Below are positions 1-64,000 of a stretch of 64,000 bases of DNA, in pieces. The DNA is from Flavobacterium sp. GT3R68. GTDB taxonomy: Bacteria > Bacteroidota > Bacteroidia > Flavobacteriales > Flavobacteriaceae. The notes beneath the pieces were generated by a model. It did no database searches and was not told where the DNA came from. It saw only the letters and a program-made list of their open reading frames with translations. Location: the NCBI RefSeq assembly GCF_007109225.1, contig NZ_VJZK01000001.1, forward strand, positions 640,731 to 704,730, written 5' to 3'. Position 1 is the first letter of the stretch. Every line of letters starts with the position of its first letter. The translations under genes and the position numbers were made by a program.

Positions 1-1317
1 GGATATGGTAATAATTTTAAATTAGGTGTTTATGAATCTAAGTATTACTTAAGGGATTATGATGCGGCAACTGGATTTCAGGAGGTGCAAAAGTATTATT
101 CTGATCAGGCATCTGATTTTACAATCAACCCGACCCGTTTAAATGACGACACCATAAGTCCAACCCAAAACGATGAATTTTTCTTCAGTAACGGAGAAAT
201 CGTAACCCAGGAGATCGACGAACATGGAGAAGCAAAAGAGGTACGTTCCGCTCCGAGAATGCGACTGAACCTTAATGCGACATTTTTTCAAGACAAAATT
301 TTTGGAGCTGGAGCAGCCGGAAAATTGATAAATAACAATACTTTTCAGGAATATTTCAGGGGGTTGTATTTTAAAGCAGAAACCACATCCGAATCTACAA
401 ATCCGGGAAGTTTGGCAATGCTGAATTTCAAAGCGGGAAAAGTGACTATATCTTATAAGGTTTTTGTTGCCGAGGTGCCTGCCAATGGTACCACAGCTGC
501 AATTCCTGCACATTGGGATGACAAGAAACTGGTGCTTGATTTAGGCGGAAATACGGTTAATGTATTCGAAAACGAATATAATCCCGCTTATGTATCAAGC
601 TTTACATCGCCAGATAAAATTGCTGGAGATCCATTGCTTTATGTAAAAGGTCAGGCGGGATCAATGACGGTAATCGAACTTTTCAGTAATACTGATGTTA
701 ATCAAGGATATGACGCGAACGGAGTGCTGATCCCAGGGTCTAATAACGTTTCAGACGAACTGGACGCCTTGCGACACCCGGCCAACGGAAAACAACGTTT
801 AATAAATGAAGCCAATCTGTCATTTACCATCGATGCTGCGAAAATGGACGGTTCGCCGGAACCAAACAGGGTTTATCTGTATGATCTGGATAACAAGAGA
901 CCACTGATTGATTACTATTCTGACAATTCCCTTAGTGCCAATCCCAAATTTAACAAAGTGGTTCATGGAGGTATTATCGAAACGAAAACTGTTACAATCG
1001 CCGGTGTGAAACAGAAAAAAGGAATCCGTTATAAAATCCGATTGACCAATCATATCAGAAACCTGGTGAAGAACGATTCAACCAATGTGAGATTAGGATT
1101 GGTAGTGACCGAAGATATTAAAACGGTTACTTCCGGGGTGCTGCGAAATTCATTCAATGTAAATCCTACCCCGGAATTTGAGAATCCGTTTACAGTGGAC
1201 CGTGTGCCATTATCTTCGATAATCAATCCGTTGGGGACTGTGCTGTATGGCAGCAATCCTTCAGTACCTGTTAACCAAAGATTAAAACTTAGAATTTATT
1301 ATACTGAACCTAAATAA
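1..1317 (+). CDS. DUF4270-family surface lipoprotein, C-terminal part (5' end outside window)
   Basis: The reading frame is open from the first base, so the gene begins left of the window; an internal GTG at 85 is not the real start. About 438 C-terminal residues are visible. The pattern (a 'DPLLYVKGQAGS' segment near the middle, long polar stretches, and a C-terminus ending in a beta-rich LRIYYTEPK) matches the DUF4270 family of Bacteroidota outer-membrane-associated lipoproteins, whose function is unknown. The gene ends 8 bp before glmS on the same strand, a gene order I know from flavobacteria, so the two are probably co-transcribed. Signal peptide and lipobox would lie upstream and cannot be checked. 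Confidence 0.75.
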   Translation, partial: GYGNNFKLGVYESKYYLRDYDAATGFQEVQKYYSDQASDFTINPTRLNDDTISPTQNDEFFFSNGEIVTQEIDEHGEAKEVRSAPRMRLNLNATFFQDKIFGAGAAGKLINNNTFQEYFRGLYFKAETTSESTNPGSLAMLNFKAGKVTISYKVFVAEVPANGTTAAIPAHWDDKKLVLDLGGNTVNVFENEYNPAYVSSFTSPDKIAGDPLLYVKGQAGSMTVIELFSNTDVNQGYDANGVLIPGSNNVSDELDALRHPANGKQRLINEANLSFTIDAAKMDGSPEPNRVYLYDLDNKRPLIDYYSDNSLSANPKFNKVVHGGIIETKTVTIAGVKQKKGIRYKIRLTNHIRNLVKNDSTNVRLGLVVTEDIKTVTSGVLRNSFNVNPTPEFENPFTVDRVPLSSIINPLGTVLYGSNPSVPVNQRLKLRIYYTEPK

Positions 1318-1325
1318 TTCAAATT

Positions 1326-3173
1326 ATGTGTGGAATTGTAGGATATATAGGATTTAGGGAAGCATACCCTATTATAATTAAAGGATTAAAAAGATTAGAA
1401 TATAGAGGGTACGATAGTGCCGGAATTATGCTGTACGACGGAGAGAACCTCAAACTTTGTAAAACCAAGGGAAAAGTTTCTGATCTGGAGGAGAAATCTC
1501 ATAGAGAAATTACACCGAACGGAACTATCGGGATCGGTCACACTCGTTGGGCCACGCACGGGGTTCCAAATGATGTTAATTCGCATCCGCATGCTTCCAA
1601 TTCAGGTAATCTGGTGGTGATCCATAATGGAATCATTGAGAATTATGCACCGCTAAAAAAAGAATTAATCAACAGAGGATACGTTTTCCACTCGGATACG
1701 GATTCAGAGGTTTTGATTAACCTTATTGAGGAAGTTCAAAAGAAGGAAAATCTTAAATTGGGTAAAGCCGTCCAAGTAGCTTTAAACCAAGTAGTAGGTG
1801 CTTATGCGATTTGTGTTTTCGATAAAAAGAAACCGGACGAAATCGTCGTAGCCCGTTTAGGAAGTCCTTTGGCGATCGGAGTAGGAGAAAACGAATATTT
1901 TATTGCTTCTGATGCTTCGCCGTTTATCGAATATACATCCAATGCCATTTATCTGGAAGATGAAGAAATGGCTGTTGTGCGTTTGAATAAACCGTTAAAA
2001 ATAAGAAAAATTAAGGACGATACCTTAGTTGATCCCTATATCCAGGAATTGAAAATGAACCTGGAGCAAATTGAAAAAGGCGGTTACGATCACTTTATGC
2101 TAAAGGAAATCTACGAACAGCCAAGTGTTATTAAAGATACTTACAGAGGAAGGCTTCATGCTAATTTGGGGTTAATCCAAATGGCTGGGGTCGAGGATAA
2201 TTTGGAAAAATTCCTGAATGCCAACAGAATTCTTATCGTTGCCTGCGGAACTTCCTGGCATGCTGGGTTGGTGGCAGAATATATTTTTGAAGAATTTACA
2301 AGAATACCTGTTGAAGTAGAATATGCCTCTGAATTCAGATACAGAAACCCTATCATCAATCCAGGTGATATTGTTATTGCAATTTCTCAATCCGGAGAAA
2401 CAGCAGATACGCTGGCTGCGATTAAATTAGCCAAAGAAAGAGGGGCTTTCGTTTTTGGTGTTTGTAATGTGGTGGGTGCATCTATTTCTAGAGAAACGCA
2501 TGCGGGAGCTTACACACATGCCGGACCGGAAATCGGGGTAGCTTCTACAAAAGCTTTTACAACCCAAATCACGGTGTTGACTATGATTGCATTGCGTTTG
2601 GCTAAGGCTAAAGGAACCTTGACTACTTCAGATTTCCATCGTTATTTGCAGGAATTGGAAATTATCCCTGAAAAAGTTGCCGAAGCATTGGAAACCAATG
2701 AAAAGGCAAAAGAGATAGCCGAAGTATTTAAAGATGCGCCAAATTGCCTGTACTTGGGAAGAGGTTATAACTTTCCTGTAGCTTTGGAAGGGGCGTTGAA
2801 ACTAAAAGAGATTTCATATATCCATGCAGAAGGATATCCGGCTGCCGAAATGAAACACGGACCAATTGCCTTGATTGACGAACATATGCCGGTAATTGTT
2901 ATTGCGCCCAGACAAGGGCACTATGATAAGGTAGTAAGTAATATACAGGAAATTAAGTCAAGAAGCGGAAAAATTATAGCCGTTGTAACAAAAGGCGATA
3001 CACAAGTAAGAGATTTAGCGGATTATGTAATTGAAATCCCCGATACTGCAGATGCATTGTCGCCGTTATTGACTACGATACCATTACAATTGCTTTCGTA
3101 TCACATTGCAGTATTGAGAGGTTGTAATGTTGATCAGCCAAGAAATTTGGCCAAATCGGTAACTGTGGAGTAA
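1326..3173 (+). CDS. glmS: Glutamine--fructose-6-phosphate aminotransferase (isomerizing)
   Basis: Converts fructose-6-phosphate and glutamine to glucosamine-6-phosphate, the entry step to UDP-GlcNAc for peptidoglycan and other glycans; cytosolic. The protein (615 aa, normal family length) begins MCGIVGYIG, so the N-terminal Cys of the class II glutaminase domain is exposed after Met removal. HTRWATHG and an HNGIIENY segment are typical glutaminase motifs. Two SIS sugar-isomerase domains follow, one around residues 290-430 with CGTSWHAG and SQSGETADT, the other around 460-600. The C-terminus ends PRNLAKSVTVE, the expected isomerase tail. It follows the DUF4270 gene by 8 bp and is closed by a strong terminator. 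No riboswitch or ribozyme-like leader is possible in so short a gap. Confidence 0.97.
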   Translation: MCGIVGYIGFREAYPIIIKGLKRLEYRGYDSAGIMLYDGENLKLCKTKGKVSDLEEKSHREITPNGTIGIGHTRWATHGVPNDVNSHPHASNSGNLVVIHNGIIENYAPLKKELINRGYVFHSDTDSEVLINLIEEVQKKENLKLGKAVQVALNQVVGAYAICVFDKKKPDEIVVARLGSPLAIGVGENEYFIASDASPFIEYTSNAIYLEDEEMAVVRLNKPLKIRKIKDDTLVDPYIQELKMNLEQIEKGGYDHFMLKEIYEQPSVIKDTYRGRLHANLGLIQMAGVEDNLEKFLNANRILIVACGTSWHAGLVAEYIFEEFTRIPVEVEYASEFRYRNPIINPGDIVIAISQSGETADTLAAIKLAKERGAFVFGVCNVVGASISRETHAGAYTHAGPEIGVASTKAFTTQITVLTMIALRLAKAKGTLTTSDFHRYLQELEIIPEKVAEALETNEKAKEIAEVFKDAPNCLYLGRGYNFPVALEGALKLKEISYIHAEGYPAAEMKHGPIALIDEHMPVIVIAPRQGHYDKVVSNIQEIKSRSGKIIAVVTKGDTQVRDLADYVIEIPDTADALSPLLTTIPLQLLSYHIAVLRGCNVDQPRNLAKSVTVE

Positions 3174-3191
3174 AACGGTTTAACTATTTAT

Positions 3192-3222
3192 AAAAAGCGG
3201 GATATAATATCCCGCTTTTTTT
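3192..3222 (+). terminator. Rho-independent terminator after glmS
   Basis: An AAAAGCGGGAT / ATCCCGCTTTT stem with a short AT loop is followed by a run of T, 19 bp after the glmS stop codon. Confidence 0.9.
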
Positions 3223-3457
3223 GTGGCTGAAATATTTTAAATTTATTTTCTACTATTTTTTGTATGTTATAGGTACGCATACTATGGGTTTTTCGGTCAA
3301 AGTGTTAAAAAAATGATAAAATTAAAGTAAAGGTGCTTTAATTTTGAAATTACCTCATTTTAACAGGATTACAGATATTTAAATTTTTTAGGTCTGTTTT
3401 TAGTAATCTCAAATTAATTTGTACTTTGGCTTGATAAACAAACAAAATTCTAACCAA

Positions 3458-6310
3458 ATGAGAGTGTATTTACTTATTTTGTCATTGTTTTTTTGTGGCA
3501 TAACCTTTGCCCAAAATGCAGTAACAGGCACAGTTACAGACAGTAACAATCAACCGGTTTTCGGGGCCAACATCAAAATCGTGGGTAGTTCCGCAGGAAC
3601 GGTAACAGATGTTGATGGAAAGTTTCGGTTCACCACAGCTGATAAGCCGCCATACGTAATCGAAGTTTCCAGTGTCGGATACGCATCCCAGAAAATTAAC
3701 ATTACAGAAAACAATCAAAATGTTAACGTTGCTCTTGTTGAACAAGAAACTTTATTGGATGAAATTGTAGTTTCGGCATCGAGAACTCCTGAACGGGTTA
3801 TTGAATCACCTGTAACCATTGAAAGAATGGGAATTAAGGAAATCAAATCTACTACCGCAGTGACATTCTATGATGGTATGGAAAATATGAAGGAAGTGCA
3901 TTTCAATACCAGTAGTATGTCCTTCAAATCGGTAAATACCCGTGGTTTTGCTTCTGTAGCGAATACTCGTTTTATGCAATTGGTGGACGGAATGGATAAT
4001 TCCTCTCCCGCATTGAACTTTGTTTTAGGAAACTTAATTGGACTTTCCGAATTGGATGTGGCCAGTGTGGAATTATTACCGGGAGCTTCATCGGCATTGT
4101 ATGGAGCCAACGCCTTTAATGGTATTTTGTTTATGAACAGCAAGAGTCCTTTTACTCATCAGGGTATCAGCACCTACATGAAATATGGTCGGACTACCCA
4201 GAAAACCGCCGGAACAAATGACTATTATGATTTTGGAATTAGAGCCGCAACTGCTTTCAGTAAGCATTTTGCAGCAAAAGCCAATTTAAATATCATGAAA
4301 GGAACCGAATGGATAGCGTCTGATAAAAGAAATATTGTCAACGGAGGTGTTTTAGCCAATCCTGATGCTATCGGACATGCTGTAAACCCAAATTATGACG
4401 GTCTAAACGTCTATGGGGATGAGATTTCTACCAACTTAAAAGGAGTAGGAGTATCATTGGCTAATATGGGATTAATTCCAGCGGCAGCTGTCAATTTATT
4501 GCCAAATTCAAATGTGAGCCGGACAGGTTACGAGGAAAAGGATTTGAGTGACAATAAAGTGGAAAGTGTTAAAGCCGATTTTTCTTTGCATTTCAAACCT
4601 TGGGCCAATGATTTCGAAATTATTTTGCAACATAAAGTTGGTTTAGGAAATACGGTTTACCAAGGTGCGAACAGATACTCTCTGAAGAATTTCTTTATGA
4701 ACCAGACGAGATTAGAAGTGAAAGGTAAAAACTTTTTTGCAAGAGCCTATATGACAGCAGAGGATGCAGGAGATTCGTATGATACCCGTTTTGCGGCATG
4801 GAACGTGAACCGCGCTTGGAAAAGTGACAACACTTGGTTTGGTCAATATGCCGGAGCGTATATCCAATCCACGTTAGGTGGTCAGACACCTGAACAGGCA
4901 CATGCTACTGCAAGACAGGTAGCTGATTCAGGCAGATTCATGCCTGGAACACCAGAATATCAAGCAGCTTTAGCAGGAATTATTCAGGATGCTGACTTTA
5001 CTAAAGGAGCTAAATTTGTGGATAAATCCAAAATCTATCATGGAGATGCAAATTATAATTTCAAAGATCTTATTCATTTTGCGGAATTCCAGGTAGGTGG
5101 ATCAGCAAGAGAATATGTGATGGATTCTGAAGGTTCAATCTTTACAGATTACGACAAGCCTATAAAATATAGTGAATATGGCGTTTATACTCAGGTTCAA
5201 AAGAAATTAATAGAAGAGAGATTGAAATTAACGGGTTCTATCCGTTACGATAAATCCAAAAATTTCGACGGCAATATTTCACCAAGACTATCGGTTGTGT
5301 ATTCCGCCGGAGCGGCAAAAAGACATAATTTCAGAGTTTCTTACCAAACCGGTTTCCGTAATCCAACAACTCAAGATCAGTATATTGGACTTGATTTAGG
5401 GCCGTTTGCATTAATCGGATCTGCGCCTGAAAACTTAGACCGTTATGTGGAAACACGAAATGTTAGTGCTCCTGGTCAATTGCTTGGAAATGGACCAACT
5501 GTGGAATTGTCTGGGCAAAACGCATATTTTAATTCATACACAGTTACTTCAGTTCAAGCTTTTTCTGCTGCATTAAGTGCAAATCAAGCCGATCCTCAAG
5601 GAGCTTCAGATTTACTTGTAGTAGCAACTCCGGGGTTTGTGAAACCAGAAAAGGTACAGGCTTTCGAAGTAGGGTATCGTTCGGTAGTGAAAGAGTTTTC
5701 AGTTGACATCAATGGATATTATAACATTTATAATGACTTCTTGAATACGGCCAATGTTATTGCTCCTTATTATGGCGATGTTAACACACCTATTGATTTC
5801 TCTAACGCTACAACGTTAAATCCATTTTTTGCATTAACAAATGGCGACCGAAGAGTGTTCCAGGTCTATACGAATTCTAAATCAGAAATAACTTCAACAG
5901 GATTCGGAATAGGTTTATCTAAGAAAGTATACAAAGATTTTGAAGTGGGAGTGAACTATAATTTTGCTGAATTTAAATTTGACCAGGCAAGCGACCCAAG
6001 CTTCGAAGCAGGATTCAATACTCCAAAACACAGAGTCAAAGCATCGTTAGGTAATGCTAATTTGTTTAAAAATATCGGTTTCAATATGAACGTGAGATGG
6101 AATACGGAATACTTATGGCAATCTTCATTTGTTGACGGAAAGGTTCCTGAGAACACGGTATTTGATGCACAGGTGAATTGGGCTATTCCGGTAATTAAAT
6201 CTGTTCTTAAAGTGGGTGCTACCAATTTGTTTGGAAAAGATTACATTCAGGTTGTGGGAGCGGGAGAAATTGGACATCAATGGTTTGCGTCTCTAACAAT
6301 CAATCCTTAA
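3458..6310 (+). CDS. TonB-dependent outer-membrane receptor with carboxypeptidase-like N-terminal domain
   Basis: Outer-membrane beta-barrel transporter that takes up a bound ligand with energy from TonB-ExbBD. I place the start at ATG 3458 because the peptide MRVYLLILSLFFCGITFAQ is a good signal peptide; an in-frame codon at 3419 would add 13 non-signal residues. After the signal comes a beta-sandwich repeat (about residues 20-105: 'VTGTVTDSNNQPVFGANI', then 'GTVTDVDGKF') of the CarboxypepD_reg-like class, a plug domain (about 105-235, 'LDEIVVSASRTPE', 'LLPGASSALYGANAFNG'), and a long barrel ending in an aromatic-rich strand (HQWFASLTINP). Length 950 aa is usual. There is no SusD partner. 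The next gene, 34 bp on, is a secreted SGNH hydrolase, so the receptor may import products of that enzyme; the substrate is unknown. Confidence 0.93.
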   Translation: MRVYLLILSLFFCGITFAQNAVTGTVTDSNNQPVFGANIKIVGSSAGTVTDVDGKFRFTTADKPPYVIEVSSVGYASQKINITENNQNVNVALVEQETLLDEIVVSASRTPERVIESPVTIERMGIKEIKSTTAVTFYDGMENMKEVHFNTSSMSFKSVNTRGFASVANTRFMQLVDGMDNSSPALNFVLGNLIGLSELDVASVELLPGASSALYGANAFNGILFMNSKSPFTHQGISTYMKYGRTTQKTAGTNDYYDFGIRAATAFSKHFAAKANLNIMKGTEWIASDKRNIVNGGVLANPDAIGHAVNPNYDGLNVYGDEISTNLKGVGVSLANMGLIPAAAVNLLPNSNVSRTGYEEKDLSDNKVESVKADFSLHFKPWANDFEIILQHKVGLGNTVYQGANRYSLKNFFMNQTRLEVKGKNFFARAYMTAEDAGDSYDTRFAAWNVNRAWKSDNTWFGQYAGAYIQSTLGGQTPEQAHATARQVADSGRFMPGTPEYQAALAGIIQDADFTKGAKFVDKSKIYHGDANYNFKDLIHFAEFQVGGSAREYVMDSEGSIFTDYDKPIKYSEYGVYTQVQKKLIEERLKLTGSIRYDKSKNFDGNISPRLSVVYSAGAAKRHNFRVSYQTGFRNPTTQDQYIGLDLGPFALIGSAPENLDRYVETRNVSAPGQLLGNGPTVELSGQNAYFNSYTVTSVQAFSAALSANQADPQGASDLLVVATPGFVKPEKVQAFEVGYRSVVKEFSVDINGYYNIYNDFLNTANVIAPYYGDVNTPIDFSNATTLNPFFALTNGDRRVFQVYTNSKSEITSTGFGIGLSKKVYKDFEVGVNYNFAEFKFDQASDPSFEAGFNTPKHRVKASLGNANLFKNIGFNMNVRWNTEYLWQSSFVDGKVPENTVFDAQVNWAIPVIKSVLKVGATNLFGKDYIQVVGAGEIGHQWFASLTINP

Positions 6311-6344
6311 CTCCTTAAATCACTAACATAAAAAACATAGGATT

Positions 6345-7802
6345 ATGATAAAAAATTTCAAATGGCTGCTATTGGTTTCCTTAACCTTTATGGCATGTGA
6401 CAGTAATGATGATGATACTGTAACGGATGTACCCGTAACTTCCGGTTCGGCGGATTTTTCAAAATATGTGGCATTGGGTGATTCTTTTGCTGCAGGATAT
6501 AGTGATAATGCATTGTTCAGAGCCGGACAGGAAGGGGCTTACACTAATATTTTAGCGCAGCAGTTTATGGCTGCAGGTGGTGGGGATTTCGCTATTCCTT
6601 TAATGGCTGACAATGTTGGAGGATTTTCATCAGGAGGTGTTCAGATACCTCAATTCCCAACCCGACTGTTTTTTAACGGTTCGGCTCCTGTAAATGTACC
6701 TGGTGTTTCCGGGGAAATTTATGGTACGGTACTGGCGGGGCCCTTCAATAACATGGGTGTTCCCGGTGCAAAGAGTTTTCATTTGGCATATCCTGGATAT
6801 GGAACTGTCAATCCATATTTTGGACGTTTTGCCTCATCTGCTGGAGCGAAAATAATTGATGATGCGGTTGCACAGGATCCTACATTTTTCTCTTTATGGA
6901 TTGGTGGTAACGACGTATTGTCGTATGCTACTTCCGGAGGTGTTGGTGTGAACCAGACAGGGAATTTTAATCCGGCAACGTACGGAAGCAATGATATTAC
7001 AGATCCAAACGTTTTCGCAGGGGCTTTTACCGGACTGGTAACAGCATTGACCGCGAACGGTGCAAAAGGCGTTGTGGCGAATCTCCCATACGTAAATACA
7101 TTGCCTTACTTTACTACGGTGCCTTACAACCCGGTCCCATTGGACACTGCGACTGTAGGATTGTTGAGCAGCGCAAGCGGTTACGGTACTTACAACGGTG
7201 GTATTCAGTTTGCTTTGGCAAATGGTTTGATTTCTGCTGCTGAGGCAGCTCAGAGAACCATTACCTTTCATGTTGGTGCCGGAAATGCAGTTGTTTTAAC
7301 CGATAGTTACTTGACCAACTTAACAGCATACGGAATCCCGTCATACAGACAGGCAACCAGTGCAGATTTGATAATACTTCCGGCGAGAACCTTTATTGGT
7401 ACTTCTGTAGGAGGAAATCCAACATTGATTAATGGGGTGTCTGTTCCATTAGCTGATCAGTGGGTGCTTTCTAAAAATGAAATTTCGGAAGTGAAAACAG
7501 CTACCGATGCTTACAATACAACTATAGAGTCAGTTGCTACGGCAAACGGATTGGCATTTGTAAATGCAAAAGCCGTAATGGATCAATTGGCGACACCTGC
7601 CGGTGTTGCGTTTGGAAGCTATACGATGTCTACTACGTATGTGACCGGAGGAACGTTTTCTTTAGATGGTGTTCACCCTTCTCCAAGAGGATATGCGCTG
7701 ATTGCCAATAAATTTATTGAGGCGATCAATGCAAAATACGGATCGACATTAAGACTCGTAGAGTCACAAAACTACCGAATCCTTTATCCGATGGCTTTGT
7801 AA
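6345..7802 (+). CDS. SGNH/GDSL-family lipoprotein hydrolase
   Basis: Predicted serine esterase or lipase anchored in the envelope. The N-terminus MIKNFKWLLLVSLTFMACDS is a lipoprotein signal with the lipobox Cys near residue 19, followed by an acidic DDDD stretch, an arrangement often linked to surface export in Bacteroidota. Block I is 'YVALGDSFAAGYSD' (catalytic Ser, about residue 47), block III is 'WIGGNDVL' (about 185), and block V is 'LDGVHPSPRGYALIA' (Asp and His, about 445), giving a complete SGNH set. It lies 34 bp after the TonB-dependent receptor on the same strand and is followed by a terminator, so the pair forms a two-gene operon. Substrate cannot be told from sequence. Confidence 0.9.
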   Translation: MIKNFKWLLLVSLTFMACDSNDDDTVTDVPVTSGSADFSKYVALGDSFAAGYSDNALFRAGQEGAYTNILAQQFMAAGGGDFAIPLMADNVGGFSSGGVQIPQFPTRLFFNGSAPVNVPGVSGEIYGTVLAGPFNNMGVPGAKSFHLAYPGYGTVNPYFGRFASSAGAKIIDDAVAQDPTFFSLWIGGNDVLSYATSGGVGVNQTGNFNPATYGSNDITDPNVFAGAFTGLVTALTANGAKGVVANLPYVNTLPYFTTVPYNPVPLDTATVGLLSSASGYGTYNGGIQFALANGLISAAEAAQRTITFHVGAGNAVVLTDSYLTNLTAYGIPSYRQATSADLIILPARTFIGTSVGGNPTLINGVSVPLADQWVLSKNEISEVKTATDAYNTTIESVATANGLAFVNAKAVMDQLATPAGVAFGSYTMSTTYVTGGTFSLDGVHPSPRGYALIANKFIEAINAKYGSTLRLVESQNYRILYPMAL

Positions 7803-7822
7803 TAAATGTAATAAAAATCCAT

Positions 7823-7856
7823 AAAAAACCACCGATTCTTATTGGTGGTTTTTTTA
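7823..7856 (+). terminator. Terminator after the receptor/hydrolase operon
   Basis: An AAAAACCACCGAT / ATTGGTGGTTTTTTT hairpin with a T run, about 20 bp past the hydrolase stop. Confidence 0.88.
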
Positions 7857-7947
7857 TGCAATCTATTTTCTAAAACGGTATTCTTTTGTTTGCGTTCGAT
7901 TTACAAACAATGCTGTAAAAAAATCATATTTTTTTATCAAAATAGTG

Positions 7948-7977
7948 TTGATTTTATATTATAAAAAATTATCTTTG
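7948..7977 (+). promoter_or_regulatory. Promoter of atpD (Bacteroidota type)
   Basis: TTG at 7948-7950 and TATCTTTG at 7970-7977 with 19 bp between them match the TTG-N19-TAnnTTTG consensus exactly. The start codon is at 8039, leaving a leader of about 55 nt. Confidence 0.85.
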
Positions 7978-8035
7978 CACTCTGAAAAAAGAGGTGTTTT
8001 TCATAAACCTAAATAGCTATTTAATAAATACATAA

Positions 8036-9550
<1,515 letters not shown>

Positions 9551-9569
9551 TATAAATTATGAATTATGG

Positions 9570-9608
9570 GTTATGAGTTATCATAGCCCATAACTTATAA
9601 CTCATAAC
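9570..9608. repeat. Palindromic spacer between atpD and atpC
   Basis: GTTATGAGTTAT (9570-9581) and its exact reverse complement ATAACTCATAAC (9597-9608) enclose 15 bp. A second overlapping pairing, TTATGGGTTATG (9564-9575) with CATAGCCCATAA (9582-9593), matches at 11 of 12 positions. The spacer is therefore built from iterated TTATGAG/TTATGGG units in both orientations and could form alternative hairpins in the mRNA. Confidence 0.7.
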
Positions 9609-9616
9609 TCAAAAAA

Positions 9617-9898
9617 ATGATTTTAGAAATAGTATCACCAGAGGCAAAATTATTTTCAGGAGAAGTAACTTCAGTTACCTTGCCTGGAATTGACGGAAGC
9701 TTTCAAATATTGAATCATCACGCACCGATTGTTTCTATCTTAGGAAAAGGAATTGTGAAGATTGCAGCACCTAGTTTTAAAATAGGTAAAGATGTAGCCG
9801 GGAAATTCACCAAAGTGGACGACCAGCACTACACCCTTGCAATTGCTTCCGGTACAATTGAAATGAAAGACAATAAAGTAATTATTTTAGCCGACTAA
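9617..9898 (+). CDS. atpC: F1Fo ATP synthase subunit epsilon
   Basis: Central-stalk subunit coupling rotation to catalysis. The start MILEIVSPEAKLFSGEV and the 'LPGIDGSFQILNHHAP' segment are typical of the N-terminal beta-sandwich. At 93 aa it holds only that domain; the C-terminal helical hairpin that inhibits ATP hydrolysis in E. coli-type epsilon is absent, which is common in Bacteroidota. It follows atpD after a 66-bp palindromic spacer and ends just before a terminator. Confidence 0.93.
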   Translation: MILEIVSPEAKLFSGEVTSVTLPGIDGSFQILNHHAPIVSILGKGIVKIAAPSFKIGKDVAGKFTKVDDQHYTLAIASGTIEMKDNKVIILAD

Positions 9899-9922
9899 CG
9901 ACTACCATAATCCACTATAATG

Positions 9923-9953
9923 AAAAGCCTGACGTCACTGTCAGGCTTTTTTA
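9923..9953 (+). terminator. Terminator after atpC
   Basis: Perfect 11-bp stem AAAAGCCTGAC / GTCAGGCTTTT with a 6-nt loop and T tail, 25 bp after the atpC stop. Confidence 0.92.
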
Positions 9954-9957
9954 TTTT

Positions 9958-10037
9958 GGAGCTGTTTCCGGCTATCCGTTGTAATCTTTTGCTTTTTAAA
10001 GAAAAAAGCAAAAGGATTTCCACTTCTATCCGGGCTA
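9958..10037 (+). repeat. Dispersed structured repeat, copy A
   Basis: Conserved left flank (AGCTGTTTCCGGCTATCCG, then AATC), a 12-bp hairpin CTTTTGCTTTTT / AAAAAGCAAAAG at 9986-10014, and conserved right flank (GGATTTCCACTTCTATCCGGGCTA). Four further copies occur at 15965, 44305 (inverted), 55530 and 62656. In this copy the outer pair is CCGG/CCGG where three other copies have CCTG/CAGG. Confidence 0.75.
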
Positions 10038-10100
10038 GAATCCGAAAGAACCCAAAACCGCTGTGAGATTGTACCAGTGTTGTTTGTAAATTAGTCTATT

Positions 10101-10150
10101 GTCAGTTCGAGCGCAGTCGAGAACCCAATCTCGACTGCGCTCGATTTGAC
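10101..10150. repeat. Perfect 16-bp inverted repeat hairpin
   Basis: TCGAGCGCAGTCGAGA (10107-10122) and its exact reverse complement (10129-10144) with a 6-nt loop; GTCA/TGAC at 10101-10104 and 10147-10150 extends the stem past a 2-bp mismatch. It is far more GC-rich than its surroundings and lies in the gap between atpC and a convergent gene, like a REP-type element. Confidence 0.85.
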
Positions 10151-10201
10151 AAAACATATTGGACTACTATATAATATGATACATAAACTGTCGCAACGCG
10201 C

Positions 10202-10408
10202 TTACTCTTTTACATACTCCATAATATCACCCGGCTGGCATTCCAAAATATCACAAATCGCCTCCAACGTCGAAAACCGGATCGCTTTCGCTTTTCCGGT
10301 TTTCAGTATAGAAAGATTGGCCGTGGTAATACCCATTTTTTCAGCGAGTTCATTCGACCGCATCTTGCGTATGGCCAGCATTACATCCACATTGATGATG
10401 ATTGGCAT
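10202..10408 (-). CDS. Small XRE-family helix-turn-helix regulator
   Basis: A 68-aa, almost pure HTH protein (HTH about residues 18-40: 'NELAEKMGITTANLSILKTG'), ending in an acidic CQPGDIMEY segment, typical of the YozG-like Cro/C1 group. The gene starts 2 bp after the stop of the upstream membrane-protein gene on the same strand, so both are one transcript. Small XRE regulators paired with DUF2975 membrane proteins are a known arrangement; regulation of its own operon is an inference. Confidence 0.9.
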   Translation of the reverse strand: MPIIINVDVMLAIRKMRSNELAEKMGITTANLSILKTGKAKAIRFSTLEAICDILECQPGDIMEYVKE

Positions 10409-10410
10409 AA

Positions 10411-10923
10411 TTAGATTGTTAATTCATTTTCCTCTTTCATGGTTTTAGCCATTTTGAATACTTCGCTCAAAACCATAAAAAATAAACCTAAACTGGCGGT
10501 AAATAAAAAGGAACTGAATCCGCCTCCGAACTCTACAGCCATGTCACCCTTAGTTCTTACATTGTAGATTAAAGCGGGTATTCCTGTCAAAAAAGATGCA
10601 AACATGAAATTAAGTCCTACCTGATGTAATAACAAAATTATTTTTTCATCGAAAATTATTCTGTTGGAAAACAGGACTAATAATTTTCGGAGCTGATAAA
10701 TTGCATAAACAAAAAAACAATAGGCAATAACCCCAAGGACTAAAATGATTCTTGTTGTCCAATCGATAACCAGTATTTTTTCGCCATTTATTTTAATCGG
10801 AATGTCCATCGCCTCATCGCTAAAAAACATAAACGGAATAAAAAGTGCCAGTCCAATAATTCCAATAATTGAAAAAACCCAGAATACATCTAATAGGGTT
10901 TTTAAAATGTTTAATTTTTTCAT
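10411..10923 (-). CDS. DUF2975-family membrane protein
   Basis: 170 aa with four predicted membrane segments (about residues 12-33, 52-74, 98-122 and 132-156) and a short charged C-terminus. The architecture and the partner XRE gene immediately downstream fit the DUF2975 family, whose role is unknown. The pair is transcribed leftwards, divergent from bioF. Confidence 0.8.
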   Translation of the reverse strand: MKKLNILKTLLDVFWVFSIIGIIGLALFIPFMFFSDEAMDIPIKINGEKILVIDWTTRIILVLGVIAYCFFVYAIYQLRKLLVLFSNRIIFDEKIILLLHQVGLNFMFASFLTGIPALIYNVRTKGDMAVEFGGGFSSFLFTASLGLFFMVLSEVFKMAKTMKEENELTI

Positions 10924-10947
10924 ATTTAATTGATTTGTTAATTATGG

Positions 10948-10955
10948 CAAATATA
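10948..10955 (-). promoter_or_regulatory. -7 element upstream of the DUF2975 gene
   Basis: On the minus strand TATATTTG matches TAnnTTTG, 25 bp before the start codon. No clear TTG is seen at the -33 position. Confidence 0.5.
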
Positions 10956-11031
10956 TAAAATTATTGATAAACGATAATAAAAAAACGAATATCGATATTT
11001 TTTTCATCTGTGCGAACAAAAAAACTTTCCT

Positions 11032-11039
11032 TACTTTTG
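11032..11039 (+). promoter_or_regulatory. -7 element of bioF
   Basis: TACTTTTG matches TAnnTTTG and lies only 5 bp before the ATG at 11045. The predicted transcription start therefore falls on or next to the start codon, suggesting a leaderless mRNA. The -33 position is only a weak CTG at 11008-11010 (21-bp spacing). Confidence 0.5.
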
Positions 11040-11044
11040 TAAAT

Positions 11045-12193
11045 ATGACACGATTTCCAAAATCTCTATCCGATAAATTAGACCAGCGAATCCAGTCCAA
11101 TTCGCTGCGATCTTTGCCCGAATCCAATTCCAGGATAGATTTCGCGTCGAATGATTATCTGGGGTTTTCCAAATCCGAAACCATTTTCAATACGGCCCAC
11201 CAATATTTGACGGATCATAATCTCCTTCAGAATGGCGCCACCGGTTCGCGTTTGTTATCCGGAAATCATCAAACCTACGCAGATGCAGAGATGTTTCTTG
11301 CCAAATTCCACCAAGCGGAAAGCGCACTTATCTTCAATTCCGGTTATGATGCCAATGTCGGTTTTTTCAGTGCCGTGCCGCAACGCGGGGATTTGATTTT
11401 GTATGACGAATTGTGTCATGCATCTATACGCGACGGAATGCAGCTTTCGAAAGCCAAATACTATAAATTCAAACACAACGACGGCGAAGATTTGGAAATG
11501 CTTTTGCAGCGTTTCAAAACCGACAACAATGAAATATTTATCGTCACCGAAAGTGTTTTCTCCATGGATGGCGACTGCCCCGATATCGAGGAACTGATTG
11601 TTCTTGCTGAAAAATACAACGCGCTGCTGGTTATTGACGAGGCACATGCGTTGGGTGTTTTTGGGGACAAAGGAGAAGGACTGCTTCAAAGCTTACAGCT
11701 TCAGGATCGCATTTTTGCCCGAATCATGACGTTCGGAAAAGGACTGGGTTGTCATGGGGCCGCTGTTTTAGGAGCGGAACTATTAAAAACCTATCTGGTA
11801 AATTTTGCCCGCAGTTTTATTTATACGACGGGTTTGTCACCGCATTCAGTCGCGACTATTTTGATCGCCTACCAGCAGTTGGAATCCGAACGAAAAATCG
11901 TGCAGCAGCTCCGTGAAAACATCGTCCATTTCAATCAACAGAAGAATTTATTGGGTCTGAAACCCATGTTTGTCAGAAGCAAATCGGCCATCCAATCGGC
12001 GATTATTCCCGGGAATGACAACGTGAAATCCATCGCCGCAAAACTTCAGGATGCAGGTTTTGATGTCAAAGCTATTTTGTCACCAACCGTTCCGGAGGGT
12101 CAGGAACGATTGCGGTTTTGCCTGCACAGCTTCAATTCCAAAGAAGAAATTACCACTGTCTTGTCCCATCTTTGCTCCTTTCTTTTTAAATAA
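11045..12193 (+). CDS. bioF: 8-amino-7-oxononanoate synthase
   Basis: PLP enzyme joining pimeloyl thioester and L-alanine in the first ring-forming stage of biotin synthesis; cytosolic. I choose ATG 11045 (382 aa, MTRFPKSLSDKLDQR) because the upstream in-frame start at 10964 adds 27 residues unlike the family and lies before the promoter. Motifs: FASNDYLGF near residue 37, GSRLLSGNH near 70, DEAHALGVFG near 200, and the PLP-lysine region FGKGLGCHG near 235. The C-terminus LRFCLHSFNSKEE is important because a diverged second copy of it is found 1.3 kb downstream. bioD and bioA follow after an inserted block of about 1.9 kb. Confidence 0.95.
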   Translation: MTRFPKSLSDKLDQRIQSNSLRSLPESNSRIDFASNDYLGFSKSETIFNTAHQYLTDHNLLQNGATGSRLLSGNHQTYADAEMFLAKFHQAESALIFNSGYDANVGFFSAVPQRGDLILYDELCHASIRDGMQLSKAKYYKFKHNDGEDLEMLLQRFKTDNNEIFIVTESVFSMDGDCPDIEELIVLAEKYNALLVIDEAHALGVFGDKGEGLLQSLQLQDRIFARIMTFGKGLGCHGAAVLGAELLKTYLVNFARSFIYTTGLSPHSVATILIAYQQLESERKIVQQLRENIVHFNQQKNLLGLKPMFVRSKSAIQSAIIPGNDNVKSIAAKLQDAGFDVKAILSPTVPEGQERLRFCLHSFNSKEEITTVLSHLCSFLFK

Positions 12194-12308
12194 AGCATAA
12201 AATCTGTAACGTTTTGGTTTTTCTTTTACTTACGGACTATAAACAAAGCAAAAGCGGTGAAAGCAAATCCATCCACTTTCCAATCACAAAAACCGAAGAG
12301 ATAGTATT

Positions 12309-12812
12309 TTGAAGGAAAAAGAGACCGAATTTTTAAACCGAATCGAAAAACATAAAGGAATACTTTTTAAGGTTTCCAAAATGTATATGGATAATCCTGA
12401 CGACCAGCAGGATTTGTTTCAGGAAATTGTCTGCCAACTCTGGAAAGCATATGATAGTTTTAGAAACGAGAGCCAATTCTCGACCTGGATGTATCGGGTA
12501 GCAGTAAATACCGCAATTGTTTTCTTTAAAAAAGAGAAAAGAAAAGTGCCCGTTTCTCCGCTCTCTTCGGATAATATTAAAGAGGAAGAAGATGATTCGC
12601 ATATCAAAGAAGCCCAGATCAATCATTTTTATACTGCTGTAAACCAATTGGACAAAATCGAAAAAGCCTTGGTTTTTTATCATCTCGAAGGGTACTCTCA
12701 TAAAGAAATTGGAAAAAACATGGGTATCAGCGAAGGAAATGCACGCGTAAAACTCAATAGGACCAAAAATAAATTAAAAGAAATCATAGAAAAGCAACAA
12801 TATGGATTTTAA
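12309..12812 (+). CDS. ECF-type RNA polymerase sigma factor
   Basis: 167 aa. Region 2 includes 'DNPDDQQDLFQEIVCQLW' (about residues 27-45) and 'STWMYRVAVNTAI' for promoter melting and core binding. Region 4 includes 'FYHLEGYSHKEIGKNMGI' (about 120-140), the HTH that reads the -35 region. The start is a TTG at 12309; no ATG upstream suits the family. The last 11 bp overlap the next gene, so the two are translationally coupled. The pair sits between bioF and bioD, which are otherwise neighbours, and its targets are unknown. Confidence 0.9.
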   Translation: MKEKETEFLNRIEKHKGILFKVSKMYMDNPDDQQDLFQEIVCQLWKAYDSFRNESQFSTWMYRVAVNTAIVFFKKEKRKVPVSPLSSDNIKEEEDDSHIKEAQINHFYTAVNQLDKIEKALVFYHLEGYSHKEIGKNMGISEGNARVKLNRTKNKLKEIIEKQQYGF

Positions 12813-13422
12813 CGATATACAATCAGCCTGGAACAATGACAAGTCAGAGAATGTCATACTTCCCACATATCTGCAAAAATTGCAATCAGCAAATATGCCT
12901 TTGGATAAAATCAGGAAAAATTTAAAAAAAGAATTGGTTTACCAAATTTTCTCTATCCTTTTTTTAGGATCTATCCCCGTGATATGCCATTTTTCGCCGC
13001 TATTGCAAACGGCATTTTACGGACTTTTTGTGCTTTTTTTAGTGACCTGCGGTTATTTTCTAGTCAAACTGTATTGGTTTTACAAAAGATTGAACAAAGT
13101 GGAAACAAATACCAAAGACAATTTGTACGACACTTATTTTGATGTACGATTGAATATGGAATTGTATAAATCCTTTACGTATTCCTTAGTGCCCTTTGTA
13201 TTGGTTTTCGTGGGAATGATTTTCCTGAATAATTACACCGTAGAACAATTGACTGTCCTCATACATGAAAAGTCAGCCGATTTTTTTCTGGGATTATTGA
13301 TGGGTGTTTTCCTTGGTATGATGGTATGTTTGGGTTCCGTTACCGAATGGTGGGTCAATAACCTTTACGGCAAGTACGCTAAGGAACTTAGGAAAGTATT
13401 GGATGAATTAAAAGAGGAATAA
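12802..13422 (+). CDS. Membrane protein coupled to the ECF sigma factor (possible anti-sigma role)
   Basis: 206 aa with a cytosolic N-terminal segment of about 45 residues (MDFNDIQSAWNND start), then four hydrophobic helices in two pairs (about 50-72, 75-95, 130-148 and 160-182) and a charged C-terminal tail. It overlaps the sigma gene by 11 bp. Small membrane proteins coupled like this often sequester an ECF sigma factor, but I see no zinc-binding anti-sigma motif, so the anti-sigma role is only an inference. Confidence 0.7.
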   Translation: MDFNDIQSAWNNDKSENVILPTYLQKLQSANMPLDKIRKNLKKELVYQIFSILFLGSIPVICHFSPLLQTAFYGLFVLFLVTCGYFLVKLYWFYKRLNKVETNTKDNLYDTYFDVRLNMELYKSFTYSLVPFVLVFVGMIFLNNYTVEQLTVLIHEKSADFFLGLLMGVFLGMMVCLGSVTEWWVNNLYGKYAKELRKVLDELKEE

Positions 13423-13424
13423 CT

Positions 13425-13450
13425 AAAAGCAACTTTCGGGTTGCTTTTTG
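13425..13450 (+). terminator. Terminator after the sigma-factor operon
   Basis: AAAAGCAAC / GTTGCTTTT hairpin with T tail beginning 3 bp past the stop codon. Confidence 0.85.
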
Positions 13451-13493
13451 TTTTACAAAACATGAGGAAGTTTGTAAATACTTTACGAAATTT

Positions 13494-13598
13494 ACGGTCA
13501 GGTTCTGTCTGTACGAGTTCAATTCTAAAGAAGAAATCCCCGAAGTCTTACGATTGTTAAGTACTTTTGTTTTTGGAACGCAGATGACGCAGATGTAA
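13494..13598 (+). pseudogene. Remnant of a second bioF 3' end
   Basis: Read in frame from 13494, this stretch gives VRFCLYEFNSKEE followed by IPEVLRLLSTFVF, matching the bioF C-terminus (LRFCLHSFNSKEE, ITTVLSHLCSFLF) at 16 of 26 residues. The frame then runs straight into the CGCAGATGACGCAGATG repeat and stops at 13596. Nothing upstream resembles the rest of bioF. The DNA differs at many third positions, so this is not a recent tandem copy. It marks where bioF probably once ended before the sigma-factor block came to lie in between. Confidence 0.75.
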
Positions 13599-13614
13599 CG
13601 GATTAACGCAAATT
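13577..13614 (+). repeat. Left flanking repeat of the GxxExxY gene
   Basis: CGCAGATGACGCAGATG-type repeat. It matches the reverse complement of the repeat at 14020-14058 at about 25 of 32 positions, so the GxxExxY gene lies between imperfect inverted repeats. A related stretch (CAGATAACACAGATTTGCAC) occurs at 16120-16145. Confidence 0.75.
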
Positions 13615-13618
13615 AAAT

Positions 13619-14017
13619 ATGAATAATTTTTTACATAAAAAATTGAGTGAATCCATTTTGAAAGTTTATTATGAAGTCTATAATGAATTAGGTTATGGCT
13701 TTTTGGAGAAAGTATATCAAAATGCAATGTTTCTTGAGTTGAAATCGCAGGGTTATAAAGTAGAGCCTCAGAAGCAAATCAAAGTGTATTTCAAAAACCA
13801 GGTTGTTGGCGAGTATTATGCCGATTTACTTATTGAAAATGCAATAATATTAGAACTTAAAGCATGTGAGTGTTTAATGGATGCTCATAAAGCGCAGCTT
13901 ATCAATTATCTCAAAGCGACTGAAATTGAAATAGGCCTGTTGCTGAATTTTGGAGAAACACCGGAATTCAAAAGATTCATTTACAGCAATAATAGAAAGA
14001 AATTTTATAAACTTTAA
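13619..14017 (+). CDS. GxxExxY-family protein (PD-(D/E)XK-like fold)
   Basis: 132 aa. It carries the family signature GFLEKVY (G-x-x-E-x-x-Y, about residues 27-33) and a second conserved block 'YYADLLIENAIILELKA' (about 62-79) whose D...E-x-K spacing resembles the PD-(D/E)XK nuclease core. The family is very common in Bacteroidota, often in multiple copies bounded by CGCAGAT / ATCCGTG repeats, exactly as here. The biological role is unknown. Its position just before bioD, between inverted repeats, suggests insertion as a small cassette rather than a part in biotin synthesis. Confidence 0.88.
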   Translation: MNNFLHKKLSESILKVYYEVYNELGYGFLEKVYQNAMFLELKSQGYKVEPQKQIKVYFKNQVVGEYYADLLIENAIILELKACECLMDAHKAQLINYLKATEIEIGLLLNFGETPEFKRFIYSNNRKKFYKL

Positions 14018-14019
14018 AA

Positions 14020-14058
14020 AATCCGTGATAATCAGTTAAATCTGTGTCATCCGTGTGC
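14020..14058 (-). repeat. Right flanking repeat of the GxxExxY gene
   Basis: ATCCGTGATAATCAGTTAAA and following bases up to GTGTCATCCGTGTGC, the inverted partner of 13577-13614. It starts 2 bp after the GxxExxY stop and ends 8 bp before the bioD start, so it probably carries the bioD ribosome-binding region. Confidence 0.75.
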
Positions 14059-14066
14059 TATAAACT

Positions 14067-14684
14067 ATGAAACTATTCATTACAGGAATTTCCACCGATG
14101 TCGGCAAAACTATCGCCTCAGCCATCATCACCGAAGCGCTCGAAGCCGATTACTGGAAACCCATTCAGGCCGGTGATCTGGAAACTTCCGACACCCATAA
14201 AATCCAAGCGTATATTTCCAATAAGAAAACGGTACTGCATCCCAACAGTTATGCGCTCCATACTCCATCAAGTCCACATTTGGCCGCTGCATTGGACGGG
14301 ATTGCGATTGATCGTCATCAAATAAAAGAACCCGAAACAAACAATCATCTGGTGATAGAAGGTGCCGGAGGTGTATTTGTACCATTAAATCATACCGATT
14401 GTGTCATCGATCTGATACAACCCGATTACAAAGTGATTGTCGTTTCCCGTCATTATCTGGGCAGCATCAACCATACGCTACTGACGGTGGAAGCCTTAAA
14501 TAACAGGAACATTACCATTGCCGGGATCATCTTCAGCGGGAATGAAAATAAACCTTCGGAAGAAATTATCCTCAAAAAAACAAACTTGAAATGTATTGGA
14601 AGAATCGACCAGGAACCGTATTTTGACCAAAATATAATCTTGGAATATGCCGATTCGTTTCGGGAAACGCTACTAAACCTATAA
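14067..14684 (+). CDS. bioD: Dethiobiotin synthetase
   Basis: ATP-dependent closure of the ureido ring, converting 7,8-diaminopelargonate and CO2 to dethiobiotin. The N-terminus MKLFITGISTDVGKTIASA is the P-loop variant typical of BioD (G-x-x-T-D-x-G-K-T). EGAGGVFVPLN near residue 98 is the second conserved block. 205 aa is normal. bioA follows after 3 bp. Confidence 0.95.
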   Translation: MKLFITGISTDVGKTIASAIITEALEADYWKPIQAGDLETSDTHKIQAYISNKKTVLHPNSYALHTPSSPHLAAALDGIAIDRHQIKEPETNNHLVIEGAGGVFVPLNHTDCVIDLIQPDYKVIVVSRHYLGSINHTLLTVEALNNRNITIAGIIFSGNENKPSEEIILKKTNLKCIGRIDQEPYFDQNIILEYADSFRETLLNL

Positions 14685-14687
14685 CGC

Positions 14688-15959
14688 ATGAATCTGACAG
14701 AAAGAGACGCACTTTACAATTGGCATCCGTACACCCAGCATAAAACGGCACAACCACCGATTGCTATTGTTAAAGGGAAGGATGCGTTGCTTTGGGATGA
14801 AAATAACAAGGAATATATTGATGCCATCGCCTCGTGGTGGGTCAACCCGTTCGGGCATAGCAACACGGTTATTGCCGATGCGATCTATAAGCAGCTGACA
14901 ACTTTGGAGCACGTTTTATTTGGCGGATTCACACACGAACCGGCAGTAAAGGTCTCCGAAAAACTGATGACGCTTTTGCCCAACAATCAAAAGAAGATCT
15001 TTTTTTCTGATAACGGCTCCACGTCAGTAGAAGTCGCGATAAAAGTTGCACTGCAATATTTTTATAATAAAGGCGAAAAGAAAACTACCATAATTGCGTT
15101 CGAAAACGCCTTTCACGGTGATACGTTTGCGGCGATGGCTGCCAGCGGAATCTCGTTTTACACGCAGGCTTTCCAGGGGATGTTCATTGATGTGGTCCGG
15201 ATTCCGGTGCCTGTCAAAGGTCATGAAGTTGCCAGTTATGTAGCGTTGCGCGAAGCAATACAGAATAACAACTGTGCCGGTTTTATTTTTGAACCGTTGG
15301 TTCAGGGCGCCGCCGGAATGGTGATGTATGAGCCGGAAGCCTTGGATGAATTGCTAAAAATCTGTCAGGAGCATAAGGTGATCACCATTGCCGACGAAGT
15401 GATGACCGGATTCGGGAAAACCGGAAAAACTTTTGCCTGCGATTATTTGCAACACCAACCCGACATGATGTGCCTGTCGAAGGCACTGACGGGCGGAACC
15501 ATTCCGATGGCGATTACGACCTTTACCCAGGAACTGTTTGATGCTTTTTATGATGAGGACATCAACAAGGCGCTGTTCCACGGACACACCTTTACGGCTA
15601 ATCCAACGGGTTGCGCAGCCGCTTTGGCGAGTATGGAATTGCTGCACACCGACGAAATGCAAAACAATATTGCACGTATTCATCAAAGTCATCTTGAATT
15701 CCAGAAACGAATCGAACAGCATCCCAAAGTCGCAACAGCACGGACATTGGGCGTTATTTTCGCACTGGAAATAAAAACCGAAGGCGCGGCCAGTTACTAC
15801 GGAACCCTCCGCAACAAACTGTACGATTTCTTTATTGAAAACGGCGTGATCTTAAGGCCGGTTGGGAATATCGTATACATTTTGCCTCCATATATCATTA
15901 CCAAAGAACAACTCGAAAAAGTGTATCAGGTTGTCGAAAGTGCCTTGGAAATAGTTTAA
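14688..15959 (+). CDS. bioA: Adenosylmethionine--8-amino-7-oxononanoate aminotransferase
   Basis: Class III PLP aminotransferase making 7,8-diaminopelargonate with SAM as amino donor. NWHPYTQHK near residue 11 is the BioA-specific start. WWVNPFGHSN, SDNGSTSVEVAIKVALQY and AFHGDTFAAM are family blocks; 'IADEVMTGFGKTGK' precedes the PLP-lysine region SKALTGG near residue 265. 423 aa is the expected length. It forms an operon with bioD (3-bp gap). Confidence 0.96.
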   Translation: MNLTERDALYNWHPYTQHKTAQPPIAIVKGKDALLWDENNKEYIDAIASWWVNPFGHSNTVIADAIYKQLTTLEHVLFGGFTHEPAVKVSEKLMTLLPNNQKKIFFSDNGSTSVEVAIKVALQYFYNKGEKKTTIIAFENAFHGDTFAAMAASGISFYTQAFQGMFIDVVRIPVPVKGHEVASYVALREAIQNNNCAGFIFEPLVQGAAGMVMYEPEALDELLKICQEHKVITIADEVMTGFGKTGKTFACDYLQHQPDMMCLSKALTGGTIPMAITTFTQELFDAFYDEDINKALFHGHTFTANPTGCAAALASMELLHTDEMQNNIARIHQSHLEFQKRIEQHPKVATARTLGVIFALEIKTEGAASYYGTLRNKLYDFFIENGVILRPVGNIVYILPPYIITKEQLEKVYQVVESALEIV

Positions 15960-15964
15960 TTTTG

Positions 15965-16042
15965 CAGCTGTTCCTGCTGTTTATTGCAATCTTTTTGTTT
16001 TTAAAGAAAAAACAAAAAGGATTTTCATTTCCATCAGGGCTA
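15965..16042 (+). repeat. Dispersed structured repeat, copy B
   Basis: AGCTGTTCCTGCTG left flank and AATC, hairpin CTTTTTGTTTTT / AAAAACAAAAAG (from 15991), and right flank GGATTTTCATTTCCATCAGG then GCTA. It lies 5 bp after bioA and may also act as its terminator. Outer pair CCTG/CAGG. Confidence 0.75.
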
Positions 16043-16192
16043 AAACACCGCATACCGATAAAAAACCGTGAACATCTTTAAAATCTCTGACATTCGTGTT
16101 CAAAGAGCACATGGATTGTACAGATAACACAGATTTGCACAGATAAAAGAAAAGCCTGACAGCTGCTTTAAACAATATTCAAAAAATAAACT

Positions 16193-17347
16193 TTGTCAAA
16201 ACTCATTTCCATAACGGCCATTGCCTCCCTTTCCCCGCTGGGAAATAACTCTAAAGGAATCTGGGAACACTATCTGAACGACCACCACTGTTTTGTTGAG
16301 GGAATGTATGGAAACCAAATGGCTTTTGCCGCGGTTTTGGATGCAGACTCTAAGCTTGAAGTTGAAACGCTGAAGCAGTCCGATTCCAAATACCGTTCCT
16401 TAGACAACTCCGTTTTGTATGCGATGGCAGCCGCAAGGCAGGCAGTAGCTCAGGCTGGCTGGAAAAAAGGCGACGACTTCGGGATTAATATCGGGTCTTC
16501 GCGCGGGGCCACCGAATTGTTTGAAAACCACCATCAAAATTACCTGAAAACCGGAAAAGCGCAGACGTTGGCTTCTCCAACCACCACTTTAGGAAATATC
16601 TCTTCGTGGGTCGCCCACGACCTGCAAAGTCAGGGCCCTGAAATTTCGCATTCCATCACATGTTCTACCGCGTTGCATGCGTTGCTGAACGGTATCGCGT
16701 GGCTTCGTGCCGGAATGGCCGATAAATTTTTGGTTGGCGGCAGTGAAGCGCCATTGACGCCCTTTACGATTGCGCAGATGCAGGCGATGAAAATCTATGC
16801 GAAAGAGGATCAGGAATATCCGTGTCGCGCTTTGGATTTAGAGAAGAAAAGCAACACGATGATTTTGGGCGAAGGTGCGGCAGTCTGTTGTCTGGAAATG
16901 GGAAGGGCAGCAAATGCGCTCGCTTATATTGAAAGTATTGGTTATGCCACCGAACTTCTGGCACACGGGACATCCATTTCTGCGGAAGCGGACTGTTTCC
17001 AGAAGTCGATGAAAATGGCGTTGCAAAATACCGACCCATCGAAAGTGGATGTGATTGTCATGCATGCGCCGGGCACTAAAGCCGGTGACTTAACCGAATA
17101 CAAGGCCGTCCAAAAGGTCTTCGGGGAGAATCTTCCTTTGCTGACAACCAACAAGTGGAAAATCGGGCATACGTTCGGCGCCTCCGGGATGCTGAACATT
17201 GAGATGGCCGTTTTGATGCTGCAGCATCAGCAATTTATCGGAGTCCCTTTTGCGGAAGCGCAAACCCAAGTCAAATCAATCAAAAAAGTACTGGTGAATG
17301 CCGTTGGCTTTGGCGGAAACGCCGTTAGTGTGCTGTTGTCGTTATAG
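16193..17347 (+). CDS. Beta-ketoacyl synthase of the FabF-like group, biotin-linked
   Basis: 384 aa thiolase-fold condensing enzyme. The active-site Cys lies in SITCSTALHAL (about residue 160). A His lies in HAPGTKAGD, aligning with HGTSTPAGD of FabF, and a second in KIGHTFGASG, so the Cys-His-His triad is complete. It starts at TTG 16193 (MSKLISITAIASLSPLGNN); the family N-terminus begins exactly there, so no later start is plausible. It follows bioA after 233 bp that hold copy B of the structured repeat. No bioC, bioH or bioG is in the window, so a role in making the pimeloyl chain is attractive but unproven. Confidence 0.85.
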   Translation: MSKLISITAIASLSPLGNNSKGIWEHYLNDHHCFVEGMYGNQMAFAAVLDADSKLEVETLKQSDSKYRSLDNSVLYAMAAARQAVAQAGWKKGDDFGINIGSSRGATELFENHHQNYLKTGKAQTLASPTTTLGNISSWVAHDLQSQGPEISHSITCSTALHALLNGIAWLRAGMADKFLVGGSEAPLTPFTIAQMQAMKIYAKEDQEYPCRALDLEKKSNTMILGEGAAVCCLEMGRAANALAYIESIGYATELLAHGTSISAEADCFQKSMKMALQNTDPSKVDVIVMHAPGTKAGDLTEYKAVQKVFGENLPLLTTNKWKIGHTFGASGMLNIEMAVLMLQHQQFIGVPFAEAQTQVKSIKKVLVNAVGFGGNAVSVLLSL

Positions 17348-17394
17348 TTTTAATCTCATAGTTTACCCTAAATTACCCCTGCTTAATTATCCAA

Positions 17395-18096
17395 TCAGGG
17401 TACAATTACAGCAGAAACCAGTCGGTCCTCCCAAGCCTGATCTCCGGCTATCTCCGTGCTTTGTCCCCTGACCAAACCTTTCTGCCACTGGTAATCTATT
17501 TCAACCGTTCTTGTCGGGTTTGTTCCATTAAAAGGAGTATAGGAACCCATATAACGCAGTACGGTATAGGGGTTTCCTTCAACTTCTACCGGTATTGCGG
17601 CCGTTCCTGCTAGCTGGTATACAGCAGTGCCAGATGCCAAATCTAACCTATATTGATACTTGTAATCTTCACCCGGATGGAATACAGTGCCTGAAGTTTC
17701 GGTAATTGCAGAGAAATCTTCAGGTAACTCGTTCTGATACAGGCCCTCATAACCCACCAAATTTCCTGCGTTATTCACCCGCAGATAGGAATAGGTAACG
17801 TTTCCATTTGTCGTAGAAACATTGACATTGTATCGGGTACGCTTTTGTTTTGAGAATGTAAATCCGTTTAAATTAACGGTTTCGGTAATTTCTATGCTGT
17901 CAATTATTCCGTTGAACGTATACACATCGCCGGGAATGTTTCGGTGATACGCATATTGCTTATAGACATATTTATTGCCCGGATTGATGTTGAAGAAAGC
18001 GTGGGATGGTGATGGATCATCATCATTATTGCAGGAGGAACACAGACTTATAAGGCATGTGGAAATAAATAGAGTTGACAGCGTTTTAATTTTCAT
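17395..18096 (-). CDS. Lipoprotein of unknown function
   Basis: 233 aa. Signal peptide of about 21 residues ends in the lipobox LCSSC, followed by NNDDDPSPS, an acidic start common for surface-exposed Bacteroidota lipoproteins. The mature part is beta-rich with many Tyr, Thr and Asn residues and no recognised motif. It is convergent with the ketoacyl synthase gene and stands alone. Confidence 0.75.
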   Translation of the reverse strand: MKIKTLSTLFISTCLISLCSSCNNDDDPSPSHAFFNINPGNKYVYKQYAYHRNIPGDVYTFNGIIDSIEITETVNLNGFTFSKQKRTRYNVNVSTTNGNVTYSYLRVNNAGNLVGYEGLYQNELPEDFSAITETSGTVFHPGEDYKYQYRLDLASGTAVYQLAGTAAIPVEVEGNPYTVLRYMGSYTPFNGTNPTRTVEIDYQWQKGLVRGQSTEIAGDQAWEDRLVSAVIVP

Positions 18097-18196
18097 GGCG
18101 TTAGTTTTTTATGTTAACGAAGAAAAAGAACAAGTATTATACGTACATGAAAACTATATCTTATTATACTTATAAAAACCTGAGTAAACTAAATTG

Positions 18197-18712
18197 TCAT
18201 AGTGGCGCAGCAACTAATTTATTGACTTTGTCATAAACCAGGTTGCTCTCGAAACCTTTGCGGAGCAGGAAGTCGCAGAACTTCTTTTTCTTTTTCGGGA
18301 GGCTTCTTTCTTTGATGGTTTCCCACTGTTTTTCGGCCAGTGCATGGAAAGTGGCGGCATATTCTTCGGGGGTAATTTCCTTTAAGGCGGTATTGATGTT
18401 GTATTGGGAAATTTTTCGGAATTTGAGTTCATTGACGATACGGACTTTTCCCCAATGCTTGATGTGGTGTTTCCCGCGGGCAAAACTGCAGGCGAAGCGT
18501 TCCTCATTCAGGTAATTATTATCAATGAGATGTACCACAATCAGATCGATGGCCTGCGGAATCATATTCAGGCTTTTCAGTTTCTCGATGACCTCGCCGT
18601 GGCAACGTTCCTGATAAGCACAATAATGCTCCAGTTTGTTTCGGGCTTCGGCAACGGTACAGGAGATGTCAGACATATAGGGGACTGGGATTGGAGTTCC
18701 AAAAATACTCAT
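18197..18712 (-). CDS. recX: Regulatory protein RecX
   Basis: Inhibitor of RecA filament extension and activity. 171 aa of three-helix repeats; 'ARNKLEHYCAYQERCHGEV' near residue 23 and 'LNEERFACSFARGKHHIKHW' (residues about 69-88) are characteristic of Bacteroidota RecX. The start may be the Met at residue 13, which fits the family better, since the first 12 residues are atypical. No recA lies nearby. Confidence 0.9.
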   Translation of the reverse strand: MSIFGTPIPVPYMSDISCTVAEARNKLEHYCAYQERCHGEVIEKLKSLNMIPQAIDLIVVHLIDNNYLNEERFACSFARGKHHIKHWGKVRIVNELKFRKISQYNINTALKEITPEEYAATFHALAEKQWETIKERSLPKKKKKFCDFLLRKGFESNLVYDKVNKLVAAPL

Positions 18713-18957
18713 TTAAAATCAAAATGAAAGTATCTTCTTTTGAAATGGGAATTGCGTCAGACACATCACGCTGCCTACTACTTTATAAGAAAATTTTTAT
18801 AGAAAACAAATAAATTCGATAAAGAGCGAATCTTAACGATAAAATTACAATTATTTTAACTTCAGCTACATATTTTGTTAAATTATTAAATATCTTTACA
18901 GGCTCGTAATTATTTAAATTTCGAGCTTAAAATTGATTGTATAATACTACTAATGTT

Positions 18958-21900
18958 ATGAAAATTAGACTATTACTATTTTTAACAATGTTATTTTCGG
19001 TTGGAAGTTGGGGACAAGTTTCTATTTACTCTGATAATTTTGGGGTTAGCGCAGTCAATCCGCTTGTCAGGACTGGTTATACAGCGAATGCTGCTTCGGG
19101 TGTTGCTTGGGAGTTAAGAACTTCAGGCGCGAGTACTACTTATACATGGACTTCACCAGCCGCAAGTTTTTCAGGGGGAGCGAATGTTTTTACAAACTTA
19201 GGGACGAACACGAACGTCAAAACATTAACATATGATAATTCTTTATCAACTATAGGTTATACTGCTATTAATGTAAGATTTGGAGCATTGAAATCTGGGA
19301 CAGTTCCTAATTTAGATGTTTCTTATTCTGTCGATGGTACAATATATAATTCTGCTGGCTCTGTTACATTGAATACTGGATGGACAGCAAATTCAATTGC
19401 TCTTCCGGTGGGCGCAGAGGGTGTTTCGAATTTGAGAATACGATTTTCGATTGTCGCAAATAGTAATTCAGCAAATTTTTTCAGAATTGATGATTTTCAG
19501 TTAATAGGAACTCCTTCCTCCAGCAATACAATCACTACAAATACGACATTAACGGGTAATCCCTATTGCGTTTCGGCATCAACGGGTGCTGCAGTATCGA
19601 TACCTTTTACCAGCACCGGAACCTTTACCGGTACTAATGTCTATACCGCGCAATTATCGAATGCAGCGGGAAGTTTCGCCGCTCCGATAACTATTGGAAC
19701 GTTATCCAGTACAGCAAATACAGGAACAATAACAGCTACTATTCCTGCGGGAACAGTCTCCGGTACCGGATACCGAATCCGTGTGATTTCGGATACTCCT
19801 GCGATAATAGGAACTGATAATACAGTCAATTTAACAATCAACCTTGCAACCAACAGTGTTGCGCCAACCACGACTCAAAACCTGGCGACGGGAGCCAATG
19901 GTTCTGCCTTAACAGTTACAGAAGGATCAACCCCGGTAAGCAGACAATGGTATTATGGTACGGTTAGTGGTGGACCTTACGGGACTGCTATTGGTGGTGC
20001 GACAGGGGCGAGTTATATGCCTAATTTTGGATCGGTCGGAACATACTATGTGGTTTGTATATCGACTTTTGCCTGTGCGACCATTACCAGTGGACAGGTA
20101 CAAATAAATGTGGTCAGCGCTCCGGGAAATGACCTTTGTGCCAGTGCGGTTGCCCTGACCATAAATGCAGGAAATACAGCGGGAACTTTATTAAATGCAA
20201 CCGCTACTCCTGCAAATACATTTACATATCAATCGGCCAAAAATGACGTTTGGTATAAGTTTACACCCATCTGTACCGGTTCACATACCGTAACCTTAAC
20301 TTTTCCATCAGCAGTCAGTGATGATATCGACATGGATATTTTTTCAGCGGGTTGCCCAACTACGGGGACGGCTTCGTTTACTGCTCATGGAAGTACGGTG
20401 ACAGAAACCATAACAAGCACCTTTACTGGAGGAACCACTTATTATATCAGAGTAATCGATTTCAGTACAACGGGAAGCACTATGAATATTCAGGTTACGG
20501 GTAATATTGCTGCGCCTTCACAGCCCGGTGCAATTACCGGAAGCGCCAGTATTTGTAGTGGTGCAGCACAGACGTACTCCGTTACTGCTGTTAGTGGCGC
20601 AACTTCTTATACCTGGACTTTGCCGTCAGGATGGTCCGGAACCAGTACAACCAATTCGATAAACGCAACAGCCAGTTCAACTAGTGGTAATGTACAAGTG
20701 ACTGCTAATAACGGTTGCGGAAGCAGTACAGCACAAACCTTGGCTATTACGGTTATCAGTACCGCTACTCCAGTAGGTTCTATTTCTGCTACACCAATTT
20801 GTGGCAGTACCGGTTTAAATTTCTCGGGAACGGCAATCGCTCCGGAAATTTATTATTGGCAAACCAGCGCAACGGGAACAGCAACTGCTAATCCTACGAC
20901 CGCACCCTATAATGTAAGTTCGGGTGGTACTTATTATGTAAGAACATACGACGGCACCTGTTGGTCAGCCGGAACAGTTTCTTCGGCAGTCACTGTAAAT
21001 GCAGTGCCAACTGTGCCAACTACCGGAAACCCAGCTGCGGTTTGTGAAGGTAGTGCCGTGACTTTTACCGGGACAGGAAGTAGTGGCGCTACGTCATATA
21101 CTTTTTGGGATGCGGCTTCAGGCGGAACCAAATATTTGAATGGTGTTTCCGGATATACCATTACGGGGACAGCATTAACCACACCAACTGCTTTGACATC
21201 AGGTACGTATACCTATTATATTCAGGGAGAAACAGCGAGTTGTGTAAGTGCAGCACGTAAATCGGTAACAGTGACTATCAATGCCATTCCGGCTAATCCG
21301 GCGGGAACGATAAGTGCTTCAGCAAATCCATCTTGTGGTGCTGCAACATTAACCTATTCAGCGCCAAGCGCCACCCTATACTGGCAAACTACTGCCGGCG
21401 GAACTTCAACAACTAATGCCACGACTTCTACTTATAATGCGGCTTCGACAGGAACGTATTATGTAAGAAGTTATAACGGTTCATGCTGGTCAACCGGAAC
21501 AGTATCTTTAGCCATAACGGTGAACGCGGTTGTAAATATTGCCGCTCAGCCTGCTAATCAGGCAGTGGTTGTAGGGAATATAGCGACTTTTAACGTTACC
21601 GCAACAGGAGCTACTTCATATCAATGGCAGGTTTCTACCAATGGAGGTTCGACCTGGAGTAATGTGGGGACTAATTCCAACAGTTATACCACTGCGGCTA
21701 CTACACTTGGAATGAATGCCTACCAATATCAGGTACTTGTCAGCGGGACTGCTCCTTGCGCTACAGTTACATCCACGGCAGCAATATTAACAGTAAATAC
21801 TGCTCCATGTTTGAGTGAGAATTTCGCTGTGAATGCTTTGCCTTCGGGATGGGCTTCAACTGCAGCTACTTTTTCAAGTAATTATGCTGCATTTGTATCT

Positions 21901-24900
21901 GCGACAGGTGATTTAGCGACCATTGCAGTAAGCAATCCAAGCTCGATGACCTTTACTTTGGAACGTTCAAGTAATAATGCCACCGACAAAAGTATGTTGG
22001 TTGAGGTTTCTACTACCACTCAAACTACCGGCTTTACAACGTTAGCAACATATATTGATGGGAATACCACATCTGCCGGAATAACAAATTGCACTGTAGA
22101 TTTATCATCATATACTGCCAATTCAACCGTTTATATCCGATTCAGAAAAACCGGAACTACTACTTCCTATTGGAGAGTAGACGATATCAATGTATACTGT
22201 GGAGGAACCACACCAACCATTACCTTAACTCCGGTGACTTTAACCGGAATGACTTATGTTTTTGGGGCAGGGCCATCAGCGAACCAAACTTTTACCGCCA
22301 GTGGGGTGAATTTAACAGCAGACATTTTGCTGACACCACCAACGGATTATGAAATATCAACGGCTGCGGGTTCCGGTTTTGGAAGCGCCATCACTTTAAC
22401 CCAGACAGCAGGAATTGTAAATGCCACCACCATCTACACCCGATTAAAAACAGGATTGGCAGTCAATACCTATAACACCGAAAATATTGCGGGAACCAGT
22501 ACCGGTGCCACCACCAAAAATGTGGTGTGTAGTGGTAGTGTAACAGTGGCGGCGCCAGTCAACAATTTGTGTGGCAGTGCGACTTCCTTAACCGTTAATG
22601 CCGCTGCAACAGCCGGAAACATGACCGGGTCTACTGTGACGGCTCCTTTTACAGTGGAGAAAGACGTATGGTACAGCTTTACGCCAACATGTACCGGCAT
22701 TCATGCTATTACCGTTACCGGGTTTAGCGGCGATATCGATATCGAATTATTTGGAGGTTCTTGTCCGGCAACGACAACTATATTAGATGGTTCTGCAGGA
22801 ACTACTTCTACAGAAACTATCAGTACTTCGTTAACTTCGGGTACCACGTATTACCTTAGAGTTTTAGCGTATAATGCAGCTGCAGAAACTACTGCTTTTA
22901 CCGCTCAGGTTGTTTCAACCAGTGTTTTGACATTAACCAATGCGGGAAGTCCTGCTACAGGAAATATTCCGGCAGGAACGGCCAATGCGGTGATTATGGG
23001 ATTCACCACAACGCCTACTTGTGCGACCAGTTACGATCTTACGGCGGTAACTTTAACCAAATCGGCGATATCAACCGTAACGACAGCTGATATATCGGGT
23101 TTCAGAATTTTCTATGACGCCAATTCCAACGGGATTGTGGATGGAGCTGAAGCTTCGGTATCGGGAGCAGGAATTGCTTTGGCAACAACCATGTCCTTTA
23201 CCTTAACCGGACAAACCGGCATTACCACTGCCAGAAAATATCTGCTGGTAGCGAATATCCTTGCCGGAGCGGTAAACGGAAACACGATTAAAGTCAACCT
23301 ATCACCAAATACAGATTTAACCTCGGTACTTACGCCGTCCGGAACGAAAACGGGAACGGCATTGGGTAGCACCCAAACCATTACGCCTCCTGCCTGTACG
23401 TCGGCAGTCATTGCGACTATTACTCCGACATCCGGCCCGGTAGGTACAGAAGTGACCATTACTGCTTCATCCGGAAATTTAACAGGGGCAACGGCAACAT
23501 TCAACGGAGTGGCTGCGACAGTAGTGTCGAGTTCGGCTACCCAATTGATAGTTAAAGTCCCAACAGGAGCGACAACCGGAAATTTGGTTGTAACCGATGG
23601 ACAACCTTGTAACGTAACAACTGCTTTTACGGTTATCAATAACGACATTACTACGTGCCAGGGTGCCGGAAACTCGTTCACTGATTTGATTATTTCTGAA
23701 GTGTATGACTCAGTAGCTGGGAATGTATGGCATATGGAATTGTTTAATCCAACGAATGCACCAATCAATTTGGATGCTGTTGGTGCTAATTACAAAATAG
23801 AAAGATACGGAACCATTGGCGATGCCGCTCCGACCAGAACCATAGATATTTCAGGAATTATTCAACCAGGCGCTGTCTATTTGGCCGACTTAGGAACAAT
23901 TACGGATCCTTCCTGTATCAAGACATTTGATTTTACGTCGTATGCACAGGGAATCAATGAGCAGGATGCCATCAAGTTGACTAAAGAAAATGTCAGTGTG
24001 GATATCGTTCATTGTCCAAATGAAAAAGGATATACCATTACCCGAAACACGACTGCAAGCGGACCGAATCCTGTCTTTAATGGAGCTGATTGGAATACGA
24101 ACAGTACCGAATCCTGTACGGATTTAGGCTTGTTCAGCGCTACTTTAAATGTTCCGCCAACGATTACCGCACAGCCAAGTATTAATCTGACGTGTACGAG
24201 TACTTCTGCTGCTGTAGCAGTTACAGCTACCGAAGGTTTTGCCGGAGGAAATCCACTAGCGTATCAATGGTATGTAGCGGCTCCGGGTGCAGCAACGTGG
24301 ACAGCATTAACAAATACTGGGGTTTATACCGGTACAACAACAAGCGTGTTAAACATTTCGTCTGTTGCAGGTTTGGATAATTATCAATATTACTGTCAGG
24401 TACGTGAGAATGGGGCGAACTGTTACAAAGCGTCAATCGCTGTTAAAATTCCTGCAGGAACTGGTACTACCTGGAATGGAAGTGCCTGGTCAAACGGGAC
24501 TCCTACCTTAGGAATGCTGACAATTATAAACGGAGATTACAACACGACAACCAATGGTGACATTGATGCGTGCAGTCTGATTGTGAAAGCCGGTTTTACA
24601 GCTACAGTCACTGCCACTCACTATATCAATATTCAAAATGATTTAACGGTAGAAGCCGGAGGAACATTAGATGTATTGAATAATGGATCATTAGTTCAGG
24701 TTAGTGATACCGGAGTGAACACTGGAACCATTTTGATGAAACGTACCGCTAATATCCGTCTATATGATTATGTGTACTGGTCTGCACCAGTAGCAAACTT
24801 CCCGGTAGCAAGTGTTTCCCCAAGTTCACCAACAGGAAACATTTTCAAATGGAATCCTACCGTTGCCAATAGCAATGGTGGATTTGGAAATTGGGAAAAT

Positions 24901-26160
24901 ACGGTGGAGAATATGGTTACTGCAAAAGGATATATCGTTCGGGGGCCTACCGGATTCAATAATGCAGCTCCGCAGGCCATGACCGCTAATTTCTCCGGAG
25001 TTCCTAACAACGGAATCTACACGCCATCGATATTAAGAGGGAACAATACAGCTGCCGATTATCCGGGCACCAATGGGATAACCATTACCAATAAAGAAGA
25101 TAACTGGAATTTAATTGGGAATCCATATCCATCGGCTATTAAATCGATTGACTTCTTAGCAGCAAACACGAATATAGAAGGAGCGGTTCGTTTATGGACA
25201 CATGGTACATTGCCAAATGCTGGAACTCCAAATCCGTTCTACGGAAGTTATGCCTATAATTATACCGCTACGGATTATATAGTTCATAATGGCACCGCGA
25301 CAACCAGTGGTCCTGTTGGGTTCAACGGACTTATCGGGGCCGGACAATCGTTTTTGGTATTAATGAATGATGGTGCTGCCGCAACGCAGACCGTGACTTT
25401 CAATAATGCCTTACGAAGCAAAACCTATGACAACAGTCAGTTTTATAGAAATGCAAATTCCCAAAATGCAGTAGGAGGAATTGAGCAAAACAGAATCTGG
25501 CTGGATTTAATTTCCTCAACAAACGTAATTAACAGAGCCGTTGTAGGTTATGTTGAAGGCGCGACAGATCAAAAAGACCGCATGTATGATGCATACACCG
25601 ATTATAAAAACGCACAGAATTTTTATTCCATTATCAATGATGATGTAGTGATAATCCAAGGAAAGTCATTGCCATTTAAGGTAGAGGACCGTGTACCGAT
25701 GGGAATCAAAATTCCGTCAAACGGAACCTATCAAATTGCAATCGCAGCGGCAGATGGAATATTTGCTGCAGGGGGGCAAACGATATATCTTGAAGACCTT
25801 TTATTGAATGTAATCCATAATTTGTCTGCAGCGCCATACCAATTTACAACCGTTACCGGAATCATCAACAACCGTTTCGTGCTTCGTTATACGGATGCCG
25901 CTCTAGGAAATGATAGCTTCGAAATCGTTGAAAATGGCGTCACTGTTGCGACAGAAAATCATGAAATCAATATCAAATCACAGTTGGAACAAATGAAAAA
26001 CATTTCTGTTTATGATGTATTGGGAAGACAGGTATTTGAAAAAAATAATATTAATACTACAGCATTTACGATTCAGAATTTAGTCGTAAGTCAACAGGCA
26101 TTGATTGTCAAAATCATTTTGGAAAACGGACAGACTGTCAGCAAGAAAATCGTTTTTTAA
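18958..26160 (+). CDS. Giant multidomain T9SS-exported surface protein
   Basis: 2,400 aa. ATG 18958 is chosen because MKIRLLLFLTMLFSVGSWGQ is a clean signal peptide. Visible order: discoidin-like start; pre-peptidase C-terminal-like domains at about residues 389-514 and 1200-1320 (both 'DVWY(K/S)FTP'); a PKD-like domain about 525-600 (CSGAAQTYSV); two similar Ig-like modules with 'GTYYVR(T/S)Y(D/N)G(T/S)CW' (about 620-690 and 790-860); an IPT/TIG-like domain about 1485-1560 (ITPTSGPVGTEVT); a lamin-tail-like domain about 1570-1730; then the cassette starting WNGSAWSNG (about 1838) shared with the next two genes, ending in a sorting signal of the C type (VYDVLGRQVFE, KKIVF end). No catalytic site is seen, so adhesion is likely. 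Ser, Thr and Gly are extremely abundant. Confidence 0.88.
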   Translation: MKIRLLLFLTMLFSVGSWGQVSIYSDNFGVSAVNPLVRTGYTANAASGVAWELRTSGASTTYTWTSPAASFSGGANVFTNLGTNTNVKTLTYDNSLSTIGYTAINVRFGALKSGTVPNLDVSYSVDGTIYNSAGSVTLNTGWTANSIALPVGAEGVSNLRIRFSIVANSNSANFFRIDDFQLIGTPSSSNTITTNTTLTGNPYCVSASTGAAVSIPFTSTGTFTGTNVYTAQLSNAAGSFAAPITIGTLSSTANTGTITATIPAGTVSGTGYRIRVISDTPAIIGTDNTVNLTINLATNSVAPTTTQNLATGANGSALTVTEGSTPVSRQWYYGTVSGGPYGTAIGGATGASYMPNFGSVGTYYVVCISTFACATITSGQVQINVVSAPGNDLCASAVALTINAGNTAGTLLNATATPANTFTYQSAKNDVWYKFTPICTGSHTVTLTFPSAVSDDIDMDIFSAGCPTTGTASFTAHGSTVTETITSTFTGGTTYYIRVIDFSTTGSTMNIQVTGNIAAPSQPGAITGSASICSGAAQTYSVTAVSGATSYTWTLPSGWSGTSTTNSINATASSTSGNVQVTANNGCGSSTAQTLAITVISTATPVGSISATPICGSTGLNFSGTAIAPEIYYWQTSATGTATANPTTAPYNVSSGGTYYVRTYDGTCWSAGTVSSAVTVNAVPTVPTTGNPAAVCEGSAVTFTGTGSSGATSYTFWDAASGGTKYLNGVSGYTITGTALTTPTALTSGTYTYYIQGETASCVSAARKSVTVTINAIPANPAGTISASANPSCGAATLTYSAPSATLYWQTTAGGTSTTNATTSTYNAASTGTYYVRSYNGSCWSTGTVSLAITVNAVVNIAAQPANQAVVVGNIATFNVTATGATSYQWQVSTNGGSTWSNVGTNSNSYTTAATTLGMNAYQYQVLVSGTAPCATVTSTAAILTVNTAPCLSENFAVNALPSGWASTAATFSSNYAAFVSATGDLATIAVSNPSSMTFTLERSSNNATDKSMLVEVSTTTQTTGFTTLATYIDGNTTSAGITNCTVDLSSYTANSTVYIRFRKTGTTTSYWRVDDINVYCGGTTPTITLTPVTLTGMTYVFGAGPSANQTFTASGVNLTADILLTPPTDYEISTAAGSGFGSAITLTQTAGIVNATTIYTRLKTGLAVNTYNTENIAGTSTGATTKNVVCSGSVTVAAPVNNLCGSATSLTVNAAATAGNMTGSTVTAPFTVEKDVWYSFTPTCTGIHAITVTGFSGDIDIELFGGSCPATTTILDGSAGTTSTETISTSLTSGTTYYLRVLAYNAAAETTAFTAQVVSTSVLTLTNAGSPATGNIPAGTANAVIMGFTTTPTCATSYDLTAVTLTKSAISTVTTADISGFRIFYDANSNGIVDGAEASVSGAGIALATTMSFTLTGQTGITTARKYLLVANILAGAVNGNTIKVNLSPNTDLTSVLTPSGTKTGTALGSTQTITPPACTSAVIATITPTSGPVGTEVTITASSGNLTGATATFNGVAATVVSSSATQLIVKVPTGATTGNLVVTDGQPCNVTTAFTVINNDITTCQGAGNSFTDLIISEVYDSVAGNVWHMELFNPTNAPINLDAVGANYKIERYGTIGDAAPTRTIDISGIIQPGAVYLADLGTITDPSCIKTFDFTSYAQGINEQDAIKLTKENVSVDIVHCPNEKGYTITRNTTASGPNPVFNGADWNTNSTESCTDLGLFSATLNVPPTITAQPSINLTCTSTSAAVAVTATEGFAGGNPLAYQWYVAAPGAATWTALTNTGVYTGTTTSVLNISSVAGLDNYQYYCQVRENGANCYKASIAVKIPAGTGTTWNGSAWSNGTPTLGMLTIINGDYNTTTNGDIDACSLIVKAGFTATVTATHYINIQNDLTVEAGGTLDVLNNGSLVQVSDTGVNTGTILMKRTANIRLYDYVYWSAPVANFPVASVSPSSPTGNIFKWNPTVANSNGGFGNWENTVENMVTAKGYIVRGPTGFNNAAPQAMTANFSGVPNNGIYTPSILRGNNTAADYPGTNGITITNKEDNWNLIGNPYPSAIKSIDFLAANTNIEGAVRLWTHGTLPNAGTPNPFYGSYAYNYTATDYIVHNGTATTSGPVGFNGLIGAGQSFLVLMNDGAAATQTVTFNNALRSKTYDNSQFYRNANSQNAVGGIEQNRIWLDLISSTNVINRAVVGYVEGATDQKDRMYDAYTDYKNAQNFYSIINDDVVIIQGKSLPFKVEDRVPMGIKIPSNGTYQIAIAAADGIFAAGGQTIYLEDLLLNVIHNLSAAPYQFTTVTGIINNRFVLRYTDAALGNDSFEIVENGVTVATENHEINIKSQLEQMKNISVYDVLGRQVFEKNNINTTAFTIQNLVVSQQALIVKIILENGQTVSKKIVF

Positions 26161-26184
26161 AATAAATGTTTGCTGTTAAAAAAT

Positions 26185-26214
26185 AAAAAAAGCCTGCGTC
26201 AGCGGGCTTTTTGA
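26185..26214 (+). terminator. Terminator after the giant surface protein gene
   Basis: AAAAAGCCTGC / GCGGGCTTTTT hairpin (one T-G wobble) with a 4-nt loop and T tail. Confidence 0.88.
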
Positions 26215-26500
26215 TTGAAAGTCCGCGGGATATTTTTTTAACCCCTGATTTAACTTACAAACCAAAGGCAATAATAGTTTTTAAAGAACTGAAAATCATC
26301 ATTTTCATTAAATTATCCGCAATAAAATTATTGTATTTTATGCTTTTAAAATGAATTATTCACGATGTTAATTAAAATGGTATGAAGTATTTAGTTTATT
26401 CAGTAGAACTGCTTTTTAATGTTTAAAAATTTTGATTTGAACACTGAAATTGATACTATTGCCAACTGATTTCCCCAAATCACGCAGAATTTTTATACCT
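26215..26500. other. AT-rich intergenic gap, no feature seen
   Basis: Between the terminator and the start of the next T9SS gene I see no gene, no repeat shared with the rest of the window and no good TTG/TAnnTTTG promoter. Confidence 0.5.
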
Positions 26501-29500
26501 ATGAATAAAACACTACTTGTTTTCTTTTTTATTTTGAATTTTATTGTGGCTTCCGCCCAAAAAAATAATGTCTGGACTAAGGCTACAGAGGATGAAATGC
26601 GTTCTGTTCCCAAAATCGCCAGAAGCGAATATCCGTCAAAATATCAGCTATTTCAATTGGATTGGAATGCTTTTAAAAGCCAACTCACCCGCGCTCCCAA
26701 AAGAGAGGAACTGTCGGCCATTTCAAATGTAATTGTTACGTTTCCGAATCCGGAAACCGGACATTTGGATTCCTATCGTATTTTGGAAGCATCTATCATG
26801 GAACAGGAGTTGCAGGCTTCTTATCCTGAAATCCGTTCGTATGTCGGCCAGAGAATAGATAATCCTTCTGATGTAGTACGTTTCAGTATGTCACCACAAA
26901 AGGGCCTGAGTGCTATTATTCGCTCTGCGACATTCGGAACCAGCATCATTGATCCGTATACCTCGGATAATAAAAACTACATCATTTTTAATAAGTCCCA
27001 TTCGAATACGAACTTTCCATTTCAATGTGCTACAAATGATGCGGTTCTTGAGATGGATGCGCTTCAAAAAAGTGCTTTAAACAATGCGGATGATAATCAA
27101 TTGCGAAGACTGCGACTGGCGATGTCGGTAACAGGAGAATATACTGTTTTTCACGGCGGAACCGTTGCGGGCGCTTTGGCTGCTATCAATGCAACAATGA
27201 CCAGAGTTAATGGTGTTTTTGAAAATGATTTTAATTCTACGATGGTTTTGATTGCAGCCAATGCGAATGTGGTTTATACGAATGCTGCCACCGATCCCTA
27301 TTCGCCTGCCGCCAGTATGGCGAACTGGAATGCTGAACTGCAGGCTACTTTGACGAGTGCAATTGGGGAAGCTAATTATGATGTGGGACATTTATTCGGT
27401 GCAACAGGAGGTGGTGGAAATGCAGGCTGTATTGGATGCGTGTGCGTCAATGGGCAAAAAGGAAGCGGCTATACCTCACCGGCTAACGGAATTCCGCAAG
27501 GAGATACTTTTGATATCGATTATGTAGCACACGAATTAGGGCATCAGTTTGGGGCGAATCATACGTTTACCCATTCGACCCAGACACCTGTAGCGCAATT
27601 GGAACCCGGGAGCGGAAGTACCATTATGGGATATGCGGGAATCACGGGAGCGACCGATGTGCAAATGAACAGTGATGCTTATTTTCACGCAATCAGTATA
27701 CAGCAGGTTACCAACAATATAAAAGCTAAGGCGTGTCCGGTTCTTATCGCCACGGGTAACGCAACGCCAACTGCCAATGCAGGACCAGATAAAATACTTC
27801 CTATAAGCACGGCATTCAAATTAATTGGTTCAGGCACAGATGCAAACGGTACGGCTTCATTGACGTATTGCTGGGAACAGATGGATATTGGCAGCGCAAC
27901 TACCACTTATCCAAACGGAACAAAAACGGCAGGACCAAATTTCCGATCCTTTACGTCCACCAGCAGCTCAATGCGCCGCCTTCCGAGATTGGCAGATCAT
28001 GTTGCGAACGGTGTAGGCGCAAACATGTGGGAAATTGTCCCGGGAGTCGACCGTACTTTGAATTTTCGTTTGACAGTCAGAGATAATCGGGCGGGAGGAG
28101 CCAGTAACGAGAGTGATGATATGACTGTTTTCTTTGACAATGCGTACGGCCCTTTTTCTGTTACTTCCCAGAATACTGCAGGAGGAAGCTGGACTCAGGG
28201 AACCAACCAAACCATTACATGGACGGTCAATAACACGACTGCATTAACAGGATCTGCGAATGTCAATATCCTGTTGTCTACTGACGGTGGAGTCACTTTC
28301 CCCATTACAATACTAGCTAATACTCCAAACGACGGAAGCCAGGTAATTACCGTTCCAAACGTTTTATCCACCACCTGCCGACTTTTGATTGAGCCTACAG
28401 GGAACGACTATTATGCGATAAACACCATGCCTTTTGCCATTGGATATACCATTGCCACTACATGTAATTCGTATACCTACAATACCGCTTTTGCAATACC
28501 GGATAATAACACTGCCTACACCGTTAAATCCATTAATGTGCCAACTACGGGGATGATTACAGATGTCAATCTGGCTGTAAATCTTACTCATACGTGGATT
28601 TCCGATATCAATATTGCCTTGATTAATCCAGCCGGTACGAGTCAAATCAATATTTTTAACAGAAGTTGTACCAATGACAATAATATCAATGCCACTTTTG
28701 ACGATCAGGGCTCAGCTTTGGTTTGTGCAGCGACAATAACCGGTAATGTGGTTCCAACACAGGCATTGTCTGTATATAATGGAATAAATCCGCAAGGAAA
28801 TTGGTTAATTGGAGTCCGGGATTTAAATGCCACTGATACGGGTAGTGTAACATCATATACTTTAACGATCTGTTCCCAGACAACTACGGAGATTGTATTT
28901 GCATGTGGAGCACTGACTACCACCTGGGATGGATCAGCCTGGAGTAACGGAGTGCCCTTGAAAAATGCCTACGCTGTTATAAATGGGAATTATAATACGG
29001 CAACTAACGGAAGTTTCCGCGCCTGCAGCATGACAATAAATGCCGGAAGAACACTGACCATTAATCCGGGTGGCTATATAGAGTTGGATAACGATTTGAC
29101 GGTTAATGCTACGGGAGTGCTGAAAGTACTTCATGAAGGCTCATTAGTTATGCTAAATGATACCGGAGTCGTTACCAATAATGGAAATATTGAAGTTTAT
29201 AAAACTACGTCAAGTTATGAAAGGTTTGATTATATATATTGGTCCTCACCGATTGTAAATGCAACTATCGGCGGCATTTTTAGCAGTTGGAGTTTGGATC
29301 ATGCTTATAAGTTTGAAACTGCAAATTATTCTGATTTGAATAATGATACTTTTGACGACAATCAGGACGATTGGCAACTTGTACCTTCCGCTACAGTAAT
29401 GACGCCTGCTAAAGGATATATCGTAATGACCCCAACCAGCGGAACTTTTCCGTCGATTTCAAGTGTGATGTTTAGCGGAACTGTAAATAATGGAGTTATC

Positions 29501-30574
29501 AATCATCCTATGGTTTTGAGCGCAAATGGTGCCAATGCCAATGATGACTTCAATTTGGTTGGAAATCCTTATCCTTCGGCTATTTCATCAAATGACCTGA
29601 TTAATAATAATTTGTCTATATCAGGAACATTGTATTTTTGGACTCATGTGACTGATATATCTAGTGCCAATGCAGGACCGAATCTTTTAAATTACAGTTC
29701 AAACGACTATGCGATGTACAATCTTTCGGGAGGGATCAAAAGCGCGTCGAACAGTTCCGTACCGACGGGATACATTACATCAGGGCAAGGATTTTTGGTA
29801 GAGGCCATTGCGGCAGGTAATCTGACCTTCAGCAATGCTTACAGAAGAGGTACTTATGCCAACAATAGTTTTTTTAAAAATTCGTCAACCGCACAAGGAT
29901 TTTCCCGGGACAGAATATGGCTGAATATGCAAAATGCCACAGGTGTTTTCAATCAGCAGTTAATTGGTTATTTTGATGAAGCAACTGCTGGTGTAGACCG
30001 AGGATATGATGGATTGAAAAGTTCAAGTCAAAATTACATCAGTTTTTATTCCATTATCGATAATATGAAATATGGTATTCAGGGGAAAGGAACTTTTGAT
30101 TCTGCGGATACGGTTCCGTTAGGTTATTTTTCTGCGATGACCGGGACTTTTGAGATAGCTATTGACAGTATGGAAGGACAATTTAATTCTGCTGACGTAT
30201 ATTTAGAAGACAAACTATTGCAGGTCATACACGATTTAAAACTAGGTCCTTATAGTTTTTTAACCGAGACAGGAACTTTTAATAATCGTTTCGAACTTCG
30301 CTATACGAATCAAACACTCGGTGGGTCGGATTTTGACTTGACTAATAATGTAGTGAACGTCAACACTGCGAATCAGGAAATAGCTATCAGATCTCAAAGT
30401 GATTTAATTCAGACCGTAAGAATATTTGATATACAGGGAAGATTAATAGCGGAAAAAAATCAGGTCAACAACAAGAATGTTATTTTAACAGACATCGTCT
30501 CATCACATCAACTATTACTTATAAAAATATTGTTGCAGGATGGCCGGACAGTTATCAAAAAAATCGTTTTCTGA
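26501..30574 (+). CDS. T9SS-exported reprolysin-like metalloprotease with type C sorting cassette
   Basis: 1,357 aa. ATG 26501 gives the signal peptide MNKTLLVFFFILNFIVASAQ; an earlier in-frame start at 26450 does not. A propeptide-like region (about 20-200) precedes a metzincin domain: GATGGGGNAGCIGCVC (about 305) and the zinc site HELGHQFGANH (about 343-353, HExxHxxGxxH) with the Met-turn region STIMGYAGIT. A PKD-like stretch follows, then a proprotein-convertase P-domain (about 655-795; LTHTWISDINIALINPAG). From about residue 806 (TTWDGSAWSNG) the same cassette of about 550 residues as in the neighbouring genes runs to the C-terminus, ending in a type C-like signal (IFDIQGRLIAEKN, KKIVF). 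Probable secreted or cell-surface protease; no inhibitor gene is adjacent. Confidence 0.92.
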   Translation: MNKTLLVFFFILNFIVASAQKNNVWTKATEDEMRSVPKIARSEYPSKYQLFQLDWNAFKSQLTRAPKREELSAISNVIVTFPNPETGHLDSYRILEASIMEQELQASYPEIRSYVGQRIDNPSDVVRFSMSPQKGLSAIIRSATFGTSIIDPYTSDNKNYIIFNKSHSNTNFPFQCATNDAVLEMDALQKSALNNADDNQLRRLRLAMSVTGEYTVFHGGTVAGALAAINATMTRVNGVFENDFNSTMVLIAANANVVYTNAATDPYSPAASMANWNAELQATLTSAIGEANYDVGHLFGATGGGGNAGCIGCVCVNGQKGSGYTSPANGIPQGDTFDIDYVAHELGHQFGANHTFTHSTQTPVAQLEPGSGSTIMGYAGITGATDVQMNSDAYFHAISIQQVTNNIKAKACPVLIATGNATPTANAGPDKILPISTAFKLIGSGTDANGTASLTYCWEQMDIGSATTTYPNGTKTAGPNFRSFTSTSSSMRRLPRLADHVANGVGANMWEIVPGVDRTLNFRLTVRDNRAGGASNESDDMTVFFDNAYGPFSVTSQNTAGGSWTQGTNQTITWTVNNTTALTGSANVNILLSTDGGVTFPITILANTPNDGSQVITVPNVLSTTCRLLIEPTGNDYYAINTMPFAIGYTIATTCNSYTYNTAFAIPDNNTAYTVKSINVPTTGMITDVNLAVNLTHTWISDINIALINPAGTSQINIFNRSCTNDNNINATFDDQGSALVCAATITGNVVPTQALSVYNGINPQGNWLIGVRDLNATDTGSVTSYTLTICSQTTTEIVFACGALTTTWDGSAWSNGVPLKNAYAVINGNYNTATNGSFRACSMTINAGRTLTINPGGYIELDNDLTVNATGVLKVLHEGSLVMLNDTGVVTNNGNIEVYKTTSSYERFDYIYWSSPIVNATIGGIFSSWSLDHAYKFETANYSDLNNDTFDDNQDDWQLVPSATVMTPAKGYIVMTPTSGTFPSISSVMFSGTVNNGVINHPMVLSANGANANDDFNLVGNPYPSAISSNDLINNNLSISGTLYFWTHVTDISSANAGPNLLNYSSNDYAMYNLSGGIKSASNSSVPTGYITSGQGFLVEAIAAGNLTFSNAYRRGTYANNSFFKNSSTAQGFSRDRIWLNMQNATGVFNQQLIGYFDEATAGVDRGYDGLKSSSQNYISFYSIIDNMKYGIQGKGTFDSADTVPLGYFSAMTGTFEIAIDSMEGQFNSADVYLEDKLLQVIHDLKLGPYSFLTETGTFNNRFELRYTNQTLGGSDFDLTNNVVNVNTANQEIAIRSQSDLIQTVRIFDIQGRLIAEKNQVNNKNVILTDIVSSHQLLLIKILLQDGRTVIKKIVF

Positions 30575-30595
30575 TAAGTTTGTTTATTGAATATT

Positions 30596-30632
30596 AAAAC
30601 CCCGTAAAGATTAATTTTTACGGGGTTTTTTG
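30596..30632 (+). terminator. Terminator after the metalloprotease gene
   Basis: AAAACCCCGTAAA paired with TTTTTACGGGGTTTTTT, about 20 bp past the stop codon. Confidence 0.92.
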
Positions 30633-31057
30633 TTTAACGATTATTAATTGTTGAACCAATATTTAACATTCGTAAGCGATTTTTTTAAAATTAATTTTCC
30701 GTCTTGGCAGAAATCTCCACAAATTTCATATACAAATGTATCATAAATAAAGAAAAAGCTTGTTAAAATTAGAAATTTTAGCAAGTAAATTAACGCTATT
30801 TACCGAGAATATACTTACAGTTTAATTTCTATTTGTCAGTTAATCAGTTTTATTAACCGATTTCCGACAAAAGAAAGTATTACTGTCAATAATTTGTAAT
30901 TTTCTTGTAGGAATAAGGACGAATTTAATGCGATGCAAATTTATAGAAGGTACCGCATTCTTATTTACGGTTATTCCGCATAAATTGTTAAAGTTGATTT
31001 TTAGTTTAAAAATTTGAATAAAACACAAAATAAACAAAATCTTAAAACGCGCAGAAA
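30633..31057. other. Intergenic gap, no feature seen
   Basis: AT-rich spacer of about 425 bp. A minus-strand open frame here has neither a recognisable product nor a promoter. A weak AAAATTTG (31009-31016) with TTG 21 bp upstream is the only promoter-like sequence before the next gene. Confidence 0.45.
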
Positions 31058-33859
31058 ATGAATAAAACTCTACACACTTCAAAAAATAAAGCTGTTTCCA
31101 TATCATTATTGCTACTTGTCTTAGGCTCCTTAAATGCTTTCTCCCAAACCAATACTTTTACCGGCACGGTCAACTCCAATTGGAATACGGCTATGAACTG
31201 GTCTTTGCTGGCGGTGCCAACTGCTATTCACGACCTTGTGATTCCGTCAGGGAAAAGTGTTATTGTAAATGCGGACGCCTCAGCAAAAACGATCAGTCTA
31301 TCAGGAAATTTAACGATGAACAGCGGGATAAAGCTTACTGTTAATGGCAATTTGACCGTAAATGCTACCGGAAATTTTACAATGCCTGGCGGCTCCGGAT
31401 TGGCAACGTTGGTCGTCTATGGCAATTTTATGAACAATGGTCTGACTGATTTTTGGAAAAGTACAGTGGTGATTTTAGGGGATTTGATTAGTCCGCTAAC
31501 TTCCAGTTTACAGAATCAGGGTAATATAGTGGTAGGAGGTAACATAATTGGTAGTTTTGCTATTACCGGCGGAAGTGGTGCCGGACAAATTTATGCGTTA
31601 AATCCAAATGCGACCGTAACAATTACCCCAGCTTCCATTGATAACAACGTTACGCCGGGAACTCCTTTGTCCGGTTCTGAAAGTAATGCTCTGATAGATT
31701 TAGTCAATCAGGTCATCTATGGCGCGAGCTGTCCATTTGCGATTTCTGATGTGGCGAATGTTACTATCTGTTCCGGAAATATTGCAGTATTTACAGTGTC
31801 TACAACTGGAACATTGCCAACTTATCAATGGCAGGTAAACAGTGGCTCAGGCTGGCTTGATTTGGCAAATGATGCTGTTTATGCTGGAGTTTCCACGCCA
31901 ACAATGACAATTGCCAATGCCAGTATTACTATGGATGGTTACAGATACAGAGCCAGCATTACTGCGGCTTCTTGCACTAAAAACGGGAATTACGGAAAAT
32001 TAATTTTCACAGTGGCACCAACAGCTCCAATTGTTGGGGCTATTACCCAGCCAGCTTGTGTGGTTTCAACGGGTAGTGTTGTGTTGAGCGGTCTGCCTGC
32101 TTCAGGAATCGTAAATCCGGGAAATATTACTTATGTAGGTACTTCCTGCACGATTAATAATCTCAATCCTGGGACGTACAGCTTTATCGCTTCAAATACA
32201 ACTTGCGCATCTCCGGCTTCTGCCAATGTGGTAATAAATCCAATATTGACTACAATCTGGAATGGTTCTTCGTGGTCGAATGGAGCGCCAGCGGCTGACA
32301 AAAATGTTATTTTTTCTGCGAATTATAGCAGTTCCGCGAATTTTGATGCTTGTTCCTGTAGTGTAAACAGTGGCGTTAATGTTACGGTTAATTCGGGTCA
32401 TACGCTAACTGTTTCAAATGCAATCACAGCGACAAGTGGGTCGTTGATATTTGAAAACAATGCCAGCTTAATCCAATCTGGATATACAGGTATCAATACG
32501 GGTATCATCATTGCCAAAAGAAATTCGGCTCCAGTGATTTTATCTGATTATACGTATTGGTCATCCCCAACTTCGGGAAGTCAAACGTTATTAAATTTCT
32601 CACCGAATACAGCTGCATCTAATTTTTTCACGTACCATAATGCATGGACATATAGTGCTCCGGCTACAGATACTTTTACGAAAGGGTTGGGCTATGCGAT
32701 TATTGCTCCAATAGGCACCAGTACCACTGTTCCGGCGAGTCTTGCGCAACAGTTTACAGGAGTTCCTAATAATGGAAACATTGACGTGACAGTTGCCTTA
32801 GGGCCGAATCCGATATCAAACCGATTAATAGGTAATCCTTATCCGTCCGCGATAGATGCCGATGCTTTCATTAATGCGAATGTTATTGGTACCGGTTCTA
32901 TAAATAAAACGATATCGGGGACTTTGTATTTTTGGACCCATAATCATTCTCTTTCCGGGAATAATTATTTATCAAGTGATTATGCGACATACAATCTTTC
33001 AGGGGGAACAGCTGTAGCCTCAGGAACAGGAAATACCGGAGCGCCGATACGATATATTCCATCCGGGCAGGGCTTCTTTGTACATACTGTTGCCAATGGG
33101 AACGTAAGTTTTACAAACACGATGCGTACCGGAACTTCCAATACTAATTTTTATAAAACTTCCAATAGTATCACGGCGGTTCCTACATTGGAAAGTCACA
33201 GAATGTGGTTGAACCTAACTAACAGTACATCCAGCTTCAGTCAGATTTTATTGGGTTATATTGAAACCGCTACCGATGACGCTAATCCGGGCTTGGACGG
33301 ACTTTATTATGGTGCTGATCAACATGTTTTGTATTCTTTTATTGGAACTGAAGCCTACACTATTCAGGCTAAGGCGTTGCCGTTTGCCAATTCGGACGTG
33401 GTTCCGTTGGGTTATAAAATCAATGTGGCGGGGGCTACAACAATTAGTCTGGATCATTTAGATGGAGTGTTTGCAGGAAACCAGAATATATATTTGGATG
33501 ATCAGTTGTTGAATGTGACGCATGATTTGAAAGCGGCTCCGTATACTTTTACATCCCAAGCGGGAACTTTTAATAATCGTTTCGTGGTGCGTTATACTAC
33601 AGAAACTTTAGGGAACGGGGGTTTTGATTTGCATAATAAAGTGACCGTTGCCACCGGCAAGAATCAAATTATAATCAAATCCGAATCGACCGCAATAGAT
33701 CAGGTGATTCTTTTTGATGTGCTTGGCAGAAAAATACATGAAAATAAAAAGATTAATAATAATGAATTTCAGATTTCCGGCTTGTTGACACATCAGACAG
33801 TAATCGCGCAAATTATTTTGGCTGATGGTCAAGTAATAGCCAAAAAGTTAGTTTATTAA
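31058..33859 (+). CDS. T9SS-exported surface protein with type C sorting cassette
   Basis: 933 aa. Signal peptide about residues 1-29 (ISLLLLVLGSLNAFSQ). An N-terminal beta-solenoid-like region with 'LSGNLTMNSG', 'LTVNGNLTVNATGN' and 'LVVYGNFMNNG' repeats (about 85-130) is followed by an Ig-like module (about 225-320) and another short beta domain. From about residue 398 (TIWNGSSWSNG) it carries the same cassette as its two upstream neighbours, ending in VLFDVLGRKIHENK and KKLVY. No enzyme motif is visible, so this may be an adhesin or a carrier of another ligand-binding activity. Confidence 0.87.
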   Translation: MNKTLHTSKNKAVSISLLLLVLGSLNAFSQTNTFTGTVNSNWNTAMNWSLLAVPTAIHDLVIPSGKSVIVNADASAKTISLSGNLTMNSGIKLTVNGNLTVNATGNFTMPGGSGLATLVVYGNFMNNGLTDFWKSTVVILGDLISPLTSSLQNQGNIVVGGNIIGSFAITGGSGAGQIYALNPNATVTITPASIDNNVTPGTPLSGSESNALIDLVNQVIYGASCPFAISDVANVTICSGNIAVFTVSTTGTLPTYQWQVNSGSGWLDLANDAVYAGVSTPTMTIANASITMDGYRYRASITAASCTKNGNYGKLIFTVAPTAPIVGAITQPACVVSTGSVVLSGLPASGIVNPGNITYVGTSCTINNLNPGTYSFIASNTTCASPASANVVINPILTTIWNGSSWSNGAPAADKNVIFSANYSSSANFDACSCSVNSGVNVTVNSGHTLTVSNAITATSGSLIFENNASLIQSGYTGINTGIIIAKRNSAPVILSDYTYWSSPTSGSQTLLNFSPNTAASNFFTYHNAWTYSAPATDTFTKGLGYAIIAPIGTSTTVPASLAQQFTGVPNNGNIDVTVALGPNPISNRLIGNPYPSAIDADAFINANVIGTGSINKTISGTLYFWTHNHSLSGNNYLSSDYATYNLSGGTAVASGTGNTGAPIRYIPSGQGFFVHTVANGNVSFTNTMRTGTSNTNFYKTSNSITAVPTLESHRMWLNLTNSTSSFSQILLGYIETATDDANPGLDGLYYGADQHVLYSFIGTEAYTIQAKALPFANSDVVPLGYKINVAGATTISLDHLDGVFAGNQNIYLDDQLLNVTHDLKAAPYTFTSQAGTFNNRFVVRYTTETLGNGGFDLHNKVTVATGKNQIIIKSESTAIDQVILFDVLGRKIHENKKINNNEFQISGLLTHQTVIAQIILADGQVIAKKLVY

Positions 33860-33879
33860 GTTTTTTGAGAGTTAGTAAC

Positions 33880-33912
33880 AAAAAACCCCATCTGGAGAGA
33901 TGGGGTTTTTTA
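33880..33912. terminator. Bidirectional terminator between the T9SS gene and bioB
   Basis: AAAAAACCCCATCT / AGATGGGGTTTTTT, a perfect 14-bp stem with loop GGAG. It has A and T runs on both sides, so it can serve both convergent genes. Confidence 0.93.
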
Positions 33913-33931
33913 ATTGTATGAGGATTTTTAA

Positions 33932-35020
33932 TTATGCTTTGCCTTTTCCTGAAGCTTCCAGATTTTTTTCAATAGTATGCCCCGGACGCGTCCATTTTGG
34001 TTTTTCGCCTAAAGCCTGAAATTGAGAATCAGCTGCTTCAACGGTGGTTGGCTGAGATACTTTTGTAAATGGTTTTTGAGGATTCAATCCCAGCATTTCA
34101 AACATTTTCATGTCTTCATTGACATCCGGGTTTGGCGTGGTCAACAATTTGTCTCCTGCAAAAATAGAATTGGCCCCTGCAAAGAAACACATTGCCTGAC
34201 CTTCTCTGCTCATGTTCATTCTTCCTGCTGAAAGACGCACTTGAGTTTCTGGCATGATGATTCTTGTGGTGGCTACCATTCGTATCATTTCCCAGATTTC
34301 CACGGGTTTTTCTTCTTCCATCGGAGTTCCTTCCACAGCAACCAAGGCATTAATTGGCACGGATTCAGGTTGGGGATTTAATGTAGAAAGCGCTACCAGC
34401 ATACCTGCACGGTCTTCAATACTTTCTCCCATACCGATAATTCCGCCGCTGCAAACGGTTACATTAGTTTTTCTAACATTTTCAATGGTTTGGATACGGT
34501 CTTCAAAACCACGGGTAGAAATAACTTCTTTATAATATTCCTCGGAGGTATCTAAGTTGTGGTTATAAGCATAGAGTCCTGCTTCTGCTAAACGGTGAGC
34601 CTGGTTTTCGGTAATCATACCTAACGTGCAACAAACTTCCATATCCAGTTTGTTAATGGTTCTTACCATTTCAAGGACCTGGTCAAATTCCGGACCGTCT
34701 TTTACATTTCGCCATGCGGCACCCATACAAACTCGGGATGAACCACTTGATTTTGCCCGTAAAGCTTGAGCTTTTACCTGGCTAACGGACATTAAATCAT
34801 TGCCTTCAATTTCGGTATGGTAACGTGCCGCTTGGGGACAATACCCACAATCTTCAGGACAGCCGCCGGTTTTAATGGATAGTAGTGTAGAAACCTGTAC
34901 CACGTTTGGATCGTGATGTTCTCTATGAACTGATGCCGCTTCAAAAAGAAGGTCCATCATAGGTTTGTTGTATATAGCGATAATCTCGTCTTTTGTCCAG
35001 TCGTGTTTTTTGATACTCAT
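33932..35020 (-). CDS. bioB: Biotin synthase
   Basis: Radical-SAM enzyme inserting sulfur into dethiobiotin. The [4Fe-4S] motif C-x3-C-x2-C is in GGCPEDCGYCPQ near residue 55; CMGAAWRNV and VCCTLGM carry other conserved cluster and SAM residues. 362 aa, typical length. It is 18 kb from bioF-D-A and has its own promoter; the -7 hexamer region TACTTTTG is identical to that of bioF, hinting at shared control. Confidence 0.97.
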   Translation of the reverse strand: MSIKKHDWTKDEIIAIYNKPMMDLLFEAASVHREHHDPNVVQVSTLLSIKTGGCPEDCGYCPQAARYHTEIEGNDLMSVSQVKAQALRAKSSGSSRVCMGAAWRNVKDGPEFDQVLEMVRTINKLDMEVCCTLGMITENQAHRLAEAGLYAYNHNLDTSEEYYKEVISTRGFEDRIQTIENVRKTNVTVCSGGIIGMGESIEDRAGMLVALSTLNPQPESVPINALVAVEGTPMEEEKPVEIWEMIRMVATTRIIMPETQVRLSAGRMNMSREGQAMCFFAGANSIFAGDKLLTTPNPDVNEDMKMFEMLGLNPQKPFTKVSQPTTVEAADSQFQALGEKPKWTRPGHTIEKNLEASGKGKA

Positions 35021-35040
35021 ATCTACATATTTAGAAGTTC

Positions 35041-35071
35041 CAAAAGTAGTTAAATTGTTCTAAAAACACAA
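35041..35071 (-). promoter_or_regulatory. Promoter of bioB
   Basis: On the minus strand TTG (35069-35071), 20-bp spacer, TACTTTTG (35041-35048). The start codon is at 35020, so the 5' UTR is about 15 nt and leaves no room for a riboswitch. Confidence 0.75.
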
Positions 35072-35112
35072 AGTTGACAGTGGATTATGTATATAGGAAG
35101 AGCCTTTTTATT

Positions 35113-35550
35113 TTAATCGGAAACAATATGTCGGCGCCAGTACTGCATTAATATAAAGGTTGCAATTACGGCTGAAGCTGAAGCTTCGAAAAGGACACCG
35201 AGACAATATTCATTCTCTGTAGGATTGTTCCCAAATAAAAACACATCGGAGAGGCTTTTTATATAGGCATCCCCCCCGCGTATCGCGATGTAGATACGAA
35301 GACCAATGACACTCAATATAACTCCGATAAATGCGGTTAACCCTCCCGATTTTATATTTTCAAGATAGTCATCTTTTCCTTCTTCAATATTGGATTTTAA
35401 AGTTTTGTTGACTCCATATAAAACTATAAAGATGTTTAGGATTCTTAGAAAAAATATATCTGATAAGCCAAGTGCTTCCATAAGTAGGAAATAGGCACCA
35501 ACGCCTGCTGTGATTAACATTCCGTTCAACCATTCTCTGCTGAGTTTCAT
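35113..35550 (-). CDS. Four-helix membrane protein of unknown function
   Basis: 145 aa with four hydrophobic segments (about residues 9-30, 31-48, 68-92 and 115-137) separated by short charged loops (SNIEEGKDDYLENIKS). The spacing resembles small DUF-type inner-membrane proteins of flavobacteria, but I do not recognise the family. It stands between ribF and bioB on the same strand with gaps of 190 and 92 bp, so it is probably a separate transcript. Confidence 0.65.
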   Translation of the reverse strand: MKLSREWLNGMLITAGVGAYFLLMEALGLSDIFFLRILNIFIVLYGVNKTLKSNIEEGKDDYLENIKSGGLTAFIGVILSVIGLRIYIAIRGGDAYIKSLSDVFLFGNNPTENEYCLGVLFEASASAVIATFILMQYWRRHIVSD

Positions 35551-35742
35551 AACAAATAGTTTTTAAGGTATAGAATTACAAATTTTAAGGCGTTTCTGTT
35601 CGAAGACTTGAAAATCTTCAATACTGTTACATACATCAAATTTACTAAAATTATTAGCAATATTCATTCTTTTAACGTAAATAAAAAGAAATATTCAGAT
35701 AAAAAGTGGTAAAACCAAGAATATAAAGAAGCGGGTGCTGGC

Positions 35743-36672
35743 TTATAAATCTGCTAGATAAGACAAGGATGCACTACGGTCTTTTTCAAGCTGTGCCTGT
35801 AGTAATCCTACTGAATCAAATTTTTGTTCAGAACGTAAGCGTTTTAAGATCGAGACAGTTATTTTTTGATTGTAAAGGTCATTGTTAAAATCAAAAAAAT
35901 GAACCTCAATGGATAGATTTTTCCCGTCCACGGTTGGGTTAGTGCCGATATTCATCATGCCGAAAATCTCCCGGTTGTTTAAAATGCTTTTTACAACATA
36001 GACTCCGTTTTTAGGAATAAGTTTTGAGGCTTCCTCTATTTTTATATTTGCAGTAGGAAAACCTATGGTTTTCCCCAATTGTTTTCCTTTAATAATGGGA
36101 CCGGAAAGGAAATAATAGTACCCCAAATACTTATTGGCCAATGTTATTTCGCCCTCAGTAATGGCATTTCTGATTTTGGTGGAACTGATGGAAACATCAT
36201 TGATTTCCTTAGCAGAAATCTGTTCTACCTCAAAATCATATTGCTTGCCGTAAACAATCAGGTCATCAATGTTGGAGTTACGATTTTTGCCAAAGCGATG
36301 GTCGTAGCCGATAATGATTTTCTGGATATTTAGTTTTTCGACCAAAACCGTGCGAACAAATTCTTCTCCGGTCAATTCGGAAAACTGGGCGTCAAAGGGA
36401 TGAATAATCAGATTGTCTATCCCTTTTTTTTCCAACAATGCACTCTTTTCCAGATTTGAATTTAGTAATTTGATATTGCTGTCCACATGTAATACAGCTC
36501 TGGGATGCTGCGAAAAAGTTAATACCACACTTTCCAGATTATTGTTTGAGGCGCTGTTTAGCAATCTGTCAATTATTTTTTGATGACCTAAATGAACTCC
36601 GTCAAACGTGCCAAGCGTTACTACGGTTTTCTTTGGACAGGCAAATTCTGAAATGGAATTGAATACTTTCAA
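35743..36672 (-). CDS. ribF: Bifunctional riboflavin kinase / FAD synthetase
   Basis: Makes FMN and then FAD. The N-terminal adenylyltransferase domain has GTFDGVHLGHQKII (about residues 21-34, HxGH-type nucleotide motif) and 'IIGYDHRFGKNR' (about 117). The C-terminal kinase domain (about 185-305) has GKTIGFPTANI and 'NGVYVV'. 309 aa is standard. Confidence 0.96.
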   Translation of the reverse strand: MKVFNSISEFACPKKTVVTLGTFDGVHLGHQKIIDRLLNSASNNNLESVVLTFSQHPRAVLHVDSNIKLLNSNLEKSALLEKKGIDNLIIHPFDAQFSELTGEEFVRTVLVEKLNIQKIIIGYDHRFGKNRNSNIDDLIVYGKQYDFEVEQISAKEINDVSISSTKIRNAITEGEITLANKYLGYYYFLSGPIIKGKQLGKTIGFPTANIKIEEASKLIPKNGVYVVKSILNNREIFGMMNIGTNPTVDGKNLSIEVHFFDFNNDLYNQKITVSILKRLRSEQKFDSVGLLQAQLEKDRSASLSYLADL

Positions 36673-36689
36673 AAGGAATAAATTTTATA

Positions 36690-36697
36690 CAAATGTA
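36690..36697 (-). promoter_or_regulatory. -7 element of ribF
   Basis: Minus-strand TACATTTG, 17 bp before the ribF start codon; no clear TTG at -33. Confidence 0.5.
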
Positions 36698-36925
36698 AAG
36701 TTAAGTTTTGAATAAATAATGTAGTCAGATTCGGGATAATATCCGAAAGCTATTTTAGATCATGGGAGTGTTTGCTGTTTCCAGGCGCAGGGATATTCTT
36801 GCAAATTTTAACTGGTGTTAATTTTTATTAAAAGGTAGTAAGTTGTTATTCCCGAAGAGGTAAGTACGATTTAATTTTTATAAATTGCAAAAAAACACAC
36901 ATCACAATTTTTATTTGTTAATAAT

Positions 36926-36955
36926 TTGTTATAAATATAAAATATTATACATTTG
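36926..36955 (+). promoter_or_regulatory. Promoter of the first type A metalloprotease gene
   Basis: TTG (36926-36928), 19-bp spacer, TACATTTG (36948-36955): a perfect consensus, with start codon at 37004. The paralogous gene at 40656 has the same -7 sequence and the same 19-bp spacing. Apart from this and the ribF -7 element, the gap 36673-37003 shows nothing. Confidence 0.88.
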
Positions 36956-37003
36956 AACACAAATAACCAATTTTTACCTTAAAACGATTTAAATTTAATC
37001 CAA

Positions 37004-40000
37004 ATGAAAAAAACATTACTATTAACATTAGTGTCTTTTTTGTTGTGCACCCAGTCCTATTCGCAAGTGGAAAGGCTTTGGACGCCCACAGCAAACAAAA
37101 ATGTTATCGCCTCTAAAAATGTAGAGAGACCATCTTTTCCTGCTGAGTTTCAGTTGTACGAACTGAACATCGCATCAATGAAACAACTTTTAGTAAATGC
37201 ACCTGACCGTGCCATTGCAAAAAAAGGAGTGATTATTTCCTTACCGAATATGCAAGGTATAATTGAGCAATTTGAAGTTTTTGAAGCTTCCAATTTTGCG
37301 GCAGATTTACAAGCACAATTTCCTGAAATTAGATCTTATGCTGGAAAAAGTCTACAAGACAGAACCGCTATTCTGCGTATGAGTGTTTCTCCACAAGGGA
37401 TTCAGACTATGGTTTTCAGAACGGATACCAGAAATGAATTTATGGAACCTTATTCTGAAGACGGGAAAATCTATGCGGTTTATAATTCTTCCAGAAGCAA
37501 AGGAAAACTGCCTTTCACTTGTATGACTGAGGATAAAGCTATCGCCGAGTCATTAAATAATCAGGTTACAGGAAAACGTTCAAGCGCTTCTGAATTGCTT
37601 ACATTCAGACTAGCCCTTTCCTGTACTGGAGAGTATGGAGCGTATTTTGGTGGTGCAGCGGGAGCTTTGGCTCAAATGAATGCTACCATGACTCGTGTGA
37701 ACGGTGTTTTTGAAAAAGATTTTACCATTCGTATGACAATGGTCAATAATGCTGCCGTAATTTACACAGTAGCTGCTTCTGATCCATATTCGCCAGCGGC
37801 ACAGATGGCTAACTGGAATGCTGAATTACAAACTACATTAACTGCTCAAATTGGGGAAGCCAATTATGATATTGGTCACCTTTTTGGCGCTTCCGGTGGT
37901 GGTGGAAATGCGGGTTGTATCGGTTGTGTTTGTACTGATGGTACCAAAGGTAGCGGAATCACATCACCTGGTAGCGGAGCTGCTATGGGAGATACTTTTG
38001 ATATTGATTATGTTGCCCACGAAATGGGGCACCAATTCGGTGGAAACCATACTTTTTCGCACGCTGTTGAATCAGCAGGTGTGAATGTGGAGCCGGGATC
38101 TGGATCGACCATCATGGGGTATGCCGGTATTACTAATTATGATGTTCAGATGAATTCCGACGCATATTTCCATTACGCTACAATTTCACAAGTGGAAGAT
38201 AATATGTTGAGCAAAACCTGTCCAACAAGAACCCCTATTGCAAATATAGCTCCGGTTGTGGATGCCGGATTGAATTACACGATTCCAAAAAGCACGCCTT
38301 TTGTCTTAACAGCTTCGGGAACAGATGTAAACGGCGATGCATTGACGTATTGCTGGGAACAAATTGACTCAGCGACAACTCAAACAAATGCAAACAGCGC
38401 AGCATCTGCGTCAAAAACTGCAGGTCCAAACTGGAGGTCTTATTCGCCTACAGCTTCACCAAGCAGATATTTCCCGGCTTTGGCAAGTGTAATTGCTAAC
38501 TCAGCTTTTACAACCGCAGTTTCAACTGATACAACGCCAATTAAAACGGAATATTTAAGTTCAGTAGCAAGATCATTGAATTTTGCGGTAACAGCAAGAG
38601 ATAATGTCGCAGGAGCTGGTTTAACAGATACGGATGGAATGTCGGTAACTGTTAATGCAACAGCAGGACCTTTTGCAGTGACTTCGCCAACTACAGCGGT
38701 TTCATGGGCGGTTGGAACCAACCAATCTGTAACCTGGAGTGTTGCAGGAACCACTGCAAATGGAGTGAATGCTGCATTTGTAGACATTTATCTTTCTAAT
38801 GATGGCGGAAACACATATCCAACCTTATTGGCTAGCAGAGTGCCAAATGACGGTACTGAAACGGTAACTATTCCTAATGCCGTGGGAACGACAAAAAGAA
38901 TAATGGTAAAAGGAAATAATCATATATTTTTCGATATCTCTAATGCAAACTTCTCTATTACAGCTCCGACAAGTGGATTTGCAGTTAGTTTCGATGGAAC
39001 AACGACTGGACAAAATAAGCAAGCTTGTCAAGGAACGAATGTTGCTTTCTCAATTCCTTACACTACTTATGGAGGTTTCTCTGGAACAACATCCTTTAGT
39101 GCCGCTGGTTTGCCTGTAGGAGCTATTGCCACTTTCTCTCCTGCAACTATTTCGGCAAACGGAGTTGTTACAATGACTATAAGTAATACTAACGGTGCAG
39201 CCCCAGGGGTTTATTCTATAGTTGTAACGGCAACTTCGGGAACGACTAAAACAGTACCATTCTATTTAGATTTGCTTAGTTCTAACTTTGGTGTTCAGGC
39301 ATTAACCGGACCAGCTGATTTGTCAACTGGAGTGAGTACTACAGCTGTGTTAACCTGGCCGGCAAATGCTGCTGCAACATCATATGATGTTCAGGTAGCT
39401 ACGGACAGCGGATTTACAACTATTGTTAATACCGGAACTGCTACAACAAATAGCTATAATGCTTCAGGATTGGCAGAGGGAACTCTATACTATTGGAGAG
39501 TTTTACCTAAAAATACAGGTTGTGCGGGGACCTATAGCGCAGCCTATAGATTTACAACCGGAACTTCAGCATGTAATGTGTATTCTAATAACACAACAGT
39601 AGCTATTGCAGATGGAACAGGCGCGAATGTTGCGGGAGCAGTTGCTTCTAAAACAATCGTTGTGCCTGCAGGCGGAAACCTGAATGATGTGAATGTTTCT
39701 CTTTCATTTACCCATACTTATATTGAAGATTTAGTAATTTGGTTGGTTCACCCTGACGGAACGCAAGTTTCTTTATGGAATAGAAATTGTGATAATGAGT
39801 TTAGTACTGTGAATGTTACTTTTTCTGATGGAAACGCAAGTGTTCCTGATACCGGATGTACAATTTCAACTGGAACCTTCTCTCCGGATTCTCCTTTATC
39901 AGCATTAAATGGTAAGGCATCGGCGGGAACATGGACATTAAGAGCTACCGATAACTATAATGGTGATACTGGATCTCTCTTGAACTGGTCATTGGATATA

Positions 40001-40285
40001 TGTGCCGCACAACCTTTGGGTGTTATTCAAAATTCGCTTTCTAATTTTGCAATCTATCCAAATCCAAACAAAGGAAACTTCACAGTTCAATTTAATTCTG
40101 ACTCAGGTAATGATGTTGCAGTTTCTGTTCATGATATCAGTGGAAGAAAGATTTTTGACAAAAAATATTCTAATAATGGATTATTTTCTCAAAACCTACA
40201 ATTGAATCATGTACAAACAGGAGTATATCTTGTAACAGTACAAGACGGAGACAATAAAATTGTAAAAAGAATTGTTGTAGAATAA
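37004..40285 (+). CDS. T9SS-exported reprolysin-like metalloprotease with type A sorting signal (paralogue 1)
   Basis: 1,093 aa. Signal peptide MKKTLLLTLVSFLLCTQSYS, then a propeptide-like region similar to the protease at 26501. The metzincin domain has GASGGGGNAGCIGCVC and the zinc site HEMGHQFGGNH (about residues 338-348) with Met-turn TIMGYAGIT. Further on are a PKD-like part, a fibronectin type III domain (about 762-852, 'AATSYDVQVATDSGF'), a P-domain (about 855-1002, FTHTYIEDLVIWLVHPDG) and a type A T9SS signal of about 75 residues (FAIYPNPNKGNF to IVKRIVVE). It is followed by a terminator and by a second paralogue. Confidence 0.93.
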   Translation: MKKTLLLTLVSFLLCTQSYSQVERLWTPTANKNVIASKNVERPSFPAEFQLYELNIASMKQLLVNAPDRAIAKKGVIISLPNMQGIIEQFEVFEASNFAADLQAQFPEIRSYAGKSLQDRTAILRMSVSPQGIQTMVFRTDTRNEFMEPYSEDGKIYAVYNSSRSKGKLPFTCMTEDKAIAESLNNQVTGKRSSASELLTFRLALSCTGEYGAYFGGAAGALAQMNATMTRVNGVFEKDFTIRMTMVNNAAVIYTVAASDPYSPAAQMANWNAELQTTLTAQIGEANYDIGHLFGASGGGGNAGCIGCVCTDGTKGSGITSPGSGAAMGDTFDIDYVAHEMGHQFGGNHTFSHAVESAGVNVEPGSGSTIMGYAGITNYDVQMNSDAYFHYATISQVEDNMLSKTCPTRTPIANIAPVVDAGLNYTIPKSTPFVLTASGTDVNGDALTYCWEQIDSATTQTNANSAASASKTAGPNWRSYSPTASPSRYFPALASVIANSAFTTAVSTDTTPIKTEYLSSVARSLNFAVTARDNVAGAGLTDTDGMSVTVNATAGPFAVTSPTTAVSWAVGTNQSVTWSVAGTTANGVNAAFVDIYLSNDGGNTYPTLLASRVPNDGTETVTIPNAVGTTKRIMVKGNNHIFFDISNANFSITAPTSGFAVSFDGTTTGQNKQACQGTNVAFSIPYTTYGGFSGTTSFSAAGLPVGAIATFSPATISANGVVTMTISNTNGAAPGVYSIVVTATSGTTKTVPFYLDLLSSNFGVQALTGPADLSTGVSTTAVLTWPANAAATSYDVQVATDSGFTTIVNTGTATTNSYNASGLAEGTLYYWRVLPKNTGCAGTYSAAYRFTTGTSACNVYSNNTTVAIADGTGANVAGAVASKTIVVPAGGNLNDVNVSLSFTHTYIEDLVIWLVHPDGTQVSLWNRNCDNEFSTVNVTFSDGNASVPDTGCTISTGTFSPDSPLSALNGKASAGTWTLRATDNYNGDTGSLLNWSLDICAAQPLGVIQNSLSNFAIYPNPNKGNFTVQFNSDSGNDVAVSVHDISGRKIFDKKYSNNGLFSQNLQLNHVQTGVYLVTVQDGDNKIVKRIVVE

Positions 40286-40300
40286 TTTATAGATAATGAC

Positions 40301-40334
40301 AAAAAAGGGGAGACATAACAGTTTCCCCTTTTTT
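40301..40334 (+). terminator. Terminator after metalloprotease paralogue 1
   Basis: AAAAAAGGGGA paired with TTCCCCTTTTTT across a 10-nt loop, 15 bp past the stop. Confidence 0.85.
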
Positions 40335-40582
40335 ATTTCCTGTTATTGCAATTACAAATAGCCTGATTATACCATTTCCCGCACTATTAACGAGCGGGGC
40401 CATCGGCATCGACAGGTAAGTCATCTTAAAAGTTTAATAGTTAGGCGGCCAACGTTTATATCGCGTTTCAGATAACAGGACGAAATTACTCAATCGCAGG
40501 AAGAATTGTAGTACACCAATCCCTCTGTTATAGTAAAATACTCACATTTTAAGCAATTATGTTTTATTATTATGTTAAAATA

Positions 40583-40612
40583 TTGGATTATATATATTAT
40601 TTGATACATTTG
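40583..40612 (+). promoter_or_regulatory. Promoter of the second type A metalloprotease gene
   Basis: TTG (40583-40585), 19-bp spacer, TACATTTG (40605-40612). The start codon at 40656 is 43 bp downstream, close to the 48 bp seen for paralogue 1. Between the upstream terminator and this promoter lies an unexplained GC-richer stretch (about 40375-40530). Confidence 0.88.
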
Positions 40613-40655
40613 CCCCAATTACCCTTCTACCTATAAATTATAAAATTAAAAAAGC

Positions 40656-43439
40656 ATGAAAAAAACATTACTATTTTTGTCATTGTCAATTTTCACTTTG
40701 GGCCAAGTAACCGCCCAGACCAATAAATACTGGACAATGCACAGACAAGGCAGCGATAAAATGCCGACTGCTAAAGGAGTGGCAAGATTGTCATTTCCTG
40801 TTAAGTTTGATTTGTATGATGTAAATATTGACCCGTTAAGACAGGCTTTGTTTTCTACAGTAAATTCAACTTCTAAAAATAGCGTGGTAATCTCTTTACC
40901 GAACGTTAAAGGAGACTTAGAGCAATTCGAAATGTACGAAGCGTCTAATTTTGAACCGGCTTTACAAGCACAATTTCCAGAAATACGTGCGTATTCAGGA
41001 AGAGGAATCACAGATAAATATGCCACCGTAAAGTTAAGTATTTCTCCACAAGGGATTCAAACTATGGTTTTCAGAACCGACAAAGAAAATGAGTTTATGG
41101 AACCATATTCACAAGATGGTAAAGTTTATGCAGTATTCAATTCTTCCAGACAAAAAGGAAAATTGGCTTGGTCATGTTCTACAGATGATAAAAATTTGAT
41201 TGCCAGTGTGGATAAACAACTGCCAAGCAGCGCTAAATCAAGTGCAGGACAATTAAAAACCATGCGTTTGGCACAGTCTTGTAACGGTGAATATGCCGCT
41301 TATTTTGGTGCAACAACAGCAGGTACTGCTGGAGATAAAGCTTTGGTTATGTCAGCATTCAATGCTACATTAACCCGTTGTAATGGTGTTTATGAAAAAG
41401 ATCTGGCTTTACACCTTAATCTTGTTGCCAGTACTACAAACGTAATTTTTTGTAACCCTGCAACAGATCCATATTCTGCCACTTTAGGAAACTGGAATGC
41501 AGAATTGCAAAACACATTGAGTTCAAGCCTTACCGGTGCCGCTACTTCATTGGCAGCTAATAATGCTGCTTATGATATCGGACATATGTTCGGTGCTACT
41601 GGTGGTGGTGGAAATGCAGGTTGTATCGGTTGTGTTTGTACAGATGATACAGCAAGTACAACTGATCAAAACAAAGGATCGGGCATTACTTCACCAGCCG
41701 ATGGAATACCTATGGGAGACAATTTTGATATTGATTATGTAGTGCATGAGGTTGGTCACCAATTAGGTGGAAACCATACTTTTTCTAACAGTAATGAAGG
41801 TTCAGGTGTAAGTAAAGAAGTTGGTTCAGGTGTAACTATCATGGGGTACGCAGGAATTACTTCGCAAGATGTTGCGCCGCACTCAATCGATATTTATCAT
41901 CAAGCGACTATTGCCCAGATACAGACTAATTTAGGAACTAAATCTTGTCCAGTGACTACGAATATAGCTGCTAACAATGCTACTCCGGTAGCGAACGCGG
42001 GTGCAGATATCACCATTCCAAAAAGCACACCATTCATGCTTACCGGTTCTGCGACAGACGCAAACTCTGGTGATGCATTAACGTACTGTTGGGAACAAAA
42101 TAATGATGGTGGTGCTTCAACTGGTGCCAATAGTGTTGCCAGTGTAACAAAAACTGTAGGTCCAAACTTCACCTCATGGTCACCGACGGCTTCACCTACC
42201 AGATATTTCCCTCAAATGGCAACTATTTTAGCGAATTCGCAAACAACTGCCGGCACAGGAAATGATGGGATAAATGTGGAGGCGCTAAGTTCAGTTGCCA
42301 GAACGTTAGCTTTCAGATTAACTGTTAGAGACAATGCTCCTTACAGTGCAACTGCACCTATAAAAGTTGGACAAACTGCTTTTGATGATATGGCTGTTAC
42401 AGTTGATGCTACTAAAGGACCATTTGATGTGACTTCACAAAATGTGGATGGTATTTCATGGGTTCAGGGAACTACACAAACAATTACATGGACGGTAAAC
42501 GGCACTAATACAATGACAGGTGCTGCGAATGTAGATATCTTGCTTTCTTCTGACAACGGAGCAACCTATTCCACAGTTTTAGTTGCGAATACACCAAATG
42601 ATGGTACCGAAGCTTTTACTGTACCTAATGTCGCGTTCCCATTTTGTAGAATAATGGTAAAACCAACTGGAAATGTGTTTTTTGATGTAAATGCAAAAAC
42701 GTTTGCTATTGGATACACTGTTACCAGTACTACCATTTGTACAGATTATACAAGAACTTTCAGCCCACCTCAGGCTATGACTACAGGTTGGACAGGATAC
42801 GGAATCCCCGTTACAGATAATTATATTATAACAGATGCTAACTTTCAAGTAGTGGCTACTGCTGCAAGAACGAATCAAGTATCTATCGGTTTAGGTAAAC
42901 CTGGAACTGGTAATGTAGATATGATAATGGTTGACGCAAATTGCACCAATGCAAAAGTTAATTTGAACGCAGTTTTTGATGATGAAGGTGCTGTTTTCAA
43001 TTGTAATGCTACTGCTACGGGTGCTGCTTATATTCCAGTCAATGCTTTATCAAGTGCTGATGGGATGTCATCTTTAGGGACTTGGTCATTGGCTGCAAAA
43101 AGTACTCTTACCACAAACACGCTAACAAGTGCTACATTAACATTATGCCGTGTGGATACAACAACAACGTTATTAAACCAGGATTTCGGTTTAGCAGAAT
43201 TCTCTCTATATCCTAATCCAAACAAGGGTAATTTCACAATTCAGTTCAATTCTGCAACTAACAATGATGTGAATATCTCGGTTCATGATATCAGCGGAAG
43301 AAGAATCTTTGATAAGAAATATAACAATACAGGAATGTTTACTCAGAACCTTCAATTGAATAATGTACAGACAGGCGTTTACGTCGTTACTGTTCAAGAT
43401 GGGGATAGCAAAGTTGTAAAAAGAATTGTTGTAGAATAA
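40656..43439 (+). CDS. T9SS-exported reprolysin-like metalloprotease with type A sorting signal (paralogue 2)
   Basis: 927 aa. Signal peptide MKKTLLFLSLSIFTLGQVTA; the first 20 nt of the gene are identical to paralogue 1. The metzincin domain has GATGGGGNAGCIGCVC and zinc site HEVGHQLGGNH (about residues 364-374), Met-turn TIMGYAGIT. Compared with paralogue 1 it lacks the fibronectin III domain; a diverged P-domain-like region (about 690-835) precedes the type A sorting signal (FSLYPNPNKGNF to VVKRIVVE), which is nearly identical to that of paralogue 1. A loop insertion (about 205-215 and 280-290) lengthens the catalytic domain. Tandem duplication followed by domain loss is the simplest reading. 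Confidence 0.92.
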   Translation: MKKTLLFLSLSIFTLGQVTAQTNKYWTMHRQGSDKMPTAKGVARLSFPVKFDLYDVNIDPLRQALFSTVNSTSKNSVVISLPNVKGDLEQFEMYEASNFEPALQAQFPEIRAYSGRGITDKYATVKLSISPQGIQTMVFRTDKENEFMEPYSQDGKVYAVFNSSRQKGKLAWSCSTDDKNLIASVDKQLPSSAKSSAGQLKTMRLAQSCNGEYAAYFGATTAGTAGDKALVMSAFNATLTRCNGVYEKDLALHLNLVASTTNVIFCNPATDPYSATLGNWNAELQNTLSSSLTGAATSLAANNAAYDIGHMFGATGGGGNAGCIGCVCTDDTASTTDQNKGSGITSPADGIPMGDNFDIDYVVHEVGHQLGGNHTFSNSNEGSGVSKEVGSGVTIMGYAGITSQDVAPHSIDIYHQATIAQIQTNLGTKSCPVTTNIAANNATPVANAGADITIPKSTPFMLTGSATDANSGDALTYCWEQNNDGGASTGANSVASVTKTVGPNFTSWSPTASPTRYFPQMATILANSQTTAGTGNDGINVEALSSVARTLAFRLTVRDNAPYSATAPIKVGQTAFDDMAVTVDATKGPFDVTSQNVDGISWVQGTTQTITWTVNGTNTMTGAANVDILLSSDNGATYSTVLVANTPNDGTEAFTVPNVAFPFCRIMVKPTGNVFFDVNAKTFAIGYTVTSTTICTDYTRTFSPPQAMTTGWTGYGIPVTDNYIITDANFQVVATAARTNQVSIGLGKPGTGNVDMIMVDANCTNAKVNLNAVFDDEGAVFNCNATATGAAYIPVNALSSADGMSSLGTWSLAAKSTLTTNTLTSATLTLCRVDTTTTLLNQDFGLAEFSLYPNPNKGNFTIQFNSATNNDVNISVHDISGRRIFDKKYNNTGMFTQNLQLNNVQTGVYVVTVQDGDSKVVKRIVVE

Positions 43440-43458
43440 TTCGAATTCCATTCATAAT

Positions 43459-43493
43459 AAAATGCCCACCTGATTCAGGTGGGCATTTTTTTT
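43459..43493. terminator. Bidirectional terminator between protease paralogue 2 and pth
   Basis: AAAATGCCCACCTGA / TCAGGTGGGCATTTT, a long perfect stem with T run on the plus strand and A run on the other side. Confidence 0.92.
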
Positions 43494-43574
43494 ATTAAAA
43501 AGTTGTATTGTTTGTAAAAAATTAAAAGTTTCTTCATTGGACAGTATAAAAATAAAGGTAATCAAAAAGAAGTC

Positions 43575-44201
43575 TTATTTCCCGTTAAAGAGATTCATCG
43601 TATTTTCCAGTCCGGCAGTACCGAAGGATTTGATGATTTCAGTTGCCATTTCCAATCGCTCCGGAAGTTTAACTTGTTCTGCGTCGTCCCAGTTGCCGAG
43701 CACGTAATCGACCTGTTTTCCTTTCTTGAATTCATCGCTGATGCCAAAACGGAAACGCGGGTATTCGGAAGTATTGAGTGTTTGCTGGATGCTTTTTAAT
43801 CCGTTGTGGCCGCCGTCGCTTCCTTTTGGTTTGATGCGGATTGCGCCGAAAGACAGGTTCAAATCGTCTGTAATTACGAGAATATTTTCCGTTGGAATGT
43901 TCTCTTTATCTATCCAGAACTTTACCGCTTTGCCGCTGAGGTTCATATAGGTATTGGGTTTCAAAAGCAGAAATGTCCGGCCTTTGAATTTGTATTCGGC
44001 CAGTGCGCCCAATTTGACGGTTTCAAATGAAAGGGATTCTTTGCGGGCCATATAATCGAGCACTTTGAATCCAATGTTGTGGCGGGTATTGACATATTCG
44101 GCGCCAATGTTGCCTAATCCTATAATTAAAAATTTCTTCATGACATCGGTGTTGTCTGCTGTTTTGGTGGACGAAAAGAGTTGGGTCAGCCATTTTATCA
44201 T
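43575..44201 (-). CDS. pth: Peptidyl-tRNA hydrolase
   Basis: Recycles tRNA from peptidyl-tRNA released during translation. FLIIGLGNIGAEYVNTRHNIGF carries the conserved Asn and catalytic His, within residues 24-45; GSDGGHNGLKS is the second motif (about 128-138). The core family start is MKKFLIIGLGNIG at 44141; the upstream ATG at 44201 adds 20 residues that do not belong to the fold, so either start is possible. It is a neighbour of rplY/ctc and prs, a common arrangement. Confidence 0.94.
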   Translation of the reverse strand: MIKWLTQLFSSTKTADNTDVMKKFLIIGLGNIGAEYVNTRHNIGFKVLDYMARKESLSFETVKLGALAEYKFKGRTFLLLKPNTYMNLSGKAVKFWIDKENIPTENILVITDDLNLSFGAIRIKPKGSDGGHNGLKSIQQTLNTSEYPRFRFGISDEFKKGKQVDYVLGNWDDAEQVKLPERLEMATEIIKSFGTAGLENTMNLFNGK

Positions 44202-44304
44202 GACGCAAAAATAACATAATTAGATTAGTGGATTGTCAGATTTGCAGAAAATGATTTGGTTGGATTCTTATATTGTTGTTCCGGGGAAAGATAGTTGTGA
44301 TTAA

Positions 44305-44369
44305 TAGCCCTATGGGAGCGGCATCCCGCGCGCTTTTGCGCGGATATAGCGGACAGCAGGAGGGGTGCT
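44305..44369 (-). repeat. Dispersed structured repeat, copy E (inverted)
   Basis: Read on the minus strand: AGCACCCCTCCTGCTGTCCG flank, ATATC, GC-rich hairpin CCGCGC / GCGCGG, GGATGCCGCTCCCATAGGGC then TA. The stem is GC-only where copies A-C are AT-rich, so the pairing rather than the sequence is conserved. It lies in the pth / rplY gap. Confidence 0.65.
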
Positions 44370-44420
44370 GATGCTATGGTAAGTGGTGTGCTTCAAAAAA
44401 AAGCAGGAGTGACTTAAAAT

Positions 44421-44453
44421 AAAAAAGCACCAGTTTTGCAACTGATGCTTTTG
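44421..44453 (-). terminator. Terminator after rplY/ctc
   Basis: AAAAGCATCAGTT / AACTGGTGCTTTT on the minus strand (one mismatch or wobble) with T tail, 20 bp past the stop codon. Confidence 0.85.
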
Positions 44454-44472
44454 AAATATGATTGAAAAAAAA

Positions 44473-45081
44473 TTATTTTTTCTTTTTTCCTGCAGGTGCT
44501 TTTGCTGCTTTTGCTGCCTCTTGAGCTGCTTTCATAGCCGCACGAGAGATCTTCACTTGAGCAATTACAGTGTTGTCCGGGTGCATCAATTTGAAATTGT
44601 CTGTTGCTACTTTAGTTACATACAATTTGTTACCCATCTGAAGTTCTGAAATGTTAGCTTCTACGAAATCAGGAAGATTTTTTGGCAAAGCTCTCACTTT
44701 TAATCTTCTTTGATTTAAACGTAAATCACCACCTAACAATACTCCTGGAGATGTTCCGGTAATTTTCACAGGAACTTCCATAGTGATTTCTTTCTTCTCA
44801 TCTAGTTCGAAGAAGTCAATGTGTAAAATTTTGTCTGATACCGGGTGAACCTGTACGTCTTGCAAAACTGCATTATAGGTTTTCTTTCCAAGGTCAATTG
44901 CAACTGTGTGCGCATTTGGAGTGTAAACCAATGTTTTGAAAGCTTTTTCTTCTGCAGAAAAATGCACTGGTTGATCTCCTCCGTATAATACGCAAGGAAC
45001 CGCTCCAGCATTACGTAAGGCTTTAGTTGCTACTTTGCCCACGCTTTCTCTTTCTGATCCTTTAATTGTAATCGATTTCAT
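44473..45081 (-). CDS. rplY: 50S ribosomal protein L25 / general stress protein Ctc
   Basis: 5S rRNA-binding ribosomal protein. 202 aa with the L25 domain (about residues 1-90, '[16 protein letters not shown]') and the TL5/Ctc-type C-terminal beta domain (about 95-185), then an Ala/Lys-rich tail ([12 protein letters not shown]). It is cotranscribed or adjacent with prs, the usual partner in Bacteroidota. Confidence 0.95.
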
Positions 45082-45147
45082 TGTAAAAAAATATAATTAA
45101 TAAATAATAATTTATGCTTTGATGCATTAAGTTTTTAAAAACTTGTG

Positions 45148-45155
45148 CAAATGTA
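45148..45155 (-). promoter_or_regulatory. -7 element of rplY/ctc
   Basis: Minus-strand TACATTTG, 66 bp before the start codon; no TTG at the expected distance. Confidence 0.5.
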
Positions 45156-45211
45156 ATAAAATTTAAGCGATTATCCTAGTAAGGGTAAAGCCTTCAGGAT
45201 ATTGCCAAATA

Positions 45212-46153
45212 TTACATCAAAAATTTCCCACTGATGGAATTGTTGTGGTGTACCATGTGCATCACTTCTGCAAAAAGAGGTGCACAACTCACTACTCTGA
45301 TTTTTTTGGATTCTTTCTTTAACGGAATAGAATCGGTAACAATTAATTCACTCAATTGGGAATTTTCTATTTTTTCGTAGGCGTCACCCGATAAAATGGC
45401 GTGCGTACAAATAGCTCTCACGCTTAAGGCTCCTTTTGCAATCATCAGATCTGCGGCTTTCGCCAAAGTGCCTCCGGTATCGATCATGTCATCCACCAAA
45501 ATCACGTTTCTGCCTTTTACTTCACCGATCAGCTCCATCGTATCGATGACATTGGCTACTTTTCTTTGTTTGTAGCAAATTACCACATCGGATTCTAAAA
45601 ATTTAGAATAGGCATAGGCTCTTTTGGAACCTCCCATATCTGGCGATGCAATAGTCAGATGGTCTAACTTCAGGCTTTTTACATATGGCAAAAATATTGT
45701 CGAAGCAAAAAGATGGTCTACTGGTTTTTCAAAGAATCCCTGAATCTGATCGGCATGCAAATCCATGGTCATGATACGGGTCGCTCCGGCGGTTTCCAGC
45801 AGTTTTGCTGTTAGTTTTGCTCCAATCGGAACTCTTGGTTTGTCTTTTCTGTCCTGTCTTGCCCAACCAAAGTAAGGAATGACAGCTGTTATGTGTCTCG
45901 CCGAAGCTCTTTTTGCCGCATCAATCATCAGTAACAATTCCATCAGGTTATCTGCATTTGGAAAAGTGGAACAAACAATAAAAACGCGCAAGCCTCGTAT
46001 AGACTCTTCGTAAGAAGGCTGGAATTCACCATCGCTATATTTCGAAAAGGTAACCTTGCCCAGCGGAACTCCATAGTCTTTAGCTATTTTTTCTGCTAAA
46101 TAGACACTTTGTGAACACGCAAATATTTTCGCTTCTGGTTCTAAATGTGGCAT
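45212..46153 (-). CDS. prs: Ribose-phosphate pyrophosphokinase
   Basis: Makes PRPP from ribose-5-phosphate and ATP for nucleotide, His and Trp synthesis. Conserved blocks: 'YSDGEFQPSYEESIRG' (about residues 40-55), RQDRKDKPRVPIGAK (about 102-116), and the PRPP-binding loop VDDMIDTGGTL (about 223-233). 313 aa is the normal length. Confidence 0.97.
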   Translation of the reverse strand: MPHLEPEAKIFACSQSVYLAEKIAKDYGVPLGKVTFSKYSDGEFQPSYEESIRGLRVFIVCSTFPNADNLMELLLMIDAAKRASARHITAVIPYFGWARQDRKDKPRVPIGAKLTAKLLETAGATRIMTMDLHADQIQGFFEKPVDHLFASTIFLPYVKSLKLDHLTIASPDMGGSKRAYAYSKFLESDVVICYKQRKVANVIDTMELIGEVKGRNVILVDDMIDTGGTLAKAADLMIAKGALSVRAICTHAILSGDAYEKIENSQLSELIVTDSIPLKKESKKIRVVSCAPLFAEVMHMVHHNNSISGKFLM

Positions 46154-46271
46154 TCAATGTGTTGTTTTATTCCGCTGCGGTCCATACAATTCCGCTTTGA
46201 CAATTGCCTAAACAGGGTATATATAAACGCCTCGGGTGTAGTTAGTTAGTGTGTGTCGCGTAAGCGAGGTG

Positions 46272-46300
46272 CAAATTTATGAATTAAATCGCAGTTCCAA
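46272..46300 (-). promoter_or_regulatory. Promoter of prs
   Basis: Minus strand TTG (46298-46300), 18-bp spacer, TAAATTTG (46272-46279), about 118 bp before the prs start codon. Confidence 0.6.
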
Positions 46301-46345
46301 AGGAAAATTTTGAGTAAATTTTTTAGAATTTGCAAATAATTTATT

Positions 46346-46353
46346 TACATTTG
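46346..46353 (+). promoter_or_regulatory. -7 element upstream of tRNA-Leu
   Basis: TACATTTG 89 bp before the tRNA; the nearest TTG is only 13 bp upstream, so the -33 match is poor. Confidence 0.4.
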
Positions 46354-46442
46354 CAGCGTGTTAAAGGAATTGATGGTTGATTTTACAATCACATCTTTTA
46401 TTGCGTTAGATAATGGCTGTCGCTGTTATTTATGTCTGCTAA

Positions 46443-46522
46443 GCCCGGATGGCGGAATTGGTAGACGCGCTGGTCTCAAACACCTGTGGGAAACCGTGCC
46501 GGTTCGACTCCGGCTCCGGGTA
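46443..46522 (+). tRNA. tRNA-Leu (anticodon CAA)
   Basis: Acceptor GCCCGGA pairs with TCCGGGT, discriminator A at 46522, no encoded CCA. D arm GCGG...CGC, anticodon stem-loop CTGGT-CTCAAAC-ACCTG giving CAA (reads UUG), a class II variable arm (TGGGAAACCGT), and T arm GCCGG-TTCGACT-CCGGC. The anticodon stem has a T-T mismatch (28-42 pair). The 3' 15 bases including the discriminator are repeated at 55449-55463, so this gene is the integration site of the neighbouring island. Confidence 0.93.
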
Positions 46523-46523
46523 C
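46509..46523 (+). other. attL core of the island (within tRNA-Leu)
   Basis: TCCGGCTCCGGGTAC, identical to 55449-55463. With one mismatch the match continues 7 bp (TAC, then T or G, then TAAAAA). Confidence 0.85.
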
Positions 46524-46524
46524 T

Positions 46525-46572
46525 TAAAAAGTCTGTAACTGCTTGTTTATCAAGTATTACAGGCTTTTTTTT
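46525..46572. terminator. Terminator at the island's left end, now serving tRNA-Leu
   Basis: AAAAAGTCTGTAA pairs with TTACAGGCTTTTTTT around a long loop. It lies inside the island, directly after attL, and has T runs in both directions, so it can also end the leftward RES operon. Confidence 0.75.
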
Positions 46573-46579
46573 ATTGCAG

Positions 46580-46600
46580 TTGCCCAACCATTGCCCAACG
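46580..46600 (+). repeat. Candidate integrase arm-type sites, left
   Basis: Two direct copies of TTGCCCAAC, 11 bp apart (one helical turn), 57 bp inside attL. The same double motif, in the same orientation, stands at 55278-55298 near attR. Confidence 0.6.
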
Positions 46601-46626
46601 AGTAGATAAAACTTAATGTTTTTAAT

Positions 46627-47649
46627 TTAAGATATTAATTTATGAGAAACATCAACATTCGTTACTCGATAAGTATTTACTTCGATACATTCTGTTTTTT
46701 TTTCTGTAAAAAGAACAACATTTACACCTCCAAGATGTAATGAACTATTAAACATGATTCCATCGGCATTAGAAATATTTCTAATATATTCACAAATAAA
46801 TTGAGTAGGAATATATTCTAATTCTGAATCATATCTTCTCAATGGTTTGGATAAATCAATACTTATGTTTTTCTTTAAAATCACACTTTTTATATACTCT
46901 TTGATACTGTCACTGTTTAAAAAAAGGCTTGTCGTTTCTGTGAAATCAACTAAAGAAATTTCTTCTCCTTTTCGCACCTTGAATTTACCCACACTAACTT
47001 CGTCTAGATAGGTTGCTCTAGTTTCGTAAAATGTGGTGCTTTCTGACATGCTCAAGTATAAATATGGAATTCCTTGTGGATTTGCTCTACCACCTAAGGA
47101 TTTTGTCTTGTCCGGACATCCCATTTCTAAAGTATTGAATGCGCTTTGAGCATCATTTGGATGGATTCTAGCTCTAAAAAGTACTGAATCCTCATGCAAA
47201 GATGAGTTTCTTTGAAAAAATGTATCCCATCTAAAATCTTCAAATGATTTTAGATCAGTTAAAAATCTACTTTCCCATTTAAGGTCTTCTTTTAATTTTG
47301 ACCAAAAGGATATGCAGTTAAATATTTCTTCTTCATATCTAACTTTCTTTAAAGGGGTGTTGATTGTGGAATCTAGTTTTGTTAAAACTTCGGATAGAAT
47401 GCCAAGACCTTTGTCTTTGTTTGTAAAAAAGTTCCAGTCTTGATGAATTAAATCGAGTAAAGGAATGCCATTTTCATCTTCTTCGAAGGATGATAGGAAG
47501 TCAGAAAAAAAGTCTAAAAGTTCTTCAATCGCAATTAGTTCTGATTTGGGAGGGTTATTACAAAAATTGCAATGTCCATATATAGATAGATTAGTTTCTA
47601 TAAATAATTTAAGGTCGTCATCGTTAAAGCAGTTACTACAAACATTCAT
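46627..47649 (-). CDS. HEPN/RES N-terminal domain protein with RES NAD+-consuming domain
   Basis: 340 aa. The N-terminus has two zinc-ribbon pairs (CSNC at 4-7 and CNFC at 27-30), followed by an alpha-helical region (about 40-150) as in proteins named 'HEPN/RES N-terminal'. The C-terminal half is a RES domain: LFRARI (about 158-163), a GGRANPQGIPYLYLSMSE block (about 187-204) with the conserved Glu in TTFYETRA, and YIPTQFICEYIR with DGIMFNSS near the end. RES domains of the known toxins split NAD+ by phosphorolysis or hydrolysis; that this one does is inferred from the motifs. It is the last gene of a three-gene operon (14-bp gap after sce7725). The usual Xre/MbcA antitoxin of RES toxins is absent. 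Confidence 0.85.
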   Translation of the reverse strand: MNVCSNCFNDDDLKLFIETNLSIYGHCNFCNNPPKSELIAIEELLDFFSDFLSSFEEDENGIPLLDLIHQDWNFFTNKDKGLGILSEVLTKLDSTINTPLKKVRYEEEIFNCISFWSKLKEDLKWESRFLTDLKSFEDFRWDTFFQRNSSLHEDSVLFRARIHPNDAQSAFNTLEMGCPDKTKSLGGRANPQGIPYLYLSMSESTTFYETRATYLDEVSVGKFKVRKGEEISLVDFTETTSLFLNSDSIKEYIKSVILKKNISIDLSKPLRRYDSELEYIPTQFICEYIRNISNADGIMFNSSLHLGGVNVVLFTEKKTECIEVNTYRVTNVDVSHKLIS

Positions 47650-47663
47650 AAATTGATGAAATA

Positions 47664-48587
47664 TTAAATTATCCCATTTATTAACTCAAGATGGTTTTTT
47701 ATAGAAATCTTTTTTACCATTCCAAGTCCTGGATATTTAGATTCATTATGATAATTTCTCAATTCGTTTGTAGCCTCATTATGAATATCATTCGAATTAA
47801 TAAAAGTAACAGCTTTTTCTAAAGCTTCTGCAAACTTACCTTGGATATTTGCTCTGTCAAAATTACTTTTCGATGTAAAATGTCTAATCCAAACCTCATC
47901 ATTCTCTTTCTGATATGTTAAGTGTATTGCTACTGCAAAAGGCGCACTCCCACCTTCAAGAAAATCACTAACTAGAACCGTGTAATCAGAAAACCCATGA
48001 TATCCTTCATCCTTATAAAATAAATGTTCTTCAGAAAATTTTTCTTCAGACATTTCTAAATAGTCACTATTCCTTTTTTGTCCATTAAATTTATCATCTA
48101 ATCTTATAAGAAACTTGTCTTGTCCTGAAAGAGATCTTTTTAAAGTCCTGTTTTCTTGAGAAACAACTATGTATTTTACTTTTTGAGAAACAACTAACTG
48201 GCTAAAACTTTCATTACTTGTATCAGTTAAACCATTACATATTATCATCACATCGGAATAACCTGTTTCAACAATCAATTTTCCTATCTCATCATAATTA
48301 TTCGACACAATAAACGCAGGAATCCAACTATCTTCTCCTATTAAACAATCACCTAAACCATCGATTATCTGATTATAATTATCAATTTCTCCAACTTGAG
48401 GATTCAATACTAAAGCAAACTTAATACTTGCATTTCTTAAAATTGGCAAAGCAATCTTCATGCTATTGAAAGTTTTTTTCACGGGCTCAATTATTGGAAT
48501 TACATTATTATGTTCTCCTCGACAACCAGCAAACTCTCTTAATGCAATTAACTCAAATTGCCTTCCTCTTAAATATGGATAATACAT
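47664..48587 (-). CDS. sce7725-family ('beta protein') protein
   Basis: 307 aa. The N-terminus MYYPYLRGRQFELIALREFA followed by 'NVIPIIEPVKKT' is the signature of the sce7725 family, related to phage beta proteins; the function is unknown. Alternating beta-strand/helix periodicity suggests a TIM-barrel-like fold, but I see no catalytic motif. It starts 4 bp after the sce7726-family gene and ends 14 bp before the RES gene, so all three are made from one mRNA. Confidence 0.85.
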   Translation of the reverse strand: MYYPYLRGRQFELIALREFAGCRGEHNNVIPIIEPVKKTFNSMKIALPILRNASIKFALVLNPQVGEIDNYNQIIDGLGDCLIGEDSWIPAFIVSNNYDEIGKLIVETGYSDVMIICNGLTDTSNESFSQLVVSQKVKYIVVSQENRTLKRSLSGQDKFLIRLDDKFNGQKRNSDYLEMSEEKFSEEHLFYKDEGYHGFSDYTVLVSDFLEGGSAPFAVAIHLTYQKENDEVWIRHFTSKSNFDRANIQGKFAEALEKAVTFINSNDIHNEATNELRNYHNESKYPGLGMVKKISIKNHLELINGII

Positions 48588-48591
48588 AGCT

Positions 48592-49470
48592 CTAAATTTG
48601 TATAGTTTTATTTAATTTTTCAAATAAAATCTGATAATTTCTATCATCAATATTCAACGCTAACCCTATTTGTCGTAATTCTTTAGCGAAAGATTTTATA
48701 TTTATAGTATTAGATTTGCGTTTCTTTAATTGTTCAATAAATAATATATTTAAGTCTTCTGTAGGAATTTGTTTTATTAAATCACTACAAATATCAAACA
48801 TGTTAAAACTATTCATTTTAGGCAATCCGCCATAATACTGATTGACAATCGCTTTATATTCATTTGTTCTTATTGAACGAATGATACTTTCTGGATTTAT
48901 TTCTAAATTTATTTTTGCAGGTCTAATCTCGGTCATTTTTAAAGACTTTGAGTTGCTGCTTAAAGCAATTAAACCTACCGAATCATCCTCTTTTAAATAT
49001 TTATCAATTAATGCGTCATGTGTAACAATATAAGATTCTTTAAAAATTTTACTATAATCCGATAATTGTCCAATAAGTCTTTTGTTTGAATCTAATTCTG
49101 TTTTAATTTCAAAAGCCTTGCTTGTTCCGTTAAATAAAACAATATCGGCTATAGAGTCTCCTACTCTAAATTCATTTATTGCAACTGTATCTTTTACTCC
49201 ATAAGAGTTTATAAGTAATTCATTTATAAAAGTATTTTTATAAACATACTCATTTCGATATTGTTTACTCATTTCTTTATACACAAAACGAATATAATCA
49301 TGATAAGTAATAATATCATTTCCAATCTTTAGTTGGTCGTATTTGATGATTTTAGAATTAATAAATGAATAATCATCATTCCTCAATAATTTTGAAAAAT
49401 ATGTACTTGAAAAAATTGAAGAATAGCTCCTCATTCTATTCAATTCTATATTTTGAATTTGATTTTTCAT
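48592..49470 (-). CDS. sce7726-family protein with PD-(D/E)XK-like core
   Basis: 292 aa. The middle (about residues 85-140) reads INEFRVGDSIADIVLFNG and AFEIKTELDS, i.e. E-x(n)-D-x(n)-E-x-K, the pattern of a PD-(D/E)XK nuclease core; it is followed by a segment on 'QLSDYSKIFKESYIVTH' like other sce7726 members. The C-terminal third is helical. First gene of the operon, with a good -7 element just upstream. Nuclease activity is inferred from the motif only. In other genomes sce7726 and sce7725 genes occur side by side, as here. Confidence 0.85.
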   Translation of the reverse strand: MKNQIQNIELNRMRSYSSIFSSTYFSKLLRNDDYSFINSKIIKYDQLKIGNDIITYHDYIRFVYKEMSKQYRNEYVYKNTFINELLINSYGVKDTVAINEFRVGDSIADIVLFNGTSKAFEIKTELDSNKRLIGQLSDYSKIFKESYIVTHDALIDKYLKEDDSVGLIALSSNSKSLKMTEIRPAKINLEINPESIIRSIRTNEYKAIVNQYYGGLPKMNSFNMFDICSDLIKQIPTEDLNILFIEQLKKRKSNTINIKSFAKELRQIGLALNIDDRNYQILFEKLNKTIQI

Positions 49471-49498
49471 TTTATCTCTACTGACAGATTGTTTTTTG

Positions 49499-49506
49499 CA
49501 AAGGTA
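49499..49506 (-). promoter_or_regulatory. -7 element of the sce7726/sce7725/RES operon
   Basis: Minus-strand TACCTTTG, 28 bp before the start codon of the sce7726-family gene; a matching -33 TTG is not evident. Confidence 0.6.
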
Positions 49507-50000
49507 ATTTAATCCTTTGCTTTAAAGCCAATTTATATTATTAGAAGTATATGCAGGAAAAACAACCAAATTTTACCGAAATATAATATGTGAATATATA
49601 AAAAACAACATTAAAAACTCCTTTTAATTGTTCTTTATTTATTGTAATGCTTATTTCCTATAGACTAATTCCTATTTTAAATACCTTTGCGTTATAAATG
49701 TATTTCATTTAACTTTAACTATTATAAGTCAAGTTCTATTCTTGCAACACTTCTATATTTGAATTCGCAAATTTTACCGCTAAACTCAATTATAACAATC
49801 CTAACACTTGTTTTAAAATAGTAAATCCTACTAATAAACTGCAACAGAACATTGTAATTTATTAATAGGATTTGTTGCATTGTTAAAAAAAGGTGTCGGT
49901 GTTTTTAAAATGCAATGCAACCTTATTGCGGTAATAATAATGAAACAGTTTACAGTACCTTTTATCTTAGACTTACACAGTTTATCGAATAGTGCCATTG
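49507..50000. other. AT-rich gap upstream of the defence-like operon
   Basis: No convincing gene. The only signal I see is a plus-strand TACCTTTG at 49682-49689 pointing away from all island genes. A 61-codon minus-strand frame (49831-50016) has no recognisable product. Confidence 0.45.
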
Positions 50001-50150
50001 TTAAATACACATCCATATTATAAACACTATGATTATTGATACAACTACTATCTTGATGTGTGTTTGCTGGTCTTTTGCTTTGTCATTATTGCACCAATGG
50101 CACACATTACCACTAAATGGCGTTTCTTTTCCGCAGTTACTACATCTCAT
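50001..50150 (-). CDS. Small zinc-ribbon membrane protein (49 aa)
   Basis: The reading frame from ATG at 50150 encodes MRCSNCGKETPFSGNVCHWC, i.e. two CxxC pairs forming a zinc ribbon, then a short charged linker (NNDKAKDQQTH) and a single C-terminal membrane helix (about 32-49). Short zinc-ribbon proteins with this 'CGKETPF(S/T)GNVC' start are frequent in flavobacteria. It lies 84 bp downstream of the BamE-like gene on the same strand. Function unknown; the ribbon may anchor a partner at the membrane. Confidence 0.75.
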   Translation of the reverse strand: MRCSNCGKETPFSGNVCHWCNNDKAKDQQTHIKIVVVSIIIVFIIWMCI

Positions 50151-50234
50151 TTTTCTGTAATTTATTTATTGAATTAATATATGAATGTTCTTTAGCTTAT
50201 GCAGTTTATAGAATAATATCAGGCAATTTAGTTG

Positions 50235-51173
50235 CTAATCTTGAATAGTTATTAAAATACCATTTTCAAAATATAAATACTTTTTTAAACTATAAACATA
50301 TTGTTCATGATTACCGTATGGAGTTGTAGTGCGGTTTATATCCCGTGGTTTGCCCCATGAAGCAATGCACATTGATTTTGTCCATCCAATTTTAACCTTA
50401 TGATTTAAAATAGCCTCTCCATTTTCTAAACCATATTTATTAATTATATCCTCTCTTCTTTGATTTTTCTTTTTTTCGTTCTCTAATTTGCTCTTTGTTT
50501 GCTTTTCAATTTCGTGCTTTTTTTGTGCAATTTTTATTTTAACGTCTTGTTTTCGCCGTTCTTTTTCTTTAGCCTCATTTATTTTTTTTTGCTTTATATA
50601 TTCTATTGAATCTTTTATTTCTCCTTGTCTTCTTTCAATAACAAATATGCTGTCATTCTTTTTTTTAGCCAAGAGCATGTCGGAAATTCTTTGCCTTTTT
50701 AGTTCTTCTTCCCTTTTCGTTTGCTCGTTATGTTCTTTAATTCTTTCTTTTGTTTTTTCTTCTTGTATTTTATAATAAAAACTCTCTTTTTTATAATTTT
50801 CTAAATCAAAATATACGCTATAAGCCTTCGCAGTTTGAGTTAAGTTGTTAAAACGTACTTCTATGTCATTCGGATTATCAGGAATTTCTCCTTTACTTCG
50901 GGCTTCTAAATACCCCTCAATACTTCTAACGGCGTCTAAAAGTGGCCAATAATATCCACGTGAATCTGAACGTGATTCAAATTCCATTAGTTTATGATAT
51001 TCTGTGCCATTTAACCGTTGTACTTTTATCGTATCCGACTTAGTTATAATATAGCTAGATATGTGTTGTATTATTGGAGTTTTCTTTTGTCCGTATGTCA
51101 ATATGTTCAATGAAAAAAAGAAAAAAAGTAGAATTGTTTTTTTTGTAGTACTTGTTTTTTTAGGTATTTCCAT
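50235..51173 (-). CDS. Secreted coiled-coil protein with BamE/SmpA-like C-terminus
   Basis: 312 aa. Signal peptide (about residues 14-28, LLFFFFSLNILTYG). A globular part to about 120 is followed by a very long charged coiled coil (about 125-245, rich in Lys, Glu and Arg). The last 65 residues (GLENGEAILNHKVKIGWTK, then ASWGKPRDIN, EQYVYSLKKYLYFENG) have the 'G-x-W/M-x(n)-WGxP...E.WVY....YLYFENG' pattern of small outer-membrane lipoprotein/BamE-like domains. Likely periplasmic. As island cargo its role is unknown. Confidence 0.72.
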   Translation of the reverse strand: MEIPKKTSTTKKTILLFFFFSLNILTYGQKKTPIIQHISSYIITKSDTIKVQRLNGTEYHKLMEFESRSDSRGYYWPLLDAVRSIEGYLEARSKGEIPDNPNDIEVRFNNLTQTAKAYSVYFDLENYKKESFYYKIQEEKTKERIKEHNEQTKREEELKRQRISDMLLAKKKNDSIFVIERRQGEIKDSIEYIKQKKINEAKEKERRKQDVKIKIAQKKHEIEKQTKSKLENEKKKNQRREDIINKYGLENGEAILNHKVKIGWTKSMCIASWGKPRDINRTTTPYGNHEQYVYSLKKYLYFENGILITIQD

Positions 51174-51248
51174 TTTTTAATTATTATTTCCAAATGTCCC
51201 AAAGTAGAAGTTGGTAAAAATAATCAGCGTGGGACATTTCCTATCTGC

Positions 51249-51354
51249 TAGCAACGTCCGACCAAGAACGCAAACACAAAATAAGAAAGCCCACGCCTTT
51301 GCGTGTGCAATTCTTATTCATTTGTGTTATTTTTTAACTTGGCCGGTTTTGCTA
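51249..51354. repeat. MITE-like palindromic element
   Basis: Terminal inverted repeats TAGCAACGTCCGACCAAG (from 51249) and its partner (TAGCAAAACCGGCCAAG on the minus strand, ending at 51354) match with a few changes. Inside are a second inverted pair (ACACAAA...TTTGTGT at 51274-51280 and 51321-51327, with AATAAGAA/TTCTTATT) and a GC-rich hairpin GCCCACGC-CTTT-GCGTGTGC (51289-51308). The whole stretch of about 106 bp can fold as one rod. Confidence 0.7.
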
Positions 51355-51449
51355 ACAAGAATAAGTACGCCGATATGTAAATATTTTTTTATTTCATACC
51401 ACGAATATAAAGCAATTATCTAATTAAACTGTATAAATATTAGTGTAGC

Positions 51450-52640
51450 TTATTGATTGTATTTTGTATTGTAATTTTGAACTGTCAAACGATTGTATTC
51501 TGCAATGGTTTTCTTTTGCTCCTGATAGCTCGAAAACGGTTTTGCGAACTCATCCTTTTTAGGCTCTTTTTCAATCTCTTTTTTGAAAGTATTTTGTATA
51601 ATGTTTAACTCTTTATCCAAGAGGTTAAGCGTGCTACAGAATGGGTTTTCAAAAACACGGTTAATCGTGCTACACTTTTTATTAATTTCTTCTCTAGTTT
51701 TATTATCAAAAAGTTGGTTAACCGTGCTACACTTTTTTTCAATCTCAATCAGGATTTTTTGAAACCTTTTTTTTGAAAATTTAGTCGTGATGCTGTCTAA
51801 TCTTTTCAAATGTCGATCCCTATCATTTGGTTCTAAATCATTAATCCAATACCTAGGGTTGGAATAATCCCTCAACGCATTTAACTTGTGTTCTGTAAGC
51901 TTCTTTTTGTCGATGGAGTAATCATAATGTCTAATTTCGTTGAACCTCTTTATAAGCAACTTTGAAACTTTATCCAAGGTGTTTTCGTTTATGTCCTCAA
52001 ACGTCTTAATATCAATGACAATGTTTTTGTCTTTTAGCCCATCCATTTTTAGGGTTTTCAACTCTATACGGATTACATTTTCTGCCATATCGTATTGATA
52101 TAATTTACTGTAAATCTTGAGTAAATAATTACAGTATATTACTTTTGAACTATTACCGTGATGACTAAACTCAAACATTATGTTTTTGCGATATAGCAAC
52201 CCTTTTATAAACAATATAGGGTTGTAATCTAATATTATATTTACTCCAAATTCGATGTTCTGAAAAATCATTTGAGATGCTTTACAGTCAAATAAATCTT
52301 CTAAATGAGTTCTAACCTCAACAATGTTGTTTAGTGTAAATTGATTGCCATTAAATCCCTTATACAATTTCTTTTCGTCGTAATTGGGTGCTTTTATTCC
52401 GTTGAGTTCATTCCACATTTTATGAATACTGCCTACAAAAAACACGTGAGTTCTTTCGGGTTTGCCTTCTTCTTTAATTCTCTGAATAGTGATTTCGCAA
52501 AAGTGATATTTCGCAATAAAAACACTTTCGTTAATTTCGCCAGTAGTTTTTGAAATTGTGCTTTTAAAGTCCAGGACTTTTAATTTTAGCAACTTTTGAG
52601 TATCAATATTTAAGAGGTATATTTTTGTGTAATCTACCAT
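51450..52640 (-). CDS. Rep-like protein of Bacteroidota integrative elements
   Basis: 396 aa. The sequence (start MVDYTKIYLLNID, 'HFCEITIQRI', 'FVGSIHKMWNELNGIKAPNY', 'YKGFNGNQFTLNNIVEVR') belongs to a family I know from flavobacterial integrative elements, usually labelled hypothetical and thought to be replication-initiator-like; the assignment is not certain. An RCR-type catalytic Tyr motif is not obvious. The C-terminal third contains three CSTxN repeats because the DNA there carries three copies of a 16-bp repeat. It is probably expressed with or near the HTH gene upstream. Confidence 0.6.
   Translation of the reverse strand: MVDYTKIYLLNIDTQKLLKLKVLDFKSTISKTTGEINESVFIAKYHFCEITIQRIKEEGKPERTHVFFVGSIHKMWNELNGIKAPNYDEKKLYKGFNGNQFTLNNIVEVRTHLEDLFDCKASQMIFQNIEFGVNIILDYNPILFIKGLLYRKNIMFEFSHHGNSSKVIYCNYLLKIYSKLYQYDMAENVIRIELKTLKMDGLKDKNIVIDIKTFEDINENTLDKVSKLLIKRFNEIRHYDYSIDKKKLTEHKLNALRDYSNPRYWINDLEPNDRDRHLKRLDSITTKFSKKRFQKILIEIEKKCSTVNQLFDNKTREEINKKCSTINRVFENPFCSTLNLLDKELNIIQNTFKKEIEKEPKKDEFAKPFSSYQEQKKTIAEYNRLTVQNYNTKYNQ
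51623..51731 (+). repeat. Three iteron-like repeats inside the Rep-like gene
   Basis: GGTTAANCGTGCTACA at 51623-51638, 51659-51674 and 51716-51731, differing only at the N (G, T and C). Conservation holds at all other positions, including third codon positions, so it is not explained by the encoded CSTxN peptide alone. Confidence 0.75.
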
Positions 52641-52685
52641 TAATATTATCTTTGAAAACGGTTTTACAATTGCCTTGTGAAACTA

Positions 52686-52695
52686 ACTTTTGAAC
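52686..52695 (+). promoter_or_regulatory. Shared island motif ACTTTTGAAC upstream of the Rep-like gene
   Basis: ACTTTTGAAC occurs 46 bp before the Rep-like start. The same 10-mer lies at 55213-55222 just upstream of the integrase gene, where it is followed by two more TTGAAC copies. Candidate operator. Confidence 0.45.
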
Positions 52696-52706
52696 AAAGT
52701 ATAAGG

Positions 52707-52732
52707 GAGCGTGAACAACTCCCTTTTTTGTT
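52707..52732 (+). terminator. Hairpin with T tail between the HTH and Rep-like genes
   Basis: AAGGGAG / CTCCCTT stem with a 9-nt loop and T tail on the plus strand. On the minus strand, where the genes are, the tail is weak, so its role is unclear. Confidence 0.5.
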
Positions 52733-52764
52733 GCCCTAATGTTTCGATAAATTAAATGATTGGC

Positions 52765-53043
52765 TTAGCCGTTTAATGGTGTTAAACTTGCTTCTACTTC
52801 GGAACGTAGGAAGTAAACACGCCCCGATATTCCTAGAGGTCGTAATTTGCCGTTTTTTTGCCAGTTTGCTACTGTTGAAATATCCACATCAAACATTTCA
52901 CTTACCTGTTTTCTTGTCAGATAGTCATTTGGTTGTTTCGGCGCGAAATTTTTAAGAAATTCGTCTAGTTGGATTTTAATTTCCCCGCTAATTTGGGTTT
53001 GAAGTTCCTGCGGGCTAGTACTGATAAATTGAATTTGTGCCAT
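52765..53043 (-). CDS. Excisionase-like helix-turn-helix protein
   Basis: 92 aa. The C-terminal half is a MerR/excisionase-type HTH (about residues 41-62: 'YLTRKQVSEMFDVDISTVANW') followed by a short wing (GRVYFLRSEVEA). Such proteins accompany tyrosine recombinases in Bacteroidota elements and act as excisionase or regulator. Here it lies between the integrase side and the Rep-like gene, with a palindromic operator-like site upstream. Confidence 0.85.
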   Translation of the reverse strand: MAQIQFISTSPQELQTQISGEIKIQLDEFLKNFAPKQPNDYLTRKQVSEMFDVDISTVANWQKNGKLRPLGISGRVYFLRSEVEASLTPLNG

Positions 53044-53107
53044 CTTGCAAAGTATTTGTTTGTTAATGCTTTGGCAAAATTGATTCTATTTCCAGTTTTA
53101 TATATCA

Positions 53108-53131
53108 CTGCACTTGTGCAGAATTTGTGCA
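53108..53131. promoter_or_regulatory. Operator-like palindrome upstream of the HTH gene
   Basis: CTGCACTTGTGCAG (6-bp arms, 2-bp centre) at 53108-53121. The half-site TTGTGCA recurs exactly 11 bp later (53125-53131), i.e. on the same face of the helix. Confidence 0.55.
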
Positions 53132-53139
53132 ATATTTGA

Positions 53140-53853
53140 TTACGATTGTTTGTCTACTATTGACAAGTATTTACTTTTAAAACTTTCGCAAATATCTATT
53201 TTGTTTTCTTCGCAATAATTAACAATCTCTTTCATCTGTTTAATGTTTTTATAAATATTGTGATGTGATTCACTTTCTTTCATACTATCGTTTATATATT
53301 GCCTAGAAAGTTTTAAATGTTTTGATAATTGTGTAGGGTTTTCAAATTCTTTTGTTAAATGATAATAACGAAAACCTTTTTTCGGGTCTAATTTAGAATA
53401 TACTTCTCCCTTTGCAAATAATAGTCCTATTTCAAAAGACTGTTTTACTGTTGGTTTTGATACTTCAATCTTTGGTAAGCCGTTAAGTTTTATTTTATAG
53501 AAAATCAATTCTAAATCAATATAGTTATCTCGATGATAATAAACTTTGTGATAGGAATTTCTGTTTTCAAAAAATTCTTTTATGTTTTCTGCTTCATCGC
53601 CATTATTAATAAATATTTCTTCTTGTTCATTTCTAAATTCTTGATAGAATTCATTATCCGGCAAATTAAATTTTCTTTGTCTTTCTTTAATCTGAAAATT
53701 GATACTTTCAATTTTACTTGCAATGAAATCATTTTCTGTTTTTCCATCATTATCAATTAAAAATGTCAGTCTGTCGCTGATGTACTCATTTTCTAATAAT
53801 AGTTTTGTTTCAAAGTCCAGCATAATTTTTTGGTAAGGTTCATCTATTTGCAT
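53140..53853 (-). CDS. Island protein of unknown function with a C-terminal HTH-like segment
   Basis: 237 aa. Mostly helical and charged; the stretch 'PTQLSKHLKLSRQYINDSM' (about residues 178-196) looks like a helix-turn-helix, so DNA binding is possible. I do not recognise the family. It starts 33 bp after the integrase stop codon and is read in the same direction, which suggests joint expression. Confidence 0.65.
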   Translation of the reverse strand: MQIDEPYQKIMLDFETKLLLENEYISDRLTFLIDNDGKTENDFIASKIESINFQIKERQRKFNLPDNEFYQEFRNEQEEIFINNGDEAENIKEFFENRNSYHKVYYHRDNYIDLELIFYKIKLNGLPKIEVSKPTVKQSFEIGLLFAKGEVYSKLDPKKGFRYYHLTKEFENPTQLSKHLKLSRQYINDSMKESESHHNIYKNIKQMKEIVNYCEENKIDICESFKSKYLSIVDKQS

Positions 53854-53886
53854 TGCTTTCTTATTAGGTTCCTTAAATGGTCATAT

Positions 53887-55206
53887 TTAGTTGTCAGTTC
53901 CGTTTTTAATCAACTTCATTTCCGGTTTTTTGTCTTTGTTTATGGTTTCGTAAAACTTCATAAATAAATCGGCGTTGCTGTCTTTGTCTTCACTTTTATT
54001 GATATAGGTTAAAAATAAACTTTCTTTAGAATGTCCAGTTATTCCAATTAGCACTGCTGTTGGTACAATTTTATAGTAATTAGTAGCAAAAGAACGCCTA
54101 AAACTATGCGAGGTTATCAATTTATGTTTTTCATAAAATTTCAGCTCTTTACGCCCTGTTTTTGCATCAAATATTTTGCCCTCGGTAAGGGTTTCAATTT
54201 TTGCAATTTTGCAAACTTCTTTAATGTAAAGATTCAATTTTTGAGTGCTTATTTTATAAGGGAAACTGTTTTCTATTATGTCAATAACGTGAGGTGCTTT
54301 AATACCAATTGTAACCTCTTTTTTTGTTTTTTGCTGTATTATATCTAAATACATATTTCCTTTACTATATCGAATATTCTCTTTAGTAATATCCATTAAG
54401 TCGCCTCCACGTTGCCCAATTTCGCACCCAAATAGCACCCATTTGCGGGCGTTGTTGTACGCCTCGCCTTTTATGTCGGCGGTTCTAATGATTTCCAATT
54501 CCTCAAAGGACAAAGTTTGTATAAATCGGTCTTCGTCTCTTTCTGAAAAAATAGTAATTTGCTTTGCAAATGGGTTAACTTGAATGCCTTTTTTTTCTGC
54601 TTCAATACTAATTGTTTTAATATTTGCAATATGTTTTGAAGCTGTATTTACAGCATATTTTTTTGTTTTGATTAGCCAGTTTGTAAACTTATCAATCAGG
54701 GTTTCGTTAATATCAATAAAGTGGATTTGCTTTTTTGTTTTGGTTTGATATTCTGAAATTATACTTTTAGTTGAGATAAAACTGTTTTCTCTGCTTTTTG
54801 ACAACCCCAGCTTATGACCGCCTTTTATTTTTACTTTTCGTGTACTCGCATTGTCGATAATGTCCTGAATGTAATTTACTATCAATCCTGTATCTGTTTT
54901 CTCAATACGTTCAAAACAATCATTTATTTTAGTTTCGAGCCATAAAGCATCTATTAAAACACTTTTGCCTAAATCGGTGTTGAGGTTGGTTAAAACAAAG
55001 GTTTCTAACTTTTTAAGGTTATTAGATAATCGTTTGTTTTCTGCAAGAGTTTGCTTTGGCAGTCCATTTGGCTCACTCCAGTTGTTTGGGTTGATTGTAA
55101 AGCCTGTATTTAGCTCAAATACGTTATCTCGATTGATTGATAAACGAATTTTTATGGAAACGTTTTTATTTGCCTTGCTTCTTAATCGGTATTGAATTGT
55201 TGCCAT
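53887..55206 (-). CDS. Tyrosine recombinase (site-specific integrase)
   Basis: 439 aa from ATG 55206 (MATIQYRLRSKANKNVSI), the family's usual arm-binding start; the in-frame start at 55245 adds 13 residues that overlap the repeats upstream. Domains: N-terminal arm-binding region (about 1-90), SAM-like core-binding domain (about 130-230), and the catalytic domain with Arg in GCEIGQRGGDLMDI (about 270), HSFRRSF (HxxR, about 375), TGHSKE (about 396) and the Tyr in LTYINKSED (about 408). It probably drives integration at tRNA-Leu; the gene lies next to attR with its promoter side facing it. Confidence 0.93.
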   Translation of the reverse strand: MATIQYRLRSKANKNVSIKIRLSINRDNVFELNTGFTINPNNWSEPNGLPKQTLAENKRLSNNLKKLETFVLTNLNTDLGKSVLIDALWLETKINDCFERIEKTDTGLIVNYIQDIIDNASTRKVKIKGGHKLGLSKSRENSFISTKSIISEYQTKTKKQIHFIDINETLIDKFTNWLIKTKKYAVNTASKHIANIKTISIEAEKKGIQVNPFAKQITIFSERDEDRFIQTLSFEELEIIRTADIKGEAYNNARKWVLFGCEIGQRGGDLMDITKENIRYSKGNMYLDIIQQKTKKEVTIGIKAPHVIDIIENSFPYKISTQKLNLYIKEVCKIAKIETLTEGKIFDAKTGRKELKFYEKHKLITSHSFRRSFATNYYKIVPTAVLIGITGHSKESLFLTYINKSEDKDSNADLFMKFYETINKDKKPEMKLIKNGTDN

Positions 55207-55212
55207 TTTATA

Positions 55213-55249
55213 ACTTTTGAACGGTTGAACTTTTGAACACTTCAAAAGT
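55213..55249. repeat. Repeats upstream of the integrase gene
   Basis: Three TTGAAC units at an 8-bp period (55217, 55225, 55233). The first is part of ACTTTTGAA, which has an exact inverted partner TTCAAAAGT at 55241-55249. Confidence 0.6.
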
Positions 55250-55277
55250 AATGAAATTTGTACTAGATTTCACAAAG

Positions 55278-55298
55278 TTGCCCAACCGTTGCCCAACC
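55278..55298 (+). repeat. Candidate integrase arm-type sites, right
   Basis: Two direct copies of TTGCCCAAC separated as in the left pair (46580-46600), in the same orientation, 150 bp inside attR and just upstream of the integrase start. Confidence 0.6.
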
Positions 55299-55448
55299 GT
55301 TTTGAGATTTCATTCTATTTTATTAAATTTCATTAGGCAATATGTTTGTTTTAAATATGCTGTAATGTATCTAAAAATAAGGGTTTTTAAGTATTTATTG
55401 TAATGTTTTTGGTTGTTTAGTAAAATGGAGGAATCGAGGGGTTTCAAT

Positions 55449-55463
55449 TCCGGCTCCGGGTAC
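55449..55463 (+). other. attR core of the island
   Basis: TCCGGCTCCGGGTAC, identical to the tRNA-Leu 3' end at 46509-46523. Upstream the T-loop is degenerate (GGTTTCAAT instead of GGTTCGAC), so no complete second tRNA exists. Confidence 0.85.
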
Positions 55464-55465
55464 GT

Positions 55466-55497
55466 AAAAAACCTCTTCGAAAGAAGGGGTTTTTTCT
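55466..55497 (+). terminator. Probable original tRNA-Leu terminator, displaced by the island
   Basis: AAAAAACCTCTTC / GAAGGGGTTTTTT hairpin with T tail immediately after attR. Before insertion it would have followed tRNA-Leu directly. Confidence 0.75.
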
Positions 55498-55529
55498 ATT
55501 TAAACTGGTTTAGTTTTAAACCATTTTTT

Positions 55530-55637
55530 GAAGCTATATCCTGCACCCGAGGCTGAAGGCCGAACTGGCGAAGCAATCCGCTTTATTTTTTATTTTTTAA
55601 AGAAAAAAATAAAAGGATGCCGCTTTTATCAGGGCTA
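55530..55637 (+). repeat. Dispersed structured repeat, copy C
   Basis: AAGCTATATCCTGC left flank, an extra segment of about 28 bp, hairpin from TTTATTTTTTATTTTTT to AAAAAAATAAAA, right flank GGATGCCGCTTTTATCAGGG then CTA. It ends 14 bp before the stop of the DsbA-family gene (convergent). Confidence 0.7.
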
Positions 55638-55650
55638 GTCCAGCACTGAT

Positions 55651-56367
55651 TTAATCACATGCATTGATATCACAACTATTGGCTGGGGAGTCTTTCAATA
55701 GCGTCACTTCTGAATCAAATTTCCCTTCTTCCCATACTTTTTCAAGAGTTTTCACAAAAGTCTCCACGTGTTGTGCTCCGGAAATGGCATATTTATTGTC
55801 AAAAACAAAAAAGGGAACACCCTGTACTCCTAGGGCGTTTGCTTCTTCGATGTCTTGTTTCACTTCGTTCGCGTAAGCTTCAGAATGAAGAACTTGCTCA
55901 ATTGCTTCGGTTTCAAGTCCGACTTGCTGTCCAAGTTTGATTAACGTTATTACATCATTGATGTCTTTACCATCGGTTAAATACGCTTTAAATAATTGTT
56001 CTTCCAATTCATTCTGTAGGTTATGCTTTTTTGCCAGGTGCAACAGACGGTGTGCATCGAAAGAGTTGGCAAGAACTGCTTTTTCAAAATGAAAGTCTAA
56101 CCCTGAATTTTTTGCGTTCTGAGTCATATTTGCTACCATTTCTTTGGCCCAAGCGGTATCTTTTTGATATTTTTTTGCTAAATGATCGATAGTGTTGTCG
56201 TCTGGTGATGCGATAAAATTGGCATCCAGCTGAAAGCTTTTCCATTCGATCTCGACGGCATCCTTATGTTCAAAAAGCGACAGAGCACCCTCAATTCTTC
56301 TTTTTCCAATATAACAATAAGGACACATGACATCGGACCAGATTTGTATTTTTAATTTATTTTCCAT
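55651..56367 (-). CDS. DsbA-family (FrnE-like) oxidoreductase
   Basis: 238 aa from ATG 56367 (MENKLKIQIWSDVMCPYCYI); the ATG at 56391 overlaps the promoter. Thioredoxin-fold DSBA domain with the CPYC active site near residue 14. The cis-Pro region is GVQGVPFFVFDN (about 184-195). No signal peptide, so it is cytosolic, like the FrnE/2-hydroxychromene isomerase-like group. The C-terminus ends SPANSCDINACD with two more Cys residues. It stands alone, with a 16-bp palindrome overlapping its promoter. Confidence 0.9.
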   Translation of the reverse strand: MENKLKIQIWSDVMCPYCYIGKRRIEGALSLFEHKDAVEIEWKSFQLDANFIASPDDNTIDHLAKKYQKDTAWAKEMVANMTQNAKNSGLDFHFEKAVLANSFDAHRLLHLAKKHNLQNELEEQLFKAYLTDGKDINDVITLIKLGQQVGLETEAIEQVLHSEAYANEVKQDIEEANALGVQGVPFFVFDNKYAISGAQHVETFVKTLEKVWEEGKFDSEVTLLKDSPANSCDINACD

Positions 56368-56377
56368 AAAACTTATT

Positions 56378-56396
56378 ATTTGTATATACAAATGTA
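56378..56396 (-). promoter_or_regulatory. -7 element and perfect palindrome upstream of the DsbA-family gene
   Basis: Minus-strand TACATTTG at 56389-56396 overlaps ATTTGTATATACAAAT (56378-56393), a perfect 16-bp palindrome ending 11 bp before the start codon. Position suits a repressor operator. Confidence 0.6.
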
Positions 56397-56464
56397 GTCA
56401 ATTCCTTTTGCAGCTGATTTGACTTTAGGTTTTTATTAGGAATCGCCATAGAGTTATAGGAAAT

Positions 56465-56500
56465 AAAAAATCCATCAAAATTGCTCTTAATGGATTTTCT
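56465..56500 (-). terminator. Terminator at the end of the nuo operon
   Basis: AAAATCCAT / ATGGATTTT hairpin with a T run on the minus strand, 16 bp past the nuoN stop. Confidence 0.8.
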
Positions 56501-56515
56501 ATAAGTTGTATAATT

Positions 56516-57886
56516 TTATCCCAATATGTTCATTACCAGGGAAGGGAACAGACCTATAATAATATTTAATAGTATCGATACTACACCTACCGCATAAAAT
56601 ACAAACGGTGTTTTTTGGGTTTCTTCATTTGGTTCTTTGGTATACATTGCCAAAATCAGTTTGAAATAGTAGCCAATACTGATGATGGAATTAATCACCG
56701 CAGCAATAACGACTACCAGATAACCGGCTTCAATGGTCTGGCTGAACAATATGAATTTTGCAAAAAATCCGGAGAAAATCGGAATTCCACCCATCGAGAG
56801 CAAAGCGGCAGTAAGTACGGCAGCTAAAACCGGGTTCGTTTTTCCAAGTCCGTTGAAATTGAAAATTTCTTCGTTGTCTTTATTTTTACAAACATATAAA
56901 ATCACGCTGAACGCAGCAATTCCGGACAATGAATAGGCAGACGCATAATATAATAAGCTACTGGATGACGTGCTGATGCTCAATAATGCCATCAACATAA
57001 ATCCGGCATGTGAGATTCCGGAGAAAGCCAACATACGTTTCACATTGCTTTGTCTCAGGGCCATAATATTCCCAACAGTCATCGAGGCAATAGAAATGAC
57101 TACAATGATGATTTCGAAACGATACGTAATATCCGCATTCATGGCTGTCAGTAACTTGTATAATGTCGCGATAGCCACAACTTTAGCCAACGTACTCATT
57201 ACCGTGGTAATCAAAGTTGGAGAACCTTGGTATACATCCGGTGCCCAGAAATGAAATGGAACTGCAGCCACTTTAAACAACATTCCGATAGTAACCAATA
57301 CAATTCCGATAAAGAACCAACTCGGTAATTCAGCCGATCTTGATAATTCACTAATTTCTGCCACGTCAAAAGTTCCCATCGCCCCGTAAATCAAACAGAT
57401 ACCGAATAATATGATTCCGGAAGCAAACGAACCCATCAGGAAATATTTCATTCCCGCCTCATTACTTTTAAGACTCAATCGGTTGCTTGCCGCCAAGATA
57501 TATAAGGAAATAGACAACACTTCAATGCCCAGGAAGAACATTGAAAGGTTCCCGAACGATACCATGGCTACGGCTCCGGATAGTAAAAATACTTTTATGG
57601 CAATGAAATCAGAGATTTTGGTCTGATGATTTTCATAAACATCATGACTCAAAGCCACTAAAAATATGGTCAATACGATGAATAAACTCGAGAATGCCAC
57701 TGAGAATTTGCTGACAACAATCATGTTGTTGTAATAGTTCGCAGGGGTATTAAATTCGGATATGTTCAGACCCAAAACGGCCAACAGTCCGATGATGGTA
57801 ATCGGAACCAATGCTTTTCTCAGATTTAAAATTTCAAATAAAAGGCATAAAACACCTAATCCTGTTATAGCTATTAATGTATTCAT
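56516..57886 (-). CDS. nuoN: NADH-quinone oxidoreductase subunit N
   Basis: Antiporter-like proton-pumping membrane subunit of respiratory complex I. 456 aa, about 13-14 membrane helices; conserved 'MLFKVAAVPFHFWAPDVYQGSPT' block (about residues 216-238) with the functional Lys and 'RMLAFSGISHAGFMLMALL' (about 285-303). Last gene of the operon, 12 bp after nuoM. Confidence 0.96.
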   Translation of the reverse strand: MNTLIAITGLGVLCLLFEILNLRKALVPITIIGLLAVLGLNISEFNTPANYYNNMIVVSKFSVAFSSLFIVLTIFLVALSHDVYENHQTKISDFIAIKVFLLSGAVAMVSFGNLSMFFLGIEVLSISLYILAASNRLSLKSNEAGMKYFLMGSFASGIILFGICLIYGAMGTFDVAEISELSRSAELPSWFFIGIVLVTIGMLFKVAAVPFHFWAPDVYQGSPTLITTVMSTLAKVVAIATLYKLLTAMNADITYRFEIIIVVISIASMTVGNIMALRQSNVKRMLAFSGISHAGFMLMALLSISTSSSSLLYYASAYSLSGIAAFSVILYVCKNKDNEEIFNFNGLGKTNPVLAAVLTAALLSMGGIPIFSGFFAKFILFSQTIEAGYLVVVIAAVINSIISIGYYFKLILAMYTKEPNEETQKTPFVFYAVGVVSILLNIIIGLFPSLVMNILG

Positions 57887-57898
57887 TTTTTATTTGAC

Positions 57899-59341
57899 TT
57901 AGTTAAATCGGTTTATTTGTAATAAGATGTTTTCAAGACTTGGCGTAATCATATCGATAATCGGTTTTGGATACATCCCAAAGAAGAACAAAACGGCAAT
58001 GATAATTACCAATGACAATCCTTCATTGAAAGTTACATCCTTGAATATTTTAGCGTTTGTTTCTCCCAGCATCACATGCTGGAACATTTTCAACATATAA
58101 TAGGCTCCGAAAATAATGGTGGTTCCTCCCAAAATCGCAAACCAGATGTTGATTTGGGAAAGACTGTACAATACGGTAAATTCCCCAATAAAGTTGAACG
58201 TAGATGGTAGTGCCACAGATGCCAAAACCAGAATCATGAACATGGACGTGAATTTTGGGGATTGGCTACGGATACCACCCATTTCCGAAATGGAGTTGGT
58301 TTCGTATCTTCTGAAGATTATTTCAGCTGCAAAAAACAATCCTACGATAACGAAACCGTGGGCAATCATTTGTAAAACCGCTCCTCGCAATCCGTCCAAT
58401 GTTAATGTATAAGAACCCGCTGCAATTAATCCAACGTGCGCTAAAGAAGAATAGGCTAATAGTTTCTTAAGATCCTTTTGTCTCAAGGCTACGATAGAAC
58501 CATAGATGACACCAGCAATTCCCAATCCGATGAAAATGTACATGTATTCTTTAGCCGCTAAAGGCGCAATAGGCAGCTGCCAACGAAGAACGCTATACAA
58601 TCCCATTTTCAACATGATACCGGATAACAGCATGGTTCCGACTGTTGGGGCTTTTTGGTATACGGTTGCCTGCCAGGTATGGAAAGGAATCAATGGAATC
58701 TTGATTGCATACGCTAGGAAGAAAGCGAGGAATATCCAGAATTGTTCCGTTGAGGATAACATCAATCGGGTCAAATCACCCACTAAAAAGCTTCCGGATT
58801 TGTTGTATAAATAAGCAAAGGCCACTAACATGAATAAAGAACCGGCAAGTGTGTAAATAAAGAATTTTAACACGGCTTTTTTCCGTTCTTCGGCATCCCC
58901 GTTACCCCAAAGCAATGCGATGAAGTATATTGGAATCAATGCCAATTCCCAGAAAATATAATATAAAAACCCATCCGCAGCAAGGAATGTACCCGCCATG
59001 GCAAATGTCATGAATAGGATTAATGCATAGAAATTCTTGGCGTTTTTATAGGTATTTCCAAATGAGGAATAGATTATAATCGGTGTCAAGGCCGTGGTCA
59101 GTAATAACATGGCCAAAGCAAGTCCGTCCACTTGTAATGCAAAAAAGATTCGGGGTTTACTGATCCAAAGTCGGATAAATCCGATCTCATGTCCTGAATT
59201 GTATTGGCTCAGCAAACATAAGGAACCTCCCAAAGCAATTAGGCTAAAGAACAAAGCTACTTTTGGAGCCCATTTATCGCCTGAGAAATAAGTGGCGAAA
59301 GCGCCAGCTAAAAGTAGAATTAATATATAAGTTACATCCAT
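57899..59341 (-). CDS. nuoM: NADH-quinone oxidoreductase subunit M
   Basis: Antiporter-like membrane subunit of complex I. 480 aa; 'YYIFWELALIPIYF' with the key Glu (about residues 125-138), 'KIPLIPFHTWQATVYQKAPT' (about 212-231), and 'LLAYSSLAHVGLIAAG' (about 290-305) are subunit M motifs. Gap of 9 bp to nuoL. Confidence 0.97.
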   Translation of the reverse strand: MDVTYILILLLAGAFATYFSGDKWAPKVALFFSLIALGGSLCLLSQYNSGHEIGFIRLWISKPRIFFALQVDGLALAMLLLTTALTPIIIYSSFGNTYKNAKNFYALILFMTFAMAGTFLAADGFLYYIFWELALIPIYFIALLWGNGDAEERKKAVLKFFIYTLAGSLFMLVAFAYLYNKSGSFLVGDLTRLMLSSTEQFWIFLAFFLAYAIKIPLIPFHTWQATVYQKAPTVGTMLLSGIMLKMGLYSVLRWQLPIAPLAAKEYMYIFIGLGIAGVIYGSIVALRQKDLKKLLAYSSLAHVGLIAAGSYTLTLDGLRGAVLQMIAHGFVIVGLFFAAEIIFRRYETNSISEMGGIRSQSPKFTSMFMILVLASVALPSTFNFIGEFTVLYSLSQINIWFAILGGTTIIFGAYYMLKMFQHVMLGETNAKIFKDVTFNEGLSLVIIIAVLFFFGMYPKPIIDMITPSLENILLQINRFN

Positions 59342-59350
59342 TATGTAAAA

Positions 59351-61237
59351 TTATTGTGCTATAAATAAACAGGTTAATATTGCGCAAACTCCTAAAACAA
59401 AGGCGAAAAGATACAGTCCGATATTTCCGCTCTGTAATGTCTTTCCTTGTGTCCCGATAGCGTTGGTTACCTTTGCAAATCCGAAAACAAAGGCTGATAA
59501 AGCGGTTTCCACATAATCCCTGAAGAATCTGGATAGCGCATTAACAGGTTTTACAAATAGGAATTCATAAGCTTCATCCACATAATATTTGTTGTATAAA
59601 ACTTTGGAGAAACCGGTAATTTCACTGTCTTCGTTAGGAACTTGAGCCTGCTTGATATATTTGGTGTATGCTATCCCGATTCCGAGCAGACCGCCCACAA
59701 CGGCAATGGCCATCAGCATGTATTCGGTAGTACCGAAAGCATGTGCTTCATGGATTTCTTCCGGTAAAATCGGAGCTAAATAATGGTTCAGCCAACTGTT
59801 GCCCGGTAAACTGATCAATCCGCCCACGGCCGCTAAAATAGCCAATACGATTAAGGGGAAAGTGATTAAACCTGGGCTTTCATGCAAATGATGTTTTTGT
59901 TCTTCGGTTCCTCTGAATTCCTTGAAGAACGTAAGATATAACAAACGGAACATATAAAAAGCAGTCATGATTGAAGCAATCGAAGCGATAACCCAAAGCA
60001 CTTTATTGTGTTCAAAGGCGACCAATAAAATTTCATCTTTCGAGAAGAATCCTGAAAAAGGAGGGATACCTGATATAGCCAATGACGCGATCAGGAATGT
60101 GATAAAGGTAATTTTCATTACGTTTTTCAGCCCACCCATTCTGCGCATATCCTGTTCTCCGTACAAGGCATGAATAACCGAACCCGAACCCAGGAACAGG
60201 CATGCTTTGAAAAAGGCATGCGTGATAACGTGAAAAACGGCTACTTCATAAGCTCCTAATCCTAAGGCCAGGAACATTAATCCCAATTGTGAAACGGTAG
60301 AGTAGGCCAATACTTTCTTGATGTCATTTTGAACTAGTCCAATAGTAGCAGCTACCAAAGCGGTAACGGCTCCAACAATCGCAATGATATTCTGGATTTG
60401 CGGTGCCAGTTCAAACAGGAAATTCAAACGGGTAATCATAAAGATACCTGCGGTAACCATCGTTGCCGCGTGGATTAATGCTGAAACCGGTGTAGGTCCC
60501 GCCATTGCATCCGGCAACCACGTGTATAATGGAATCTGAGCCGATTTTCCGGAAGCACCGATGAATAAAGCTAAGGCTGCCAAAGCAATCCAAACTGTAT
60601 TTCCACGGCTGGTTCCGCCAAGAATCGTTTCTTTAAGCTCCATAAAATCTAAGGTAGAGAACAAATAACCCACGATAAAGATTCCGATAAGGAAACCCAA
60701 ATCCCCGATTCTGTTCATGATGAAAGCCTTTTTTGCCGCATCATTGAAATCCTGGTTTTTGTACCAGAAACCAATCAATAGATAGGAACAAAGACCAACA
60801 CCTTCCCAACCAATGAACATCACCAATAAATTGCTTCCCATTACCAACGTAATCATGAAGAAAATAAACAGGTTTAAGTATGCAAAAAAGGAATGCATTT
60901 TCTCGTCATCGTGCATGTAACTGATGGAATACATATGGATCAACGCTCCAATTCCTGTTACAAAAAGCAACCAAAGCAAGGAAAGCTGGTCCAAAAGGAA
61001 TCCGAAATTGATTTTGAAGCTTTTCAAGGAAATCCATTCAAATAAATTGATGGCTATCGGCTGTCCTGTTTGGTTGATTTGCATGAAAAAATACAATGTC
61101 ACCGCAAAAGAAACCACCACTGAAAGTGTCCCTACGATCCCGACAATACTTTTGCCTGCTTTTTTACCTAAAAAAACATTAAATAAAAATCCTAAAAAAG
61201 GAGCTGCTACTAATACTAAAGCTAAACTTGTATCCAT
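59351..61237 (-). CDS. nuoL: NADH-quinone oxidoreductase subunit L
   Basis: Largest antiporter-like subunit of complex I with the long lateral helix. 628 aa. MFIGWEGVGLCSYLLIGFW (about residues 135-153) and SAQIPLYTWLPDAMAGPTPV (about 230-249) are diagnostic, as is 'LAYSTVSQLGLMFLALG' (about 315). The C-terminal part (about 530-628) holds the lateral-helix and last membrane segment. Gap of 6 bp to nuoK. Confidence 0.97.
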   Translation of the reverse strand: MDTSLALVLVAAPFLGFLFNVFLGKKAGKSIVGIVGTLSVVVSFAVTLYFFMQINQTGQPIAINLFEWISLKSFKINFGFLLDQLSLLWLLFVTGIGALIHMYSISYMHDDEKMHSFFAYLNLFIFFMITLVMGSNLLVMFIGWEGVGLCSYLLIGFWYKNQDFNDAAKKAFIMNRIGDLGFLIGIFIVGYLFSTLDFMELKETILGGTSRGNTVWIALAALALFIGASGKSAQIPLYTWLPDAMAGPTPVSALIHAATMVTAGIFMITRLNFLFELAPQIQNIIAIVGAVTALVAATIGLVQNDIKKVLAYSTVSQLGLMFLALGLGAYEVAVFHVITHAFFKACLFLGSGSVIHALYGEQDMRRMGGLKNVMKITFITFLIASLAISGIPPFSGFFSKDEILLVAFEHNKVLWVIASIASIMTAFYMFRLLYLTFFKEFRGTEEQKHHLHESPGLITFPLIVLAILAAVGGLISLPGNSWLNHYLAPILPEEIHEAHAFGTTEYMLMAIAVVGGLLGIGIAYTKYIKQAQVPNEDSEITGFSKVLYNKYYVDEAYEFLFVKPVNALSRFFRDYVETALSAFVFGFAKVTNAIGTQGKTLQSGNIGLYLFAFVLGVCAILTCLFIAQ

Positions 61238-61243
61238 TGAAGA

Positions 61244-61564
61244 TTATCCTTTTAAGTTTTTTAAATTATCGATATCAATCGAACCTAAATTTCTATAAAT
61301 CGAAACCAGAATTGCCAATCCAACAGCTACTTCGGCGGCGGCCACAGCCATCGAAAAGAATACGAATACTTGTCCCTGAGCATCCTGATGATAGGTTGAA
61401 AATGCCACGAATAAAAGATTTACGGCATTCAGCATGATTTCAATTGACATAAAAACGATAATGGCATTGCGTCGGTATAAAACTCCAAATACGCCAATAC
61501 TGAAGAGTATTACCGCCAGGAAGATATAATTTTCGATACCAATTTGATTCAAAATATTATTCAT
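61244..61564 (-). CDS. nuoK: NADH-quinone oxidoreductase subunit K
   Basis: Small three-helix complex I subunit of the proton channel. 106 aa; the SIEIMLNAVNLLFVAF segment (about residues 35-50) carries the conserved membrane Glu, and a second Glu is in the third helix (AAAEVAVGLAILV). 1 bp separates it from nuoJ. Confidence 0.96.
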   Translation of the reverse strand: MNNILNQIGIENYIFLAVILFSIGVFGVLYRRNAIIVFMSIEIMLNAVNLLFVAFSTYHQDAQGQVFVFFSMAVAAAEVAVGLAILVSIYRNLGSIDIDNLKNLKG

Positions 61565-61565
61565 A

Positions 61566-62078
61566 TTATTTGGCTGATTTTTCTTTTTTAGACAATAAAA
61601 CCGTTCCGATCATCGCAACCAAAAGTAATATGGAAGCATATTCGAAAGGCACCATATATTCGTTGAGCAAGACTCTACCCAATACTTTTATCGATTGGTA
61701 ATCTTCACCGGTCGTGATGTATTCTCCAACAATAGGTTTGGAGTTGATAAAAATGGCAATTAAAACCATACAAGTCAGACAGAATACCACCACGGCTCCC
61801 AAACGGGTTACACGCGGTTTATGCACTTCATCCTCTTTGTTGAGGTTCATCAACATAATGGTGAACAGGAACAGAATCATAATCGCACCCGAATACACAA
61901 TCACGTGAACAATGGCAAGAAACTGGGAATTCAGTAATAGGTAATGTCCGGCGATGGAGAAAAAACAAATTACCAGGTAAATGGCACTATGAATCGGATT
62001 TCGGGTAAAGATGGTCAAAAATGCCGTTGACAAAGTTATGGCAGCTAAAACACAAAATATAATAAGTATAATCGACAT
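61566..62078 (-). CDS. nuoJ: NADH-quinone oxidoreductase subunit J
   Basis: Membrane subunit J of complex I, five helices, 170 aa. NPIHSAIYLVICFFSIAGHYL (about residues 27-47) and 'VHVIVYSGAIMILFLFTIMLMN' (about 57-78) are typical. The start codon overlaps the last base of the nuoI stop. Confidence 0.95.
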   Translation of the reverse strand: MSIILIIFCVLAAITLSTAFLTIFTRNPIHSAIYLVICFFSIAGHYLLLNSQFLAIVHVIVYSGAIMILFLFTIMLMNLNKEDEVHKPRVTRLGAVVVFCLTCMVLIAIFINSKPIVGEYITTGEDYQSIKVLGRVLLNEYMVPFEYASILLLVAMIGTVLLSKKEKSAK

Positions 62079-62635
62079 TAGTTAACGTTTTTAAGTTGGG
62101 CATTCGCTTGAGCATTTTTCATTGCTTCATCCAAAGGCATGACTAATTTATCTTTTCCGAAAATAAAATCTTCTCTTTCATAACTAGAAGGAACCAGTTC
62201 TTTGGAAGTTGTCAGGTAAATGGCATCTTTCGGACACGCTTCCTCACACAATCCACAGAAAATACAACGCAGCATATTGATTTCATATATTGTCGCATAT
62301 TTTTCTTCACGATATAGCAATTCTTCGCCTTTCTGGCGTTCCCCGGCTTTCATCGTGATGGCTTCTGCCGGACAGGAAAGTGCACACAAACCACAGGCGG
62401 TACAGTTTTCACGTCCCAGTTCGTCACGCTTCAACTGGTGCTGACCGCGGTACACCGGACTCATTTCCCGAACCTGTTCCGGGTACTGAATCGTCACTTT
62501 TCTGCGGAACAAGTGTTTAATCGTAATAATCAAACCTTTGATAATCGCAATCAGATACATTCTTTCCAAAAAGGTCATCTCCTTGTTAGAGACTTGCTTC
62601 TTTCTTCCCGATAAGGATATGTTTTCTATCGACAT
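62078..62635 (-). CDS. nuoI: NADH-quinone oxidoreductase subunit I
   Basis: Ferredoxin-like peripheral subunit carrying clusters N6a and N6b. 185 aa with two Cys motifs: CTACGLCALSCP (about residues 80-91) and CIFCGLCEEACP (about 127-138), each C-x2-C-x2-C-x3-C with a distal Pro. It is separated from nuoH by 171 bp that hold two repeat elements, an unusual gap inside this operon. Confidence 0.96.
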   Translation of the reverse strand: MSIENISLSGRKKQVSNKEMTFLERMYLIAIIKGLIITIKHLFRRKVTIQYPEQVREMSPVYRGQHQLKRDELGRENCTACGLCALSCPAEAITMKAGERQKGEELLYREEKYATIYEINMLRCIFCGLCEEACPKDAIYLTTSKELVPSSYEREDFIFGKDKLVMPLDEAMKNAQANAQLKNVN

Positions 62636-62655
62636 TTTATTTTTATTTTTTATTT

Positions 62656-62755
62656 GAAGCTATTCCTGCTTTCCGTTTCAATCTTTTATCCTGATTTGTT
62701 TCAGGATCCTGAAACAAGTCCAGTATAAAAGGATTTCCACTGCTATCAGGGCTAA
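62656..62755 (+). repeat. Dispersed structured repeat, copy D (inside the nuo operon)
   Basis: AAGCTATTCCTGCTTTCCG flank and AATC, a long hairpin (CTTTTAT...ATAAAAG) whose centre is a perfect 22-bp palindrome with half-site TTGTTTCAGGA, then GGATTTCCACTGCTATCAGG and GCTA. Transcription of nuo crosses it. Confidence 0.75.
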
Positions 62756-62783
62756 GGCATTTCTATATATTTAGTCCTAATAT

Positions 62784-62806
62784 TTCCCCTTCGGGGGTTA
62801 GGGGGC
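62784..62806. repeat. C-rich intergenic repeat at the nuoH end
   Basis: TTTCCCCTTCGGGGG then TTAGGGGG, a short GC hairpin touching the nuoH stop codon. It resembles C-rich repeats seen in flavobacterial gaps. Confidence 0.5.
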
Positions 62807-63859
62807 TTATAATCCTAAATAGGCTGCTATTTCTCCTCTCAAAATTACGATTCCGGTAATCATAATATTGACAATCGACAACGGAATCAATATTCTCCAT
62901 CCCAAATGCATCAATTGGTCGTAACGGAATCTTGGAATTGTCCATCTCACCCACATATAGAAGAAAATAAACGCGCAAATTTTGATAAACAACACTACAA
63001 TCCCTAAAATATTCGCCGGATTGACACCTACGTTTTCCACCATCCATTCCATTCCCGGATAATTGTAACCTCCAAAGAACAATACCGCTAAAATCGTAGA
63101 AGAGATAAACATATTCGCATATTCAGCAAATAAATAAAATCCCATTTTCATCGATGAATATTCGGTGTGGTATCCACCAATCAATTCGCTTTCACATTCC
63201 GCTAAATCGAATGGCGTCCTGTTTGTTTCGGCGAAAGCGCAAATCAAGAAGATCAAAAACGACAACGGCTGATAAAATACATTCCAGTTCATCCCGGATT
63301 GTTGTAACGATATTTCTCTCAGACTCAAGGTTCCGGTCATCATCAACAAGGCGATTATCGAAAGTCCCATAGCCACTTCATACGAAACCATTTGCGAAGC
63401 GGCACGAACCGCTCCCATCAAAGAAAATTTATTATTCGAGGCCCAGCCACCAATCATGATACCGTATACTCCAACGGAAATTACACCGAAGATGTACAAT
63501 AAGGCCACATCAATATCGGTTGCCTGTAAGATGACGTCCCTGCCAAAAACATGCAGTTTGTCCCCCCAGGGAATCACGGCACTCGTCATTAAAGCGGTAC
63601 TCATGGCGATAATCGGACCTAGGAAAAACAGGAATCTATTAGGAGTGTTGGGCTCAAATTCTTCTTTCGAGAATAATTTTAGTCCATCGGCAAGCGGCTG
63701 TAATAATCCACCCCAACCTGCACGGTTTGGCCCTTGTCTATCTTGTAGAAAAGCTGCTACTTTACGTTCAGCCCACGTCGAATACATAGCCATAATCATT
63801 GTAATCGCGAAAACTACGGTGATAATGATACTTTTTTCTATAATAATTGTACTGTCCAT
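62807..63859 (-). CDS. nuoH: NADH-quinone oxidoreductase subunit H
   Basis: Membrane subunit at the quinone site, linking the peripheral arm to the antiporter arm. 350 aa, about eight helices. 'ERKVAAFLQDRQGPNRAG' (about residues 31-48) and 'AETNRTPFDLAECESELIGGYH' (about 211-232), with conserved acidic residues, are diagnostic. Its ATG overlaps the stop of the upstream gene. Confidence 0.97.
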   Translation of the reverse strand: MDSTIIIEKSIIITVVFAITMIMAMYSTWAERKVAAFLQDRQGPNRAGWGGLLQPLADGLKLFSKEEFEPNTPNRFLFFLGPIIAMSTALMTSAVIPWGDKLHVFGRDVILQATDIDVALLYIFGVISVGVYGIMIGGWASNNKFSLMGAVRAASQMVSYEVAMGLSIIALLMMTGTLSLREISLQQSGMNWNVFYQPLSFLIFLICAFAETNRTPFDLAECESELIGGYHTEYSSMKMGFYLFAEYANMFISSTILAVLFFGGYNYPGMEWMVENVGVNPANILGIVVLFIKICAFIFFYMWVRWTIPRFRYDQLMHLGWRILIPLSIVNIMITGIVILRGEIAAYLGL

Positions 63860-64000
63860 TAAAGATTCCCTTTTTTAAATTCTTCTTCTTCTTGTTTACT
63901 CAATGGAACAGCAGGCATACTTATTTTTTTACGATCTTGCTCCCTACCTTTCAAAATACCTGTTTCAGTAGCGATATGAACTGTTTCTAATTTTTTCTCG
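63859..64000 (-). CDS. nuoG: C-terminal end of the gene upstream of nuoH, probably nuoG
   Basis: A minus-strand frame open to the window edge encodes about 47 residues: ETVHIATETGILKGREQDRK, then KISMPAVPLSKQEEEEF and KKGNL. Its stop (TAA) overlaps the nuoH ATG. By operon order this should be nuoG; the visible part has no cluster-binding motif, so the name rests on position and on the TETGILKG-type ending. Confidence 0.65.
   Translation of the reverse strand, partial: EKKLETVHIATETGILKGREQDRKKISMPAVPLSKQEEEEFKKGNL

What the first reader, a model, noticed from the sequence alone, without database searches (positions are those of the whole stretch)
46627..49506. Three-gene operon sce7726 / sce7725 / HEPN-RES on a tRNA island: candidate defence system
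A PD-(D/E)XK-like sce7726 protein, an sce7725 beta-family protein and a RES-domain protein with a zinc-ribbon/HEPN-type N-terminus are packed with gaps of 4 and 14 bp behind one promoter, as cargo of a small integrated island. RES enzymes deplete NAD+ (established for toxins of that family), so a nuclease or sensor pair plus an NAD+-consuming effector would fit abortive infection. No Xre/MbcA antitoxin is present, so control must differ from classical RES toxin-antitoxin pairs. I am not aware of a characterised system with these three together.
Basis: partly seen in the sequence, partly recalled or inferred. Interest (0 to 1): 0.82.

Follow-up and report, generated by a model that had tools for sequence, protein, structure and literature searches.

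The report
Likely RES-armed gop-beta-cII-like defence operon
A three-gene unit found in many bacteria resembles the toxin-antitoxin-like phage defence carried by the phage satellite P4, but has a probable NAD-destroying enzyme in place of the P4 toxin, so it may make infected cells shut down.

Summary
In detail: minus-strand sce7726, sce7725 and RES genes (46627-49470) are packed on a ~9-kb tRNA-Leu island. The trio is not local: present in 12 of 13 other genomes of the phylum sample with sce7725, 74 of 80 genome-contig loci and 15 of 18 viral-contig loci (ten near-identical). A block of about 3.17 kb holding just the trio is shared across genera. RES residues are invariant in 57 of 57 relatives; the fold matches the NAD+-phosphorylase toxins MbcT and NatT. 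Two of three genes relate to P4's anti-phage gop-beta-cII: sce7726 is the cII family; sce7725 is a remote relative of beta, which suppresses Gop. Against a fixed trio: six sce7726-sce7725 pairs lack RES, so RES looks like an exchangeable effector. Full-length close RES relatives had sce7725 in 15 of 15 genomes. 'HEPN' is wrong: the N-terminus is a zinc ribbon plus, in half the family, the 'HEPN/RES-NTD1' helical domain. Verdict: new variant of a known kind. Antitoxin action, trigger and phage defence are inferred, not shown.

The parts
46627..47649 (-). RES protein, 340 aa: N-terminal zinc ribbon (C4, C7, C27, C30), helical middle, C-terminal RES domain (aa 167-322 = 46684-47151)
   Evidence: PF08808 1e-14; R159, R161, R188, N190, Y198, T205, E209, S302, N310 in 57 of 57 aligned members, C7 and C27 57/57, C4 56/57, C30 53/57; AF2 pLDDT 93.2, VIA-align Z 12.7 to MbcT 6fkg_B, 12.0 to NatT 8qnq_C
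47664..48587 (-). sce7725 family, 307 aa: TIM-barrel-like protein, remote relative of P4 beta; proposed antitoxin/regulator
   Evidence: NF033831 9.2e-88; hhalign to P4-type beta E 1.8e-6, prob 89.8, 253 columns; AF2 pLDDT 92.4, pTM 0.91; VIA-align Z up to 11.7, barrels
48592..49470 (-). sce7726 family, 292 aa: PD-(D/E)XK-type nuclease-like protein, homologue of P4 cII; proposed sensor or nuclease
   Evidence: NF033832 2.7e-51; PADLOC 'cll' 1.3e-20; E100, D109, E121, K123, D127, Q135, Y139 in 58 of 58; hhalign to the P4-type cII group E 7.5e-27
49471..49605 (-). upstream region shared with the closest relative L031; holds TACCTTTG at 49499-49506, a candidate -7 element
   Evidence: blastn block 46621-49605 to L031 at 81%; motif read from sequence, consensus recalled, not tested
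46443..46523 (+). tRNA-Leu(caa), integration site; its 3' end 46509-46523 is one att copy
   Evidence: ARAGORN; repeat
55449..55463 (+). second att copy, distal end of the island
   Evidence: short empty-site match in 7 of 29 loci of relatives
53887..55245 (-). tyrosine-type integrase of the island
   Evidence: PF00589 1.7e-7, PF13102 9.6e-10
52765..53043 (-). small HTH_17 protein, excisionase-like, of the island
   Evidence: PF12728 2.2e-8; phrog_66 excisionase and transcriptional regulator 1.1e-7

Best explanation
The operon is a mobile, modular abortive-infection cassette of the gop-beta-cII kind. sce7725, a TIM-barrel-like relative of P4 beta, keeps the RES protein inactive. sce7726, a PD-(D/E)XK-type protein of the cII family, detects or cuts invading nucleic acid or otherwise reports infection. 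When the balance is disturbed the RES enzyme is released and destroys NAD+ (by phosphorolysis, as reported for MbcT and NatT), so the cell stops growing before phage is made. Shown here by computation: gene families, invariant active-site residues, predicted folds of RES and sce7725, co-inheritance, sharing as one block, and no full-length close RES relative without sce7725 in the genomes sampled. Inferred: that sce7725 is the antitoxin, that sce7726 is the trigger, that NAD+ is the substrate, that the outcome is phage defence.
For: sce7726 and P4 cII are one family (P4 cII NF033832 2.5e-44; hhalign E 7.5e-27; the D/E/K/Q signature is invariant in 58 of 58 and 7 of 7). sce7725 and P4-type beta are related (hhalign E 1.8e-6; three comparisons of unrelated proteins with these profiles gave E 0.1-0.32). 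P4 gop-beta-cII protects against lambda and P1, and Gop is toxic without beta (PMC9122126, passages). Full-length, close RES relatives (E below 1e-90) lay next to sce7725 in 13 of 13 genomes of the window's phylum sample and 2 of 2 of the Psychrobacter class sample, seed included. sce7725 can lack RES, as an antitoxin may outlive its toxin. RES overlaps the sce7725 stop by 4 nt in 27 of 101 trios. Distance matrices of 53 trios agree (r 0.85-0.88 against at most 0.24 in 1000 permutations). A ~3.17-kb block at 96% identity with just the trio is shared between L105-L107 and L108/L110; window and L031 share only 46621-49605 within the island. Type I methyltransferase models hit 5 of 130 flanking proteins and 0 of 139 controls.
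Against: No experiment. sce7726-sce7725 pairs without RES exist in L030, L043, L113, L244, L246, L247, so the pair may have a job of its own; outside the window's phylum, none of the four non-seed sce7725 genes found by the family search had RES beside it. Gene order differs from P4 (gop-beta, with cII convergent). beta-sce7725 homology is remote: BLASTP found nothing significant, PF14350 did not hit the window protein, hhalign probability is 89.8%. A barrel with many invariant polar residues could be an enzyme rather than a plain antitoxin. More distant RES relatives in the same samples have no sce7725 beside them (for example G012 and G475). The neighbour control is small and was chosen by hand.
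Confidence: 0.5

Rival explanations
1. sce7726 plus sce7725 is a self-sufficient restriction-like nuclease pair (PD-(D/E)XK-type nuclease with a TIM-barrel-like partner that recognises or modifies something), and RES is a fail-safe effector added to it.
For: The pair occurs without RES in six loci (L030, L043, L113; L244, L246, L247). In L245 sce7726 with a truncated sce7725 sits between a ResIII (PF04851) and a DNA methylase (PF01555) gene, and in L057 an Eco57I-type restriction-methylase gene ends about 70 bp before sce7726. The nuclease-type signature is invariant.
Against: In P4, Gop is reported toxic without beta (PMC9122126), which points to toxin-antitoxin logic; full-length close RES relatives had sce7725 in 15 of 15 genomes.
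Confidence: 0.25
2. The trio is an addiction (toxin-antitoxin) module that stabilises mobile elements and has no role against phage.
For: It lies on the window's island, on plasmids and in an ICE-like region; RES domains are known toxins (PMC2701414 and PMC11535050, passages).
Against: A three-gene layout with a conserved nuclease-like gene is more than addiction needs (inference); the related P4 system was reported anti-phage; type I restriction genes were found in the flanks and not in the controls.
Confidence: 0.15
3. The RES protein modifies a protein or nucleic acid (ADP-ribosyltransferase, like ParT on Prs) instead of depleting NAD+.
For: ParT, an ADP-ribosylating RES protein, is also a fold match (Z 9.9); the extra zinc ribbon and helical part could bind a target (inference).
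Against: MbcT and NatT, named as NAD+ phosphorylases (PMC12457610 passages), match better (Z 12.7 and 12.0). NCBI's product name for members is 'RES family NAD+ phosphorylase', which is not a test.
Confidence: 0.1

Closest known systems
gop-beta-cII of phage satellite P4 (PMC9122126, passages)
   Same: cII is the same family as sce7726 with the same invariant D/E/K/Q signature; beta is a remote homologue of sce7725; a third, toxin-like gene; carried by an integrating element
   Different: toxin is Gop (133 aa, no RES hit), not RES; cII is convergent, not first in the operon; beta belongs to PF14350, sce7725 to NF033831; PADLOC recognises only the sce7726 gene here, under the name 'cll'
RES-Xre toxin-antitoxin systems (MbcTA, NatRT, ParST, RES-Xre of P. 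putida)
   Same: RES domain and fold; conserved RES residues
   Different: no Xre/MbcA/ParS antitoxin gene beside it; extra zinc ribbon and helical N-terminal part; partnered with sce7725 and sce7726
Zinc ribbon - HEPN/RES-NTD1 - RES proteins noted by Anantharaman et al. 2013 (PMC3710099, table passage)
   Same: the domain architecture of gene 3 was listed there, in a paper on conflict systems
   Different: no mention of sce7725/sce7726 in the passages seen; RES was then predicted to be an RNase
RES + sce7725 + sce7726 on an integrative element of P. aeruginosa PA_HN002 (PMC9394441, passages)
   Same: the same three genes named side by side in an annotation
   Different: no function or system proposed in the passage seen

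Membership tests
gop-beta-cII system | cII gene (sce7726 family) | tested here: met
   P4 cII NF033832 2.5e-44, window NF033832 2.7e-51, BLASTP 1e-13, hhalign 7.5e-27
gop-beta-cII system | beta gene (PF14350) | tested here: not met
   PF14350 does not hit the window protein at E<=1; remote homology only, hhalign 1.8e-6
gop-beta-cII system | gop gene | tested here: not met
   the third gene is a RES protein; P4 Gop has no RES hit
gop-beta-cII system | toxin neutralised by beta; protection against phage | not testable with these tools
   needs bench work
RES domain (PF08808) | domain hit above cut-off and conserved residues | tested here: met
   55.3 bits against cut-off 23.2; PF08808 in 57 of 57 members; invariant residues
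RES domain (PF08808) | RES fold | tested here: met
   Z 12.7 MbcT, 12.0 NatT, 9.9 ParT, 9.2 P. putida RES over 131-164 aligned residues, rmsd 3.0-4.0; plain Foldseek E only 4e-3 at best, but the top five rows are RES proteins
RES-Xre toxin-antitoxin system | adjacent Xre/MbcA/ParS antitoxin | tested here: not met
   neighbours are sce7725 and, on the other side, the tRNA
HEPN | HEPN domain in the N-terminus | tested here: inconclusive
   no HEPN model hit in the window protein nor among 57 members at E<=0.01; PF18870, which is not a HEPN domain, hits 28 of 57; the fold of the N-terminal part was not searched alone
PD-(D/E)XK nuclease superfamily (sce7726) | D...E-x-K core with Q-x3-Y | tested here: met
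   D109, E121, K123, Q135, Y139 in 58 of 58; the motif definition is recalled
PD-(D/E)XK nuclease superfamily (sce7726) | fold and nuclease activity | not tested
TIM barrel (sce7725) | eight-fold beta/alpha barrel | tested here: inconclusive
   confident model; the 50 rows shown, Z 10.4-11.7, look like barrel enzymes throughout (fold names recalled), but Foldseek had no hit below E 1e-3

The most novel reading that the evidence does not exclude
The beta/sce7725 family is a new class of TIM-barrel antitoxin-regulators that, together with a cII/sce7726 nuclease-like sensor, controls exchangeable suicide effectors: Gop in P4 and a RES NAD+ phosphorylase here. It would be the first immune system known with a RES enzyme as effector.
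Probability: 0.4. Interest if true: 0.8.

Novelty: new variant of a known kind. Interest (0 to 1): 0.6.

Why it matters
RES toxins are widespread, yet a 2024 study states that none of the RES toxin-antitoxin systems had been implicated in bacterial immunity (PMC11535050, passage). A conserved mobile cassette that ties a RES enzyme to relatives of a reported anti-phage system makes that question directly testable. It would also suggest what the orphan families sce7725 and sce7726, and P4 beta and cII, do: a common core with interchangeable effectors.

Tried and rejected
Rejected: 'HEPN' as the name of the N-terminus. Rejected: 'neighbours only here'. Rejected: RES as a fixed part of every sce7726-sce7725 locus. 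Tried: BLASTP of sce7725 against P4 beta, nothing significant. Tried: structural search of sce7725 for a specific function; it gives barrel proteins in general. Tried: sequence search of solved structures with the three profiles; nothing convincing. Tried: whether loss of RES goes with loss of the sce7725 N-terminal motif; so in L030, not in L043 or L113, dropped. Tried: RES remnants in the loci without RES; tblastn with four RES queries gave nothing better than E 0.28 (the L112 query was cut by guessed coordinates and may be out of frame). Tried: whether other HEPN/RES-NTD1-RES proteins have a sce7725-like partner; two 303- and 305-aa neighbours are not related. Left out of counts: two matches below the family cut-off (G289, G320); two broken or cut RES hits without visible sce7725 that end at contig ends (G098, G216). 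The threshold 'full length, E below 1e-90' was set after seeing the gap, and these searches score only the best few candidates of a genome. Literature: seven searches listed no report of this trio as a defence system; the library lacks most subscription papers. Eight papers were seen as passages only; Ghisotti 1990 was not seen and is cited through PMC9122126.
Full report
WHAT IS THERE. Three minus-strand genes stand at 46627-49470: sce7726 (48592-49470), sce7725 (47664-48587) and a RES protein (46627-47649), with gaps of 4 and 14 bp. NCBIfam names the first two (2.7e-51 and 9.2e-88); Pfam names the RES domain of the third (1e-14). They are cargo of an island of about 8.95 kb between a 15-bp repeat of the tRNA-Leu(caa) 3' end (46509-46523 and 55449-55463), with a tyrosine integrase and an excisionase-like HTH protein towards the far end. 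In 7 of 29 loci fetched from relatives, the first 29-45 bp of the right flank directly follow the same tRNA; the match is short and hairpin-like, so the empty site is likely rather than proved.

CONSERVATION. Of 395 genomes of that phylum, 14 have an sce7725 gene over the family cut-off, the window's own included; two weaker matches were left out. Of the other 13, 12 have sce7726-sce7725-RES in the same order and strand; one (G012, locus L030) has the pair only. Of 80 loci from genome contigs (the best 80 of 566 confirmed, so biased to close relatives), 74 have hits to all three in order, two of them (L070, L100) with broken reading frames; five of the six misses run into a contig end and one (L043) lacks RES. 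Of 18 viral-contig loci 15 have the trio; ten of these (L116-L124, L126) have the same identity and E-values and are not independent; L113 has the pair only, and L127 and L128 have a truncated sce7725 and no RES. Four genome-contig loci (L055, L088, L096, L098) repeat contigs of the first set, so the 101 trios include four duplicates. Record titles span Bacteroidota, Psychrobacter, Virgibacillus, Marinilactibacillus, Humibacter, Fibrobacter and others; some are metagenome bins. Of the plasmid and phage-collection hits, six of 12 plasmid records and all three phage-collection records were viewed: Moraxella, Shinella, Rhizobium, Pseudorhizobium, a Salmonella ICE-like region and an unannotated faecal clone carry the trio; an Enterococcus plasmid and the matching Listeria-phage record have sce7725 with a GNAT gene and no RES, and an Arthrobacter plasmid has a short sce7725 followed by IS elements.

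RESULTS AGAINST A FIXED TRIO. In samples of the classes of Psychrobacter (340 genomes) and Humibacter (394 genomes), sce7725 was found in 3 genomes each, seeds included. Of the four non-seed cases, three (L244, L246, L247) have the pair without RES, and one (L245) has sce7726 with a truncated sce7725 between restriction and methylase genes. The pair is therefore the core and RES an addition. The converse did not occur: full-length close RES relatives (E below 1e-90) had sce7725 beside them in 13 of 13 genomes of the window's phylum, own included, and in 2 of 2 of the Psychrobacter class, seed included. Weaker RES matches (E above 1e-50), such as those in G012 and G475, are other subfamilies without sce7725 next to them.

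ONE UNIT. The three distance matrices of 53 trios correlate at r 0.85-0.88, against a maximum of 0.24 in 1000 permutations. Loci of Chryseobacterium, Kaistella and Gelidibacter share with those of Avrilella and Sinomicrobium a block of about 3.17 kb at 96% identity that begins about 270 bp before sce7726 and ends 35 bp after RES; no second shared piece over 500 bp was printed between the two groups. Between the window and its nearest relative (F. pectinovorum, L031) the only match found is 46621-49605 (81%). RES overlaps the sce7725 stop by 4 nt in 27 of 101 trios.

THE PROTEINS. RES: R159, R161, R188, N190, Y198, T205, E209, S302 and N310 are invariant in 57 of 57. The NatT study names R23, R82, Y93, S184 and N193 as active-site residues (PMC11535050); R188/Y198 and S302/N310 here lie 10 and 8 residues apart against 11 and 9 there, but no residue-level structural alignment was made. 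The model (pLDDT 93.2) matches MbcT (Z 12.7, rmsd 3.3, 158 aligned), NatT (Z 12.0), ParT (Z 9.9) and P. putida RES (Z 9.2). The N-terminus has four zinc-ribbon-type cysteines and, in 28 of 57 members, a hit to PF18870, a helical domain fused to HEPN or RES domains, not HEPN itself (PMC3710099 passage). sce7726: E100, D109, E121, K123, Q135, Y139 invariant in 58 of 58, the signature of PD-(D/E)XK nucleases (recalled). sce7725: a confident model with a TIM-barrel-like fold (Z up to 11.7; no Foldseek hit below E 1e-3); invariant polar residues include N62, D201, H236, K292, K293 and H299 (59 of 59).

LINK TO A KNOWN SYSTEM. In P4 gop (247-648) and beta (651-1718) face cII (1746-2540). P4 cII is an sce7726 protein (2.5e-44; profile comparison 7.5e-27); the P4-type group of seven keeps the same D, E, K, Q residues. 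beta (PF14350) and sce7725 share no significant BLAST similarity but align as profiles over 253 columns (E 1.8e-6, probability 89.8%); unrelated proteins against the same profiles gave E 0.1-0.32. Rousset et al. report that gop-beta-cII protects against lambda and P1 and cite Ghisotti 1990 (not seen) for Gop toxicity without beta (PMC9122126, passages). beta with a cII-type gene recurs in P. putida, S. fredii, Azospirillum, Neorhizobium, Persicobacter and a Pasteurella phage. P4 Gop has no RES hit; one hydrophobic window passed a simple threshold in it and none in the Pasteurella counterpart, so its kind of action is open.

DEFENCE SURROUNDINGS. Of 146 flanking proteins chosen from 42 loci, 130 (cut by the residue limit) were scanned against PADLOC at E<=1e-15; 139 proteins from 20 regions of 13 genomes served as control. 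Flanks matched 130 families, headed by type I methyltransferase (5 members); controls matched 19 families, among them DpdF-type and BrxH-type helicase models that also occur in the flanks, and none of restriction-modification. The control is small and its regions were picked by round coordinates. Separately, L057 has an Eco57I-type gene, L245 a restriction operon and L065 a SIR2-like gene beside the trio or pair.

MECHANISM. The best-supported reading is a toxin-antitoxin-like abortive-infection cassette: sce7725 restrains, sce7726 senses or cuts, RES depletes NAD+. The enzyme class is well supported; the roles of the other two proteins are carried over from P4 and from the occurrence pattern; the trigger is unknown.

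NOVELTY. The gop-beta-cII kind is known, the zinc ribbon-NTD-RES architecture was listed in 2013, and the three genes were named side by side in one genome paper (PMC9394441). What appears new is the recognition of the three as one widespread unit and as a RES-armed relative of gop-beta-cII; seven searches of the paper library listed no such report.

Noticed in passing
window 46578-46599 and 55276-55297: A 22-bp direct repeat (AGTTGCCCAACC.TTGCCCAAC, 95% identical) lies inside both ends of the island, possibly arm sites of the integrase.
   Followed up: partly
window 51450-52640: 396-aa island protein without a Pfam hit above cut-off; parts recall phage replication initiators (from memory). 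It contains 16-bp repeats GGTTAA.CGTGCTACA at 51623, 51659 and 51716.
   Followed up: no
window 50235-51173: 312-aa island protein whose C-terminus matches phrog_11546 (1.1e-8), of unknown function.
   Followed up: no
window 37004-43439: Two neighbouring paralogous metalloprotease-like genes (HExxHxxGxxH, similar C-terminal tails; motif recalled).
   Followed up: no
L245 4016-5168: sce7726 and a truncated sce7725 sit between a ResIII subunit and a DNA methylase gene, nested in a restriction operon.
   Followed up: partly
L169 3306-5513: Enterococcus plasmid: sce7725 with another, nuclease-looking protein in the sce7726 position (by eye) and a GNAT acetyltransferase behind, a possible further variant.
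   Followed up: partly
L163 1952-4796 and L164 1740-4716: beta and cII are preceded by a protein with a hydrophobic segment and one with an HExxH (ImmA/IrrE-like, recalled) motif, a possible extended gop-beta-cII system.
   Followed up: no
L151 2652-3563 and L156 2685-3602: RES proteins of other subfamilies (HEPN/RES-NTD1 shown for the one in L156) have an unknown 303-305-aa gene upstream, unrelated to sce7725; perhaps another RES partner family.
   Followed up: partly
L190 (relative G451), just after tRNA-Leu: 75 bp of the island's first end follow the same tRNA at 88% identity, so a related element seems to use this site in another species.
   Followed up: no
L100 5142-7934: In a Chitinophaga genome sce7726 and RES of the trio are split over more than one frame and sce7725 is short.
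   Followed up: no
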